Below the pieces are notes generated by a model that was given only the letters and a program-made list of their open reading frames with translations, was not told where the DNA came from and did not search any database. This document shows, in pieces, positions 1 through 64,000 of a DNA stretch of 64,000 nucleotides. The DNA lies in assembly GCA_021777335.1 (NCBI GenBank), contig JAJYDT010000004.1:1-64000 (forward strand), written 5' to 3'. Every line of letters starts with the position of its first letter. Position 1 is the stretch's first letter. The translations under genes and the position numbers were made by a program. Origin of the DNA: Pseudomonadota bacterium. GTDB lineage: Bacteria; Pseudomonadota; Gammaproteobacteria; Acidiferrobacterales; Acidiferrobacteraceae.

Positions 1-111
1 CTGTCGCTATGATTTGTTGTCGGCCGCAGTAACCACCTGCCGCTCAGGGCAGTACGGGGGCGCCCCGAGGAATGCCGGAAGCGCGCGCAAAGGTAGTTTC
101 AAGGGCCCGGC

Positions 112-435
112 TCAGGCCGGGCAGAGGTCCTTGTCTTCCCCGTTGTCGGGGGAGCTCGTCGCCGCTGTTTCGTGCATGCGCAGCTTATTGGTCTTTGCGA
201 AATCCATCAGGAACTTGAAGGCCGCCGGATTGATATCCATCAGCCGGCGATCAACCGCAAGACATCTCTTGCTGTTGATCATCTGGGGCTGAACAAACTG
301 TGAATAGCGAATCCGGTGGTCGTTCCCGAAGGTCGACAGGCTGCCGCTGATACGTTCGATCCAGTCGCTCGGCCGAAATGGCCGGTTGTCTTCCGTGACC
401 CCCTCTATAATGATTCTGACACCGTCGTCAATCAT
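112..435 (-). CDS. DUF3579 family protein
   Basis: A 107-residue protein that I recognise as the DUF3579 family, small cytoplasmic proteins of beta- and gammaproteobacteria with no established function. The family hallmark seen here is the stretch around CLAVDRRLMDINPAAFKFLMDFAKTNKLRMH. The reading frame is open to a TTG at 441 and a GTG at 438, but ATG 435 is preferred because a purine-rich AAAGAGA lies about nine bases upstream of it. It follows pyrD with an 80-base gap and may be the last gene of that transcript. A GC-rich 7-bp hairpin (105-122) overlaps its stop codon but has no T-run after it. Confidence 0.8.
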   Translation of the reverse strand: MIDDGVRIIIEGVTEDNRPFRPSDWIERISGSLSTFGNDHRIRYSQFVQPQMINSKRCLAVDRRLMDINPAAFKFLMDFAKTNKLRMHETAATSSPDNGEDKDLCPA

Positions 436-515
436 CACCAATCTCTTTCAGGTCCTGCTACTCAGAAGGTCTAACCTATGGTACCTCGTATGACAAGAGA
501 AATCGCCAAATTACT

Positions 516-1676
516 TCAACCAAGATGCAAATCCTGGGTTCCCATGGACGAACGATCAGCGCGGGCCGTCCGAAGCGCATGAGCTAGGTCGGCCGTCGCC
601 AGCCCAAGCACCTTTTTCCGAAGGCCCCGGACAATCTCCAGGGGCAGGCCCGGCCCCTCGAAAATGAGGCCGGTATAGAGCTGCACCGCATCTGCACCCC
701 CGATGAGCCGTTCCCAGGCATCCTCGGTGTTCGAAATGCCACCGACGCCGATCAGCGCTATCGCGGGCGGCAGGATCCGGCGCAGGCGGCGGATCATATC
801 TGTCGCCAGCGGGCGCAGTGGCGGTCCGCTCAGGCCCCCGGTCTCGGCGGCTGAACTTCTGGAGACGAGACCGGGACGCGCGAGGGTTGTATTCGTTGCG
901 ATCACCCCATCGACCGCAGTTTCGCGCAATACCTGCCCCAATGTCTCGATCTCGCCCTCGGATTCGGGTGCGAGCTTGACGGCGAGCGGGACGTACCGTC
1001 CGCTGGCATCGGCTAGGCGTGCCTGTTCCTCCTTCACCGCCCGCAGCAGAACCTGGAGGCGCTCTGCGCGCTGGAGTACGCGTAGCCCGGGCGTGTTCGG
1101 GCTCGAGACATTGATCGCAACGTAATCGGAGACGGGATATACCAGGCGCAGTGCTGCGAGATAGTCGTCAGCGGCATGCTCAATCGGAGTATCCCGGTTT
1201 TTACCAATATTGACACCGATGACTGGTGCCAGTGGCCGTTCTGCCAGACGCAGCGCAAGCGCGGATGCCCCCTCGTTATTGAATCCCATGCGGTTGATCA
1301 GGGCGCGGTCGCGGACGAGCCGAAAGAGGCGCGGTCGGGGGTTGCCCGTCTGAGCACGGGGCGTGACGGTACCGAGCTCGAGCCAGCCGAACCCGAGCAG
1401 GGCGAGACCCGAGATGTAGCGTCCGTCCTTGTCGAGGCCGGCGGCAAGCCCTACCGGGTTGGGCAGTGACAATCCCATCAGCTGTACCGGGAGTTTGGGG
1501 GGCGTCATCAGGCGTGCCAGCGCCGGACCGATGACTGGCGCGCAGCGCAGGTGTTCCCAGGCCGCGAACGCGATCTCGTGGGCGCGTTCCGGGTCAAGCT
1601 GGAAGAGGATTGGCCGTACCGCCCGGTAGACGAGCTGCAGGAGCCAGGGGCGATCAGGATCCTCGTTTGATCTCAA
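516..1676 (-). CDS. pyrD: Dihydroorotate dehydrogenase (quinone), class 2
   Basis: Oxidises dihydroorotate to orotate in pyrimidine synthesis, passing electrons via FMN to the quinone pool at the inner membrane. Diagnostic segments are [13 protein letters not shown] near the N-terminus, the class 2 active-site serine in [11 protein letters not shown], and the C-terminal GVGGI...[12 protein letters not shown] phosphate/FMN site. The N-terminal amphipathic helix typical of the membrane-bound class 2 enzymes is present ([14 protein letters not shown]). The frame extends to GTG 1706, but I chose TTG 1676: it has AAGGA nine bases upstream and overlaps the stop of the preceding rluF-like gene (TTGA), a standard coupling arrangement. 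At 386 residues it is longer than E. coli PyrD (336), the surplus being a 40-residue C-terminal tail. Confidence 0.93.
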
Positions 1677-2395
1677 AACGTCTCGTCCTTGCCGAGGTAA
1701 CGCCACTTTCCGGGGGCAAGCGTGCCCAACAGGACCCGGCCGATGCGCACCCGTTTGAGGCCGATGACGTTGAGGCCGACCTCAGCGCACATGCGCCGGA
1801 TCTGGCGTTTCTTGCCCTCGGTCAATACAAAGCAAAGCTGGTCGCGGTTCTGCCAGGACACACGGGCGGGCCTCAATGGCTCACCATCCAGCACGAGCCC
1901 ATGGGCCAGCAAGCGCAGGCCTCGTTCGCTCAGGGTTCCCTCGACCCGCACGAGATACTCCTTTTCGATGGTCCGGCTGGCGGTAAGTCGACGTGCAAGG
2001 GGCCCATCCTGTGTCAGAACGAGGAGCCCCTGTGAATCTATGTCGAGTCGTCCGGCGGGTGCCAGCCCGGCAAGGTGCATACGGTCAAAGGTCCGGTCAT
2101 CGGACCCTGGTTGCCGGTTTTCCGGACGTACGAGCGAGATCGCGGCGCGGTATCCCTTTTCCGGCTGGTTCGATACGTAACCGACCGGCTTATTCAAAAG
2201 GATGGTGACCTGGCGCCTGAGTGCGCGTTCGGCGCGCGGATCCAGGGTCACCTGCTGACCGGGCGCGATGCGTGTACCCAGTGTCGCTGGTGCGCCATCG
2301 ACGTAGACCCAGCCCTTGTCCATGAAGACGTCCGCCTCGCGCCGGGAGCACACCCCTTGCTCGCTCAGGAACTTCGATACCCGGATCTTCTCCAT
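1673..2395 (-). CDS. 23S rRNA pseudouridine synthase, RluF/RluB group
   Basis: An RsuA-family pseudouridine synthase, 240 residues, that isomerises a uridine in 23S rRNA. It has an N-terminal S4 RNA-binding domain ([17 protein letters not shown], residues 5-21), the catalytic-aspartate motif [14 protein letters not shown], and the family C-terminal motif [10 protein letters not shown]. The phrase [14 protein letters not shown] and the [20 protein letters not shown] ending look closest to RluF (U2604 in E. coli), but RluB/RluE-type specificity cannot be ruled out. ATG 2395 starts directly at the S4 domain; the longer open frame upstream reads into the ilvD promoter and is not conserved-looking. 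It is divergent from ilvD (99-base gap) and coupled to pyrD by overlap. Confidence 0.85.
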
Positions 2396-2460
2396 GGCCG
2401 CAGCATGGCAAATGGGTCCGCGTGAGGCAAGCGGACATGGCCCGGTCATGCCCCATGATT

Positions 2461-2466
2461 TACAAT
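2461..2466 (+). promoter_or_regulatory. Candidate -10 box of ilvD promoter
   Basis: TACAAT lies about 28 bases before the ilvD start, which would give a leader of roughly 20 bases. The -35 region at the expected distance (GGCCCG area) is poor, so this is a weak call. Confidence 0.3.
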
Positions 2467-2494
2467 ACCGCCTTCCCAAGACGGAGCACCGAAA

Positions 2495-4174
2495 ATGGCG
2501 CGCAAGCTGAACCGGTTCAGCGCGACGATCACAGAACCTAAGTCGCAGGGGGCATCGCAGGCAATGCTCTATGGTACTGGGCTGACCGAGGCGGACATGG
2601 GGAAACCCCAGATCGGCATCGCGAGCGTCTGGTACGAGGGAAACACCTGCAACATGCACCTTCTGGATCTCGCGCAACAGGTCAAGGAGGGTGTCGTCGG
2701 CGCCGGCATGGTCGGTTTCAGGTTCAACACGATTGGTGTATCTGACGGGATCTCGATGGGGACCGACGGCATGAGCTATTCGCTGCAGTCACGCGAGATC
2801 ATTGCCGATTCCATAGAGACGGTCATGAGTGCGCAGTGGTACGACGCCAATGTGTCGATTCCGGGCTGTGACAAGAACATGCCTGGGTGTCTGATGGCGA
2901 TGGCGCGCGTGAACCGGCCGGCACTTATGGTCTATGGGGGTACGATCAGGCCTGGGCACTGGAATGGACGCACGCTCGATATCATCTCCGCGTTTCAAAG
3001 TTATGGAGAATATCTGTCGGGATCAATCGGCGCGCAGGAGCAGCAGCAGATCGTGCGCCATTCATGTCCTGGGGCTGGCGCATGCGGCGGCATGTACACC
3101 GCGAACACGATGGCGTGCGCGATCGAGGCGCTGGGGATGTCCTTGCCCTACAGCTCCTCGACGCCTGCGACCGACCCTTCGAAGCTGCACGAGTGCCGCC
3201 GGACGGGCCAGACGATCCGGTATCTGCTTGAGCACAATATCTGTCCCCGCGACATCATGACCCGACGCGCGTTCGAGAATGCGATGACCATCGTTATCGT
3301 TCTTGGCGGATCGACCAACGCCGTGCTGCATCTCATCGCCATGGCGCGCGCCGCGGACGTGCCCCTCACGATAGACGATTTCCAGGCATTCAGTGACCGC
3401 GTTCCATACCTTGCGGATCTCAAGCCGAGCGGACGCTACGTGATGGAGGATCTGCATCGGGTTGGTGGCACGCCGGGGGTCATGAAATATCTCCTCGAGC
3501 GCGGCCTGCTTCATGGCGACTGTCTCACCGTCACCGGAAAGACACTTGCGGAAAATCTGACGGAGGTGCCCGGGCTGTCCCAGGGCCAGGATGTCGTACG
3601 ACCGGTGGAGCAGGCAATCAAGAAAACAGGTCATATCCGTATCCTGCGAGGGAACCTCGCGCCCGGCGGTGCGGTGGCCAAGGTCACCGGAAAGGAGGGC
3701 CTAAGCTTCAGGGGACCGGCCCGGGTATACGATTCCGAGGAGGACATGCTGCGTGCGCTTGAGCGCGGCGAGATCCGCAAGGGCGATGTGATCGTGATCC
3801 GCTACGAGGGGCCGAAAGGTGGTCCGGGGATGCCTGAGATGCTGACGCCGACCTCGGCGCTTGTGGGAGCGGGCCTTGGTCAGGATGTCGCGTTGATCAC
3901 GGACGGGCGTTTCTCGGGTGGCTCGCACGGGTTCATCATCGGCCACGTGGTGCCCGAGGCTCAGGAAGGGGGGCCGATCGCGCTTGTGAGGACCGGCGAT
4001 ATCGTGACGATCGATGCTTCCCGGAACACCATGGATGTGGAGCTCGCGGAGGAGGAGATGGACCGTCGGCGAAATGCGTGGCGCCCGCCAGCCCTCAAGG
4101 CGACGCGCGGTACGTTGCACAAGTACATCAAGGCGGTACGCAATGCCTCGGAGGGATGCGTCACGGATGAGTAA
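2495..4174 (+). CDS. ilvD: Dihydroxy-acid dehydratase
   Basis: Catalyses the third step of valine/isoleucine synthesis, dehydrating 2,3-dihydroxy acids to 2-oxo acids; it is an iron-sulfur enzyme of the IlvD/Edd family. The cluster-binding cysteines are visible in [12 protein letters not shown] and [16 protein letters not shown], and the C-terminal [16 protein letters not shown] motif is intact. Length 559 residues is normal for the shorter IlvD class (about 550-560; E. coli 616). The start ATG 2495 follows ACGGAGC about nine bases upstream. It stands alone on the plus strand, divergent from the rluF-like gene. No frameshift or missing catalytic residue is seen. Confidence 0.96.
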
Positions 4175-4475
4175 GCGGGCATTCTGGCGCAATCGGTTCA
4201 CGGTACGATCTCGTCGTCCCGCGGGTACGCTCGGAGATCATGCCGCTCCTGCGCGATGTGGGCAGGATCGCGTGAGGCACGCCGCGCTGTTGATCCCGGC
4301 GAGGGTGAGCGGCTTGTACCGGCCACGCCCCCGGGGTTCTGCGCGTAGATCGCCAGCTGGATCTATGGCACTGATTCTTCAGGGGTTTTGTACACGGCCC
4401 TGACCCAGCGGAGGTAAAAGCGGCCCGTTCTTTGCAAGGCATTGGGAAGCGCAACACGGAATTAGGGAGGTCCCA
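4175..4475. other. Intergenic stretch between ilvD and csrA
   Basis: About 300 bases with no recognisable gene, RNA or terminator. The end of it is the csrA leader, where GGA motifs (CACGGA and AGGGAGG) sit close together over the ribosome binding site. This is the arrangement through which CsrA proteins often repress their own translation, so autoregulation is possible (inference). Confidence 0.4.
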
Positions 4476-4688
4476 ATGCTTGTGCTAACGCGGAGAGTGG
4501 GTGAGTCGCTCCGGATCTATCTGGATGACAATATCGACCTGACGATGCCGGTGGGGCAGTTGTTTGCTGATGGACCTATCGAAGTGATGGTCGTGCGCTG
4601 CTCGGGCAGCCAGGTGAAGATCGGGGTCGCGGCGCGATCCGAGTTTGTCGTGCTCCGGTCTGAGCTGGACCGCAAATCGCATCGCTAG
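4476..4688 (+). CDS. csrA: CsrA/RsmA-like translational regulator with inserted loop
   Basis: A 70-residue CsrA-family RNA-binding protein. CsrA dimers bind GGA motifs in mRNA leaders and change translation or stability. The N-terminus [14 protein letters not shown] keeps the key Leu4 and Arg6, and the second RNA-contact arginine is kept in VVLRSEL. Unlike E. coli CsrA, about 13-14 extra residues ([19 protein letters not shown]) separate the first and second beta strands; that form is known from some atypical CsrA homologues. A strong AGGGAGG precedes ATG 4476. The gene ends eight bases before the sigma-32-like promoter of htpG, so it need not be co-transcribed with it. Confidence 0.85.
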
Positions 4689-4695
4689 CCGGACG

Positions 4696-4724
4696 CTTGA
4701 AATCAACGATGTCCATCCCCAGTT
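4696..4724 (+). promoter_or_regulatory. Sigma-32-type heat-shock promoter of htpG
   Basis: CTTGAAA (4696-4702), a 14-base spacer and CCCCAGTT (4717-4724) match the sigma-32 consensus CTTGAAA-N13..15-CCCCATnT. The same two boxes with the same spacer precede clpB at 47589-47617. Predicted transcription starts about 25 bases before the htpG start codon. Confidence 0.85.
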
Positions 4725-4755
4725 CAGTTCCTCTAACCCGCGGGATGGAGTACCC

Positions 4756-6657
4756 ATGGCGACTGATACGGGCAAACAGACCCTTGGCTTTCAGGCTGAG
4801 GTCCGGCAGCTACTGGACCTCGTGGTGCACTCACTTTACAGCAATAAAGAAATCTTTTTGCGGGAGCTGATCTCCAACGCGTCTGATGCCGCTGATAAAT
4901 TGAGATTTGAGGCGCTCGGCAACGACGCGCTTTATGAGGGTGATACGGACCTCAGGATCCAGGTGTCCTACGACAAGGATGCGCGTACCGTCACCGTGTC
5001 GGATAACGGCATCGGTATGAGCAGTGATGAAGTGGTTCAGAACATCGGCACAATCGCCAAATCCGGGACCCGGGAATTTTTGGCGTCACTCTCCGGCGAC
5101 CAGGCCAGGGACGCACATCTGGTCGGACAGTTCGGTGTTGGTTTCTACTCCGCATTCATTGTGGCCGACCGCGTGACGCTCGTCACGCGACGGGCGGGAG
5201 TGGAGGAATCGGCTGCAGTGCGTTGGGAGTCTGACGGCCAAGGCGAGTATACGCTTGAGCCAGCCCGCAAGGCGGGACGCGGGACCGACGTCATTCTTCA
5301 TCTGAAAGCCGGCGAGGACGAGTTTCTCGATCCTTACCGGCTGCGGACCATTATTCGCAAGTACTCGGACCATATCCCGCTCCCTGTCGAGATGCCGGTC
5401 GAGGGCAAACAGGAGCACGAGATGGTAAACCGCGCGGCCGCGTTGTGGACTCGGCCGCGCAACGAGATCAAGCCGGAGGAGTACGACGAGTTCTACAAGC
5501 ACATCGCCCATGATTTTGAAGCCCCGCTCGCGCACGTCCATAGTCACGTCGAAGGAAAGCAGGAATACACGCTGCTGCTCTATATCCCTGCGCGGCCGCC
5601 GCTCGATCTCATGGACCGGGATCGGCGCCACGGCATAAAGCTCTATATCCGCAGGGTCTTCGTCATGGATGACGCCGAACAGATTATGCCCGGTTACCTT
5701 CGTTTCATCCGTGGCATCGTCGATTCAAATGATCTACCACTCAATGTTTCCCGGGAGATCCTGCAGCGCAGCAGAGACATCGACGCGATCCGCAACGGCG
5801 CCGTGCGCAAGGTGCTTGACCTCCTTGCCGATATCGCTGAGAAGGACAGCGAGAAATACGGTCAGTTCTGGAAAAATTTTGGCATCCTTCTCAAGGAGGG
5901 CGTCATCGAGGATCCGCAGAATCAGGAACGCATCGCAAAACTCTTGCGTTTTTCCTCGACAAAAACTGAAGGTGACGAGCAGACGGTATCGCTTTCGGAT
6001 TACGTGGGTCGCATGTCGTCCGGACAGGACAAGATCTATTATGTCACGTCGGAAAACCACGATGCCGCGCGCAACAGCCCCCATCTGGAAATATTCCGTA
6101 AAAAGGGCATCGAGGTGCTGCTGCTGACTGACCGTATCGACGAGTGGCTGGTGAGCCACCTCCATGAATTCGGTGGCAAGGCGCTGCAGTCAGTGGCAAA
6201 AGGCGATCTTGATCTCGGGGCGCTCGAAGGCAAGGAGGAGCGTAGCAGGCAAGAGCAGACCCAGGCGGAGTTCAAGGATCTGCTCGCACGAATCAAGAAG
6301 AGTCTCGGCGAGCGAGTCACGGACGTGCGTATCACCCACCGCCTCACCGATTCCCCGGCGTGTCTCGTGACCGATGCCGACGCCATCGGAACGAATCTTG
6401 AGCGTCTTCTGAGGAGCGCAGGACAACCGGCTGCGCCGGTCAAGCCGATCCTCGAGATCAACCCTGCGCATGCGTTTGTGCAACGGTTGCAGGATGAACG
6501 CGACGACACACGGTTTGGTGACTGGACACACGTACTGTTCGACCAGGCGGTCCTAAGCGAGGGTGGGCAGATAAAGGACCCGGCGTCTTTTGTGCGGCGC
6601 CTGAACGGTATCCTGTTCCCCGGGGAAGTGTCGCACCCAACGGCTGCGCCGGGCTGA
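4756..6657 (+). CDS. htpG: Molecular chaperone HtpG (bacterial Hsp90)
   Basis: ATP-driven cytosolic chaperone, 633 residues (E. coli 624). The GHKL ATPase pocket is complete: [18 protein letters not shown] (residues 34-51), [12 protein letters not shown] and the lid/GxxGxG segment [14 protein letters not shown]. The middle domain arginine loop region ([11 protein letters not shown]) and a normal C-terminal dimerisation domain follow. ATG 4756 is preceded by GGAG six to seven bases upstream; the open frame upstream (from 4645) merely overlaps csrA. Expression is probably heat-inducible through the sigma-32-type promoter immediately upstream. Confidence 0.97.
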
Positions 6658-7109
6658 GTCATGCGCATTTGAGATCGTCTCCGCCCTGAAGGGCGAGCCT
6701 CGCGGCGTTCTCCAGGGGCGGCAGTCTGGCCGGAAGATTGTTGTGTTTCCTCATGTCAGTGATTCCGGCGTGCCGGGTTAAAGTTGAAGTCGCCGGAAGA
6801 TGACGTGGCACGCTTTTCTGGGCCGTCATTGCCAGTGTGTTCTTCTCGGAATTGATGAGCCAGGGCATTCCGGGTGCTCAACGTTCGCTGATCGATACCT
6901 GCAGGCGGACCGGAATCGGTCTTTTGAACGAGGTCCTTCCGCAGATACACCCGCGCGGAACTGCCTGACTGAAAGTGGACGGCGCCGCTCGTCGTACTCC
7001 CGTGACCGCCTGTCTAGGCGCGCAAAATTCCCCTTGCCGAAGAGGTTTCTGCAAATTTAAATATCTATATCTCAAGTACATTGTCGTACTGGAATCATCG
7101 CCCCCAGCT
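6658..7109. other. Intergenic stretch between htpG and the zinc-ribbon gene
   Basis: About 450 bases with no convincing gene. It begins with a hairpin that resembles the right end of an IS200/IS605-type element (listed separately). It ends with an AT-rich block (7050-7075) and the inverted repeat AGTAC-N6-GTACT (7075-7090) just before the next start codon. TTGCCG (7034-7039), 17 bases and TTAAAT (7057-7062) could be a weak promoter. The reading frames here show no family features. Confidence 0.4.
6669..6700 (-). mobile_element. Possible remnant of an IS200/IS605-family right end
   Basis: Read on the minus strand there is a CGCCC-TTCA-GGGCG hairpin (6695-6682), then GAGACGATC and TCAA (6672-6669). 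A small hairpin followed by about 10 bases and a terminal TCAA is the layout of the right end of IS605-group elements. No transposase, TnpB or left end is recognisable nearby, so this may be only a chance hairpin downstream of htpG. Confidence 0.25.
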
Positions 7110-8348
7110 ATGAGTGTTCTATCGAGCATTTACCACAAGGTCTGTCCGGCGTGTGCGGCCATGCGGCCTCGGGAAGAGTCGCATTGTCTCTGTGGTCATT
7201 CATTTGAAGGTCCGACCACCGATCCTGAGCTTGCCGAAGAGCAACTTTACGAGCACTATCTGCGGGCACGGATGCAGCAGATTCAGCAGGCGCTACGTAA
7301 TGATGAGCCCGGCGCGAAAGCCGCCGAGGCCGCGCTGACAAGGCAGGTCAAGATGCGGACTGAGACAGAACTCAAGGCGGTTCAGGCCGAGCTCGATCGC
7401 CAGCGCGCGAGAATCGAGCGGATGCGGCGTGCAGCGCGGCCGTGGGCCGAGGCAGGCCGTTCAGAAGGCCCCCGCGTGGTTGAAGCGGCGCAGGCCCTTG
7501 CGAAGGAACTGGCGGGGCTGCGGCGCGGTCGTGAGGGAGATACGTTCGCTGCGTCCATCGCCGCAAGCCGTATCGAAGCGCGCGCGGCTCACCCGAAGAA
7601 AGCGTCTGTTGGCAGGTCGACGCCGGATGACACGACAGCCAGCCAGAACCAGACGGGGTCTTCCGCGACCGAAGTCGTTGCCCGTCAAACCGTGCCCCCG
7701 CACATGGCACCCGGTACCCCGGAGAGATCACGGAACATCGCGAAGACTGAAAGCACACCGGACGGGTTCCAGGGCGGTTCAGGAGCGCACACGCAGGTCC
7801 CGATCGAGACTGCGCCCAGCGTACCCCCATCGCCCCCGGCTGCCGAGACAACGCTTCAGGTGTCTGCGTTGCCCACATTATCGACCCTCGAGGTTGCGCC
7901 GACCGAAGGGTCCGCGGACGTGCATGCGTTGCTTGCCCCGGAGGCTGAGCGGGTGGTGCATCAGGAGGTCCTAGCTGAGCCTCAGGGCGGTTCAGGAGCG
8001 CACACGCAGGTCCCGATCGAGACTGCGCCCAGCGTACCCCCATCGCCCCCGGCTGCCGAGACAACGCTTCAGGCGTCTGCGTTGCCCACGTTATCGACCC
8101 TCGAGGTTGCGCCGACCGAAGGGTCCGCGGACGTGCGTGCGTTGCTTGCCGCGGAGGCTGAGCGGGTGGTGCATCGCCAGCGGCAGGAGGTCCTGATTGA
8201 GTGCCCCAACTGCACCGCGATGTTTCCGAAATCGCAGGCCCGCTGCAAATGTGGTTTCGAACAACTGGCAGCGTCAACGCTTATGCCGGCCGTGGCGCTC
8301 GACGCCAGTGAACGGTTGAGGCTTGGCTCACTCCTCAAACCAGATTAG
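7110..8348 (+). CDS. Double zinc-ribbon protein with tandem duplication, unknown function
   Basis: A 412-residue protein that I cannot assign to a family. It starts and ends with short cysteine modules: CPACAAMRPREESHCLCGHSF (residues 12-32) and CPNCTAMFPKSQARCKCGFE near the C-terminus. Both are C-x2-C-x10..11-C-x-C and probably bind zinc. Between them lie a charged, probably coiled-coil region (residues 50-160, rich in Glu, Arg, Gln) and a Pro/Ala/Thr-rich linker. The linker contains a 64-residue unit present twice (7770-7961 and 7983-8174, only four base differences). ATG 7110 is chosen because the first zinc module begins a few codons later; upstream frame is intergenic. The layout suggests a tethering or nucleic-acid/protein-binding protein, but function is unknown. 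Confidence 0.7.
   Translation: MSVLSSIYHKVCPACAAMRPREESHCLCGHSFEGPTTDPELAEEQLYEHYLRARMQQIQQALRNDEPGAKAAEAALTRQVKMRTETELKAVQAELDRQRARIERMRRAARPWAEAGRSEGPRVVEAAQALAKELAGLRRGREGDTFAASIAASRIEARAAHPKKASVGRSTPDDTTASQNQTGSSATEVVARQTVPPHMAPGTPERSRNIAKTESTPDGFQGGSGAHTQVPIETAPSVPPSPPAAETTLQVSALPTLSTLEVAPTEGSADVHALLAPEAERVVHQEVLAEPQGGSGAHTQVPIETAPSVPPSPPAAETTLQASALPTLSTLEVAPTEGSADVRALLAAEAERVVHRQRQEVLIECPNCTAMFPKSQARCKCGFEQLAASTLMPAVALDASERLRLGSLLKPD
7770..8174 (+). repeat. Tandem 192-bp direct repeat (period 213 bp) inside a gene
   Basis: Copies at 7770-7961 and 7983-8174 differ at four positions only (three of them change an amino acid). The spacing keeps the reading frame, adding 71 codons. The high identity, even at third positions, indicates a recent duplication. 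Confidence 0.95.
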
Positions 8349-8659
8349 ACATCGGATACGTCCCGTAACGCGAGAAGCTCGAGTCGGCGTACCTGCGAAC
8401 GCAGATTCCCGATCTCGTCCATCAGCTGCAATGCAAACGCAACCGCATGGGCGCCGAGTTCGAGATCGCGTTGTAGCCGGCGCGCTTGTTTCACACGCAT
8501 GACCATCGCCAACGAAAATGCCCAATCACTGGGCCCACTACCATGCGGCTGGACGATCTCTTCGCGAATGAACATGGTCAGTGTGTCGGAATCCAGGTCT
8601 GTGCAGGCAAGTACCTCGTGGGTGCCGAGGACAGGATCATCCCAAGCCACGATGTTCAT
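8345..8659 (-). CDS. cbpM: Chaperone modulator CbpM
   Basis: A 104-residue MerR-like protein of the CbpM family, which binds the J-domain of CbpA and inhibits its co-chaperone and DNA-binding activities. The family segment [25 protein letters not shown] followed by a short coiled C-terminus ([11 protein letters not shown]) is clear. It overlaps the end of cbpA by four bases (ATGA at 8659-8656), so the modulator is made by translational coupling with its target, as in other gammaproteobacteria. Its 3' end abuts the convergent zinc-ribbon gene (four-base overlap). Confidence 0.85.
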
Positions 8660-9594
8660 ACCTTGAGCCCTGCGCGCGGATCGAATTCCATCTCCCGGGC
8701 CAGAGTCCGGTAGAGATTCTTTGTGTGTTCGCTGTCAATCTTCGGGTTGACGATCTGCAGCGTGACATACTGATCTCCGGGCGGGCTCCCCGGAAATCCC
8801 CGGCCCTTAAGGCGGAGTTTTTGTCCCGATTGCGAACCCGGAGGCACCTTCAGTTCCACCGCCCCTGCGAGGGTCGGTACCTTGAGTGACGCCCCGAGCG
8901 CAGCTTCCCATGGGGCGACCGGGAGGTTAAGGTAGACATCGCGCCCTTCGATCGCGAAGAATGGATGCCGCGCCAGATGGATCTCCAGGTAAAGATCCCC
9001 ACTTTGTGCGCCAAAGGTGCCGGGCGTGCCCTGGCCTGCAAGCCGGATATGCTGTCCAGGCAGTACACCCGGCGGAATCTTGACCTGGAGTGTCCGGTGC
9101 GCGATGGTCACCGAACCATCAGCTGCGACCTGGGGCGTCGCAAGTTCAATCGTGCGTAGTGATCCCGCAAAGGCCTGTTCAAGCGTCAGTTCGATGGCCG
9201 CGGACTGATCCGGGCCCCTGCGTGGCCCGGCGGTCCGTCCCGTCTGCTGGAATCCGCCGAACAGGGATTCAAAAAAATCACTGAAACGCGCATGGTCCGT
9301 GAACGTAGCGCCTTGGGTCTGTGCCCTGCCTGGCGTCCAGTCCGGAGGAGGCGTGAATTCCTCCCCCGGACGCCACCGCGTGCCGAGCTCATCATAAGCG
9401 GCGCGTTTCTCAGGATCTTTCAGGACCTCATAGGCCTCGCCGACCTCCTTGAAGCGCTCCTCGGCATCTGGTTCCTTGCTCACATCGGGGTGATATTTGC
9501 GTGCGAGCCGGCGGTAGGCGCGTTTGATGTCGTCCGCGCCCGCGCCCCGTTCGAGACCCATGATCTGGTAGTAGTCCTTATACTTGGTTGCCAT
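8656..9594 (-). CDS. cbpA: Curved DNA-binding protein CbpA (DnaJ class C)
   Basis: DnaJ-type co-chaperone, 312 residues (E. coli CbpA 306). The J-domain occupies residues 5-75 with the HPD motif in [13 protein letters not shown]; a Gly/Phe-rich linker follows ([17 protein letters not shown]) and two C-terminal substrate-binding domains ([38 protein letters not shown]). There is no zinc-finger, which fits CbpA rather than DnaJ. It stimulates DnaK and binds curved DNA in E. coli. It is followed in the same operon by cbpM and preceded by a sigma-32-like promoter. Confidence 0.93.
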
Positions 9595-9628
9595 GATATC
9601 GCCGTGCGGAACTGATCCGGATCCGTCT

Positions 9629-9657
9629 TTATGCGGCCCGCGCGGCCGTGATTCAAG
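9629..9657 (-). promoter_or_regulatory. Candidate sigma-32-type promoter of cbpA
   Basis: On the minus strand, CTTGAAT (9657-9651), a 14-base spacer and CCGCATAA (9636-9629) resemble the sigma-32 boxes found at htpG and clpB, with two or three mismatches. It lies 35 bases before the cbpA start, right after the stop of the upstream NlpC gene. Confidence 0.55.
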
Positions 9658-9660
9658 GGC

Positions 9661-10137
9661 TTACCAGAGACGACGTGCAAACGTGAAGCGGGACCGCCAA
9701 TACGGATTGCGCAGGCTTCCGAGACCGACCCGCTGTCCGGGGGCCGGCGCATGTACAAAAAGACCGTGACCCACATAAATCCCCACGTGCCCGTAGGGGT
9801 GGCCGTCCTCGTAGAAGAACAGCAGATCTCCCTTCCGTAGATCCCGGCGGGAAACCGCACGGCCGATACCGCTTTGTCCGCGTGCCGTTCGCGGCAGCCA
9901 TACGCCCACCTGCCGAAAGCTGTAATAGACAAGTCCGCTGCAGTCAAAACCGCGGGGTGTGTCACCCCCATAGCGGTACGGCGCCCCGCGCATGGACAAT
10001 GCGATATTGGCCGCGCGCGCGGCCAGGAAGGGGCGTGTGCGGGGGCCCTGCCAGGTCGCACAACCAGCAAGAATCGTGCCCAAAAGCAGCACGTACAGCA
10101 TTGCGCGGCGGGCGGTACCGTGACGGGATCCCATCAT
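9661..10137 (-). CDS. NlpC/P60 family cell-wall peptidase, lipoprotein
   Basis: A 158-residue putative peptidoglycan endopeptidase. The N-terminus has a lipoprotein signal (MLYVLLLGTILAGC, lipobox LAGC), so it should be anchored to a membrane facing the periplasm. The NlpC/P60 fold shows the catalytic cysteine in FDCSGLVYYSF, the catalytic histidine in YGHVGIYVG and a third polar residue near FVHAPAPG. Members cleave D-glutamyl-meso-diaminopimelate bonds in peptides; the exact substrate here is unknown. Start could be ATG 10137 or the adjacent ATG 10134. It is followed by the heat-shock-type promoter of cbpA and is divergent from a small membrane protein gene. Confidence 0.88.
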   Translation of the reverse strand: MMGSRHGTARRAMLYVLLLGTILAGCATWQGPRTRPFLAARAANIALSMRGAPYRYGGDTPRGFDCSGLVYYSFRQVGVWLPRTARGQSGIGRAVSRRDLRKGDLLFFYEDGHPYGHVGIYVGHGLFVHAPAPGQRVGLGSLRNPYWRSRFTFARRLW

Positions 10138-10169
10138 GAATTGGCGTGTGTCGATGTGAGGGAGCCCAG

Positions 10170-10196
10170 TTGTCAGTGCGTGTGATACGCTATACT
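10170..10196 (+). promoter_or_regulatory. Candidate sigma-70 promoter
   Basis: TTGTCA (10170-10175), a 15-base spacer and TATACT (10191-10196), about 32 bases before the start of the downstream membrane protein. The hexamers are good but the spacer is short. Confidence 0.45.
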
Positions 10197-10228
10197 TTAG
10201 TTAGGAAAAACGCTTGCAGGAGGCACTC

Positions 10229-12749
<2,521 letters not shown>

Positions 12750-13756
12750 CTGCCCCGGGGTTACAGCACGCTGGGGCATCTCGAATGAAACGCGTACGTC
12801 CCCGTCACCCGCATCCTCCACGATGCAGCGCTCATCTCTCTGCCGGTAGCGGATTTTCGCGTGGCAGCGCAAGGGAAACGCCGGTGGTGAGCCTGCGACC
12901 CATTCGAGATTCCCGGCTCCGAGCGCTAGAGAAAACAGCCTCGGGTGATCTTCGGGTGCCACGACCAGAACCCGGTCCGCGAGCCTTTTCTCGACTACGT
13001 ACCAGGGCCCTCCAGGTCCACCGATCCCGAGCCCGCGCCTCTGGCCAAGTGTGTAATACATGAGCCCGGAATGCCGGCCTTTCAGGCGCCCGTCGACGTC
13101 GCGGATTTCTCCTGGTTCAGGCGCCAGGTAGCGGCTGAGAAACGCGCGGAAGTTGCGCTCCCCTATGAAACAGATGCCTGTGCTGTCCTTGCGGTCATGG
13201 TTCGGCAGTGATTCACCCCGCGCGATCTGCCGCACTTCCTGCTTGTAGAGTGTCCCGAGTGGAAACAGAGTGCGCGCGAGCTGATGTTGCCCGAGCAGTG
13301 ACAGAAAATAGCTCTGATCCTTGCCGGGGTCGCGCGCCTTGCGCAGCTCGAGCAGGCCGGTTGCTCTGTTCACAGTCAATCGCGCGTAGTGTCCGGTGGC
13401 GACCCGCTCGGCCCCAAGCGCGAACGCATGCTCCAAAAACGACCGGAACTTGATCTCCTTGTTGCAGAGCACATCGGGATTCGGTGTCAGCCCCGCGCGG
13501 TGCGCCTGCAGAAAACGGCTGAATACGCGTTCACGGTATTCATCGGAGAAATTGACAAGGTGAAGCGGTATCGCAAGCGCCTCACATACGGATTTTGCTG
13601 AACGGTAATCAGCCTCCGCCGCGCAGTAGCCTTCGCGGTCATCGTCTTCCCAATTCTTCATGAACAGACCCGCTACGTCGTGCCCCTCACGCTTGAGCAG
13701 GAGTGCGGCCACCGCAGAATCAACGCCGCCCGAGAGACCGACGACGATGCGCATGC

Positions 13757-14206
13757 CTAGAGCACGTCGTGCAGCAGACTTAACGGGTAGCGCGTGCCGC
13801 CGAGGTAGTCAGCGACGCAGCGCGCGACCTGCGGACTGCGGTGCCGTTCAGGGCAGATAGCGAGTTCGTCGGCGGTCAGCCACACCGTGCGCTCGATCCC
13901 ATGGTCGAGCGCACGGCCGGACTCATGTGCCATGAGGGGGCCGGTGAATGCAAAGCGCAGATAGGTTGTCCCGTTACGCGGGCTCCGCCAGCGGTAGACA
14001 CCGATCACCGCGTCGGGCGTGAAGTGAAAGGCCGTTTCCTCAAGTGTCTCGCGCGCCACGGCATCAACGAGGCTCTCACCCTCTTCAAGATGGCCCGCGG
14101 GCTGGTTCAGCACCAGGTGGCCATCCACGCGTTCCTCGACAAACAGGAAATGGCGATCGCGCTCGATGATGGCCGCGACCGTGACATTAGGTCTCCAGAT
14201 CATCAT
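13757..14206 (-). CDS. nudJ: Nudix hydrolase NudJ
   Basis: A 149-residue Nudix hydrolase. The Nudix box GHLEEGESLVDAVARETLEE (G-x5-E-x7-REx2EE) is complete at residues about 38-57. The sequence around it (NVTVAAIIERDRHFLFVEERVDG, LNQPAGHLE) and the position between rluE and mnmA identify it as NudJ, which in E. coli hydrolyses nucleoside tri- and diphosphates and the thiamine precursor HMP-PP. Start is ATG 14206 or 14203. It begins nine bases after the rluE stop, in an rluE-nudJ-mnmA operon. Confidence 0.92.
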   Translation of the reverse strand: MMIWRPNVTVAAIIERDRHFLFVEERVDGHLVLNQPAGHLEEGESLVDAVARETLEETAFHFTPDAVIGVYRWRSPRNGTTYLRFAFTGPLMAHESGRALDHGIERTVWLTADELAICPERHRSPQVARCVADYLGGTRYPLSLLHDVL

Positions 14207-14215
14207 GCCACCCTA

Positions 14216-14761
14216 TCAGATTTTGGGATCCGCTTCACGCCATTGCCCAGGCAAAAGCCCGTCGACGTGCCACGGCCCAACCGAGACGCGTATGAGGCGC
14301 AGGGTCGGAAAACCGACGGCGGCGGTCATGCGCCGTACCTGGCGATTGCGTCCCTCCGTAAGACCCACTGTGATCCACGAGGTGGGAATTTCGCGGCGGA
14401 ACCGGATGGGCGGTTCGCGGGGGCCTATGCCGGGATCCGGAAGGCGCTGCACCTGCGCCGGTGCCGTGATCCCGTCCCGTAAAGAAACGCCGCGCCGCAG
14501 CTGCTCGATCGCGGCGTCGCCTGGTATACCTTCGATCTGTGCCCAGTAGGTCTTGACGAGCCGGTGTCTCGGGTTCGAGATGCGTTGCTGAAGTCTGCCG
14601 TCATCGGTCAGTAGCAGCAGGCCCTCGCTGTCGCGATCCAGCCGGCCTGCGGGATAGATGCCGGGAATGGAAATATACGCACCGAGGTGCGACCGGCCGT
14701 CACGATCGGTAAAACGGCTTAGCACACCGTAGGGCTTATTGAAGAGCAGCAATGTCGGCAT
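14216..14761 (-). CDS. rluE: 23S rRNA pseudouridine2457 synthase RluE
   Basis: A 181-residue pseudouridine synthase lacking an S4 domain, like RluE. The catalytic aspartate is in YPAGRLDRDSEGLLLLT, and the C-terminal motif TEGRNRQVRRMTAAVGFPTLRL is intact. RluE modifies U2457 in the peptidyl-transferase region of 23S rRNA. ATG 14761 is chosen because the protein starts straight with MPTLLLFNKPYGVLS; the longer frame upstream runs into icd and would be antisense. First gene of rluE-nudJ-mnmA, divergent from icd over 64 bases. Confidence 0.93.
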   Translation of the reverse strand: MPTLLLFNKPYGVLSRFTDRDGRSHLGAYISIPGIYPAGRLDRDSEGLLLLTDDGRLQQRISNPRHRLVKTYWAQIEGIPGDAAIEQLRRGVSLRDGITAPAQVQRLPDPGIGPREPPIRFRREIPTSWITVGLTEGRNRQVRRMTAAVGFPTLRLIRVSVGPWHVDGLLPGQWREADPKI

Positions 14762-14795
14762 TTGGGTGCGTTCGCGAAGCGCTGATGCGCAATGA

Positions 14796-14801
14796 TACAA
14801 T
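14796..14801 (+). promoter_or_regulatory. Candidate -10 box of icd promoter
   Basis: TACAAT about 25 bases before the icd start codon, between rluE and icd. The -35 region is poor. Confidence 0.3.
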
Positions 14802-14825
14802 GCGCCGGTTCTTTGAGGGGCGATT

Positions 14826-16076
14826 ATGGCGGAAACAGCGGTACTGGCGGAGGGCGAGCCAATTGGATTCGGCCCGGGAGGACTGGTCGTCCCCGACTGT
14901 CCGGTGATCCCGTTCATCGAGGGTGACGGTACGGGTGTCGATGTGACACCGGTCATGCGGCGTGTCGTCGATGCGGCGGTCACGCGTGCCTATGGTGGGT
15001 CGCGCCGTATCTCATGGATGGAGGTCTATGCAGGCGACAAGGCTGCCGCGCGCTACGGTGAGAACCGGCGGCTGCCATCTGAAACGCTGGCAGCGATCCG
15101 CAACTACCGGGTGGCGATCAAGGGGCCCCTCACGACGCCCGTCGGCGGCGGTATGCGCTCACTCAACGTGGCGCTGCGCCAGCAGCTCGATTTGTATGTC
15201 TGTCTGCGCCCGGTGCGCTATTTCCCTGGGGTACCGAGCCCTGTGCGTGATCCACAGAAGATCGACATGGTCATCTTTCGCGAGAATTCCGAGGATATCT
15301 ATGCCGGCATCGAGTGGGCCGCAGATTCGCTCGAAGCCAAGAAGGTGATTGCGTTTCTTCAGCACAAAATGGGCGTGACGAGCATCCGTTTTCCCGAGAG
15401 CTCGGGTATCGGCATCAAACCGGTGTCGCGGGAAGGCAGTGAACGCCTGATTCGCCGGGCTATCGAATACGCGCTTCAGCACGACCGCCCCTCAGTGACC
15501 CTTGTACACAAGGGAAACATCATGAAATACACGGAAGGCGCGTTCAAGACATGGGGTTACGCGCTTGCGGAGCGCGAATTCGGGGCGCGCCGGATGGACG
15601 CCTCATCGGCCTATGAAATTACAGACCCGAGGTCGGGCCGGCGCATGGTGCTGAAAGACGTGATCGCAGATGCGTTTCTCCAGCAGATCCTTCTGCGGCC
15701 TGAGGAGTTCAGTGTGATCGCGACGCTCAATCTCAACGGCGACTATATCTCCGATGCGCTTGCAGCGCAGGTCGGTGGCATCGGCATTGCGCCGGGCGCG
15801 AATTTGTCGGATGAAACAGCCCTGTTCGAGGCCACGCACGGCACCGCCCCAAAGTACGCGGGCAAGGACCAGGTCAATCCCGGTTCGATCATATTGTCCG
15901 CGGAGATGATGTTACGCCATATCGGCTGGTCCGAGGCCGCTGATCTCGTCCTCCGGGGCATGGAGGGCGCCATTGCATCCCGGCATGTCACCTATGACCT
16001 GCATCGCCTCATGCCGGACGCGACGCTCGTCAGCTGTTCCGGTTTTGGCGAGCAGGTCATTCGCTCCATGGGGTGA
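14826..16076 (+). CDS. icd: Isocitrate dehydrogenase, NADP-dependent
   Basis: TCA cycle enzyme converting isocitrate to 2-oxoglutarate, 416 residues as in E. coli. Substrate-binding RSLNVALRQ (with the serine that is phosphorylated in enterics) and the metal/isocitrate residues [10 protein letters not shown] are present. NADP preference is supported by the pair K-Y in [15 protein letters not shown] and by Tyr and Arg in VTYDLHRLM, which are the E. coli NADP determinants. SD GAGGGG lies six bases before ATG 14826. Only three bases separate its stop from the response regulator start, so icd and the two-component system may share a transcript. Confidence 0.95.
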
Positions 16077-16079
16077 GAC

Positions 16080-16751
16080 GTGAAGTTGCTCGTGGTCGAA
16101 GACGAGACGAAGACATCGGCCTATCTCCGCAAGGGGCTCTCCGAACATGGATTCGTGGTAGATGTGGCCGCTGATGGCCGACGCGGATTTGACCTCGCAG
16201 TCAGCGGGGCCTATGACGCCATCATCCTGGACATCATGCTTCCGGGGCTGGACGGGTGGGCGATACTGCGTGACCTCAGGGCGCAGGGCAAGCAGACGCC
16301 GGTGATCGTGCTGACGGCGCGCGACGCGGTTCAGGACCGCGTGGCGGGGCTGAGCCTCGGGGCGGATGACTATCTGGTCAAGCCGTTTGCGTTCTCGGAA
16401 CTCCTGGCTCGGCTGCATTCGATCCTGCGCCGCGGCCCGGCGCGCCAACCCCAGAGACTGTCGGTCGGCGACCTCGAGGTGGATCTGCTTCAGCACCGGG
16501 CAACGCGGGCGGGCCGACGCCTCGATCTCACGGCGAAGGAGTTTCTGCTGCTTCTGACGCTCATGCGTCGCGAGGGGGAGGTCCTGTCGCGTACCCTGAT
16601 CGCGGAACAGGTGTGGGACATGAATTTCGACAGCGATACCAATGTCGTGGACGTGGCGGTGCGACGTCTGCGGCGGAAGGTCGATGATCCCTTTCCTGAC
16701 AAGCTCATCCATACGGTCCGGGGCATCGGTTATGTCCTCAGGCCGCGGTAG
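16080..16751 (+). CDS. OmpR/CopR-type response regulator
   Basis: A 223-residue two-component response regulator. The receiver domain (1-115) has the acidic pair EDE, the phosphoacceptor Asp in [13 protein letters not shown], Thr in VLTARDA and Lys in DDYLVKPF. The C-terminal winged helix (130-222) is OmpR-type ([48 protein letters not shown]). The sequence resembles CusR/CopR/IrlR regulators of metal efflux. GTG 16080 is the start, three bases after icd. It overlaps the sensor kinase by 20 bases and is upstream of the RND pump genes it probably controls (inference from order). Confidence 0.92.
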
Positions 16752-18147
16752 ATCATGGTCGATAGCCTGGCGCCTGACGTCGCTGTATGTGCTGCTGTCG
16801 GCGATTCTGCTCGTTGTCGCCGCGCTCTTTCTTTACTGGCTGCTCCAGAGCAACTTGAGACACCAGGACAACAGCACCGTGGCCGAGGAGATCCACGTCC
16901 TGCGCGTGATCCTGCGCCAGCGCCCCGATAACCCGACCATCCTGCGTCAGGAGGTCCGTTGGGAGGGGGGCTCGAGCGAGGCACCCCCGATATATGAACG
17001 GGTACTGAACCGCGCGGGCATAGTCCTGCTCCAGACGCAGGGGATGAAGCGGATCGCGCCGGTATCGGTCTTTCCGTCGCCTATCGGTGTGCGCCAGCGA
17101 CCGCCGCACACTGCCGAGCGGCGCACCCTCGCCAATGGGCAGATCTATCGCCTGATGTCCGCGTGGGCGGCGCTGGGCTCAGGTACGCGGAGAGAGCGGC
17201 TGTTGCAGGTGGCGCTTGATGTTACCCATAGCGAAGGGGTCATCAGCATGTACCGCAACGCACTTGCGCTGGTCGTTCTGGTCGGTGTTCTGGCCTCCGT
17301 CGGCGCAAGTCTGTTTGTCGTGCGAAAGGGCATGACGCCGCTTGCCGACATCACCAATGCCGCGCGCAAGATCAGTGTGACCCAGTTGCACGAGCGGTTA
17401 CGGCCATATCGCTTTCCGGTCGAGCTGCACAGCCTGGCCGAGGCGTTCAACGAGATGCTGGACCGGCTCGAAGAATCCTTTACAAGACTCAGCCAGTTTT
17501 CAGCCGATCTCGCGCATGAACTCCGTACGCCGATCAATAACCTCATGGGAGAGGGCGAGGTCGCGCTTGCGCGCCCCCGAACGCCCGCGGAGTATCACCA
17601 GGTCCTTGAGTCATCGCTTGAAGAGTACAGCCGGCTCTCGCGGATGATTGATAGTCTGCTGTTCCTCGCGCGCGCCGAGAACCAGGCGGCCCCTATCGAT
17701 CTTGCTGTGCTCGATCTGCGGCAGGAAACGGAGGCGGTGCGGGAGTTCCATGAGGCGGTTGCCGAAGAGCAGCAGGTGCGGATCGTGTGTGAGGGGGCGG
17801 GGCAGGTGCGTGCAGATCCGATCCTGCTGCGCCGAGCGCTCAGTAATCTGCTGTCGAATGCACTTCGTTACACCCCGCCCGGCGGTTGCATCGAGATGGT
17901 ATCCTCGGCCTCCACGGCCGGTTCTGACGTGCTGGTACGGGACAGCGGATGCGGCATCGCTGCAGAACATCTGCCCCGATTGTTTGACCGGTTCTACCGC
18001 GTTGACAAGACCCGGTCGGAACGCAGCGAGGGCGCTGGTCTCGGCCTTTCAATCGTCCGCTCAATCATGGCGCTCCACGGAGGCGCCGTGACCATTGAAA
18101 GCACACCCGGGACCGGCACGGTGGTAAGGCTCCATTTCCCGGCATGA
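16732..18147 (+). CDS. Sensor histidine kinase, CusS-like
   Basis: Membrane histidine kinase, 471 residues. Two transmembrane helices (about 13-33 and 175-198) flank a periplasmic sensor of about 140 residues, followed by a HAMP domain, the H-box [19 protein letters not shown] and the ATP-binding N ([16 protein letters not shown]), G1 (VRDSGCGI) and G2 ([13 protein letters not shown]) boxes. The general form matches heavy-metal sensor kinases. No metal-binding cluster of His/Cys/Met stands out in the sensor, so its ligand is open. ATG 16732 lies inside the end of the regulator gene and gives a normal short cytoplasmic N-terminus. Confidence 0.92.
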
Positions 18148-18325
18148 GTGCAGATGACGAAATGGTCATCTTGCGGTCAGGTATTTGTCTCTATCGATGT
18201 CTTATCCTCTTTCCATGAGCCGCATATTGCCCGCCTATTTCGCGCATCGCCTTGATTCCGGAACGCGCGCCTCAGGACCGCCCGGTCACGTTTGCCCCGG
18301 CGTGCAGGTACGTGTCACTGGCTAG

Positions 18326-19747
18326 ATGCCCCGATCGGCAGTTATTGGCATGAGCACTCAAGGACGTGGGCGGGGTTGCCGTCTTCGGCGCCTGCTGATG
18401 CCGTTCGCGGTGCTGGCGGCGCTGAATGGCTGTGCGCAGTATCATCCGCGCCCTCTCTCTCCAAAGACCGCCTCGGCTGCGCTGAGACGTCCGTCGATCC
18501 TGTCGCTCGAGGTCGCCGCCGCCCGCATCAGGCACCCGATACTGCGTCCGGTCACGTTCAATGGGGGTCGTCTGACGCCTGACCAGGTCGCGGTCCTCGC
18601 GGTGGTGGCCAATCCGGACCTGCGTGCGGTGCGCGACCAGACGCAGATCGCGCATGCCCAGCTGATCCAGGCGGGACTGTTGCCGAACCCGGTTTTTTCC
18701 TATGGGGTTAGCCTCCCTATGGGCAATACCGCCGGCCTTACGCGCGGCTACAGCTTCGGTCTCGGGCTCGACCTTCGCGCGCTCCTGCTGCGCAACGCCC
18801 GGAAGGCGGAGGCACGGGCGAACGTTCACTCGGTGGCACTCAACGTCGCCTGGCTGGAGTGGCAGGTCGCGGAAGGCGCGAAGTTGCACGCCTTGCGTCT
18901 GATCAGCTTGCGTGGGGCGGTCCGGACCGCTGTGGCCATCGAGAACAATGCAGAACATGAGGCGCAGGTCATGCGCCTGGCCCTGGCGGCGCACGAGGTT
19001 ACCCTGATTGAAGAGGCGGCGGCGGCCGGTGCCGCGCAAAATGCGCGGATGGCAGTCATAAGGCTTGAGGCGGAACAGGCGCGGGAACGGCTTGCGCTGG
19101 ATCAGGCAATCGGGCTCGCACCCACGGTACGGCTGCCGCTTGAGCGCCGGCTGCGCACGGCACGCTGGCGCACTCTGCCGAAACTTTCGGGAGTGCTTGC
19201 GCACCTGCAGCAGCGCCGTCTCGATCTTGTGGCGTTGCGGTATGGATATGAGAGTGCGGAGGAACAACTCCGGCAACAGGTGCTGGCCCAGTTTCCGCGG
19301 ATCTCGCTCTCGCTTGCCCGGGCGCGTGATACGACCGACGTGAACAGCATCGATTCCGGGGTCAGGATCGGGTTGCCGATCTTCAATCACAATCAGGGAC
19401 GTATCGCCATCGCCTCGGCGACCCGCAGGCAGCTGTTCGACGAATACGAGGCGCGCCTGTTCGCAGCACGCGCCCAGGTTGCGCAGATCCTGAATGACAT
19501 GAAGTGGATCAAGCGGCGTATTCGGGACGCAGAGGCGGAGGTCCGCTCCTCGGCACGGCTCGAACGGGCAGCAGAACAGGCGTTTGCGCACAGCGATGTG
19601 AATACTGTCGTTGATTACCGCATCCGTGAGCAGCTGGCATCGCAACGGCTTTCCCTGGCGGGGCTTAGGCGGCGACTGGATGATCTCGGGGTGGCGCTTG
19701 AGGTCGCCTCGGGCCGGTATTTCGAAGGGGTGCGGAGGCACCGATGA
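18326..19747 (+). CDS. Outer-membrane efflux lipoprotein, TolC/CzcC family
   Basis: Outer-membrane channel of the RND pump. A lipoprotein signal ends at LAALNGC (lipobox). Two outer-membrane-efflux-protein repeats with long alpha helices follow (for example LTPDQVAVLAVVANPDLRAVRDQTQIAHAQLIQAGLLPNP). Length 473 is usual. The start may be ATG 18326 or ATG 18350; the later one gives a more typical signal peptide, but neither has a strong ribosome binding site. Its stop overlaps the adaptor start (ATGA at 19744). A 178-base gap separates it from the kinase gene and probably holds the pump promoter, though no clear hexamers are seen. Confidence 0.88.
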   Translation: MPRSAVIGMSTQGRGRGCRLRRLLMPFAVLAALNGCAQYHPRPLSPKTASAALRRPSILSLEVAAARIRHPILRPVTFNGGRLTPDQVAVLAVVANPDLRAVRDQTQIAHAQLIQAGLLPNPVFSYGVSLPMGNTAGLTRGYSFGLGLDLRALLLRNARKAEARANVHSVALNVAWLEWQVAEGAKLHALRLISLRGAVRTAVAIENNAEHEAQVMRLALAAHEVTLIEEAAAAGAAQNARMAVIRLEAEQARERLALDQAIGLAPTVRLPLERRLRTARWRTLPKLSGVLAHLQQRRLDLVALRYGYESAEEQLRQQVLAQFPRISLSLARARDTTDVNSIDSGVRIGLPIFNHNQGRIAIASATRRQLFDEYEARLFAARAQVAQILNDMKWIKRRIRDAEAEVRSSARLERAAEQAFAHSDVNTVVDYRIREQLASQRLSLAGLRRRLDDLGVALEVASGRYFEGVRRHR

Positions 19748-20802
19748 AACGCAGGGTTATGGTCATCGTGGCAATTGCGGCGGTCGCGGGCGCCGGGATA
19801 GCACTCTACCAGTGGCCGGTTCCGCCCCAGGCATCGATACAGCCCATCGATCCGGTACACGTGGTGCCGCTTGCGGTGCGCACGATCTCGAAACGGGTGA
19901 CGGCCTATGGGACAGTCACGGGCGCCCCGGGCGATCAATGGAACGTCTCCAAGCCGTTCGGGACCGAGATCAGCAATGTCTATGTGCGCCTTGGACAGCG
20001 GGTGGAAAAAGGTGCGCCTCTGCTCAAGGTTGCGCCCGCGCCCTCGGCAGTACTGACCCTTGCGCGTGCAAAAAGCGCGCTCGTGCTCGCCCGGCAGGGG
20101 TTGCGGCAGGTCCGCCACCGCTACGCCTTGAGGCTTGCCACCAATGCCGGCCTCCTGGCCGCGCGGCAGCGCTATGAGGATGCGTTGATTCACTGGCGTT
20201 CCTTGAAGGCGTGGGGCGTCGGCGGGCCCATTGTTGTGCGTGCACCCGAGGCGGGTCTTGTCGCTGCGCTTCCCATCGCGTCTCCGGGGGCGTTCGTCCC
20301 GAGGGGCCAGACATTGGTGACCCTGACCGCCATGGGACGGTTGCAGGCGACCTTTGGTGTTGAGCCTGATGTCGCCACGGTACTGACCGTCGGCCGCCCG
20401 GTTTCGGTCATGTCGCTCAATAGGCGCTCGCACAAGGTGAAGGGCCGCATCCAGGCGGTCTCCGGTTCCATCGATCCGAAGACGCGGCTTGTCGATGTGT
20501 TCGTTGCCTTGCCGCCGGCTTCGGGATTCCTCGTTGGCCAGTTTGTGAGGGGTCGCGTGAGCGCATACAGAAGCCGGGGCTTCGTCGTGCCACACTCCGC
20601 AGTCCTGCCACAAGACGGGCGCCGCGTGCTTTATACCGTGAGTGCCGGTCACGCCGTTGCTCATGATGTGCGCATCGAACTGCGTGATCACCGGTTTTAC
20701 GAGATCTCGGGCCCCGGCCTCAGAGCCGGCGAGCCCGTCGTGGTGCTCGGGAATTACGAGCTGCGTCCGGGCATGGCCGTCAGGCAGGTGCCGGTGCGAT
20801 GA
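19744..20802 (+). CDS. RND efflux periplasmic adaptor (membrane fusion protein)
   Basis: A 352-residue HlyD/AcrA-type adaptor linking the inner-membrane pump to the outer-membrane channel. It has an N-terminal membrane anchor (VMVIVAIAAVAGAGIALY), split lipoyl/barrel-sandwich halves (SKPFGTEISNVYVRLGQRVEKGAPLL and IVVRAPEAGLVAALPIASPGAFVPRGQTLVTL), a short helical hairpin between them and a beta-barrel (ATFGVEPDVATVLTVGRPVSV). No metal-binding N-terminal Met/His motif is seen. Translationally coupled on both sides by four-base overlaps. Confidence 0.9.
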   Translation: MKRRVMVIVAIAAVAGAGIALYQWPVPPQASIQPIDPVHVVPLAVRTISKRVTAYGTVTGAPGDQWNVSKPFGTEISNVYVRLGQRVEKGAPLLKVAPAPSAVLTLARAKSALVLARQGLRQVRHRYALRLATNAGLLAARQRYEDALIHWRSLKAWGVGGPIVVRAPEAGLVAALPIASPGAFVPRGQTLVTLTAMGRLQATFGVEPDVATVLTVGRPVSVMSLNRRSHKVKGRIQAVSGSIDPKTRLVDVFVALPPASGFLVGQFVRGRVSAYRSRGFVVPHSAVLPQDGRRVLYTVSAGHAVAHDVRIELRDHRFYEISGPGLRAGEPVVVLGNYELRPGMAVRQVPVR

Positions 20803-23800
20803 ATCTCACCGCCTGGGCGCAGACGCACCGGCGCTCGATCCTTTTTCTGCTGGCGGCGCTCGCGATCGCGGGAGCGGCCAGCAGCTTCCTTCTGCCCGTG
20901 TCGTTGTTTCCGCATGTGAGCTTCCCGAGGGTCGAGGTATTCCTGAATGCGGGGGAGCGCCCCGTCAGCCGGATGGCGGTGCAGGTAACCTACCCGGTGG
21001 AGGCCGTGGTGCGATCGATCCCCGGGGTCGTGAGCGTGCGCTCCACGACTGCCCGGGGCGCCGCCGAGGTTTACGTCAACTTTCACTGGGGCCAGAACAT
21101 GATCCGGGGCCTGCTTGAGGTCGAAGCTGCGATCAGCCAGATTCGGGCCCAATTGCCACGGCAGACCACGTTCATGGCGCGGCGCATGGATCCCACCGTA
21201 TTCCCGGTGCTTGCCTACGCCATGACCTCAAAGACGGTCTCGCTTGTGACGATGCGCACCATCGCGAAGTACGAGCTGCGACCGTTGATTTCGACCATTG
21301 ACGGGGTGGCGCGTGTCGGTGTCCAGGGCGGGCAGAAGGAGGAATATCGGGTCACGATCGAGCCCGAGCGTCTCAGTGCTTATGGGCTCACGCTCGGCGA
21401 TGTCTCGCGCGCCCTTGGGCAGGCCAACGTGCTGCGCGCGGTGGGGCGTCTCGAGGATCATTACAAGCTTTATCTCATTATCGCCGACACTCAGCTGCAC
21501 AACATCCATGACCTGAGACGGCTCGTCGTAGCGACCCGCGGCGGCGGTGTGGTCCGGCTGAAGAACATTGCGCGGATCCAGCGGTCTGTGGTGCCGGAGT
21601 GGTGGAACGTGGTCGCCGACGGACACCGGGCGGTAATCTTTCAGGTGTACCAGCAGCCCGGGAGCAACACGGTTGCGATCACCAAGGCCATCAAACGCAA
21701 GCTCGCGGCGTTCAAGAGCCATCTGCCCCCGGGCGTGCATATTGTGAACTGGTACGATCAGAGCCAGCTCATCCTCGCCTCGGCGGCGAGCGTGCGCGAC
21801 GCGGTCCTGATCGGCGTGGTTCTGGCGGCACTGATCCTGTTTGTCTTCCTCAGGAATCTGCGCATCACGCTGATCGCCATCATCTCCGTTCCCAGCGTGC
21901 TGGCCATTGCGGTGCTTCTGCTGTACGTGTTCGGGATGAGTTTCAACATCATGACGCTCGGGGGCATGGCGGCGGCCGTCGGCCTGATCATCGACGACAC
22001 CATCGTGATGGTGGAGCACATCATGCGACGCCTGCGCGAGCGTAATTCCGCGTTTCCGCATCACGAGCGCGTCATGATGGCTGCCCGGCAGTTTACGCGG
22101 CCGCTGGTGGGTTCCTCGGCATCAACCGTCGTCATTTTCACGCCGCTTGCGTTCCTCTCCGGCGTGACCGGGGCATTTTTCAAGGCGCTCTCGGTGACCA
22201 TGGCCGGCAGCCTCGTCATCTCATTCCTGGTCGCCTGGCTTGCGGTTCCGCTGCTCGCTGACCATCTTTTGACCGAGCAGGATGCGGAACATGAACAGGA
22301 AGGCCCGTTTCTGCGCAAGCTTCACGGGGTCTATGAGCGCGTCATGCGTTTCAGTCTGCCAAAGGCCTGGATCATCCCGGCGGTGATGCTGCCACTGATC
22401 GTGCTCGGGGGGCTCGCATACCGGGCGACCGGGTCAGGTTTTCTTCCCTCGATGGACGAAGGGGGGTTCATCCTGGACTATGTGGCGGCGCCCGGGACCT
22501 CGCTCACCGAGACCGAACGGTTGCTGGACCGGGTTGAAGGTATCCTCAGGCGCACGCCGTCGGTGCAGACCTATTCGCTGCGTACCGGACTGCAGCTCGG
22601 CGGAGGGATTACGCATGCGAATGAAGGCGATTTCTTCGTGCGCCTGAAGCCGTTCCCCAGGCCTCCGATCTGGCAGGTGATGGAGAACGTACGCCTGCGG
22701 GTCGAACGCCAGGTGCCCGGCCTTGAGATCCAGATGGATCAGATGATGCAGGACCTGATCGGGGATCTCACCGCCGTCCCGCAACCGATCGAGATCAAAC
22801 TCTTTTCGGACAATGGCACGCTCCTGAAGAGACTTGGCCCCAGGGTTGCCGCTGCCATCAGCAAGGTCCGCGGGGTCGTAGACGTGCGCAATGGCATTGT
22901 GTTTGCGGGCGACGCAATCGAGATCAAGGTAAATCGCGCCAAGGCGGCAATGCAAGGGGTCGACGCCGGCTGGATCAGCCGGCGTCTCAATGAGTACCTG
23001 TCGGGCACTGTGGCGACCCGGATCCAGCGGGGTCCCCGCATGATCGGCGTGCGGGTATGGATACCAGGACGGGACCACAAGGAGATCCAGGACGTGCGCG
23101 ACCTGGAGCTGCGCGCGCCGGACGGCCACTTTTTTCCGTTGCGGCAGGTGGCACGGCTCAAGATCGTGACCGGACAACCGGAAATCCTGCGGGACAACCT
23201 GAAGCGGATGATCGCAGTCACCGGACGCATCAACGGTCGCGACCTCGGTTTTGTGATTCGCGATGTCAAGAAGGCACTATCCCGGCCCGGCCTTATACCA
23301 CCAGGCGTATATTATTCGCTGGGTGGGCTGTATCGGCAGCAGCAGATCGCGTTCCGGGGGCTTGCCGAAGTGTTCGTCGCCGCAGTCGGACTGGTGTTTC
23401 TGCTGCTGCTGTTCCTGTACGAGCGGTTCCTCGTCGCGCTTGCCATGCTGACAACAACATTGCTGGCGTTTTCGGCAGTGTTTATAGGGCTCTGGATCAC
23501 CGGGACCGAGCTCAATATCTCGTCGATGATGGGTATGACCATGGTGGTGGGAATCGTCACTGAAGTGTCGATTTTTTACTATTCTGAATTTCAGGAACTG
23601 CCCGATACGCTGCCGGTAACCGAACGTCTGGTCCTTGCCGGCAAGAATCGCATGAGACCGATTGCGATGACGACATTCGCCGCTATACTGGCATTGCTGC
23701 CGCTTGCCCTCGGCATCGGGCAGGGGTCGGGGATGCAGCAGCCGCTCGCCGTGGCCATCATCGCCGGGCTCGCAGCCCAGCTGCCCCTTGTGCTGGTGGT

Positions 23801-23846
23801 TTTACCGCTCATGCTGAATGCGCTTGCGCGGCGCGCTGGCCGGTGA
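20799..23846 (+). CDS. RND efflux pump permease with altered proton-relay residue
   Basis: A 1015-residue inner-membrane RND transporter with 12 helices and two large periplasmic loops. Helix 4 carries the proton-relay aspartate pair in GLIIDDTIVMVEH (about residues 394-406). In helix 10, where AcrB has Lys940 in GLSAKNAIL, this protein reads GIVTEVSIFYYSEF (about residue 920), so the lysine seems to be glutamate. The aspartate pair argues against the classic CusA/CzcA (HME) pattern, so the substrate is uncertain despite CusRS-like regulators upstream. Last gene of the three-gene pump operon; a bidirectional hairpin follows. Confidence 0.9.
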   Translation: MNLTAWAQTHRRSILFLLAALAIAGAASSFLLPVSLFPHVSFPRVEVFLNAGERPVSRMAVQVTYPVEAVVRSIPGVVSVRSTTARGAAEVYVNFHWGQNMIRGLLEVEAAISQIRAQLPRQTTFMARRMDPTVFPVLAYAMTSKTVSLVTMRTIAKYELRPLISTIDGVARVGVQGGQKEEYRVTIEPERLSAYGLTLGDVSRALGQANVLRAVGRLEDHYKLYLIIADTQLHNIHDLRRLVVATRGGGVVRLKNIARIQRSVVPEWWNVVADGHRAVIFQVYQQPGSNTVAITKAIKRKLAAFKSHLPPGVHIVNWYDQSQLILASAASVRDAVLIGVVLAALILFVFLRNLRITLIAIISVPSVLAIAVLLLYVFGMSFNIMTLGGMAAAVGLIIDDTIVMVEHIMRRLRERNSAFPHHERVMMAARQFTRPLVGSSASTVVIFTPLAFLSGVTGAFFKALSVTMAGSLVISFLVAWLAVPLLADHLLTEQDAEHEQEGPFLRKLHGVYERVMRFSLPKAWIIPAVMLPLIVLGGLAYRATGSGFLPSMDEGGFILDYVAAPGTSLTETERLLDRVEGILRRTPSVQTYSLRTGLQLGGGITHANEGDFFVRLKPFPRPPIWQVMENVRLRVERQVPGLEIQMDQMMQDLIGDLTAVPQPIEIKLFSDNGTLLKRLGPRVAAAISKVRGVVDVRNGIVFAGDAIEIKVNRAKAAMQGVDAGWISRRLNEYLSGTVATRIQRGPRMIGVRVWIPGRDHKEIQDVRDLELRAPDGHFFPLRQVARLKIVTGQPEILRDNLKRMIAVTGRINGRDLGFVIRDVKKALSRPGLIPPGVYYSLGGLYRQQQIAFRGLAEVFVAAVGLVFLLLLFLYERFLVALAMLTTTLLAFSAVFIGLWITGTELNISSMMGMTMVVGIVTEVSIFYYSEFQELPDTLPVTERLVLAGKNRMRPIAMTTFAAILALLPLALGIGQGSGMQQPLAVAIIAGLAAQLPLVLVVLPLMLNALARRAGR

Positions 23847-23859
23847 TTCGGACAAAAGA

Positions 23860-23880
23860 AAACCCGGCGGGGCCGGGTTT
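23860..23880 (-). terminator. Rho-independent terminator, mainly for the cold-shock gene
   Basis: AAACCCGGC-GGG-GCCGGGTTT forms a 9-bp stem with a three-base loop. On the minus strand it is followed by TCTTTTGTC, a T-rich tail, so it best serves the cold-shock gene; it may also stop the convergent pump operon. Confidence 0.75.
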
Positions 23881-23906
23881 CTTGAAAATGGGTGGGAACC
23901 TGCCTC

Positions 23907-24116
23907 CTAGGATGCTACCGCGCGGATATTGGAGGCTTGGGGACCTTTAGGGCCGGTTTGGATGTCAAACTCGACCTGTTGTCCCTCTTTCAGGGTTTTA
24001 TAGCCGTCCATGACAATGGCTGAAAAGTGTGCAAAGACATCATCGCCTCCGTTGCTCGGTGAGATGAAGCCGTATCCCTTGCTGGCGTTGAACCACTTGA
24101 CCGTACCTGTTGCCAT
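23907..24116 (-). CDS. Cold-shock protein (CspA/CspD family)
   Basis: A 69-residue single cold-shock domain that binds single-stranded nucleic acid. RNP1 ([10 protein letters not shown]) and RNP2 ([10 protein letters not shown]) are intact, and the start is [13 protein letters not shown] 24116 is used; the frame opens two codons earlier but AGGGGGA sits at the right distance for 24116. It is divergent from clpS-clpA exactly as cspD is in E. coli, so it may be the cspD orthologue, though sequence alone does not separate the paralogues. Confidence 0.92.
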
Positions 24117-24357
24117 ACACATCCCCCTGGTGCTGCGGGCTTGCTCTGTTCCGCATACTTGTTTGACTCTTGAAGCTGCTGCAGGCGCCCCTTTACATCA
24201 CGAAGAGGCGGAAAAAAATGACCGACTCTCCCACCAAACGGACGCATGCAGTGTCCATCATGCTGTTTTTTAGCGGCAAGTCAAGAAGCCGGTTGCAGGT
24301 CGGCCGGAGCTATGGCAGAGCCCGATCGGGAGCGCATCCGATGGGGACGGATTGTTG

Positions 24358-24363
24358 TATAAT
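24358..24363 (+). promoter_or_regulatory. Candidate -10 box of clpS-clpA promoter
   Basis: A perfect TATAAT about 45 bases before the clpS start. The sequence at the -35 distance is poor. Confidence 0.4.
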
Positions 24364-24407
24364 GGTTCGCTAATGCAGTGTATGCAGACTCATGACGGTT
24401 TGTATCT

Positions 24408-24728
24408 ATGGGTACCAGCAAAACGCCGCAATACGGCGACGAACTGATCGTTCAGGAATCGAAGCCAAGGCTTCAGAAACCGCCGCTCTTTAAGGTGATT
24501 CTGCTGAACGACGACTATACTCCCATGGAGTTCGTGGTGATGGTGGTGCAGAAATTCTTCCACAAAAACCGGGAAGAAGCGACCCGTATCATGCTCCACG
24601 TGCATCAGCGCGGCATTGGCGTGTGCGGCATCTATACTCGGGAGGTGGCGGAGATGAAAGTCCGCCGGGTGACCTTGTTCTCGAGCGAGAATCAGCATCC
24701 GTTGCAATGTACGATGGAGCCCGAATAA
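24408..24728 (+). CDS. clpS: ClpAP adaptor ClpS
   Basis: A 106-residue adaptor that delivers N-degron substrates to ClpA. The binding-pocket segment [12 protein letters not shown] (residues about 31-42) and the helix containing [15 protein letters not shown] are present, including the pocket Asp pair, Met and His. An acidic/flexible N-terminal tail of about 25 residues precedes the core, as needed to inhibit other ClpA substrates. clpA follows after 30 bases. Aat and Bpt, which add the destabilising residues ClpS reads, are encoded 4 kb away. Confidence 0.96.
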
Positions 24729-24758
24729 GTATTCATGAATTACCGGAGGTGTTCCTAA

Positions 24759-27020
24759 ATGTTGTCCCAGGAACTGGAGTTCTCCCTGAATCTTGCATTC
24801 CAAGAGGCGCGGGAAAAGCGACACGAATTCATCACCGTCGAGCACCTGTTGATGGCGTTGCTGGACAACCCCTCGGCGGCGCGTGTCCTGCGCGCCTGTG
24901 GCGGGAATATCGAGGAGCTCCGCCGGAATCTTGCCGGCTTCCTGCTCGAGAATGTTCCGACCCTTGCGCCGGGCAGTCCGGTCGAAACCCAGCCGACACT
25001 CAGTTTCCAGCGGGTGATCCAGCGCGCTGTACTCCACGTGCAGGGCGTCGGCAAGAAGGAGGTTACCGGCGCCAACGTGCTGGTGGCGATGTTCAGCGAA
25101 AAGGACTCGCACGCTGTTTATTTCCTCCAGAAGGAGAACGTCAGCCGGTTTGACGTCGTCAATTATGTTGCGCACGGTATTTCCAAGATCCCTGGCGAGA
25201 CGCCCGAAACCTCGGGTGGCGAGGAGCAGGAGGAGGCTCAGGCGAGCACCGAACGCAGCCCTCTCGACCTGTTCACGATCAATCTGAACGAGATGGCGCG
25301 CCTTGGGCGGATCGATCCTCTGATCGGGCGCGACAGCGAGTTGCGGCGCGCGATCCAGATACTGTGCCGCCGCCGCAAGAACAATCCCCTATTCGTCGGC
25401 GAGGCGGGTGTCGGCAAGACCGCCATTGCGGAGGGGCTTGCGAAGAAGATTGTCGACGGCGAGGTACCCGAGGTCCTGGCGAAAAGCACGCTGTATTCGC
25501 TGGATATGGGTACGCTGCTTGCGGGGACCAAATATCGGGGCGATTTTGAAAAACGGCTGAAGGCGGTGCTGCACCAGCTGAAGAAGCAGGAGCATGCCAT
25601 GCTGTTTATCGATGAGATACATACCATCATCGGTGCTGGCGCCGCCTCAGGCGGCGCCATGGATGCCTCCAATCTTCTGAAGCCCGCGCTGGCCTCGGGA
25701 GAGCTGAAGTGCATGGGTTCAACGACCTACCAGGAGTATCGCGGGATCTTCGAGAAAGACCGCGCGCTCGCCCGGCGTTTCCAGAAGATCGACGTGGTCG
25801 AGCCGTCGCTTGACGACGCTGTACAGATCCTGCGCGGGCTCAAGGGGCGGTTCGAGAAGCATCATGGCGTCAAGTACACGCAACAGGCGCTGCGGACCGC
25901 GGTAGAACTGTCCAGCCGCTACATCAATGACCGTCATCTCCCTGACAAGGCGATCGACGTGATCGATGAGGCCGGGGCGAGCGTGCATCTCATGGCACCC
26001 AACCGCCGCAAGAAGGTGATCGGTGTCGGGGACATCGAGGAGATCGTGGCGCGCATGGCGCGGATCCCGGCGAAGAGCGTGTCGCATTCGGACCGCGAGG
26101 CACTGCGTACGCTCGAACGCGACCTGAAGCTCGTCGTATTTGGCCAGGACAGTGCGATCGACACGCTCGCGGCTTCCATCAAGATGGCCCGCTCAGGGCT
26201 CCGCGAGACGGAAAAGCCGATTGGCGCGTACCTGTTCTCGGGTCCGACCGGTGTCGGCAAGACTGAGGTCACGCGCCAGCTCGCGCATGTGCTTGGACTG
26301 CAACTGATCCGTTTTGACATGTCCGAATACATGGAGCGGCACACGGTGTCCCGTCTCATCGGCGCGCCCCCCGGCTACGTAGGCTTCGATCAGGGTGGTC
26401 TGCTGACGGACCAGGTTTCGAAGCATCCGCACGCGGTGCTGCTGCTGGACGAGATCGAGAAGGCGCATCCGGATGTGTTCAACCTGCTGTTACAGGTGAT
26501 GGACCACGGGACGCTGACCGATAACAACGGGCGTTGCGCCGACTTTCGCAATGTCATCATGGTCATGACGACCAATGCCGGCGCGGAGCAGGCAAACCGG
26601 GCGTCAATTGGATTCACGCAGCAGGACAACAGCGCCGACGATCTCAGTGTCATTCAGAAAATGTTCGCGCCGGAATTCCGCAACCGGCTCGACGCGATCG
26701 TACGATTCAACGCGCTTGATCCCGAGACGGTAGGGCACGTGGTGGACAAGTTCGTCCTTGAGCTCGAAGCCAAGCTCGAGGAGAAAGGGGTGGTCATCGA
26801 GGTGGACGCCTCGGCGCGTGCCTGGCTCGCGAAAAACGGGTATGAGCCGGCGATGGGCGCGAGACCGATGGCACGATTGATGCAGGAGAAAATTAAGAAG
26901 CCTCTTGCAAATGAGCTGTTATTTGGGCGGCTTGCCCATGGAGGGTTCGTGCGCGTTACGGAGGGCGCGGACGAGCTCAAATTGGAATTTTCGGAATCTA
27001 CTTGTGTCCAGGATGCATGA
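24759..27020 (+). CDS. clpA: ATP-dependent Clp protease ATP-binding subunit ClpA
   Basis: Double AAA+ unfoldase that feeds ClpP, 753 residues (E. coli 758). It has the N-terminal Clp repeat domain (1-145), Walker A1 GEAGVGKTA (about 214) with Walker B LFIDEIHT, and Walker A2 GPTGVGKTE (about 494) with Walker [14 protein letters not shown]. The ClpP-docking loop IGF is seen in [11 protein letters not shown]. No ClpB-type coiled middle domain is present. SD GGAGG seven to eight bases before ATG 24759. An unknown 122-residue gene starts three bases after its stop. Confidence 0.97.
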
Positions 27021-27023
27021 CCA

Positions 27024-27392
27024 ATGAGCCAGATAAATTCAGCAACTGCCCTTCGTGAAGCGATCGAAATGCGGCCAAGTGGCCCGCTCTATGAGCGTGC
27101 ACCCACGCGCGACCAGGAGGGGCAGCGGCTGACGGACTTCATGATGCTGATCCCAGGGCTGCGGGACCGCCCGGGTGCCCAGTTCCAGTCCGTGCTGCAG
27201 CATATCGAGGACGTGCTCGGACGTTTCCAGGAGGTCGTGTTCATCGACCTGAATGTACCGCTTAACCTTCTGTGGGTTTCGGCGCGGCCACGCCCGGGAC
27301 TCATTTTCGATATCGCCGGCCGGTTGCGCCGACGCGTCCCCGAGGCGTTGCTCGTGGGCCAACGGTTGTGGGGAGCGAACGGCCGGGTTTAG
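27024..27392 (+). CDS. Hypothetical protein coupled to clpA
   Basis: A 122-residue protein of unknown family. It is soluble in appearance, with a helical middle ([27 protein letters not shown]) and an arginine-rich C-terminus ([27 protein letters not shown]). No signal peptide, membrane helix or metal motif is seen. The start ATG 27024 is three bases after the clpA stop, so translation is likely coupled to clpA. The stop overlaps the convergent infA stop. Coding is supported by position and by normal codon use, not by family recognition. Confidence 0.65.
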
Positions 27393-27607
27393 CGGGCGCG
27401 GAAGACAATCCGGCCCTTGGTAAGGTCGTACGGTGTGAGCTGCACCGTAACCTTGTCACCGGTCAGGATCCGGATGTAGTTCTTGCGCATCTTGCCGGAG
27501 ATGTGAGCCGTCACGACATGCCCATTCTCCAGCTCCACGCGGAACAGCGTATTGGGCAGTGTCTCGACAATCGTGCCCTCCATTTCAATGTGTTCTTCTT
27601 TAGCCAC
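27389..27607 (-). CDS. infA: Translation initiation factor IF-1
   Basis: A 72-residue S1/OB-fold protein that blocks the ribosomal A site during initiation. It matches IF-1 throughout ([48 protein letters not shown]). The start is GTG 27607, giving V(M)[10 protein letters not shown]; no ATG is correctly placed. Same neighbourhood as E. coli (clpA-infA-aat). It follows bpt on the minus strand with a 71-base gap. Confidence 0.97.
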
Positions 27608-27678
27608 AATCAGTTCGCTGTGCCTCGGTAAAATGGCGCCCATAATGCCGCATGCATCGGGGATCGTAAAGCAATCTA

Positions 27679-28410
27679 TCAGTCTTGGAGCACAGACGGG
27701 TCGAACCGGCGCCACCAGCCTTCACAATAAGCCTCAAGCGGCCGATAAGCGCTTTTATAGGCCATCTTCGGGCTTTTGCTGATCCAGTACCCGAGGTATA
27801 CCCAGGGCAGGTGGTGCTGGCGCGCCTGTTCGACCTGCCAGAGCACCGAGTATACACCGAGCCCTCGTGATTTTTCTTCGGGCTCATAGAACGTGTACAT
27901 CGCTGAAAGACCATCCGGGAGTATGTCGACAACGGCGACTCCGAGCAGCTCCCCATGCGCGCGTAGCTCGCAAAAACGGGTCTCGATGCGGGTGCTTGTC
28001 AGAAAACGCACGTAGCGTTGCGGATCCGGGCTGTTCATTCCGCCAGTGGGATGCCGGGTCGCCTGATAGCGGCGGAACAGGTTGAAGTGATGTTCGTTGA
28101 ATACGGGGGGCCGCTGTATCACCTCGATGTCCGCGTTTTTCCGCCATGTCCTGCGCTGTGTTCGATTCGGCTGGAACTCGGTTACCGGGATGCGGACAGG
28201 AATGCAGGCGGTGCAATCCGAGCAGTGGGGGCGATAGACCAGATCCCCGCTGCGCCGGAAGCCGCGTCGATTGAGATCTGCGTAGAGCTCTGTATTCACG
28301 GGAAAGTGCGGATCCACGAACAATGTGCTTGCGGTGCGGTCGGGCAGGTAGCTGCAAGGATGCGGGATCGACAGATACAGTGCTGGCCGCGAGGCCTGCT
28401 CAGTGCTCAT
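27679..28410 (-). CDS. bpt: Aspartate/glutamate leucyltransferase (Bpt)
   Basis: A 243-residue transferase of the arginyltransferase fold that adds leucine from Leu-tRNA to N-terminal Asp or Glu, producing an N-degron. It has the cysteine-rich N-terminus typical of ATE/Bpt enzymes ([16 protein letters not shown]) and the C-terminal [21 protein letters not shown]. In bacteria this form is Bpt rather than arginyltransferase. The gene overlaps the end of aat by 11 bases and precedes infA. Confidence 0.93.
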
Positions 28411-29110
28411 GGTGTGTCACCGTTTCATCCACTCGCCATGGACCCCGCTGCGTCGGGTAGGCAAGGCCTGCCGCGAGGATTGTAAGGAACTCGCCTCGGG
28501 GGATCTCGGTCCCGCCGAGACTGGCCAGATGCGCCGAGCGCATCTGGCAATCAATCATCTGGTAGTCCCAGGCCCGAAGTTGCAGGACGAGGTGCGCGAA
28601 CGCTACCTTTGAGGCGTCGGAGACCAGGGTGAACATCGATTCTCCAAAGAACGTTCTTCCGAGGGCCACGCCGTACAGTCCGCCCGCGAGGCGTCCCTCG
28701 AACCATGCTTCCACCGAATGAGCATAACCCAATGTATACAGCCGGAAATAGGCCTCCTTCATCTCTGCCGTGATCCAGGTACCCGCCGCGCGCTGGGGCC
28801 GCGGGGCCGAGGCGCATCCTTCGATCACCTGCGAAAACGCGGTGTCCAGGCTCAAGGTGAAGCGGGCCTTGCGCAGGGTTTTTTTGAGGCTGCGGGAGAT
28901 GCGCAGTTGCGACGGAAACAGCACGGCGCGCGGGTCGGGTGACCACCAGAGGATTGGCTGGCCGGTGTTATACCAGGGGAAGATCCCGGCCGAATAGGCC
29001 GCGAGCAGGCGTTCCGTCGAGAGGTCGCCGCCGATCGCGAGCAGGCCCTCGGGGGACGCAAGATGCACTGGCGGAAACACGGGTTCCGCGTGGGCCGGGA
29101 GCACGAACAT
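28400..29110 (-). CDS. aat: Leucyl/phenylalanyl-tRNA--protein transferase
   Basis: Adds Leu or Phe from aminoacyl-tRNA to proteins with N-terminal Lys or Arg, marking them for ClpS-ClpAP. Family segments PEGLLAIGGDLSTERLL, GIFPWY...ILWWSPDPRAVL, GTWITAEMKEAY and GRTFFGESMF are all present. I chose ATG 29110: it gives 236 residues (E. coli 234), places about ten residues before VFPP, and lies three bases after the stop of the 77-residue gene. ATGs at 29152 and 29161 are in frame but overlap that gene. Confidence 0.93.
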   Translation of the reverse strand: MFVLPAHAEPVFPPVHLASPEGLLAIGGDLSTERLLAAYSAGIFPWYNTGQPILWWSPDPRAVLFPSQLRISRSLKKTLRKARFTLSLDTAFSQVIEGCASAPRPQRAAGTWITAEMKEAYFRLYTLGYAHSVEAWFEGRLAGGLYGVALGRTFFGESMFTLVSDASKVAFAHLVLQLRAWDYQMIDCQMRSAHLASLGGTEIPRGEFLTILAAGLAYPTQRGPWRVDETVTHHEH

Positions 29111-29112
29111 GG

Positions 29113-29346
29113 TCAGGGGTGGCCAGGGCTGTGGCCCGAGGCGTGAAGCCATCGGTCCCATGCCGTATGGTCCGTCGCGTCGACCCGCGCTTCGCCGGCT
29201 TTGCGCTGCAACAGCTGTTGCAGATCCTGCAACAGATCCGAATCCATCAGGGCGGGATCCTGTTCCAGTGCCGCGTGCAACGTGACATAGATGTGTTTTA
29301 ACTCGGGCAGCGCGTAGTCCGCCAGCCGTTTGGTTGCGTTGTTCAT
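29113..29346 (-). CDS. Small hypothetical protein
   Basis: A 77-residue protein, mostly helical and acidic (LPELKHIYVTLHAALEQDPALMDSDLLQDLQQLLQRKAGEARVD), family not recognised. Its ATG 29346 overlaps the stop of the upstream GNAT-like gene by four bases (ATGA) and its stop is two bases before the aat start, so it sits as a coupled member of a GNAT-like/77-aa/aat/bpt/infA run. The helical pattern with regular leucines would suit a small protein-protein interaction module; function is unknown. Confidence 0.7.
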   Translation of the reverse strand: MNNATKRLADYALPELKHIYVTLHAALEQDPALMDSDLLQDLQQLLQRKAGEARVDATDHTAWDRWLHASGHSPGHP

Positions 29347-30494
29347 GGTTTCTGTCCCGGTCCGCGTTTGAACGGACCATGTTCGTTGAGTTCATGCATA
29401 TGATATTCCACGCCGCGATGTTCGTGCATCAGGAAGTCCGCGATTGCCTGGCTGAAGTCAGGATGGCTCAGCCAGTGGGCGGAGTATGTCGGCGCGGGTA
29501 GCAGACCGCGGTTCAATTTGTGCTCTCCCTGGGCCCCGGCCTCGAAGCGCCTGAGGCGGTTCCTGATGCAGTGTTCGATGGGGGTGTAATAGCACACCTC
29601 GAAATGAAGATGTTCCACGGATTCGATTTGGCCCCAGTAGCGGCCAAATAGTGTGTCGCGCCCGATCAGGTTGAGTGCCGCGGCGATATACCGGTGGTCA
29701 CGGCTGGCCAGCACGAGCACTACTTTTTCGGGCATGGTTTGCCCCAGTGTCAGGAAAAAATCCAGGTTGAGATAAGCGATCCCGCCGTGTTTTTCGATCG
29801 TTGCGCAGTAACATTCGTAAAAGAACCGCCAGTGCTGATCCGAGACATCGGTCCCCGCGCGTACTTCCAGCAGGACACCGCTCTCCCGTACCGAGCGTCG
29901 TTCACGCTTGATCTTTTTGCGTTTCTGGGCGGAGAATCCTCTGAGAAACCCCTCAAAATCGGCGTAGTCCTGGTTCTGCCAGTGGAACTGGTACCCGGTA
30001 CGTTTTAGCCAGCCGTGCGTCTCGAGCGCTGCGAGATCGTCTTCCACCGGAAAGAGACAGTGAATTGACGAGGCGCGAAGGTGCCTGGCGAGTTTCTCGG
30101 CGCCCCCGATCAGGAGCGAACGCACAGCGTCCGGATCCGCTGTCGGATCCAGCAGGAGCCGGGGTCCGGAGACCGGGCTGAACGGCACCGCGAGTACGAT
30201 CTTCGGGTAATACGCGAGACCCGCACGCTCGTAAGCGTTCGCCCACGCCCAATCAAAGACGTACTCGCCATAGGAATGGAGCTTGATGTAGGCAGGTGCG
30301 GCGGCGATGAGCCGGTGGGTATCATCAAGCACGATAAGATGTTGCGGGATCCAGCCGGTGCCCTCCCCGGTACAGCCACTGTTCTCCAGTGCCGCCAGGA
30401 ATTCGTGTGTGATGAACGGATTTTCGCGGCCTGCCAGGGCGTTCCACTGCCCCGCTTCAATGTTCGTGATGCCGGGGACTACGTCGACGCGCAT
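29343..30494 (-). CDS. GNAT-fold (FemAB-like, COG3146) acyltransferase
   Basis: A 383-residue protein of the FemAB-like/DUF482 family, built from two GNAT-like halves. Recognisable segments are the N-terminal NPFITHEFLAALENSGC, the central FSAQKRKKIKRERRSV and the C-terminal FEVCYYTPIEHCIRNRL..EAGAQGEHKLNRGLLP. Members are annotated as N-acetyltransferases or peptidoglycan-related, but substrate is not established. It heads the operon leading to aat-bpt-infA. It is divergent from sucC over 268 bases containing a palindromic site. Confidence 0.85.
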   Translation of the reverse strand: MRVDVVPGITNIEAGQWNALAGRENPFITHEFLAALENSGCTGEGTGWIPQHLIVLDDTHRLIAAAPAYIKLHSYGEYVFDWAWANAYERAGLAYYPKIVLAVPFSPVSGPRLLLDPTADPDAVRSLLIGGAEKLARHLRASSIHCLFPVEDDLAALETHGWLKRTGYQFHWQNQDYADFEGFLRGFSAQKRKKIKRERRSVRESGVLLEVRAGTDVSDQHWRFFYECYCATIEKHGGIAYLNLDFFLTLGQTMPEKVVLVLASRDHRYIAAALNLIGRDTLFGRYWGQIESVEHLHFEVCYYTPIEHCIRNRLRRFEAGAQGEHKLNRGLLPAPTYSAHWLSHPDFSQAIADFLMHEHRGVEYHMHELNEHGPFKRGPGQKP

Positions 30495-30547
30495 CGCGCA
30501 ATTATAGGCCGTCAGGGCATGTGTCGCATCTGCGCAAGATGCCCGGG

Positions 30548-30563
30548 TGTGTCGTTTGACACA
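30548..30563. repeat. Palindromic site TGTGTC-GTTT-GACACA
   Basis: Perfect 6-bp inverted repeat with a 4-base centre in the divergent region between the GNAT-like gene and sucC. The layout suits a small dimeric regulator, but no owner is known and it may be chance. Confidence 0.4.
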
Positions 30564-30762
30564 GCGGCCTTTCTAAGCCCTGGTCTTTCAGCGATAATGC
30601 GCGCGCCTTGGCGGTGGTTTTTGCCGGAATCCGTCGAGTCAGACGGTCGTGTGTCTCATGTTTCGACAGGGCGTTACGTATATCCCAGGGTGGGCGCCAT
30701 TCATCAGTGGCACTGCCTGGTACACGCGGCAGCGAGCAGGCGGAGGAGCTCCGGACTCATTC

Positions 30763-31920
30763 ATGTGGATACACGAACATCAGGCGAAGGCGTGGTTCGG
30801 ACGCTTCGGGATACCGGTGCCGCGCGGCTTCGTGGCGCATTCTGTCGATGAGGCGCTTTCCGCCACACTTGCGCTCGGTGGTGAATCGTTTGTAGTGAAG
30901 GCGCAGGTCCATGCAGGTGGCCGGGGCAAGGCCGGTGGCGTGCGTGTCGTCCATGGCCGGAAGGCGCTCACCGAGGCGGTCACCGCTCTGCTCGCACACC
31001 GCCTCGTGACCGCACAAACAGGGCCAACGGGTGCGCGGATTGACTGTGTCCTCATCGAAGAGCCATGCGTGGCACGTCAGGAACTCTATCTTGCGTGTAT
31101 CCTCGATCGTCGTCTGGGTACCCTAAGAGTCATGGTCTCCAGCTCCGGGGGTGTCGACATTGAACGCCAAACCCCGGAGATTCTGGGTGCGGCATTTGCT
31201 CCGGATGTCGGGCTCGATCAATTCGAGTGTCGCAAGCTTGCCTATCAGCTGACGCTGCCCGCCCGGGCGCAAGCCCGGATGGCCGAGGTCATGGGGCAGT
31301 TGCAGCGACTCGCGGTATCACAGGACCTCATGCTCGCCGAGATCAACCCGCTCGTGCTGACCGCCGATGACGATCTGGTCGCAGTCGATGCCAAGATCCA
31401 GATCGACGACAATGCGCTGTATCGCCATCCGGATCTCGAGGCCTTGCGCGATCCCGGGCAGGAAGACGCGCGGGAGGCGCGTGCGCGCGCCGCGGGCCTC
31501 AGCTTCGTTGCGCTCGATGGCGACATCGGCTGCATGGTCAATGGCGCGGGGCTCGCCATGGCAACCATGGACCTCATCCGCCTTCACGGCGGCGCGCCAG
31601 CCAATTTTCTGGATGTGGGCGGAAGCGCCACCTCCGAGCGCGTGGCACAGGCGTTTGATCTCATCACCTCGGGCGAGGCGGTGCGCGCTGTGCTCGTGAA
31701 CATATTCGGCGGAATCGTCCGTTGCGATCTGATCGCAGAAGGAATCCTTGGCGCCGTCCGTCAGGGCAACATCGCGTTGCCGGTGGTCGTCCGTCTTGAG
31801 GGGACGCGAGCGGATGAGGGGCGCCAGATCCTGAAGCGCAGCGGGCTCAAGATCATTGCGGTGTCCACGCTCGAGGAAGCCGCGCACCGCGCGGTGGCTG
31901 AGGCCCGATCGGGGAGGTGA
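30763..31920 (+). CDS. sucC: Succinate--CoA ligase (ADP-forming) subunit beta
   Basis: Beta subunit of the TCA enzyme that interconverts succinyl-CoA and succinate with nucleotide phosphorylation. The ATP-grasp domain shows FVVKAQVHAGGRGKAGGVRVV, LAEINPLVL and the glycine-rich ANFLDVGGSATSERV; VNIFGGIVRCDLIAEGI is typical of the ligase domain. Related malate-CoA ligases are similar, so substrate is assigned mainly from the TCA context. I chose ATG 30763 (MWIHEHQAKAWFGRFGIP), which aligns with E. coli SucC; a GGAGGAG lies about 14 bases upstream, further than usual. The longer frame from 30649 is not conserved-looking. 385 residues. Confidence 0.93.
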   Translation: MWIHEHQAKAWFGRFGIPVPRGFVAHSVDEALSATLALGGESFVVKAQVHAGGRGKAGGVRVVHGRKALTEAVTALLAHRLVTAQTGPTGARIDCVLIEEPCVARQELYLACILDRRLGTLRVMVSSSGGVDIERQTPEILGAAFAPDVGLDQFECRKLAYQLTLPARAQARMAEVMGQLQRLAVSQDLMLAEINPLVLTADDDLVAVDAKIQIDDNALYRHPDLEALRDPGQEDAREARARAAGLSFVALDGDIGCMVNGAGLAMATMDLIRLHGGAPANFLDVGGSATSERVAQAFDLITSGEAVRAVLVNIFGGIVRCDLIAEGILGAVRQGNIALPVVVRLEGTRADEGRQILKRSGLKIIAVSTLEEAAHRAVAEARSGR

Positions 31921-31923
31921 GTC

Positions 31924-32808
31924 GTGGGTATTCTCGTCAACCGCGAGACGCGCGTGATCTGCCAGGGCTTCACAGGCCGCCAGGGCACGTTTCATTCCGA
32001 GCAGGCGCTTGCCTACGGGACCCGCCTCGTTGGTGGCGTCACCCCCGGCAAGGGCGGACAGCATCATCTCGGATTACCGGTCTTCGACACGGTCGTGCAC
32101 GCAGTCCGGGAGACTGGCGCGGATGCCACCATGATCTATGTGCCGGCCCCGTATGCCGCAGACGCAATTCTTGAGGCGGCCGATGCGGGTGTGCGCGTGA
32201 TTGTCTGTATCACGGAAGGTATCCCGGTCCTCGACATGATCCGGGTCAAGATGCGGCTTCGCAGTTCGCCATCGATCCTGATCGGCCCCAACTGTCCTGG
32301 GGTAATTACTGCGGGCGCGTGCAAGATCGGCATCATGCCGGGATCAATCCATAAACCAGGTTGTGTCGGCATCGTATCGCGTTCCGGTACGCTTACCTAT
32401 GAGGCAGTGCATCAGACGACAGCGGTAGGCCTTGGCCAGACGACCTGCGTGGGCATCGGGGGAGATCCGGTGCACGGTATCGGGTTCATCGACTGTCTGC
32501 GGTTATTTGCTGACGACCTTGCTACCGAGGCCGTGGTGCTGGTCGGCGAGATCGGTGGTTCTGAAGAAGAGGACGCAGCCGCCATGGCAGGGGACATTGG
32601 CAAACCGGTCATCGCCTACGTTGCTGGGGCCACGGCTCCCAAAGGCAAACGTATGGGACATGCGGGCGCCATCATCAGCGCGGGTGAGGGGCTTGCGGAG
32701 GACAAGTTCCGGGCCTTCGAAGCGGCTGGGGCGCACGTTGTGCGGTCGCCGGCGATGATCGGTGAAACAGTGCGTCGCGCCCTGCGGGGTATGGAGCCAG
32801 AGTCATGA
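31924..32808 (+). CDS. sucD: Succinate--CoA ligase subunit alpha
   Basis: Alpha subunit, 294 residues, binding CoA through an N-terminal Rossmann domain ([18 protein letters not shown]) and carrying the phosphohistidine in [15 protein letters not shown]. The C-terminal part contains [14 protein letters not shown] 31924 starts three bases after the sucC stop. The stop overlaps nadE (ATGA), so sucC, sucD and nadE form a coupled unit. Confidence 0.96.
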
Positions 32809-34438
32809 GCGGGCATCTGAGGATCGTCATGGCCCAGATAAATCTCCTGGTCGGAGACGTGGACGGGAACGCGGAGCGGATGCGCGCAGCAGTGGCCGAG
32901 GCACGCGATCGGCTTAAAGGTCACGTCGTCGTGTTCCCGGAGCTCGCGCTGATCGGTTATCCGCCGGAAGACCTGTTGCTGCGCCCGGAGGTCGGGCGAC
33001 GGGTTGCGCGCGCGCTTCAGCACATGGAAAAGGGGGCGCGCGGCATAGATGTCGTTGTCGGTCATCCGCTCGCAGCCGACGGCCGGCTCTATAACGCGGT
33101 TTCATGGCTGCGTGACGGGCGCACGATCGCCGTGTATCGCAAATGCGAATTGCCGAACTACAGCGTATTCGACGAGCAGCGCTATTTTTTGGCCGGGGCC
33201 GACGCGTGCGTTGTTGAAGTCCACGGGGTTCGCCTTGGACTTACGATCTGCGAGGACATTTGGACACCGGGGCCTGTCGCAGCGGCACGGGATGCCGGAG
33301 CGGTGGCGATTGTCAACATCAATGCGTCTCCCTATCACACGGGAAAATGGCGCGAGCGCGAGGAAATCGCGCGCCTGCGTGTGCGCGAAACCGGTTGTAG
33401 TCTCGTTTATGCCAATCTTGTCGGTGGCCAGGATGAACTCGTGTTCGACGGATCCTCGTTCGCGATGGATCGCAAAGGCCGGATCCTGGTGCAGGCCCCC
33501 GCATTCCGGGAAGGGCTCCACGCAGTAGACCTTGATACATCGGGCGAGGTGCAGGTGGGTACGCGCGCATCTTTGCCGGCTACCGATGAGGGGATCTATG
33601 AGGCGCTGGTGCTCGGGGTCCGCGATTACGTGCGCAAGAATGGATTCCAGGGTGTTCTGATCGGTCTTTCGGGAGGCATCGATTCCGCGCTTACGCTCGC
33701 CCTTGCGGTTGACGCACTCGGCGTGGACGCGGTACGCGCAGTCATGATGCCGTCGCCCTATACATCTGAGATCAGTCTTGCGGGCGCGCGCGCCGAGGCG
33801 GTGCGGCTTGGCATCAACTACCGTGTGATTCCGATCCATGGCTTGTTTGACAGTTTCATCACTGTTTTATCGGGCGAGTTCGAGGGCGCCCCGGCCGGGA
33901 TCACCGGAGAGAATCTGCAGGCCCGGATCCGGGGCGTGTTGCTGATGGCGATCTCAAATGAGAGCGGACGGCTGGTGCTTACCACCGGCAACAAGAGCGA
34001 GATGGCGGTCGGTTATGCCACGCTCTACGGCGATATGGCAGGTGGATTCGCCATCATCAAGGATGTTTCGAAGACGCAGGTGTATCAGCTTGCGGAGTAC
34101 GTCAACCGCAGGGCGAGCGAACGTGGCGAGGCCATTGTGATCCCGGGCGAGGTGATCCGTCGGCCGCCGTCGGCGGAGCTTGCTCCCGGGCAAAAAGACA
34201 GTGATTCGCTACCCCCATACGAGGTTCTGGACCCGATCATCGAGGCGCATGTCGAGCGTAATCTATCCATAGAGGAGATGATCACGGCGGGCATGGACGC
34301 CCCGACCGTGGAGCGTGTGGTTGGCATGATACGGCGTAATGAGTACAAGCGCCGGCAGGCGCCTCCCGGGGTGCGCATCACGCGCCGCGCCTTCGGACGC
34401 GACTGGCGTTACCCCATTACCAGCGGCTACTCCTCACG

Positions 34439-34442
<4 letters not shown>
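32805..34442 (+). CDS. nadE: NAD+ synthase, glutamine-hydrolysing
   Basis: A 545-residue two-domain enzyme making NAD from deamido-NAD. The N-terminal nitrilase-like amidase (1-260) has the Glu in [16 protein letters not shown], a Lys in [11 protein letters not shown] and the catalytic Cys in [11 protein letters not shown]. The C-terminal synthetase has the PP-loop [19 protein letters not shown] and [22 protein letters not shown]. This is the glutamine-dependent class. It overlaps both sucD upstream and the broken gene downstream by four bases. Confidence 0.95.
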
Positions 34443-35899
<1,457 letters not shown>

Positions 35900-35946
35900 G
35901 GAGCGCGAAGCTTAGCGCGATTTTCCAGGGACGGAAAGGGGCATCT

Positions 35947-36909
35947 GTGAGCCAGGACGAGGATCCACGCCGCATCGCGATCAAGATTCCCGGGGAGATG
36001 GTGGGGGAGCGTCTCGATCGCTCGCTTGCGGTATTGCTCCCTGAATTTTCGCGCAACCAGATCCAGGCATGGATCAGGGAGGGCTGGGCCCGCCTTGACG
36101 GAGTGGCTGTGCCGCAGCGCTACCGGGTCGCGGGCGGCGAACGGGTCGAGATCGATATCCCCGCTCTGCCGGTCCGGGACTGGGCGCCTGAGGACATTGC
36201 GCTTGTCATTGTTCACGAAGACGAACACGTGCTCGTGATCGACAAGCCGGCGGGCCTTGTCGTGCACCCGGGGGCCGGAAACCCGCACGGTACGCTGCTC
36301 AATGCGCTGCTGAATCATTGCCCGGATCTTGCCCGCCTGCCGCGAGCCGGCATCGTCCACCGCCTGGACAAAGACACCTCGGGTCTGCTTGTTGTGGCCA
36401 AGCGCGAACCGGTTCGTCTGGATCTCATCCGGCAGCTCCGCGAGCGGCGTGTATCGCGCGTCTACCGCGCGATCGTCCATGGAAGTCTCGTCGCAGGCGG
36501 GCATGTGGATGCGCCCATCGGCCGCCATCCGCGCGACCGCCTTCGCATGGCGGTTGTCCCGAGCGGACGGCCGGCCGTGACTCACTATCGTGTCCGGTCG
36601 CGCTATGCCTCACACACGGAACTTGAGGTTCGGCTCGAGACCGGGCGAACGCACCAGATCCGGGTGCACATGGCTCACCTGAGGCATCCGATCGTCGGAG
36701 ACCCCGTATATGCCGGACGCGCGTTTGCCGTTCCTGGGGCGCCCGAACTAACCTTGCGTATACGCGCGTTCCCGCGCCAGGCACTGCATGCGGAACTGCT
36801 TTCGTTTGAACACCCGGTTGCAGGGCAGGTCACTTACCGTGCCCTGCTGCCTGCTGATCTTGCATCGCTGATCGAGGATCTTGCACGTAATGCCCGCGCC
36901 CATGGCTGA
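35947..36909 (+). CDS. rluD: 23S rRNA pseudouridine synthase RluD
   Basis: Makes pseudouridines 1911, 1915 and 1917 in helix 69 of 23S rRNA. It has an N-terminal S4 domain (ERLDRSLAVLLPEFSRNQIQAWI), the catalytic motif GIVHRLDKDTSGLLVVAK and the C-terminal LETGRTHQIRVHMAHL. 320 residues, E. coli 326. GTG 35947 is chosen: AAGGGG lies six bases upstream and the next 68 upstream codons are antisense to bamD. It overlaps pgeF by about 20 bases. Confidence 0.95.
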   Translation: MSQDEDPRRIAIKIPGEMVGERLDRSLAVLLPEFSRNQIQAWIREGWARLDGVAVPQRYRVAGGERVEIDIPALPVRDWAPEDIALVIVHEDEHVLVIDKPAGLVVHPGAGNPHGTLLNALLNHCPDLARLPRAGIVHRLDKDTSGLLVVAKREPVRLDLIRQLRERRVSRVYRAIVHGSLVAGGHVDAPIGRHPRDRLRMAVVPSGRPAVTHYRVRSRYASHTELEVRLETGRTHQIRVHMAHLRHPIVGDPVYAGRAFAVPGAPELTLRIRAFPRQALHAELLSFEHPVAGQVTYRALLPADLASLIEDLARNARAHG

Positions 36910-37639
36910 GTGGATGGCCGCGGACTGGCCGGCGCCCGTGTCAGTGCGCGCCGGCACGACGACGCGTCAGGGTGGCACGAGCACAGGCGCATTTTCCTCG
37001 CTTAACCTTGCCACGCATGTCGGCGACCGCATTGGAGATGTCTCTGAAAACCGCGCCCGGGTGTATTCCCTGCTGGAGCTTCCGTCAGAGCCTTTATGGC
37101 TCAACCAGGTGCATGGGACACACGTCGCGCGAGCCGAACACTTTGCCCCGGCTAGGGAAGCTGATGCCATCATTGCGACGCAAAGCGGAACGGTGTGCGC
37201 CATACTGACCGCCGACTGCCTGCCAGTACTTTTCTGCGACGACGGTGGCAGCCGGATTGCGGCGGCTCATGCGGGATGGCGCGGTCTTGCCGCCGGCATT
37301 CTGGAACACACCGTCTCGGCCCTGGGTTGCGCACCGGCATCATTGCTTGTCTGGCTCGGGCCTGCGATCGGGCCGGAGGCCTACGAGGTGGGTCCTGAGG
37401 TGCGCGCGCGCTTTATCGAGGTCGATCCCTCAGCCGTCAGGGCATTTCGCCCGACAGACGGTGGCCGATACTTCGCCGATCTCTATGCGCTTGCCCGCGG
37501 ACGTCTTCTGCGGCTAGGCGTGGAACGTGTCTACGGAGGATCGGTCTGTACCTTCAGCGATCCGGCACGGTTTTTTTCCTACCGGAGAGACGGGGCCTGC
37601 GGGCGGATGGCCTCGCTCGTCTGGCGGGTCCCGGACTGA
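36890..37639 (+). CDS. pgeF: Peptidoglycan editing factor PgeF (YfiH, laccase-domain)
   Basis: A 249-residue DUF152/YfiH protein. The metal-binding residues appear in QVHGTHV, ILTADCLPVLF (Cys) and AAHAGWRGLAAGI (His). Members hydrolyse L-Ala-D-Ser-type mis-incorporated cell-wall precursors in E. coli and show purine nucleoside activity in other bacteria. Starts at ATG 36890 or 36902 are equally possible; a GAGG about 12 bases before 36890 slightly favours it. The rluD-pgeF pair is widely conserved; here clpB, which follows in E. coli, is 10 kb away. Confidence 0.92.
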   Translation: MPAPMAEWMAADWPAPVSVRAGTTTRQGGTSTGAFSSLNLATHVGDRIGDVSENRARVYSLLELPSEPLWLNQVHGTHVARAEHFAPAREADAIIATQSGTVCAILTADCLPVLFCDDGGSRIAAAHAGWRGLAAGILEHTVSALGCAPASLLVWLGPAIGPEAYEVGPEVRARFIEVDPSAVRAFRPTDGGRYFADLYALARGRLLRLGVERVYGGSVCTFSDPARFFSYRRDGACGRMASLVWRVPD

Positions 37640-37651
37640 CCTGGTCAGGCG

Positions 37652-38479
37652 TCAGCGGAACCTGACGGAAAGGTCAAGGGCGATCACGTTCTTTGTGATA
37701 TCGCCGATCGATATAAACGAGACGCCGGTCTTTGCGACCGCGCGCACGTTCTCCAGGGTTACGCCACCCGAGACCTCGATCGGGCAGCGTCCCGCGATCA
37801 CGCGCACCGCTGCCCTGATCTCCTCGATCGCGAAATTATCGAGCAGGATGCGGTCGACGCCCGAGGCCAGCACCTCGTCGAGCTGGGACAGGTGTTCCAC
37901 CTCAACCTCGAGCAGGAGCCCGGGGTGCACCGCGCGTGCGGTTGCGGCAGCGGCACGGATCGATCCGGCGGCCGCGATGTGGTTCTCCTTAAGGAGCATC
38001 GCGTCGAATAGCCCCATCCGGTGATTGACCCCCCCGCCGCAGGTGACCGCGTACTTCTGTGCCAGCCGCCACCCGGGGATTGTCTTGCGGGTATCGAGGA
38101 TCCTTGCGCCCGTATCCCGTACCTGGTCCACGTATCGGCGCGTGCGCGTGGCGGTACCGGAAAGGGTCTGCAGGAAATTGAGCGCGACACGCTCGCCTGT
38201 CAGGAGCGCATGCGCTGGCCCCTCTAGCACGCACAGTTCATGGCCCGCATGCACGGTATCCCCGTCTTGGTGTCGCCACTTGAGCGAGACCTGTGCGTCG
38301 AGTACCCGGAACACCTCTTCGACCCACTGCGTCCCGCACAGTACCGCATCTTCACGGGTGATCAGAACGGCATTGACATGAAGGTCTTTCGGAATGATGT
38401 TCGCGCTCACGTCGCCCGCGCCGATGTCCTCGGCGAGGGCGCTGACCACCATATCTTTGATCACGCGCGGGTCGACCAT
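37652..38479 (-). CDS. nadC: Nicotinate-nucleotide pyrophosphorylase (carboxylating)
   Basis: Converts quinolinate and PRPP to nicotinate mononucleotide, 275 residues. Seen are LNFLQTLSGTATRTRRYVD, ILDTRKTIPGWRLAQKYAV with the quinolinate-binding lysine and arginines, GGGVNHRMGLFDAMLLKENH and the C-terminal VSGGVTLENVRAVAKTGVSFISIG. It starts nine bases after the egtB stop, so it is probably read from the egtC-egtB transcript. Together with nadE this window has two NAD genes. Confidence 0.96.
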   Translation of the reverse strand: MVDPRVIKDMVVSALAEDIGAGDVSANIIPKDLHVNAVLITREDAVLCGTQWVEEVFRVLDAQVSLKWRHQDGDTVHAGHELCVLEGPAHALLTGERVALNFLQTLSGTATRTRRYVDQVRDTGARILDTRKTIPGWRLAQKYAVTCGGGVNHRMGLFDAMLLKENHIAAAGSIRAAAATARAVHPGLLLEVEVEHLSQLDEVLASGVDRILLDNFAIEEIRAAVRVIAGRCPIEVSGGVTLENVRAVAKTGVSFISIGDITKNVIALDLSVRFR

Positions 38480-38488
38480 GGGCGATGT

Positions 38489-39625
38489 TCAGTCCTGCAC
38501 CAGGCGCACGCCGGCAAAGACGTGCCGCTTGTCTGCGGTATAGAAGTTGCGAAACGACGGGCGCCGCAGACAGGCGTCCGTGTGCACGCTGCCACCGCGG
38601 AGTACATAGTGACGGCCGTCAAGCCAGGGAAGCGAGTACCGTTCGTAGGGAAACGGCTGGAAACCGGGATAGGCGTATAAGGTGTTGGCGCACCACTCCC
38701 AGACTTTCCCGGTCTCCTCCAACAGGCCAAGCCGCGCGGCGCGCTCCCACTCGTGCTCGTGCGGGAGTCGGCAGCCGGCATAGCGCGCGAATGCCGTTGC
38801 CTCATAGCGAGAAAGGCCAGATACCGGCAGATCCTCAGCAAGCGGAGCGGGGCCTCCGATCTCGACCGTATAGAACGCGCCATTCCCGGTCCGGCGCCAA
38901 TGGAGCGGTGTCTGAACGTTCTTCTTCAGACGCCACGCCCATCCCTCCGGATCCCAGTAAGCAGGTGTGTCATAGCCCCCTGCATGAATGAACCTGAGGT
39001 ACTCTGCATTAGTCGCGGGACGCGCCGAGACAAGGAACGCTGTGAGGGCTGGTACGTGTGGTGGGCACTCGTTGTCGAAGGCGTTCGCGTCGGCCGAGCC
39101 GACATTGAGCCGGGAGCCTGGCACGCGGATCGTCGGCAGGCACGGCGCGCGCGCGCGTGCCCGGGACGACACTTCACGGGGTGTATGTTCCCGGAGCGCG
39201 CGTTGATGCCGGACCTGTTGCATGATCTCGACATGCTGCCAGTGGTGCTGGTTTAGAAAGTGCCACAGGTAGTCATCACGCAGCAATTCGTGATCGTGCA
39301 CCGACAGCGAATGCGCGCGTCGCTGGACGTCTGTCTGCAACTGGTCGCAGAAGGAAAAAAGCCGGCCGGGCGACGGCAACTGCGCGCCCCGGTCGTTTCT
39401 CGGACTTGTTTCAGGGAAGTAGAGGCGCTTCACATCGTCAGGCAGCGGAGACCTTCCGACGACCTCGCACACCCAGTAGGCTTCCACCACTGCCGTGTGG
39501 CCGATGTGCCACCCCATAGGACTTAGGTCCGGATGATATTGTGTGGTCAGTTGTTCATTATCCCAGCCCGTCACGAGATCCCGCACGTGTCGGTTGACGC
39601 GCCGTAATTGAGCCAGAGGTGTCAT
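38489..39625 (-). CDS. egtB: Ergothioneine biosynthesis protein EgtB-like (hercynine oxygenase)
   Basis: A 378-residue non-haem iron sulfoxide synthase of the EgtB type. The N-terminal DinB-like domain carries the iron ligands: a His in MGWHIGHTAVVE and the HX3HXE motif in HHWQHVEIM. The C-terminal formylglycine-generating-enzyme-like domain follows (LPHEHEWERAARLG, VWEWCANTLYAYPGF, VLRGGSVHTDACLRRPSFRNFY, HVFAGVRLV). It joins hercynine to a cysteine-derived thiol. It is shorter than many EgtBs (about 430). The selenium counterpart SenA has the same fold, but egtC and egtD next door favour ergothioneine. egtC is 37 bases upstream, nadC nine bases downstream. Confidence 0.85.
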   Translation of the reverse strand: MTPLAQLRRVNRHVRDLVTGWDNEQLTTQYHPDLSPMGWHIGHTAVVEAYWVCEVVGRSPLPDDVKRLYFPETSPRNDRGAQLPSPGRLFSFCDQLQTDVQRRAHSLSVHDHELLRDDYLWHFLNQHHWQHVEIMQQVRHQRALREHTPREVSSRARARAPCLPTIRVPGSRLNVGSADANAFDNECPPHVPALTAFLVSARPATNAEYLRFIHAGGYDTPAYWDPEGWAWRLKKNVQTPLHWRRTGNGAFYTVEIGGPAPLAEDLPVSGLSRYEATAFARYAGCRLPHEHEWERAARLGLLEETGKVWEWCANTLYAYPGFQPFPYERYSLPWLDGRHYVLRGGSVHTDACLRRPSFRNFYTADKRHVFAGVRLVQD

Positions 39626-39662
39626 TGAGCCAGAGACACCAGTGAGGTTAGAATGAGCAAAC

Positions 39663-40436
39663 TCACAACGCGATCACCTCCGGTTTCCGTTCCGGTTTGA
39701 GGATCAGGAGACTGTGTTCCGGGGCCGGGCGCCAGCCGGACGATGGGGTGAGCGGCTCGGAACAAATCAAAACGCCGCCGGGAAAGGCGTCGTCATTGTC
39801 CGTGAAATAGAGCGTGGGGGCGGGGGCGCCGGTCGCATGGCGCATCGCATAAAGTGTCGCCCCGTCAGTCACGATCACATTCAGCAGCGCTGCGCCGTCT
39901 CCGTATTTTCCGATGGTGCGCGCAAGCTCACGCAGCGCTTCCGCAAGCGTGCACTGATCACGCCGCGTAATCTGACACAGCAGGGCAAACAGATACTCGG
40001 AGTCGGTTGTGCCGTCAATGGACGCTTCGATATCCTCGTCCAGCATTCGACGTATCCGGCCACGGACGATCCGCAAAAAGTGCTCGATATGTCCATTGTG
40101 CAGAAACAGCAGTGATTCGCGGATAAACGGCTGCGTATTGGCGTGGTGCGCAGGGAACCCCGGGGTGGCGCTGCGCACGATGCCGAGCCAGAGATTTGAC
40201 CGCAGCGACCGTCCGAGCGAGACAAGGTTGACATCGGTCCAGATCGGCATCGGATAAGTCAGCCGTGCCGGCGCTCCGTCACAGGCGTTCCACCCGAGCC
40301 CGTAGCCGTCCGCGTTCAGGCGCCCCGTGGTCATCTCCCGGGGACGCCACGATTGCTCAACGAGGCTGTGCGGTGGTTCCACCAGGAAGCGGCTCAAGGC
40401 AAGTTCGGGTCCGAGATAGGAGGCGAGCCGGCACAT
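39663..40436 (-). CDS. egtC: EgtC-like class II glutamine amidotransferase
   Basis: A 257-residue Ntn-hydrolase. ATG 40436 gives MCRLASYLG, exposing the catalytic Cys2 after Met removal; the open frame begins six codons earlier but would bury it. Class II amidotransferase features are DGYGLGWN, the HNGHI oxyanion segment and TDSEYLFALL. In mycobacteria EgtC removes the glutamyl group from the gamma-glutamyl-hercynylcysteine sulfoxide made by EgtB. Its neighbours egtB and egtD support that role. Divergent from egtD with a palindrome between. Confidence 0.85.
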   Translation of the reverse strand: MCRLASYLGPELALSRFLVEPPHSLVEQSWRPREMTTGRLNADGYGLGWNACDGAPARLTYPMPIWTDVNLVSLGRSLRSNLWLGIVRSATPGFPAHHANTQPFIRESLLFLHNGHIEHFLRIVRGRIRRMLDEDIEASIDGTTDSEYLFALLCQITRRDQCTLAEALRELARTIGKYGDGAALLNVIVTDGATLYAMRHATGAPAPTLYFTDNDDAFPGGVLICSEPLTPSSGWRPAPEHSLLILKPERKPEVIAL

Positions 40437-40456
40437 GGATGCATCATAACCCAAGA

Positions 40457-40472
40457 GGGGTCTCTTGACCCC
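40457..40472. repeat. Palindromic site GGGGTC-TCTT-GACCCC between egtC and egtD
   Basis: Perfect 6-bp inverted repeat with a 4-base centre in the 62-base divergent region. It is placed 27 bases before egtD and 21 bases before egtC and could serve as an operator for both directions. No regulator is identified. Confidence 0.5.
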
Positions 40473-40498
40473 GTCCCAATCACCACTCGGAGGATGCT

Positions 40499-41512
40499 AT
40501 GATGAAACAGGCCAGAACCATGGGTAATGCGGCGAAGAGGATCGTGTTGCACCCGCTGCAGGCCGACCGGCCGGGAAGGAGCATGGCCGAAGAAGTCGTG
40601 CGCGGCCTGTCGGCGAGCCCGAAGCATCTGCCCTGCAAATACTTCTATGACCACACGGGATCCCTGCTCTTCGAGCAGATCTGCGGGACCGACGAATACT
40701 ATCCCTGGCGTACCGAGGACGCCTTGCTCGCTGAGATTGCCCCGGCACTGATCGATCGCGCCGCGCCGCGGACGATCATCGAGCTTGGAAGCGGATCGTC
40801 GCGCAAAACCCGGCGGCTGCTCGATGCCTGTGAAACTGCCGGTCGTTACCCCGATTACATGCCGCTCGACGTGTGCCCGAATATGCTCGCCGCATCGGCC
40901 GAGGATCTGACGGAGGAGTATCCCTGGCTCCGTGTTACCGCGCTTGCAGGCGACTATACGCTTGGTTTCAGCCAGCTTTCTTCGCATAGATCCCCCGCGC
41001 TATTTATCTTTCTTGGCAGCACCATTGGAAACTTTCCAGACCACGAGCTCGGCGTGTTCCTGTCTGGCCTGCGTGCCGTGATGCATCCCGGGGATTTCCT
41101 GCTGCTCGGCGCGGATCTTGAGAAGGACGAGCGCGTGCTGCAGGCGGCCTATAACGACGCTGCCGGTCTCACGGAAGCCTTCAACATCAATATCCTCAAT
41201 GTCATCAACCGGGAGCTCGACGGCGACTTCAGTACCGATGGTTTCGGGCACGATGCCAAATACAATCGTGCGCAGTCGCGGGTCGAGATGCGCATCGTGT
41301 CGAAATGGGCGCAGTCCGCACGGCTTGGGCGCTGCGACGCCACATTTTTGTTTTCCGCCGGCGAGCCGGTGCTGACCGAGATCAGCCGTAAATTCAGTCC
41401 CGGCCGGCTTCGCGATCTGCTGTCTGCTGCCCAGTTTTCGGTAGATACCCTGCACACGGCGCCTGGTCCGTCGTTTGCGCTGCTGCTTGCGACGCCCCGG
41501 CCGTCAGACTGA
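40499..41512 (+). CDS. egtD: L-histidine N-alpha-methyltransferase EgtD
   Basis: A 337-residue SAM-dependent methyltransferase that converts histidine to hercynine, the first committed step of ergothioneine synthesis. The family N-terminus LPCKYFYDHTGSLLFEQICGTDEYYPWRTE, the SAM site IIELGSGSSRKTRRLL, FLGSTIGNF and ADLEKDERVLQAAYND are present. SD GGAGGATGCT precedes ATG 40499. Divergent from egtC-egtB. No EgtE-type PLP lyase or dedicated EgtA ligase is in this window. Confidence 0.9.
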   Translation: MMKQARTMGNAAKRIVLHPLQADRPGRSMAEEVVRGLSASPKHLPCKYFYDHTGSLLFEQICGTDEYYPWRTEDALLAEIAPALIDRAAPRTIIELGSGSSRKTRRLLDACETAGRYPDYMPLDVCPNMLAASAEDLTEEYPWLRVTALAGDYTLGFSQLSSHRSPALFIFLGSTIGNFPDHELGVFLSGLRAVMHPGDFLLLGADLEKDERVLQAAYNDAAGLTEAFNINILNVINRELDGDFSTDGFGHDAKYNRAQSRVEMRIVSKWAQSARLGRCDATFLFSAGEPVLTEISRKFSPGRLRDLLSAAQFSVDTLHTAPGPSFALLLATPRPSD

Positions 41513-41818
41513 GCCGGGCCAAGCGGAGCAAGACGCCAGACCCTGAGCGAGTCTCGCGCCGCAAGGCATGTTTGATCCTCGTGTTGAATCAAAGTGCGGG
41601 ATGTTGGCCGCGTGCATCGTCTGGGGTTTCATGTACTTTCATGTGCCCGGGAGCCAGACCGGGAAGCCTGGTCGTGACGACATCGTTTCGTGATTAATGT
41701 GTTTCGGGACGCGGAAGGTACGCGTCTTCCTCGCCGCCGGGACGGTGAATCCGCGTTGTCAGTGTTCCGGCTGCCTCATGTCCCGCCCCTGCGCCCCCAC
41801 AGGATTTCCGCCCGGGCA
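41513..41818. other. Gap between convergent egtD and CBS gene
   Basis: About 300 bases without a recognisable gene or RNA. It contains TTTGAT-N11-ATCAAA (41571-41593), an inverted repeat soon after egtD. No T-tract follows, so it is not a clear terminator. Confidence 0.4.
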
Positions 41819-42310
41819 TTAGGAACTGCCGGCTGCACCGTGCCTTGCGTTTTCCGCGAATTCCGAATCGAAAGTCTTGCGCAGCACTGCCTTGTGGACG
41901 TCGCCGATGCTTAGTATTCCAACCAGCTTGCCGGCGATCGCGACCGGGATGCGGCGAATCTTGTGGGCGAACATCTCCGCGACCGCCCGCAGTATGGGGT
42001 CTTCAGGACCCACGGTGAACACGTTTTCCGTCATGTACGCCGACGTCGGCATGTCGAGCACGTCGTGGTATTCGTTCTCAAGATCTTCGAACCGCGGCAT
42101 CTGGGCCATTTTCATGGCATCACCCACCTTCGGGTACATGGCGCGCAGGACATCCTTCTCCGAGATGACACCACGGAGCGTGTTGTTCTCGTCCACAACC
42201 GGGAGCCCGCTAATGTGGTGAAAGACCATCAGTATCGCCACATCGCGGAGTATCGTGTTGGGTAACGCGGTCTTCACACGGGTAGTCATCACATCTTTGA
42301 CGAGCATCAT
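41819..42310 (-). CDS. Two-CBS-domain protein
   Basis: A 163-residue protein made of two CBS domains: residues 4-60 (VKDVMTTRVKTALPNTILRDVAILM...GLPVVDENNTLRGVISEKDVL) and 88-145 (TSAYMTENVFTVGPEDPILRAVAEMF...RRIPVAIAGKLVGILSIGDV). CBS pairs bind adenosine nucleotides and often act as energy sensors; no attached enzyme is present, so the partner is unknown. ATG 42310 is chosen because GGGGAGGAAAAGAAA precedes it. A region of 730 bases separates it from the divergent H+-ATPase gene. Confidence 0.9.
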   Translation of the reverse strand: MMLVKDVMTTRVKTALPNTILRDVAILMVFHHISGLPVVDENNTLRGVISEKDVLRAMYPKVGDAMKMAQMPRFEDLENEYHDVLDMPTSAYMTENVFTVGPEDPILRAVAEMFAHKIRRIPVAIAGKLVGILSIGDVHKAVLRKTFDSEFAENARHGAAGSS

Positions 42311-43040
42311 TTTCTTTTCCTCCCCGCCGCTGCGCAGTAGTGGGCACGGTCCAGTCAAGGCCCGCTGGCCAATGCGTCGAGGCCCTGACTGCCTGATTCC
42401 GCACCCCGGTGGCGCGGCGAGCTGCCGACGTTCTTGGTCGCTGCCGCCCAATATAGTGCCGACGGCCGTTGGCAGCAAGGACATAGATCAGGGTGGGACG
42501 TAACGATCGCGTTTATAGTGGGATCCGAGCGTGACGATACCTTGAGGATTTGTATGTGTATATGCACGGAGGTATGAAATGGCCATCAACCCCGCTTATG
42601 GCGACCCAATAAGATTCACTGGGAAAAAAGGCCGCACGTTAATTTATGGATGTCATAATACTGGTAGGACAGCAGGATTTTCCCGCATCAATGCGGTCAC
42701 GATGGTTCGGATATCGGAGTGGGAGGGACTATCCTACGGATAGCCGCAGTTTCCGGTTGATCGCTGATCGTGATGCATCTTCGAAGGTGCAGCATTTGCG
42801 TAGCGTCTCGCCAAGACCGGCTGCATCAAGTTTTGCCGTTAACGTGCCTGACACTGCTGTAGCGCACGCCCCTTCCAGGCGCGTCCACCGAATCCCCGGC
42901 ACGCGGGTCCGGCGGTGGGTGCGCCCGGCTTACGCCTGCACTCAGGGGTCCCGTGTTTTTGACACCCGCAATCGCGTGCCAGCGGTTCTGGATGTAGACC
43001 TATCACTGGCTCGATTCGTCAGCCACCGGGAGCATAAGAG
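42311..43040. other. Long divergent region upstream of the H+-ATPase
   Basis: About 730 bases between a CBS gene and the ATPase. It includes an AT-richer part (42500-42680) that holds one small candidate ORF (listed) and frames with no family features (for example 42646-43044, 132 codons, rejected). The size suggests regulation, but no clear operator is identified. Confidence 0.4.
42579..42743 (+). CDS. Candidate small protein, 54 residues
   Basis: ATG 42579 preceded by GGAGG six bases upstream opens a 54-codon frame (MAINPAYGDPIRFTGKKGRT...) that ends in TAG. The translation is not low complexity and has a mixed composition, but I do not recognise it. An ATG at 42574 with the same ribosome binding site gives only 12 codons. 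It lies in the region upstream of the H+-ATPase. It could be a leader, a small gene or chance. Confidence 0.3.
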   Translation: MAINPAYGDPIRFTGKKGRTLIYGCHNTGRTAGFSRINAVTMVRISEWEGLSYG

Positions 43041-45389
43041 ATGACTGAAACACAAGGTCTTACCAGTGAAGAGGTCGCCAAGCGGCTAGCGGAGTTTGGC
43101 CCCAATGTCATTGCCGAGGAGCGGCCGCGGCCGTTTCTCATGTTCCTCCGCAAACTCTGGGGGCCGGTGCCATGGATGCTGGAAGTGACCCTGGTTCTCG
43201 AGCTTTTACTGCATAACCGCATCGAGGCCGGGATCATCGGCTTCTTGCTGATCTTTAACGCGATCCTCGGTTTCGCGCATCAGCAGCGGGCGCAGAACGC
43301 ACTCAATATGCTGCGCAGCCGGTTGCAGATTATGGCGCGGGTGCTGCGCGATGGTGCCTGGAAACAGGTTGCGTCGGCGGAGCTTGTACCCGGCGACTAT
43401 GTGCACCTGAGGGTCGGCGATTTCGCGCCCGCCGATATGACCCTGATCGAGGGTCAGGTCCTGGTCGACCAGTCGGCGTTGACCGGAGAGTCAGTGCCAG
43501 CAGAACGGGAACCCGGACAGACCGTGTATTCGGGTTCGGTACTGCGCCGCGGCGAGGCCAGCGGTACGGTGACGGCAACCGGCAGCCGCAGCTATTTTGG
43601 CAAGACAGCAGAACTCATGCGTACGGCAGGCAGCCGCAGCCACGCTGAGGCCCTCGTCATGTCGATCGTGCGTTATCTGTTGTTGATGGATGGGGCGCTC
43701 GTCGTCGCGATCCTCGTCTATGCGCTACTTACCCACCTGAGTATCGCTCAGGTGATGCCCTTTGCACTGATTTTGCTTGTTGCCTCTGTCCCGGTCGCGC
43801 TGACTGCCACGTTCACGCTCACGAGTGCTGTGGCGTCACTCGATCTCGCAAGCCACGGTGTGCTGCTGACCCGGCTCGCCGCCATTGAGGAGTCAGCGGC
43901 TATGGACGAGCTATGCAGCGATAAGACGGGCACGCTGACCCTGAACGAACTCAATCTCGCGGCATTGCAGGCCGCAGATGGTGTCGACGACAACCTGCTG
44001 CTGATCATGGGCGGATTGGCGAGCGACGAGCGCACACAGGATCCCCTTGATAAGGCGATCCTCGAACGGTTGAAAGAAAAGAATCTGGTGTTGCCGGCCA
44101 AGAGCAAATTCGTACCATTCGATCCGAGCACGAAGCGCTCGGAAGCGAGTTTTGACTGGCAGGGCGCCTCCTGGCGCGCTGTCAAGGGGTCGCCGCACGT
44201 GGTTGTAAAGCTCGTCGGTGCTGATCCTGGGCACTGGGACAAGGTGACTGAAGATCTGGCCGCAAGCGGTGCCCGCGTGCTCGGTGTCGCCGCCGGGCCG
44301 GAAGGGCAGATGCGGTTCATGGGGCTTTTGGCACTGGCGGATCCGCCGCGCCCGGAAGCCCGTGCGATCATCGCCGAGCTCAAGAACCTTGGGGTGCGCG
44401 TGCGGATGGTGACGGGCGACAGCATGGCGACGGCCCGCGTGGTAGCAGCGGAGCTTGGCTTACCGGGCACCCTGATCGGCGGCCGTGAGGCGATCGAGGG
44501 CGGCAAGATCTGTGACATCTATGCCGGCGTCTACCCGGAGGATAAGTTCCACCTGGTGCAGAGCTTGCAGAAGATCGGCCATACGGTCGGAATGACCGGT
44601 GACGGTGTCAACGACGCCCCGGCGCTCAAACAGGCGGAGGTCGGTATCGCTGTTTCGACCGCTACCGACGTCGCCAAGGCGGCGGCGAGCATGGTGTTGA
44701 CGGGCGCGGGACTTTCGGGTGTGGTCGAGGCGGTCAAGACCGGCCGGCGAGTGTACCAGCGGCTTTTGACCTACACCCTGAACAAGATCGTCAAGACCAT
44801 CCAGGTGGCAGTGTTTCTGAGTCTTGGGCTCCTGATCTTCCGGCAGTTTGTCGTGACGCCGCTGCTCGTGCTCCTGCTGCTGTTTGCGAACGACTTCGTC
44901 ACCATGTCGATCGCCAACGACAATGTCCGCGTGTCACCCCAGCCCGACATCTGGAATATCAGGGTCTTGATTCGCACCTCGCTTGTGATCGCTGCCGCAT
45001 GGCTCGTGTATATCTTCGCTGTCTATATCGCCGGCCGAGACCTGTTTGATCTACCACTCAAGGTTCTGCAGACGATGAGCTTCCTCGGCCTGGTGTACTC
45101 AGGGCTTTTAAACGTGATCATGGTGCGCGAGCGGCTGCATTTCTGGGCGTCGTGGCCCGGCACTTATCTGCTCATGGCCATCGTCGGCGATATCATCTTC
45201 GTGTCGCTGCTTGCGCACTATGGCGTCCTGATGGCACCCCTGTCCTGGCCGCTCATCATGGGTCTCGTGGTCTTTACTTTCGGTTACATGGTGCTCCTTG
45301 ATATGATCAAGGTGCCACTGTTGCGCCGGCAGGAAGCGATAGCGATGCATCCGGATCTGCTGCCAGACACCGCAACCCGCCGGCAGTGA
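43041..45389 (+). CDS. Plasma-membrane-type H+-ATPase (P3A P-type ATPase)
   Basis: A 782-residue P-type ATPase resembling fungal/plant plasma-membrane proton pumps. The phosphorylation site is CSDKTGTLTLNEL (Asp about residue 294); the hinge TGDGVNDAPALKQAEVGIAV and the actuator LTGESVPAE are intact. Helix 6 contains LLLFANDFVTMSIANDN, where the Asp corresponds to the proton-binding Asp of plant AHA2. In helix 4 the usual PxAMP/PVGLP motif reads ASVPVALTATFTLT, so the second proline is replaced by Thr. It should export protons or a similar cation at ATP cost, useful at low pH (inference). SD GGGAG lies before ATG 43041. Confidence 0.9.
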   Translation: MTETQGLTSEEVAKRLAEFGPNVIAEERPRPFLMFLRKLWGPVPWMLEVTLVLELLLHNRIEAGIIGFLLIFNAILGFAHQQRAQNALNMLRSRLQIMARVLRDGAWKQVASAELVPGDYVHLRVGDFAPADMTLIEGQVLVDQSALTGESVPAEREPGQTVYSGSVLRRGEASGTVTATGSRSYFGKTAELMRTAGSRSHAEALVMSIVRYLLLMDGALVVAILVYALLTHLSIAQVMPFALILLVASVPVALTATFTLTSAVASLDLASHGVLLTRLAAIEESAAMDELCSDKTGTLTLNELNLAALQAADGVDDNLLLIMGGLASDERTQDPLDKAILERLKEKNLVLPAKSKFVPFDPSTKRSEASFDWQGASWRAVKGSPHVVVKLVGADPGHWDKVTEDLAASGARVLGVAAGPEGQMRFMGLLALADPPRPEARAIIAELKNLGVRVRMVTGDSMATARVVAAELGLPGTLIGGREAIEGGKICDIYAGVYPEDKFHLVQSLQKIGHTVGMTGDGVNDAPALKQAEVGIAVSTATDVAKAAASMVLTGAGLSGVVEAVKTGRRVYQRLLTYTLNKIVKTIQVAVFLSLGLLIFRQFVVTPLLVLLLLFANDFVTMSIANDNVRVSPQPDIWNIRVLIRTSLVIAAAWLVYIFAVYIAGRDLFDLPLKVLQTMSFLGLVYSGLLNVIMVRERLHFWASWPGTYLLMAIVGDIIFVSLLAHYGVLMAPLSWPLIMGLVVFTFGYMVLLDMIKVPLLRRQEAIAMHPDLLPDTATRRQ

Positions 45390-45757
45390 TCCGGTTTCTG
45401 CCGATCCGGTGATGGCCAGCGCCGGGCGGTCCGAAGTGACTGTCCCGGCCGCGGTGCGGATCGCGTAGTCGGGCGCGCCGCGCGCCACAATCCCTGGCAG
45501 TTGCGCGCCTTTATTCTTGACATCCTTGATGCTGTTGCGTGTGAGGGGTTGGGTGCGCAAGTTTGGCGACTCTGTCTCCAGTCGCGGTATTCTTCAGCAA
45601 AGTGACACACGTTACATCCGCTTGTGGCGGGGCTTGAGAGAATTTGAGAAAGCGGCGGCGCCGCTTGTGCTTGACAGGGGGACACCCCTGATCCGACAGT
45701 GGCACACCGTCCGGACCCGGAAAGCGGGGCCATTCAGATTCGGGAGCAGGAGGACAG
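45390..45757. other. Gap before the MFS-acyltransferase gene
   Basis: About 370 bases with no convincing gene. Two TTGACA hexamers (45517-45522 and 45671-45676) are present but neither has a good -10 box at the right distance. AGGGG-GACA-CCCCT (45676-45689) forms a small hairpin overlapping the second one. Confidence 0.4.
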
Positions 45758-47593
45758 ATGAGACGCCCCCCGGGTCTCGCGGCGGGATTCGTTCAGGTGT
45801 TGCGTACCGCCGATTTTCTGAGGTTATGGATCGGCCAGGTGGTCTCCATGCTGGGTGACCGGCTGGACCAGATGGGGATTGTCGCGCTGTACGTGGCTGT
45901 CGGTTACCGTTCGGTAACCGGCGTGCTGGCCGTGCTGGCCATTGCCCCGCAGCTGGCGGTTTCGATGATTGCCGGCCACGTCATCGACCGCTATGACCGC
46001 CGATGGGTGCTGATCGCCAGTGATGCGCTGCGCGCTACGCTCGTGCTCATGCTGCCGCTGGCGTTCCGCGTGTACGGTACCTCCGGTGTGTACGCGGTGG
46101 TGCTTGCCGTGGGAACCGCTACTGCGTTCTTTACGCCTGCAAAATCATCGATCATCCCAAGACTCGTCACCACTGAGGCGCTGCCGGCGGCAAACGGTCT
46201 CTCGGTCATCAGCAACATCCTCGCGACCCTGATCGGATCATTTATCGGTGTGCATCTCGCGCACGACCTCGGTGTTGATCATGGAAAGCCGCCCACACCG
46301 TTCTTCATGATCGATGCTGCCACGTACGTCGTGTCCGCATTTCTCGTGTGGCGCATTGTTGCTGACCTCAGGCCCGGGGGCGGGCAGGAGCAAGCGCCCC
46401 GGCGGCGGCTTGCCAGCCTGCGCCGGTTTCTCGCCAGCAACCCGGAAATCTACGGGATGCTCGGTGCGGCAGTGCTGTTCTGGGCTGCCGCGGCAGTCGT
46501 CTATTCGGCGATTAACAGCTTCGCCTACGTCCGATTTCATCGGGGGATCACCGGCATCGGTAACATGCAGGCGTCGCTTGGGGTGGGCATGTTGCTTGGG
46601 GCCTTTCTCGCCGGACGTGATCACCGGCGGTCGTTTGCGGCCGCTGTGTGGCCGCTCATGCTGGGTACGAGCATCGCGCTGTGGACCCTGGACTATGCGG
46701 CCCGCTGGGGTCTTGCGCTTATTTCAGTCGTCGCGGTCGGCGTGTTTGCCGCGTGGCTGATCATTCTGGTGGATACGGAGCTTCAGCGGGCGACGCCGGA
46801 CGCATTGCGCGGGCGGATCTTCGGCCTGAAACAGCAGCTGACCGCAGTGGCATTCATCATTCCTGGCATAGCGTTCCATTATGACTCCGGCATCGACCAT
46901 GATCTGCCGCGCCTCTTGCTGGTGTCTCTGTCGGTGCTTGCGCTCGCGGCGCTGGTATTTATGGTCCGCGCCGCGTGGCAGGCCCTGGAACAAGCGCGTC
47001 GAGCGGATTGGGGGGCCCCCTGGCTGAACCGCCTGGACGGGCTGAACCGGATACTGTGCAAACGACTCCACGGACTCGAGGTCGAGGGGCTCGCACTGCC
47101 TCCGTCGGGTGGATTGCTGCTTGCGGCGAACCACATCTCGGGACTTGACCCAATGATCTTGATTGCCTCCGTGAACCGGCCGCTGAGGTTTCTGATCGCG
47201 GAAGACGAGTTTGAACGCTGGTGGCTCAAATGGCTGTTCCGGGCAATGGGATGTATCCCGGTTCGGACCGGGCATTCGCAGCATGTCTTCACGGCTGCAA
47301 AAAGGGCGCTGGAGGCAGGGGAGGTCGTGGCGCTATTCCCGGAGGGCGGGATCCACAGGCCTGGCCAGTTCGGCCACCTCAAGCGCGGGGTTGCGCTGAT
47401 GGCCGAGCAGACAGGTGCCCCGGTATTTGCGGCGCACATCACGGGTGTCCGCGGGGCCGGGCTCAAGATTCCGGCGGTATTCTTGCCCGATCGTGTCCGG
47501 GTTCGCGGCTTTCCGGGTCTGCCCTACAGGGATCAGGGGATCACACCGTTCCTAGATGAGATCGCCCGCCGTCTGGATGGCCACGTGCCTTGA
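45758..47593 (+). CDS. LplT-like MFS transporter fused to PlsC-type acyltransferase
   Basis: A 611-residue fusion. Residues 1-410 form an MFS transporter with about 12 helices, similar to the lysophospholipid flippase LplT ([22 protein letters not shown]). Residues 420-611 are a PlsC-type acyltransferase: HX4D in [12 protein letters not shown] (about 459-464) and [13 protein letters not shown] (about 527). Larger relatives add a C-terminal acyl-ACP synthetase (Aas), absent here. The likely job is import and re-acylation of lysophospholipid (inference). ATG 45758 follows GCAGGAGG. clpB starts 52 bases after its stop. Confidence 0.9.
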
Positions 47594-47617
47594 AATCTGC
47601 CAGATTTTACCCCAGTT
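47589..47617 (+). promoter_or_regulatory. Sigma-32-type heat-shock promoter of clpB
   Basis: CTTGAAA (47589-47595), 14 bases and CCCCAGTT (47610-47617): both boxes and the spacer length equal those upstream of htpG. It overlaps the end of the MFS-acyltransferase gene and would start transcription about 20 bases before clpB. Confidence 0.85.
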
Positions 47618-47645
47618 AGAGCGTCTCATCCTAAAAGGTGCCACC

Positions 47646-50270
47646 ATGCGCACGGACAAACTCACCAGTGTTTTCCAGCAGGCACTCGCCGATGCCCAGA
47701 GCCTTGCCGTGGGGCGCGATCACCAATTCATCGAGCCCATACACTTGCTGATGGCGCTTCTGGATCAGGAGAACGGCACAGCGCCACACCTGCTCGCCAA
47801 GGCGGGTGTTAATGTCACTCTATTGCGGACGCGGCTTGCGGAGGCCCTGGATCGGGTGGCCACCGTCGAGGGCAGCGGAGGGGAGGTGCATGTCTCCAAT
47901 GATCTCGCACGGTTGCTCAACGTGTGTGACAAGCTTGCCCAGAAGCGTAACGATCAGTATGTCTCGAGCGAGCTGTTTCTGCTCGCCGCGGTGGACGACC
48001 GTGGCGAGGTGGCGCGTCTTTTGAAGAATGCCGGTGTCTCCAAGGCGACACTTGAGCATGCCGTGGACGAGATGCGCGGGGGCAGCAGCGTCCGTGATCC
48101 CGGCGCCGAGGAACAGCGGCGCGCGCTTGAGAAATATGCGGTTGATCTGACACAACGTGCCGAGCAGGGAAAGCTCGATCCCGTGATCGGCCGGGACGAC
48201 GAGATCCGGCGCGCAATCCAGGTGCTGCAGCGGCGCACCAAGAACAATCCGGTGCTAATCGGTGAACCCGGTGTCGGCAAGACGGCCATCGTCGAGGGTC
48301 TCGCGCAACGGATCGTCAACGGCGAGGTACCGGATGGGCTCAAGGGAAAGAGGTTGCTCGCGCTTGACCTTGGGGCCTTGATCGCGGGCGCGAAATTCCG
48401 CGGCGAGTTTGAAGAACGCCTGAAGGCGGTATTGACGGAGCTTGCAAAGCAGGAGGGGCAGATCATCCTGTTTATCGACGAACTCCACACCGTGGTGGGG
48501 GCCGGCAAGGCAGAGGGCGCCATGGATGCGGGGAACATGTTAAAGCCGGCGCTCGCACGCGGCGAACTGCATGCCATCGGGGCCACCACACTTGATGAAT
48601 ACCGCAAGTATATCGAAAAGGACGCGGCGCTCGAACGTCGGTTCCAGAGAGTGCTGGTGGACGAGCCGACCGTCGAGAATACCATCGCGATCCTGAGAGG
48701 TCTCAAGGAGAAATACGAGGTGCATCATGGTGTCGAGATCTCGGATCCGGCGATCGTTGCCGCGGCGACGCTGTCGCACCGCTACATCACCGACCGTCAG
48801 CTGCCGGACAAGGCGATTGACCTGATCGATGAAGCAGCGGCGCGGATCCGCGTGGAGATGGATTCCAAGCCGGAGGCGCTCGACCGCCTCGACCGGCGGC
48901 TGATCCAGCTCAAGATCGAGCGCGTTGCCTTGAGCCAGGAGACTGACGAGGCGTCGAAGAACCGGCTTGCGACGCTTGATGCCGAGATCGGCAGATTGCA
49001 GCGGGAGCACTCGGATCTCGAGGAGATCTGGAAGGCGGAGAAGGCCGCGCTCCAGGGTGAACAGCGCATCAAGGAGGATCTCGACAGGGCGCGGCTTGAT
49101 ATGGAAGCGGCGCGCCGCGCGAGCGACCTCGCGCGCATGTCGGAATTGCAGTATGGCCGGATTCCGGAGCTCGAGAAGCAGTTGTTGCAGGTCGTCGCGC
49201 GACGCGGCGGGACCAAGCTCCTCAGCAAGGAGGTCGGCGAGAACGAGATTGCCGAGGTGGTGTCGAAGTGGACCGGCATTCCGGTAGCGAAAATGATGCA
49301 GGCCGAGCGCGACAAGCTGATCCGCATGGAAGAGGAGCTGCACCGGCGTGTCATTGACCAGGATGAGGCGGTGCATGCCGTGTCGAATGCGATCAGGCGT
49401 TCGCGGGCCGGGTTGTCGGACCCGGGTCGCCCGAACGGATCATTCCTGTTCCTCGGGCCGACCGGGGTAGGCAAGACGGAACTTAGCAAGGCGCTCGCGG
49501 GTTTTCTGTTCGACAGCGACGAAGCGATGGTCCGCATCGATATGTCGGAGTTCATGGAAAAACACGCGGTGGCGCGCCTTATCGGGGCGCCCCCAGGCTA
49601 CGTCGGTTACGAGGAGGGCGGCTACCTGACGGAGGCCGTCCGCAGGCGGCCATATTCAGTGGTATTGCTGGACGAGGTTGAGAAGGCGCATCCCGACGTC
49701 TTCAACGTGTTGCTGCAAGTACTCGACGACGGACGTCTGACCGATGGTCAGGGCAGGACCGTTGATTTCCGCAACGCCGTGATTGTCATGACCTCAAATC
49801 TTGGTTCGCAGACTATCCAGGATCTTGCTGGTGAAGGAAATTACGAGCGCATGAAAGATGCCGTGATGGAGATCGTCGGCCAGCATTTCCGACCGGAATT
49901 CATCAATCGCGTGGACGATATCGTGGTGTTCCATCCGCTCGGACGCGAACAGCTGCACAAGATCGCGTCGCTTCAGTTCGAACATCTCCGGGCGCGTCTT
50001 TCGGCCCGTGGGCTTGGTCTTGAACTCAGCGATCACGCACTGGATCGGGTCGCCGAGGCTGGGTTCGATCCCGTCTACGGTGCACGCCCCCTGCGCCGGG
50101 CGATACAGCAATTGATCGAGAATCCGCTGGCCGGAGAGATTCTCAAGGGCCGGTTCGTTGCGGGCGACGTGGTGCAGGTCGATTCAGCAGACGAAGGTAT
50201 CACCTTCCGCAAGAAGGGTGAGCAGCCGGTGCAGCCGGCACGCAAGGGGCCGGCGCGCGGGCATGCCTAA
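47646..50270 (+). CDS. clpB: ATP-dependent disaggregase ClpB
   Basis: Hsp100 disaggregase acting with DnaK, 874 residues (E. coli 857). It has the N-terminal Clp domain (1-145), Walker A1 GEPGVGKTA (about 206), the coiled-coil middle domain (about 405-525, charged heptads such as [23 protein letters not shown]), and Walker A2 GPTGVGKTE (about 604) with [13 protein letters not shown]. There is no ClpP-binding IGF loop. ATG 47646 starts at [18 protein letters not shown]; the 30 earlier codons overlap the promoter and the upstream gene. Stops overlap the convergent thioesterase gene. Confidence 0.97.
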
Positions 50271-50698
50271 GGTTTTTCAGAGTCGCACGAAGGGAAGACC
50301 GGGCGCGGTCGCCGCGCAGAGTCGATGGCGACATACACGATCGTGGCTTGGGCCACCAGGACGCGCTCCTCGCGGTAGTCATCCACGGGCGGTCGGCGGT
50401 CCGCAAATACCTCGATGGTGACCGTGATCGAGGTGGTTCCCACGCGTTCGATCGCGGCATAGAAGCTCACGACATCCCCGACAAACACGGGTCGGCGGAA
50501 ATCAAATCGCCGCACGCCTACCGTGGCCACACGGCCGCGCGCCTCCCGGTAGGCGAGTATGCTGCCGGCAATGTCGGCCTGCGACATGAGCCAGCCGCCG
50601 AACACGTCACCGGACACGTTAACATCCCGCGCCATCGGCACCACGCGAAGAACAGGCTCTCCTGGTTCCATAGATACTCCGGTTTCGGTGTCCCGCAC
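50267..50698 (-). CDS. Acyl-CoA thioesterase, YciA-like hotdog fold
   Basis: A 143-residue hotdog thioesterase. The segment [24 protein letters not shown] with the catalytic Asp, and [14 protein letters not shown], match the YciA group, which hydrolyses a range of acyl-CoAs. Start may be ATG 50698 or ATG 50671 (MEPGEPVLR); both keep the domain. It follows the TraB/GumN gene by nine bases and ends over the clpB stop. Confidence 0.88.
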
Positions 50699-50707
50699 GG
50701 TCGATGC

Positions 50708-51643
50708 TTACGGTTCCCGTAGCGTTATCGGGCGCGCGCAATATCCTGCCTTATCGAGCCTCGACAGGAAACCCGGCAGATGCAGAGCGCCCACGGCCAC
50801 GAAGGCGCGCCGGTGACCGAGGATCGGCAGCAGACGCGCGATCATGCGCCGGTTACGGTCATGCAGCAGACGACGGAAGAAGATGCGGTTTGTCCGCGGA
50901 TGGTGGGCGTCACGCTCATTAGCCGCATGCACCAGACCACTCAGGCTCTGCGCGCGGTATTGCCGTTCAAGTGCACGCAGCGCTCGGCCATCCGGGTGGG
51001 CAAGTGCCTCGCGAAGGAGCGACCTCTGGATTGCCAGCGGCAGTGTGCTCAGTGCATCGATCTGTTCGTCCGTGGATTCGAGGCCAATGACCGGGATATC
51101 CCATCGGCGCGCATGCTGCGCCAGCACTTCGTCAAGTACCGGATGGCGCATCGGGGGCACACTGAGCGTGACCAGAAGCGCCCATGGCTGTTCATCGGCG
51201 AGCGCAGCGATGGACCATCCCCGGCGTTTGTATTCGTTTTGCGCGCGCGCGTAGAGCTCAGGCCCAATGAGTGATTTGAGACTGCCTCCCGCGGGAAGAA
51301 GCATGGCGCGATGCAGGATCGCGATTGCGTGGTGCGTGAGCAATGTCTCCATCACGAACACCGAGGCCTTGCGCAGGATGGGTTCCACGGCAGGGACGAC
51401 CGAAAGTACATCTGCCCAGTCCAGGTGCATAGTACCGAGAAGATGGCTGTGGGGATCGCCATGCGGACCCTGGATGCTCCAGAAAATCCCCGGACGCGCA
51501 AACGATTGCCAGGGCGGGCAGCGTGGCGCGGCGGAGGCGTGGGCTATGCCACTCAGAAGCAACCCGATCAGCATGGTCGCAAGACGCCCGTCACGCCCGG
51601 GCGCCCTGCGTGGAGTCTGCGTGTTGACCTTTTCACGGCGCAT
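50708..51643 (-). CDS. TraB/GumN (TIKI-type) family protein, exported
   Basis: A 311-residue protein of the TraB/GumN superfamily, which includes metal-dependent TIKI proteases. The N-terminal conserved HLLGTMHLDWADV (GxxH) and the C-terminal FVAVGALHLPGFLSRL are both seen, plus the Glu in VFVMETL. An N-terminal signal peptide (MLIGLLLSGIAHASA) indicates periplasmic or membrane-attached location. Arg-rich segments between residues 215 and 280 are notable. Substrate unknown. Divergent from the 102-residue gene before aroC. Confidence 0.85.
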   Translation of the reverse strand: MRREKVNTQTPRRAPGRDGRLATMLIGLLLSGIAHASAAPRCPPWQSFARPGIFWSIQGPHGDPHSHLLGTMHLDWADVLSVVPAVEPILRKASVFVMETLLTHHAIAILHRAMLLPAGGSLKSLIGPELYARAQNEYKRRGWSIAALADEQPWALLVTLSVPPMRHPVLDEVLAQHARRWDIPVIGLESTDEQIDALSTLPLAIQRSLLREALAHPDGRALRALERQYRAQSLSGLVHAANERDAHHPRTNRIFFRRLLHDRNRRMIARLLPILGHRRAFVAVGALHLPGFLSRLDKAGYCARPITLREP

Positions 51644-51739
51644 CGTTCCGGATCATAGCGGAAAGTAGGTCGCGTGGCTTCACTTGCCCCGGGGCGGCGC
51701 CGGTCGCTACACTCCCTGCTATTTTTCGGGGAATGTCGC

Positions 51740-52048
51740 ATGCAGTGGCCCAGGAACCGTGACGAATTTCTGGATATCGTTGATCAGACGATCTTTGAGG
51801 TCGACGATCTCGTGGCGAGTGCGGCGGACGAGGGCGATGAGGATGACCTTGGCCAGTATGTGCCTGTTTATCAGCAGATCGCCACCCGGTTGCGGGTGTT
51901 GAGGCAGGACGTTCTCGATGGACGCCACCGTTTCGCGGACGGAACGGATCTCGAGGTGCTGACGTTCTCCGCCCGGTGGAAGGCCCATATCCCGGTATTC
52001 AGTCTTCTTGAGACCCTTAATGCGGCACATCGCCGCGGGGTGGAATAA
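51740..52048 (+). CDS. Hypothetical acidic protein upstream of aroC
   Basis: A 102-residue protein, acidic in the first half ([33 protein letters not shown]), with no signal, membrane helix or motif recognised. ATG 51740 ([11 protein letters not shown]) is preferred; the 22 codons upstream look noncoding. aroC starts two bases after its stop, so the two are co-transcribed. Role unknown. Confidence 0.65.
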
Positions 52049-52050
52049 CG

Positions 52051-53151
52051 ATGTCGGGAAACAGTTTCGGGCGGTTATTCACGGTCACCAGCTTCGGGGA
52101 GAGCCACGGTCCTGCGCTTGGCTGCATCGTTGACGGTTGTCCGCCCGGGCTTGAGCTCAGTGAAGGGTACCTGCAGGCGGATCTCGACCGGCGCAAGCCC
52201 GGACAGTCGCGGCATACGACCCAGCGCCGCGAAGACGATGCAGTGCGGATCCTGTCTGGCGTATTCGAGGGCAGGACCACTGGCACGCCGATTGGTCTCC
52301 TGATCGAGAATACGGATGCGCGGAGCAGGGATTATACGAAGATCGCGGACCGCTTCCGTCCCGCGCACGCCGATTATACGTACCACCAGAAGTACGGGTT
52401 CAGGGACTACCGCGGTGGCGGGCGTGCCTCGGCGCGGGAGACTGCCATGCGGGTGGCGGCCGGGGCCATTGCCAGAAAATATCTGCGTGAACGTTACGGC
52501 GTCGAGGTGCGTGGATATCTCTGCCAGCTCGGACCGGTCAGGATCGGAGCAGTCGACTGGCGCGAGATCGATCAGAATCCGTTCTTCTGTCCAGATGCCT
52601 CCAAGGTTCCTGAGCTTGAGGCGTATGTCGATTGCCTGCGTCAGGAGGGTGATTCTGCGGGTGCGCGGATCAACATTCATGCGACCGGCGTGCCACCTGG
52701 CTGGGGTGAACCGGTATTCGACCGGCTTGACGCCGATATCGCCCATGCCCTCATGAGCATTAACGCGGTCAAGGGGGTCGAGATCGGCGATGGCTTTGCG
52801 AGCGTATCGCAAAAGGGCAGTGAGCATCGCGACGAGATGACCCCGTCCGGTTTTCTCAGTAATCACGCCGGCGGGATACTCGGCGGCATCTCGTCGGGTC
52901 AGGAAATCGTCGCGAGCATTGCGCTCAAACCAACCTCGAGCATCAGGATCCCGGGGCGCAGCGTGAATGTGCGCGGCGAGGCAGTGGAGGTCGTGACCAC
53001 AGGTCGTCACGATCCGTGCGTCGGCATTCGCGCTACGCCGATCGCCGAGGCCATGCTGGCCATCGTGTTGATGGATCACGCGTTGCGGCACCGGGCGCAG
53101 AACATGGATGTCAGGGCAAGTGGTCGCATCCCTGTTCCCGGCCAGGGCTGA
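52051..53151 (+). CDS. aroC: Chorismate synthase
   Basis: Last step of the shikimate pathway: EPSP to chorismate, needing reduced FMN. 366 residues, E. coli 361. The signatures [19 protein letters not shown] near the N-terminus, [27 protein letters not shown] and the C-terminal [21 protein letters not shown] are intact. ATG 52051. Coupled to the small upstream gene. Confidence 0.97.
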
Positions 53152-53187
53152 GCCCAAAAACCCCGTTCGCATCTGAAGGAATGCATC

Positions 53188-54315
53188 ATGCGCCACTGGC
53201 GCCTGTCGGGATTCTATTTCTTCTATTTCGCGGCGCTCGGCGCCCTTGTCCCCTACTGGTCGCTGTACCTGAGATCGCTTGGTTTCAGCGACGCACGCAT
53301 TGGCCTTCTGATGGCGTTACCGCTGATCTCGCGGGTGATCGCCCCCAACGTATGGAGCTGGATCGCCGACGCCCGCGGAGGCAGCGTCACGGTCGTGCGC
53401 GTGGCGGCGCTGCTTGCGCTCGTGTGCTACAGCGGCATATTTCTCGGCACGAGCTTCGCCTGGGTCGCGATCATCATGATCGCGTTTACGTTCTTCTGGC
53501 ATGCGTCACTACCACAGCTCGAGGTGGCCACCCTTACGATCCTGGGCAGGGATTATGGCAAGGTGCGGCTGTGGGGCTCAATCGGGTTTATCTTGGCCGT
53601 CGTTGGCCTCGGGTTCTTGCTCGACCATCTCGGCATCCACGCGCTGCTCGTCGCGCTCTTTGCGCTACTCGCGGGCATCGCGCTCTTCAGCCTGTTGATA
53701 CGCCATCCCGCGATCCAGGAGCCTGTGCCGCTCAAGACCTCGTTCCTCGGAGCGGTCCTGAGGCCCCCCGTGTTCGCCTTTCTTGTCGCCTGCTTCCTGA
53801 TGCAGGCTTCGCACGCTCCATATTACACGTTCTATTCCATTGATCTTGTCCACCATGGCTACAGCACGACCGAGATTGGTTTCCTCTGGGCCTTCGCCGT
53901 GCTGTGTGAGATCGCGATCTTTGTCTTTGGTCGACGGTTGTTTGAGCGGGTAGCACTCACCACGCTCTTTCTGTGGACTTTCTTGGCGGCTGCGGTGCGC
54001 TGGCTCCTGATCGGTTTCCTGCCCGACCACCCTGTGGTGCTTGTGGCTGCCCAGGTACTGCATGGTGCAACCTTCGGGCTGTATCACGCGACCGCGGTGC
54101 AGATCGCCGCTCATTTCTTCCGGGGGACGCACCGCAATCGCGGCCTGGCGCTGTACGGCAGCGCTGCGGGTGCGGGGGGTGCCATGGGGAGTTTCGCCAG
54201 CGGTTACCTGTGGCATCGCGTCGGTCCCCTGGCGACGTTTGGTATCGCTACGCTCCTTGATGTGGCCGGATTCCTGATCGTGTGGTGGCTGCTCAGGCGA
54301 GAGACTTCAACCTGA
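53188..54315 (+). CDS. MFS transporter, HcaT-like (MFS_1_like)
   Basis: A 375-residue major-facilitator protein with about 12 helices of the MFS_1_like/3-phenylpropionate transporter group. Seen are GFYFFYFAALGALVPYWSLYLRSLGF at the start, a loop-2/3 variant (PNVWSWIADARGG) and the mid-protein FLVACFLMQASHAPYYTFYSI. Substrate unknown. ATG 53188 is preceded by GAAGGAATGC. It follows aroC by 36 bases, so may share its transcript. Its end overlaps a convergent unknown gene by 23 bases. Confidence 0.85.
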   Translation: MRHWRLSGFYFFYFAALGALVPYWSLYLRSLGFSDARIGLLMALPLISRVIAPNVWSWIADARGGSVTVVRVAALLALVCYSGIFLGTSFAWVAIIMIAFTFFWHASLPQLEVATLTILGRDYGKVRLWGSIGFILAVVGLGFLLDHLGIHALLVALFALLAGIALFSLLIRHPAIQEPVPLKTSFLGAVLRPPVFAFLVACFLMQASHAPYYTFYSIDLVHHGYSTTEIGFLWAFAVLCEIAIFVFGRRLFERVALTTLFLWTFLAAAVRWLLIGFLPDHPVVLVAAQVLHGATFGLYHATAVQIAAHFFRGTHRNRGLALYGSAAGAGGAMGSFASGYLWHRVGPLATFGIATLLDVAGFLIVWWLLRRETST

Positions 54316-54715
54316 GGCGGTTGCGGAAACGCTCGAAGGGGATAACGTTGCTCACGGTTGGGGCCCGGATGGCCGCTGCGCTCTTGTCTTCCAGAAGCGG
54401 CGGCTGCAGCGAGCGCTCAACGCCCTCGCAGAATGCTTCAATGAAGCGGAACACATCAATGTCGGTGTCGTTCGCCTGCAGCACTTCGCGCCGGATCGGC
54501 ATGACCGCGTCAAGAGTCAATGTGCGCTGCACAGGGTCACCAGTCTTCTGGCAGCGGTTGTGCCGATAGATCTCGTGCGCAAGACGCACGGCAAGGTCAT
54601 GGTGGAGCGCGCCTGACTCGAAGATCTCACGTAACTGTCGTGCGCGCGGATTAACGGGTAGCTGGTGACACCCGAGCCGCTGCTCAAGAGCCTGCATCAA
54701 CTGTAGAAAAGTCAT
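54293..54715 (-). CDS. Hypothetical protein coupled to LysR gene
   Basis: A 140-residue protein, family not recognised. It appears alpha-helical and soluble; segments such as FLQLMQALEQRLGCHQLPVNPRARQLREIFESGALHHDLAVRLAHEIYRHNRC are amphipathic. The start ATG 54715 overlaps the LysR stop by four bases (ATGA), so it is expressed with the regulator. Convergent with the MFS transporter. Confidence 0.6.
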   Translation of the reverse strand: MTFLQLMQALEQRLGCHQLPVNPRARQLREIFESGALHHDLAVRLAHEIYRHNRCQKTGDPVQRTLTLDAVMPIRREVLQANDTDIDVFRFIEAFCEGVERSLQPPLLEDKSAAAIRAPTVSNVIPFERFRNRLRLKSLA

Positions 54716-55578
54716 GCGGTTTCCCGGATCAGTTCAATCATCTTGTTCGCCGCGTCCGATAATGTGCGTCCGCGACGGGTGACAACACCAAGCTGACGCA
54801 CGATCGAGATACCTTCAATGTGGACCACTTCAAGCGCGTCGTCAACGAGGGTCAGAGGCAGCGCGCTCCAGCCCAGCCCAATTCCCGCGAGTACCTTGAG
54901 GACCTCGAGATGGTTGCTGGTGATGCCGATGTTCCGCTGCGTCGCCGGAAGCGCACGCAGAATGAGGCGGCGTGTGATTGTGCCCGGCGCTGGCAGCAGC
55001 GCGGGATAACGGCAAAGCGCCGCTGGCGAGACGGTCGGCCTCTCCGCGAGCTCGTGCCCGCGGTGCACGACCACCGCAAACGGATCGGTCCATACCGTGA
55101 CCAGTTCGAGCATGCGGGCCGCGTCCGGCAGGGTGATCGCCGCGAATTCGAGCGCCCCCCGCTCAACAGCGGCGCAGCCACTCTCGGAATCCAGGAATTG
55201 CAGATCCAGGCGGACCTGGGGATGCCGGTGGTGAAAGCGTTCGAGCGCAGGTGGCAGACGATGCAATCCGACATGATAGCTGGCCCCAAACCGCAACGTG
55301 CCACCCAGCGTGCGACGCGCATCTTGCATGCGGTGTCCTATGCTGTCGAGGTCAGAGATCAGCGCACGCGCACGGTCGAGCAGAGCCTCGCCTGCGGGTG
55401 TCAGCCGCAGTTGTTTCCCGAGCCGATCGAATACCCTGACCCCAAGCGTCTGCTCCAGCCCATCGACCCGCTTGCTCACCGCTGGCTGGCTGAGATGCAG
55501 CTGCGCCCCGGCCCGTGAGAACGAACCCGTGTCCGTGACCGCAACAAACGCACGCAGCCCCTCAATTGATATTCCCAT
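54712..55578 (-). CDS. LysR-type transcriptional regulator divergent from leuCDB
   Basis: A 288-residue LysR-family regulator. The N-terminal winged helix is [39 protein letters not shown]; the effector domain follows from about residue 90 ([28 protein letters not shown]). It lies divergent from leuC over 91 bases containing an AT-rich inverted repeat, so it likely controls leuCDB and itself (inference from the usual LysR layout). Effector unknown; a leucine-pathway intermediate is one candidate. Confidence 0.9.
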
Positions 55579-55595
55579 TTGGAATACTCATGATA

Positions 55596-55620
55596 ATAAA
55601 TATGAATTTGTATTATTTAT
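55596..55620. promoter_or_regulatory. Candidate LysR operator: ATAAATA-N11-TATTTAT
   Basis: A perfect 7-bp inverted repeat with an 11-base spacer, inside a strikingly AT-rich block (55580-55625), 50 bases before the leuC start and 18 bases before the LysR start. Eleven-base spacing is typical of LysR-type sites. Confidence 0.55.
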
Positions 55621-55669
55621 ACCCGATCCGTTATCATCAGTGCAATTGATGCCGACAGGATGCCAAGCC

Positions 55670-57076
55670 ATGCCAGGACAGACGCTGTACGACAAACTTT
55701 GGGCGGCGCATGTGGTCCGGGAACAGGAAGACGGCACCTGCCTGATCTATATTGACCGTCATCTGGTCCACGAGGTGACGAGTCCGCAGGCATTTTCTGG
55801 GCTGCGGCTCGCTGGCCGGAAACCGTGGCGCGCCGGTGCCAATGTGGCGGTCGTGGACCACAATGTTCCCACGATCGATCGTGCGCACGGGATCGCAGAC
55901 CCGGTTGCCCGCGTCCAGGTGCAGACACTTGACCGGAACTGCAGGCAATTCGGGATTCTCGAGTTTGGCATGAGTGATCCACGTCAGGGGATTGTCCACG
56001 TCATCGGTCCCGAACAGGGATTGGTGCTGCCCGGCATGACCGTCGTATGCGGCGACTCCCATACCTCGACTCTTGGCGCGCTTGGCGCGTTCGCCCAGGG
56101 CATTGGCACCTCAGAGGTCGAGCACGTGCTCGCAACCCAGTGTCTGCTGCAGCGCAAGGCGAAGAACATGCGTGTCGAATACTTTGGCGTGATGCCGCGC
56201 GGTGTGACGGCCAAGGATCTGGTGCTGGCATGGATTGGCCGTATCGGTACGGCCGGAGCGACGGGACATACCGTCGAATTCTGTGGGGAACCGGTTGTCG
56301 GATTGTCGCTGGAGGGCCGCATGACCATGTGCAACATGGCCATTGAGGCGGGTGCGCGTGCTGGTCTTGTCGCGGTCGACGAGAAGACGATCGAGTATGT
56401 GCGGGGGCGACCGTTTGCCCCGGCAGGCGCGCTGTGGGAGCGGGCAGCGCAGGAATGGCGACGTCTCCGGACCGATGATGATGCCGTATTCGACCGGACG
56501 GTGCGGCTCGACGTCGGTGCGGTTGCCCCGCAGGTGACTTGGGGCACTTCACCCGAGATGGTCCTCCCTATCGACGCGTGTGTTCCGGATCCGGCGCAGG
56601 AGCCTGATCCAATCCGGCGTCAGGGGATCATCCGGGCACTTGCATACATGGGGCTTACGCCAGGCACGGCCCTGTCCGATATCTCCATCGACAAGGTATT
56701 TATCGGTTCGTGCACCAACGCGCGCATCGAGGATCTGCGCGCCGCGGCCGAAGTCGTGCACGGGCGCCGCGTCGCCTCGCGTGTGAAGCTCGCGATGGTG
56801 GTGCCGGGATCGGGGCTCGTGAAGAGCGAGGCCGAGCGCGAGGGCCTCGACCGGATCTTCCGCGATGCGGGATTCGAGTGGCGCGAGCCGGGCTGTTCCA
56901 TGTGTCTTGCGATGAATGCCGACCGGCTCGAGCCCCGGGAACGCTGTGCCGCGACATCGAACCGCAACTTCGAAGGGCGCCAAGGGCAGGGTGGCCGCAC
57001 TCATCTCGTGAGTCCGGCAATGGCGGCGGCTGCTGCCATTGCCGGCCATTTTGTCGACATCCGCACTTTTACATAA
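55670..57076 (+). CDS. leuC: 3-isopropylmalate dehydratase large subunit
   Basis: Aconitase-family enzyme of leucine synthesis, isomerising 2- to 3-isopropylmalate, 468 residues (E. coli 466). Fe-S cluster cysteines are in [14 protein letters not shown] and [43 protein letters not shown] is typical. ATG 55670 ([16 protein letters not shown]) is chosen; an in-frame ATG at 55649 adds seven residues. The upstream open frame is antisense to the LysR gene. leuD starts 12 bases after its stop. Confidence 0.97.
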
Positions 57077-57088
57077 TCAGGAGCCGGT

Positions 57089-57727
57089 ATGCGTGTATTC
57101 AGTCAGGTGACCGGTATTGTGGCGCCGCTTGATCGGGCCAACGTCGATACCGACGCGATCATCCCGAAGCAGTTTCTGAAATCGGTGGAGCGTACCGGTT
57201 TCGGGCCGAATCTGTTTGACGAGTGGCGGTACCTGGACCGTGGGGAGCCCGGGCAGGACGCACGCGGTCGCACCGAGAACAAGGATTTCCTGCTGAATCG
57301 CGCGCCCTACCGGGAGGCAACCATCCTGCTCGCGCGGGACAATTTCGGTTGCGGATCTTCCCGTGAGCACGCGCCTTGGGCGTTGCTCGATTTCGGCTTT
57401 CGTGCGGTCATTGCCCCGAGCTTCGCCGACATCTTCTACAGCAATTCACTTAAAAACGGGCTGCTGCCCGTGGTGCTCCCGACGTCCCAGGTGGATGCCC
57501 TGTTCGATGCATGCGGACGCGAATTGGGCTTTCAGGTGACTGTGGATCTGCAGGCGCAGACCGTGGGGCCCGTCTCCGGCGCGCATTTCGCGTTTTCGGT
57601 CGATCCGTTCCGCCGGCAGTGCCTCCTGCAGGGATTGGACGACATCGATCTCACGCTGCAGTATAAGGAAGACATCCTCGCATACGAGCGCCGGCGGCGG
57701 GTTGCCGCCCCGTGGCTATTTCAGTGA
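57089..57727 (+). CDS. leuD: 3-isopropylmalate dehydratase small subunit
   Basis: Small (swivelling) subunit partner of LeuC, 212 residues. [31 protein letters not shown] and [45 protein letters not shown] are the conserved segments. SD CAGGAGC precedes ATG 57089. leuB follows after 33 bases. Confidence 0.97.
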
Positions 57728-57760
57728 CCAGGCCGGTTCGCCCGGAAAGGATTGGCGTGC

Positions 57761-58834
57761 ATGACTCGAAAGATCGCGATATTACCCGGCGACGGGATCG
57801 GACCTGAGGTAGTTACGGAGGCAGTGAAGGTGCTCAAGGTATTGCAGGAGCGCTACGGCCTCGATGTAGAACTCGAGTACGGGCTGATCGGCGGGGCGGC
57901 CTACGACGTCCATGGATATCCCTTGCCGGATACATCGCTTGATCTTGCGAAAGTCGCCGATGCGGTATTGCTTGGGGCCGTGGGAGGCCCAAAATGGGAA
58001 CAGTTGGACCGCGTGTTACGTCCCGAGAAGGCCCTGCTTGGCCTCAGGTCCGAACTCAAGCTCTTCGCGAACCTGCGGCCGGCGATCCTTTATCCCGATC
58101 TCGCTGATGCCTCGACGCTGCGCGCGGATGTGGTCTCGGAGCTTGACATCATGATCGTCCGCGAGCTGACAGGGGATCTCTATTTCGGTGAACCGCGCGG
58201 GATCCGGCAGAACAGCGCAGGAGAGCGCGAGGCCTATAACACTATGATCTATTCGGAGTCGGAGATCGAGCGTATCGCGCGCGTGGCGTTTGAGACCGCG
58301 CGCAAGAGAAAGCAACGTCTTTGTTCCGTGGACAAGGCGAACGTTCTTGAGGTCAGCCAATTGTGGCGGGAGGTGGTGACACGCGTAGGCAACGAATATC
58401 CGGACGTCGCCCTGACCCACATGTACGTTGATAATGCCGCGATGCAGCTGGTCCGTGCCCCCACGCAGTTCGACGTGATCGTGACGGGTAACCTGTTTGG
58501 CGACATCCTTTCGGACCAGGCGTCCATGTTGACCGGGTCGATCGGCATGCTGCCCTCGGCATCGCTGGACGAGGACCGCAAGGGGCTTTACGAGCCGATC
58601 CACGGGTCGGCGCCCGACATTGCGGGCCAGGGCATTGCAAACCCGCTTGCGACTATCCTGTCAGTGGCGATGTTGCTTCGTTACACCTTTGGTGCACTCG
58701 AGCTCGCATCGCGTCTCGAGGGTGCCGTGGCGACTGTCCTTGGAAGCGGTTTGCGCACGCTGGACCTGCATCCCGCTCCCGGGCGACATGTCGGTACCGC
58801 CGACATGGGCAATGCCGTGGTCGCCGCGCTGTAG
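57761..58834 (+). CDS. leuB: 3-isopropylmalate dehydrogenase
   Basis: Oxidative decarboxylation of 3-isopropylmalate, 357 residues. Residues seen: [10 protein letters not shown], the substrate arginines in [58 protein letters not shown] and [25 protein letters not shown] 57761 is chosen over TTG 57752: AAAGGA is correctly spaced for it. Ends the leuCDB operon; 284 bases of intergenic DNA follow before fimV. Confidence 0.97.
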
Positions 58835-59118
58835 GCCCGCCTTGGTTTTAGATAATCCCCGCCCGTTGATTGCCGTCATCTAAGCAGCTATACCAGAAGG
58901 AGATTGGGCCCGTCAGGGGCGCCCCAAAAGAACTGCTGCCGCCCCTTTGGCGCAGCTCCGGTGGATGAGCCTGCGAACTTGTGTGGCAGGGGTATGCGCC
59001 GTTTGTAAAGCATGTTTTGTCAGCTATAGTTAGGCGAAGATCATCAAGAAATACCATAACCATTTGCTTAGGCCTTAGACTCATTGAGACTGGGGCTCAA
59101 GCCCCCGGAGCCTGATCG
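58835..59118. other. Gap between leuB and fimV
   Basis: About 280 bases without a gene. It contains GGGGCG-N18-CGCCCC-type pairing near 58915-58950 and, just before fimV, the hairpin GGGGCT-CA-AGCCCC (59092-59105) that sits within the likely leader of fimV, about 14 bases before its start. No clear terminator for leuB is seen. Confidence 0.4.
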
Positions 59119-61734
59119 ATGAGTAAAACTATTTCCACGGCATCCCTGCTTGCCCGTCTAGGCCTCGGCATCGCGTTGCTTGCGCCGATGGCTGCGCGGG
59201 CGCTGGAACTCGGTCACTTGGACCTGCATTCGGCGCTGGGGCAACGGCTTAAAGCGGATATTCCGCTCGATTTCAGCAGTCCGCCGGACCTGAAGAGGGT
59301 GCGCGTCGGTCTTGCCTCGCAGAACGAGTTTGCCGGCGCGGGACTGGTATGGACCTCGATGCTCGGTCATATCCATTTCCATACTGTCAGGCGTCATGGC
59401 GCCTATTTCATCGAGTTGCGCAGCAGCCAGCCGATCACGCAACCGTATCTGCAATTCCTGCTGCGCATCGATTGGCCGGGTGGTCGCCTGCTTAGGGAAT
59501 ACACCGCGTTGCTGGACCCGCCCTACCTTATGAAACGGGAAGAGATTGCAACAGCGAATGCGCCGTCCCGGCAAGTCACAATGCCAGCCGCGGCGCCTGT
59601 CGTTTCTCCGGTGGTTGCGCCCACGACAGTCGCCGCCCTGTCGCCGCCTGCGCAAACGCACAGTGCGCCCCTGCCGTTGCTCGGGCCTCCGAATGTCAAG
59701 CCACTGGCAGCTGCGGCGACCACCACGCCGACAACGAATCCGCTCGGAAAGAAGGCACCGCGTACGATCGGGCCACTCAAGTCCGGGGAGTCGCTCTGGA
59801 GTGTGGCGAGCCAGCTCGCGCCGCGCGAGCAGGCGGGCGTGCCACAGATCGCGCTTGCGCTCTTCCGCGCCAATGGAAGCGCTTTTCTGAGGCACAACAT
59901 GAATGGCGTGAAGCGCGGGGCCGTGCTCACCGTGCCGTCCGAGGCCGCTGTGCTGTCGATTTCCCGTCGCCAGGCGGTGAAGGCGCTGCAGGTTCAGACA
60001 GCCGCATGGGATGCCTACAGGGCACAGATGGCGCGGCATCCGTTGGTTGTGGCTGCGGGTTCGCACCCCTCCGGAGTGGCAAGCGGTCAGGTAGCGTCTG
60101 CCGGGGCAGGCGCGCACGCACCCCACGAGCTTTTGAAGATCGTCGGTGCGGGCGCTGCGGGATCCTTGCAGGGGAAGACCGCGCGCGAGGTGCTGAAGCA
60201 GGGCACGAGCTCGCTGCAGGGGGCGCTCGTCTCGAGCCAACTCGAGAACGCGCATCTTGCGAAGCAGGTGCAGAAACTGAAGCAGCAGCTCGAGGCCACG
60301 AAGCGTCTGCTCACCATTGAAAACCGCGAGCTTGCCCAACTGCAGGTGCAGTTCAAGGGTGGCAAGGTGGCACTTGCGCCGTCGGCGGTGCTGGCACACA
60401 AGGCGACGGCAGGTACATTGCCAAAACCGGTGGCGCTGCCGCCGAAACCGGTCGCTGCGGCGCATCCGCCCGCTGTGCGCAAACCGCGGGTCATGGCACC
60501 CCCGCCGCCAGTCTCTATGCCCCAGGCGAGCTTGGTTGACGAGGTCATGGCAAGCCCGCTGTTCGTGCCGCTCGCGGGTGTGTTGGCGCTACTGCTCGCC
60601 GGTCTTGCACTCTATTACCGTCGCCGCCAACAGTCGATTGCGGAGTTCGAGGAAAGCATCCTGTCAGGACCCGTGTCGGAGGGAGCCTCAGGCACCGAGG
60701 ACAGCGGCAAGCAGACCGACGTCTCTTTCCTTAGTGATTTCAGCCAGGGCGGTATGGGTAATATCCATACAGACGAGGTGGATCCAATCGCCGAGGCGGA
60801 GGTCTATCTCGCGTACGGGCGCGACGAACAGGCCGAGGAGATCCTTAAAGAGGCGATCCAGAAGGATTCAATGCGCCACGAGCTGAGACTGAGACTGCTC
60901 GAGATCTACAGTCAGCGCAAGGATGTGGGGGCCTTCGAGACCACGGCGGAGGAGCTTTACGCGGCGCTCGAGGGTAAAGGAGGGCGCATCTGGGCAAGGG
61001 CCGAGGAACTTGGACGCAAACTGAGTCCCGACAACCCACTGTTCCGCCGACAGACAGAACAGGAGACCGTCGGGGAGGGTGATACCCCCGAGACAGAGAC
61101 CGTATCCGCGTCCCCGCTGGATCTTGACACGGCGGTCATGGAGACGGGTATGTCCTCCGGGACCCAGTCCACGGCCCTGGAGACGGATAGTGGGGCCAAA
61201 AACGAGGATTCATTCAGCTTTTCGCTCGACATGCCGGCGTTTTCTTCAGGCACTGTGGCGGAGCCTGCCGCGGTCGAGACCCCAGCGCCTGGATCGGCAA
61301 TCGCGGACCGGGAAACGTCGGTACCCGCTGCCGGGCTGAACGGCCTCGGCCCCGTCACTGCGGAGGATGGCGATATGCCCGCGGGAGGAGCGGAGTTCGA
61401 TCTCGACTTCATGTCGACATCCCCCCCATCCTCTGAAGGTCTTCCGGTCGACATGCTTAAGGATCTCGGTGTGTCGCCCCCTGCGAGCGGGGACAATCTC
61501 GAGTGGGCAGTTAATACCGGTGGCGCGGAGGAGACAGAGGACCGCGACGACGAGGGATCAGGGGGAACGTCTGCCGGTGCCTCCGGGGAAGCGGGCACCA
61601 AGCTGGATCTCGCCAAGGCATACATCGACATGGGCGACGCCGAAGGCGCACGAGGGATCCTGAATGAGGTCTTGGCGGAGGGTGACGACCGCCAGAAGGA
61701 AGAGGCGCACCGGCTGGTGGCTACGCTTTCGTAG
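59119..61734 (+). CDS. fimV: FimV-like inner membrane/peptidoglycan hub protein
   Basis: An 871-residue FimV-family protein, linked in related bacteria to type IV pili, polar localisation and motility. It starts with a signal peptide, then the FimV N-terminal domain (ALELGHLDLHSALGQRLKADIPL...). A LysM peptidoglycan-binding domain lies at about 215-275 (SGESLWSVASQLAPREQAGVPQIALALFRAN). A coiled segment (370-410), one transmembrane helix (about 480-500) and acidic cytoplasmic regions with TPR-like parts (about 555-640 and the last 40 residues, TKLDLAKAYIDMGDAEGARGILNEVL) follow. Follows leuCDB as in many gammaproteobacteria, but truA does not follow here. Confidence 0.92.
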   Translation: MSKTISTASLLARLGLGIALLAPMAARALELGHLDLHSALGQRLKADIPLDFSSPPDLKRVRVGLASQNEFAGAGLVWTSMLGHIHFHTVRRHGAYFIELRSSQPITQPYLQFLLRIDWPGGRLLREYTALLDPPYLMKREEIATANAPSRQVTMPAAAPVVSPVVAPTTVAALSPPAQTHSAPLPLLGPPNVKPLAAAATTTPTTNPLGKKAPRTIGPLKSGESLWSVASQLAPREQAGVPQIALALFRANGSAFLRHNMNGVKRGAVLTVPSEAAVLSISRRQAVKALQVQTAAWDAYRAQMARHPLVVAAGSHPSGVASGQVASAGAGAHAPHELLKIVGAGAAGSLQGKTAREVLKQGTSSLQGALVSSQLENAHLAKQVQKLKQQLEATKRLLTIENRELAQLQVQFKGGKVALAPSAVLAHKATAGTLPKPVALPPKPVAAAHPPAVRKPRVMAPPPPVSMPQASLVDEVMASPLFVPLAGVLALLLAGLALYYRRRQQSIAEFEESILSGPVSEGASGTEDSGKQTDVSFLSDFSQGGMGNIHTDEVDPIAEAEVYLAYGRDEQAEEILKEAIQKDSMRHELRLRLLEIYSQRKDVGAFETTAEELYAALEGKGGRIWARAEELGRKLSPDNPLFRRQTEQETVGEGDTPETETVSASPLDLDTAVMETGMSSGTQSTALETDSGAKNEDSFSFSLDMPAFSSGTVAEPAAVETPAPGSAIADRETSVPAAGLNGLGPVTAEDGDMPAGGAEFDLDFMSTSPPSSEGLPVDMLKDLGVSPPASGDNLEWAVNTGGAEETEDRDDEGSGGTSAGASGEAGTKLDLAKAYIDMGDAEGARGILNEVLAEGDDRQKEEAHRLVATLS

Positions 61735-62328
61735 GTGTATTTCTGCTTGGCAAGTACCATTCAGTATCAGGAGATTTTAAGGACAGCGAGGAAGATCTTG
61801 TGGTACCTCAGTCCCATATTGCTGAGTGCACCCGCGTTTAGCGCCCAGTTCACGCTCGCGAGCCGGGACTTCACGAACAACGGTTTTGTCTCGAGACGTT
61901 ACGAATACCGTGGCTTTGGTTGTCATGGACAAAACGTGTCACCTGAGCTCTCATGGACAGGGGTGCCCAGGGGAACAACGACCTTCATTCTCACCGTTTT
62001 TGACCGCAGTGCGGTGCGGCTGACCAAAAGCGGCTGGTGGCACTGGGTGGTGTTCAACATCCCGGTCTCCGTGCACAGACTCCCGGAAGATGCGTCATTG
62101 CGCGGCCTCCCGCGCGGAGCCGTCGAGGGTAGGACGGACTACGGCAGTATCGGTTACGGGGGGCCCTGTCCGCCGAAGGGAGGCCCCGCGCACCAGTACG
62201 TATTTACGCTCTACGCGCTGACGCGCCGCCTGTCTCTGTCTGCGGGGGCCACCGGCGCCGAGGTCACGTATATGGCCCGGCAAGACGCCATTGGAAGGGC
62301 GCACCTCGTCGCCCGTTTCAAACGTTGA
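61735..62328 (+). CDS. YbhB/YbcL (PEBP) family protein, exported
   Basis: A phosphatidylethanolamine-binding-protein-like (Raf-kinase-inhibitor-like) protein, here with a hydrophobic export segment (ILWYLSPILLSAPAFSAQF). The PEBP core shows GQNVSPELSWTGVPRGTTTFILTVFD, WWHWVVFNIP and YGGPCPPKGGPAHQYVFTLYAL. Function of bacterial PEBPs is not established. The start is uncertain: GTG 61735 abuts the fimV stop directly, while TTG 61798 has GCGAGGA upstream and gives a 176-residue protein. Convergent with folA (11-base overlap). Confidence 0.82.
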   Translation: MYFCLASTIQYQEILRTARKILWYLSPILLSAPAFSAQFTLASRDFTNNGFVSRRYEYRGFGCHGQNVSPELSWTGVPRGTTTFILTVFDRSAVRLTKSGWWHWVVFNIPVSVHRLPEDASLRGLPRGAVEGRTDYGSIGYGGPCPPKGGPAHQYVFTLYALTRRLSLSAGATGAEVTYMARQDAIGRAHLVARFKR

Positions 62329-62863
62329 CGTGATCTCGGGGACGCTTGCGGTCCAGCGTCAGGAACGAATAGGGGTAGACGTTCTCACCGTCCGCCGGGT
62401 GATCTGCGCGGGATGATTCCCACCACGTGTCGGACGTGAACTCAGGGAAATAGGCGTCCGCCTCCACGTTTGCGTGGATGAGTGTCAGGTACATCCGATC
62501 CGCAAGACCTATGGTTTGCGCGTAGAGGCTTGCGCCACCGATCACGAAGACTTCCACGGATGTCCGGGCTGCTGCGAGGGCCGATGCCCAGGAATCCACC
62601 ACCAGGCAGGGCGCCGGCGGGCGAAATCCGGGGTTTCCGCTGATGATGATCGAGCGGCGCTCCGGCAGTGGCCGTCCCAGGGACTCGAACGTTTTCCGTC
62701 CCATGATCACTACACCACCTGTCGTGAGCCGCCGGAAGTGTCTCAGGTCGGCCGGCAGTCTCCAGGGAAGGCGGTTGTCTCTGCCGATGCCACGGTTTTG
62801 CGCCATCGCCGCAACCAGACTGATCCTCGGGTGCACCGCATTCACCTGGGAGTCACACCGCAA
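62318..62863 (-). CDS. folA: Dihydrofolate reductase
   Basis: Reduces dihydrofolate to tetrahydrofolate with NADPH, 181 residues (E. coli 159). Seen are [25 protein letters not shown] with the active-site Asp, [26 protein letters not shown] and [17 protein letters not shown] 62863 gives ten residues before PRISLVAAM; a GTG (62842) would also work. It overlaps the end of thyA by 11 bases, the classical thyA-folA operon. Confidence 0.95.
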
Positions 62864-63689
62864 TAGGTGCTGGAATAGGGGGGTGCGGCTCGTAACCCAC
62901 GATCTCGAAGTCTTCGAAGCGGTAATCGAGGATGGACTGCGGCCGGCGTTTGAGTCTTAACCTGGGCGGAGATTTCGGGACCCGTGCAAGCTGGATACGC
63001 GCCTGGTCGAGGTGGTTGCGGTAGAGGTGCAGGTCGCCGATCGAGTGCACAATTTCATGGGCCTCAAGATCGCATTGTTGCGCGACCATGTGAGTGAGCA
63101 GCGCTACGCTCGCTACGTTGAACGGCAGTCCAAGGAACACGTCGGCGCTGCGCTGTGTCATCAGGCAGCTCAAGCGTCCCTGTGCCACATAGAACTGATA
63201 CATGACATGGCACGGCGCGAGCGCCATCTTGCCGCACCGGACGTTCTCCTGCGGACTCCGTCGTTCATCGGGGAGGCTGGAGACATTCCATGCGTTGATA
63301 ATGTGCCGGCGGCTGTCCGGGTTGCGCTGCAGCCCATCAATGAGCGCCGAGACTTGATCGTAGGTGCGCCCGTCGGGTCCGGCCCAGTGACGCCACTGGG
63401 CCCCGTACACCGGGCCGAGATCACCTTCCTCCGACGCCCATTCGTTCCAGATCGTTACGCCATGGTCGACAAGATAACGTGTGTTCGTGCCGCCCTGCAG
63501 GAACCAGAGCAGTTCGTGTACGATGGACCGCAAGTGCACCTTCTTCGTGGTGAGGAGCGGGAACCCCTGACGCAGATCGTGACGATACATGCGTCCGAAC
63601 ACCGAGAGTGTGCCCGTACCCGTGCGGTCGCCTTTCTCGACACCGTGGGTCAGTATTTCCTGCAGCAGTTCCAGGTATTGGTGGTCCAT
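62853..63689 (-). CDS. thyA: Thymidylate synthase
   Basis: Makes dTMP from dUMP using methylene-tetrahydrofolate, 278 residues (E. coli 264). The catalytic cysteine is in [14 protein letters not shown], phosphate arginines in [12 protein letters not shown], and the folate/dUMP asparagine segment is [17 protein letters not shown]. The N-terminal [12 protein letters not shown] and [22 protein letters not shown] are standard. A TATACT box (63728-63723 on the minus strand) lies about 35 bases upstream and may be its -10 element. Co-transcribed with folA, whose product recycles the dihydrofolate. Confidence 0.97.
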
Positions 63690-63829
63690 GGGGCCCCGGG
63701 GCGCTGAAACAGCGAGAGGGAGAGTATAAGGTTCCGCCCCGTACCGGGAAAGCGCGTCGAGGGGGTTGGTTTCGATCCCCGCCCGCGCGATAATGAGCCT
63801 ATGTCTGTGGTCTTGCTTCTGTCGGCGTC

Positions 63830-64000
63830 TTGATCGAGGTCCGCGAGAGCCCGCAGCACGGCCGCGGCGTTTTTGCCGTCACGCCGATCCCTAGGGGTAC
63901 GGTCGTGCTTGAATTCCATGGTCCGCACCTCGCCGCGCATGAGGTGGCACCCGATTCCTATCATCTGCAGATCGACGAGTTCGAATACCTCGGTGCCTCC
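63830..64000 (+). CDS. SET-domain protein, N-terminal part (runs off the window)
   Basis: The frame from TTG 63830 to the window end reads [21 protein letters not shown]... and contains the SET N-terminal signature HGRGVFA followed by [13 protein letters not shown] proteins are lysine methyltransferases best known from eukaryotes, with many bacterial members of unknown substrate. No ATG is available; TTG 63830 is the only in-frame start candidate before the motif and lacks a ribosome binding site, so the start is uncertain. At least 57 codons are present. It is divergent from thyA. Confidence 0.65.

Follow-up and report, generated by a model that had tools for sequence, protein, structure and literature searches.

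The RND permease encoded in the window (the stretch of 64,000 nucleotides from an Acidiferrobacteraceae contig analysed here) keeps the Asp-Asp pair of helix 4 and carries Glu at the helix-10 position of Lys940 in AcrB. Judged from aligned homologues, the replacement holds throughout a widespread RND branch that appears not to have been studied. An acid at this column is not by itself a new relay, because it is known from E939 of CusA. The new part is the unusual combination of an Asp pair with Glu in the absence of the CusA-type lysine K984. In AcrB-based models the pKa of the two aspartates is controlled by the helix-10 lysine, which acts as a switch. An earlier note on this DNA had recognized an RND pump with its Asp-Asp pair kept and Glu in place of Lys940, and all three points are borne out: the product scores 680.4 bits against Pfam PF00873 (gathering score 28) and shows the 12-helix, two-porter-loop architecture. 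The features are listed in Table 1.

Table 1. Genes, relay codons and metal-site codons in the window (positions of the window)
Feature	Position	Strand	Basis or equivalent column
Heavy-metal response regulator, CusR/CzcR type	16080..16751	+	TIGR01387 331.6 bits, cut-off 279.2
Heavy-metal sensor histidine kinase (ORF)	16642..18147	+	TIGR01386 435 bits, cut-off 292.55
Perfect 6-bp dyad GATGAC-N6-GTCATC between kinase and OMF	18153..18170		Sequence; 2-mismatch pattern match
Outer-membrane factor (OMF), TolC family	18326..19747	+	PF02321 45 bits
Periplasmic adaptor (membrane fusion protein, MFP)	19744..20802	+	TIGR01730 123.3 bits, cut-off 94.9; PF16576
RND permease	20799..23846	+	1015 aa, ATG start; PF00873 680 bits
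D399 + D400 codons	21993..21998	+	AcrB D407/D408, CusA D405/A406
D560 codon	22476..22478	+	CusA metal ligand M573
D611 codon	22629..22631	+	CusA metal ligand E625
D656 codon	22764..22766	+	CusA metal ligand M672
L888 codon	23460..23462	+	AcrB P906; Pro in 88/94 other permeases
E922 codon	23562..23564	+	AcrB K940, CusA E939
R951 codon	23649..23651	+	AcrB R971, retained
I955 codon	23661..23663	+	CusA K984
T958 codon	23670..23672	+	AcrB T978, CusA T987

D399-D400 lie in the helix-4 motif GLIIDD and E922 in GIVTEVSIFYY of helix 10. The position of E922 was obtained by phmmer against CusA from the PDB and by two separate MAFFT alignments; their agreement rules out misalignment of the column, and none of them places the Lys or Arg that, according to the earlier note, a proper alignment might reveal there. 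The HAE-1 residues D407-D408, R971 and T978 are matched by D399, D400, R951 and T958, and an equivalent of E414 is also present, as in AcrB, MexB and MdtBC. These pumps differ from the permease in having K940, the basic helix-10 residue of HAE-1 proteins, where it has Glu, at the places of P906 and N941, which are changed, and at the periplasmic site, which is acidic in the permease. From the CusA set of D405, E939 and K984 the permease has D and E, with Ile at the K984 column. DFG-x3-DGA-x3-VEN, the helix-4 motif of HME1/2 (CzcA) proteins (PMC3637150), is absent; in the alignment helix 4 reads VGLIIDDTIVMVEHI.

The earlier note had proposed to examine whether Glu is conserved among close homologues, and it is. 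Glu occupies the column in 72/72 aligned homologues with at least 42% identity that cover it (L086, L088 and L091 are truncated short of the column and not counted). The contig scan that supplied relatives was biased, since MMGMTMVV, located immediately before E922, was among its six search peptides. We therefore give the result from an independent sample of 398 Pseudomonadota genomes separately. A relative at E <= 1e-130 was found in 17 other genomes, and Glu was present in all 16 relatives covering the column, the 17th (L120) being truncated. With this unbiased sample added the count is 87/87 covering rows, so that Glu is not private to this protein and its conservation, as read from the alignments, is beyond chance. 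R951 is likewise invariant (87/87), as are D399, D400 and E406 (80/80 covering rows); D399, D400, E922 and R951 hold across phyla, with Thr or Ser at 958. No conserved Lys or Arg was seen within the middle of any membrane helix in the clade alignments.

According to PMC5719797, loss of K940 is expected together with loss of D408. Relay combinations were counted over 148 non-redundant permeases. Outside the clade the second Asp is missing in 56/61 permeases without a basic helix-10 residue, while within the clade it is kept in 51/51. Lys at column 955 occurs in 21/149 non-redundant permeases, all 21 of which carry Glu at the E922 column. The median net charge of the membrane core is -3 in DD-E-I rows and 0 to -2 in the other classes; three DD-E-K relatives also have -3.

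For CusA, the Cu(I)/Ag(I) exporter of E. coli (HME type), which also has a helix-10 Glu, PMC8092243 describes D405, E939 and K984 as each essential, E939 for metal export, with E939 hydrogen-bonded to D405 and a computed pKa near 7. The earlier note, which omitted this precedent, had held that the acid would alter the proton relay; what stands is the unusual relay of two Asp and Glu without K984, not the acid as such. CusA further resembles the permease in its helix-11 Thr and the acid at the E625 column, and CusA 3ne5 ranks first in Foldseek (TM 0.91) with the AF2 model, in which the helices are present (mean pLDDT 83.3). It differs in its single helix-4 Asp, with A406 at the second place, in the balancing helix-11 lysine K984, which is Ile in the clade, and in its Met triad M573/M623/M672, replaced by D560/E609/D656 in the permease and by Asp at two of the three columns in the clade. 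The two proteins share 25% identity and lie in separate clades. CzcA and CnrA, HME exporters of divalent metals, resemble the permease in E554 and in having acids where CusA has E625 and M672; they differ in the DFG-DGA motif, and CzcA types have Leu in helix 10.

In trees of 81, 49 and 24 rows, all built with the sites of E922 and I955 removed from the alignment, the permease falls outside the CusA+CzcA clade. Because of this position the helix-10 Glu arose at least twice, and the comparison of sequences indicates an origin separate from that of the Glu in CusA. Forcing all Glu rows into one clade was rejected (p-AU 1.9e-51; 24-row set, LG+G4, no mixture model, the tested group being chosen by Glu itself). 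The nearest outgroup consists of Lys-bearing pumps (a paralogue in the same genome, L062, and proteins of Methylocystis and Granulicella plasmids, L107 and L108), which show 37-38% identity and most of the acidic periplasmic columns, but read GIVAKNG in helix 10. Sister to the clade is a Bacteroidota branch encoded on plasmids of Hymenobacter (L160), Fibrella (L163) and Adhaeribacter (L164); it shares the Asp pair and Glu, but additionally carries Lys where CusA has K984 (RPKLMT), and its N941 is unchanged.

The permease passes none of the curated RND subfamily cut-offs in NCBIfam: the best model by score is multidrug NF033617 (538.6 bits, cut-off 1250), above TIGR00914 for HME proteins (CusA/CzcA; 469.3 bits, cut-off 701.45); TIGR00915 for HAE-1 gives 353.7 bits (cut-off 940.35). 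A separate RND subgroup, as suggested earlier, is therefore a fair reading. The group is probably not new to published phylogenies: judged by description, it may belong to the Clade F that Bodilis et al. (2024) recognized. That clade comprises candidate HME proteins near but outside HME, from metal and acid habitats, and holds Cus3ABC of M. xanthus (Cus3A is TC 2.A.6.3.7). Cluster C of Burkholderia (Perrin et al. 2010), of unknown function and with two members on pBPHY01, also retains DD without K940. Identity with this cluster was rejected: both pBPHY01 permeases found, taken as the two members given by Perrin et al., have Ala at the column and 26-27% identity. We found no published account of the clade's DD+Glu relay in a search that mostly lacked full texts and subscription journals.

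As for the locus, the CusRS-like regulators noticed earlier are confirmed, both partners scoring above the heavy-metal cut-offs. From its listed start the kinase ORF shares 110 nt with the regulator gene; translation probably begins further inside. The dyad following the kinase is a possible regulator box; it is only suggestive, because the pattern with up to 3 mismatches has 22 matches in the whole window against 13.6 expected. The adaptor gene shares 4 nt with each of its neighbours. The second-ranking model for its product is CzcB-type TIGR00999, under the cut-off; CusB and ZneB were not among its PDB matches at E <= 0.001. For the OMF the top PDB match is 1yc9, which bears the name of a multidrug resistance protein. 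The OMF-MFP-RND order, reported for HME operons by Perrin et al., is found again in relatives. Near the places of the CusS ligands H42/F43/H176 the kinase has His residues, although the alignment is not exact and kinase relatives vary.

Acids at the metal-site columns are common to the clade (D611 48/48, D656 48/48, D560 44/48). CusA-like pumps have E/D, M and M at the same columns, CzcA-like pumps D/E at 611 and E at 656, and Lys-type pumps mostly F/R and G/S/T. The acidic periplasmic site is independent of the Glu, since the Lys-bearing sisters share most of its columns. The earlier statement that no HME-type signature is present holds for the helix-4 motif, the CusA methionines and TIGR00914; it does not extend to D560, D611 and D656, HME-like at the last two, or to the gene order. 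Taken together, the metal-site acids, the heavy-metal regulators and the operon order suggest a metal exporter.

We consider it somewhat probable, from these comparisons, that the permease is the proton-driven inner-membrane part of a tripartite OMF-MFP-RND exporter immediately following a heavy-metal two-component pair, belonging to a distinct clade with an acidic relay and a metal-cation substrate. The relay would comprise D399 and D400, E922, and the helix-11 residues R951 and T958; neither of the known lysine positions (AcrB K940 and CusA K984) is occupied by Lys. E922, by analogy with E939 of CusA, would be protonatable and replace Lys as the hydrogen-bond partner of the Asp pair. At rest one or more of the three carboxyls, probably two, would be protonated; protons would move among these and exit on the R951 side. 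That three buried carboxylates serve as a relay without a basic partner in the membrane core is a more tentative proposal, held at somewhat less than even confidence. The cation would come from the periplasm and be bound by the oxygen ligands D560, D611 and D656, plus E609 in this protein; it is more likely divalent than Cu(I) or Ag(I).

A pump for drugs or organic cations (HAE/NFE-like) with an altered relay, whose heavy-metal regulators bear a mere family label, is unlikely, though it is the rival with most in its favour. The Asp pair is of HAE type, the top NCBIfam model is a multidrug one, the adaptor matches MexJ, itself a drug adaptor, best among PDB entries, and organic cations could bind to the periplasmic acids. 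The best 50 VIA-align matches listed are all drug pumps (Z 50.8 and down), where the missing CusA counts as absence from those 50 only. Nevertheless, the HME metal-site columns are acidic, unlike in Lys-type pumps, the gene order is that of HME operons, CusA tops Foldseek, and His/Asp-rich sensor loops occur in kinases beside planctomycete relatives (L007, L012 and L019).

It seems highly improbable that the permease is inactive or driven otherwise than by protons. Charge-changing relay mutations do abolish AcrB/MexB transport, and P906 and N941, proton-wire residues according to the same source (PMC5719797), are also altered here; but loss of function would not leave the relay residues invariant across phyla. 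Still more improbable is the reading as a regular copper/silver pump of the CusA type (HME4) from which K984 has been lost. Two residues of the CusA triad are indeed present, and CusA-like proteins without K984 exist (L066, L050b, L218 and L250). L183, which came out in a wrong reading frame, was left out of the CusA-like check. However, the second Asp is kept, no Met of the triad remains, the K482 place is Met, and simple CusA membership is excluded by the trees and the AU test.

Returning to the more tentative proposal of three carboxylates, an Asp-Asp-Glu relay would break the published expectation that loss of Lys is paired with loss of Asp. Export would then be coupled to the protonation of clustered carboxyls, and its proton stoichiometry or pH optimum might be different; the series of K, E+K and E alone within the superclade would represent a stepwise rebuilding of the relay. 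A large natural clade with the Asp pair kept, the lysine gone and a third acid gained tests the need for a basic residue and what else may govern the pKa of the two aspartates; together with the Lys-bearing sisters and the DD-E-K branch it offers a natural series for residue swaps. If the clade does export metals, it would also represent a further line of metal pumps, separate from CusA/CzcA, which matters for annotating resistance genes because the window protein passes no curated subfamily cut-off.

The earlier note proposed that a glutamate replaces AcrB Lys940 in helix 10 of the RND permease, and this is real: phmmer against CusA in the PDB and MAFFT agree in aligning E922 with AcrB K940 and CusA E939. 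The residue is also conserved in homologues, as the note had asked. In an alignment of 99 rows, Glu was present in 72/72 rows that are ≥42% identical and span the E922 column, a count that leaves out three truncated rows ending short of it. The genome scan for relatives was biased, since one of its six search peptides, MMGMTMVV, lies immediately before E922. Therefore, 398 Pseudomonadota genomes served as a fair sample; 17 of them, besides that of the window, carry a relative (E ≤ 1e-130), with Glu in 16/16 that span the column. Once these rows were added the count was 87/87, and three further plasmid homologues (L161, L162, L165) likewise carry Glu. Within the window's own family, a permease of this kind occurs in 15/18 genomes, and three of these copies are truncated. 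Near relatives found by the peptide-based scan are labelled Acidiferrobacter or unclassified Proteobacteria MAGs; others include MAGs of Planctomycetota, Verrucomicrobia, Nitrospirota and Myxococcales, and plasmid copies occur in Burkholderia, Paraburkholderia and Sphingomonadales. Elsewhere in helix 10, E930 is a second clade-specific acid (84/87 rows) close to the cytoplasmic end, and the periplasmic half carries Met at 911, 913 and 915 in 72/72 rows and at 910 in 71/72.

Genes around the RND permease (OMF, outer-membrane factor; MFP, periplasmic adaptor)
Feature	Position	Strand	Remark
icd	14826-16076	+	first of the listed series, before the response regulator
response regulator, sensor kinase, OMF, MFP (in that order)	between icd and permease	+	
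RND permease	20799-23846	+	directly after MFP
clpA	24759-27020	+	next listed gene beyond the permease

The OMF and MFP genes overlap by 4 nt, as do the MFP and permease genes, so that the three are very likely co-translated. CusRS-like regulators had been suspected beside the pump, and both regulator and kinase indeed pass NCBIfam heavy-metal cut-offs. The permease scores 680 bits against PF00873 and lies above the cut-off of no curated NCBIfam RND subfamily; the same models were matched by 41/41 members of one alignment. The source genome (2.57 Mb, 164 contigs) holds ten permease-matching places, one of them short. A perfect dyad, GATGAC-N6-GTCATC (18153-18170), lies between the kinase and OMF genes, and an akin TGAC-N6-GTCA occurs at 16367 within the regulator gene.

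An acid at this place was expected to alter the proton relay. Glu alone is already known: CusA metal export is reported to require each of D405, E939 and K984, with E939 (computed pKa ~7) hydrogen-bonded to D405 and K984 named the 'proton sweeper' (PMC8092243), and CzrA/NczA have Leu and Val at the E939 and K984 positions (PMC3637150). The point of interest is an unusual core in which the Asp pair and the Glu lack compensation. It was described previously that the TM10 basic residue is not absolutely essential, and that where it is removed an acid, D408 for example, is likely lost too (PMC5719797). We compared 149 permeases after removing redundancy at 80% (the helix-10 column is present in 148), a set skewed to window relatives and Pseudomonadota. 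Lys or Arg occupies helix 10 in 36, and the second Asp is retained in 34 of these; without a basic residue, and outside the DD-Glu group, the second Asp is missing in 56/61, and the five that retain it are three DD-Ala and two DD-Asn rows. The DD-Glu group, defined by having both residues, keeps it in 51/51 (48 with Ile at the CusA K984 column, DD-E-I; three with Lys there, DD-E-K), and no column-spanning permease in its tree clade lacks it. Because these 51 rows are related, they count as a single historical departure. Lys at the K984 column occurs in 21 rows from two separate lineages, CusA-like and a Bacteroidota branch, with helix-10 Glu in 21/21. Charges counted over the middle portions of all 12 helices have a median of -3 in DD-E-I and -3 in DD-E-K, versus 0 to -2 in other classes; the clade's helix cores hold no conserved Lys or Arg, and R951 (AcrB R971) is retained. 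P906 and N941 mark positions named as proton-wire residues (PMC5719797): the former is Leu in 46/48 clade rows versus Pro in 88/94 others, and the latter mainly Val versus Asn in 68/94 others. Perrin et al. describe a 'cluster C' in Burkholderia that has the Asp pair and lacks K940, two members being on pBPHY01 (PMC2891726); the two permeases found there are 26-27% identical to ours with Ala at the column, so cluster C is another group.

The alignment columns that hold residues 922 and 955 were excluded from all trees (81, 49 and 24 rows). Each gave one superclade, branching into K-bearing sisters (L062, L107, L108), then Bacteroidota DD-E-K (L160, L163, L164), then the DD-E-I clade, apart from CusA and CzcA, with SH-aLRT of 95-100 on deciding branches. 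The long-branched L063 lies at its edge in the 81-row tree and was omitted from the smaller two. Forcing all Glu rows into one clade cost 293 log-likelihood units (p-AU 1.9e-51; LG+G4, 24 rows), which, together with the superclade's place outside CusA and CzcA, shows that helix-10 Glu arose at least twice. A series from K through E+K to E alone is tempting, and the trees do not separate gain from loss. K984 is kept in 30/30 readable rows of close CusA homologues, CusA included (29/30 fetched loci were readable; L183 was left out), and in the pMOL30 protein L137. Two deliberately included, more distantly related CusA-like proteins have Leu (L066) and Val (L050b), and L218 (Leu) and L250 (Ile) also lack it; all four keep D and E, so the 'proton sweeper' Lys is not universal within CusA's clade. 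L062 (G000:C65:7680-10688) is a 37% identical paralogue in the window's genome with helix-10 Lys and Asn for the second Asp, the reverse charge pattern within one cell. Plasmid neighbours of L160, L163 and L164 include crcB, DUF190, chloride channel, PepSY and PAP2 genes, to which the Fibrella plasmid adds one for a heavy-metal P-type ATPase.

Columns of the CusA metal site (M573/E625/M672) in the clade are Asp in 44/48, 48/48 and 48/48, versus M, E/D, M in CusA-like, mixed, D/E, E in CzcA-like and mixed, mostly F/R, mostly G/S/T in Lys-type pumps. At these columns the clade resembles divalent-metal HME (heavy-metal RND) pumps; most of these acids recur in the K sisters and in the DD-E-K rows, so the acidic site marks the superclade. 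Against a metal substrate, the best structural matches of both the adaptor and the OMF come from drug systems, and the permease's best NCBIfam score is to a multidrug model. Fold, at least as modelled, does not decide the substrate class: with an AF2 model from 41 window and locus sequences (mean pLDDT 83.3, pTM 0.76), the top Foldseek PDB matches are CusA (3ne5, E 3.0e-64, TM 0.91), and the 50 VIA-align matches listed are only drug pumps (Z 50.8 to 47.9). An adaptor was found by phmmer in 77/86 permease loci, typically immediately before the permease and behind the OMF; regulators occur in 30/86 and kinases in 26/86, many flanks ending early. Several planctomycete kinases near relatives have His/Asp-rich sensor loops, and those of L007, L012, L019 and L034 align with the metal-binding loop region of CusS. 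Small PepSY or DUF4148 proteins recurrently adjoin the pump and two-component pair on proteobacterial plasmids (L103, L105, L106, L165). As a lead, the superclade matches, by description, Clade F of Bodilis et al. 2024, reported as metal-linked, near HME with sister status not provable, enriched at acid/metal sites and including M. xanthus Cus3ABC (PMC10872679); judging by bin names, many peptide-scan matches give the impression of acid-mine MAGs.

Conservation of the relay and the charge count of the helix cores are evident from the alignments, and for the mechanism of the relay we infer the following. By analogy with CusA E939, E922 is probably the protonatable partner of the Asp pair. Ionising all of D399, D400 and E922 at once with no Lys present would be very costly; one or two of these carboxyls should therefore be protonated and hydrogen-bonded at rest, and T958 and R951 may guide the proton outward.
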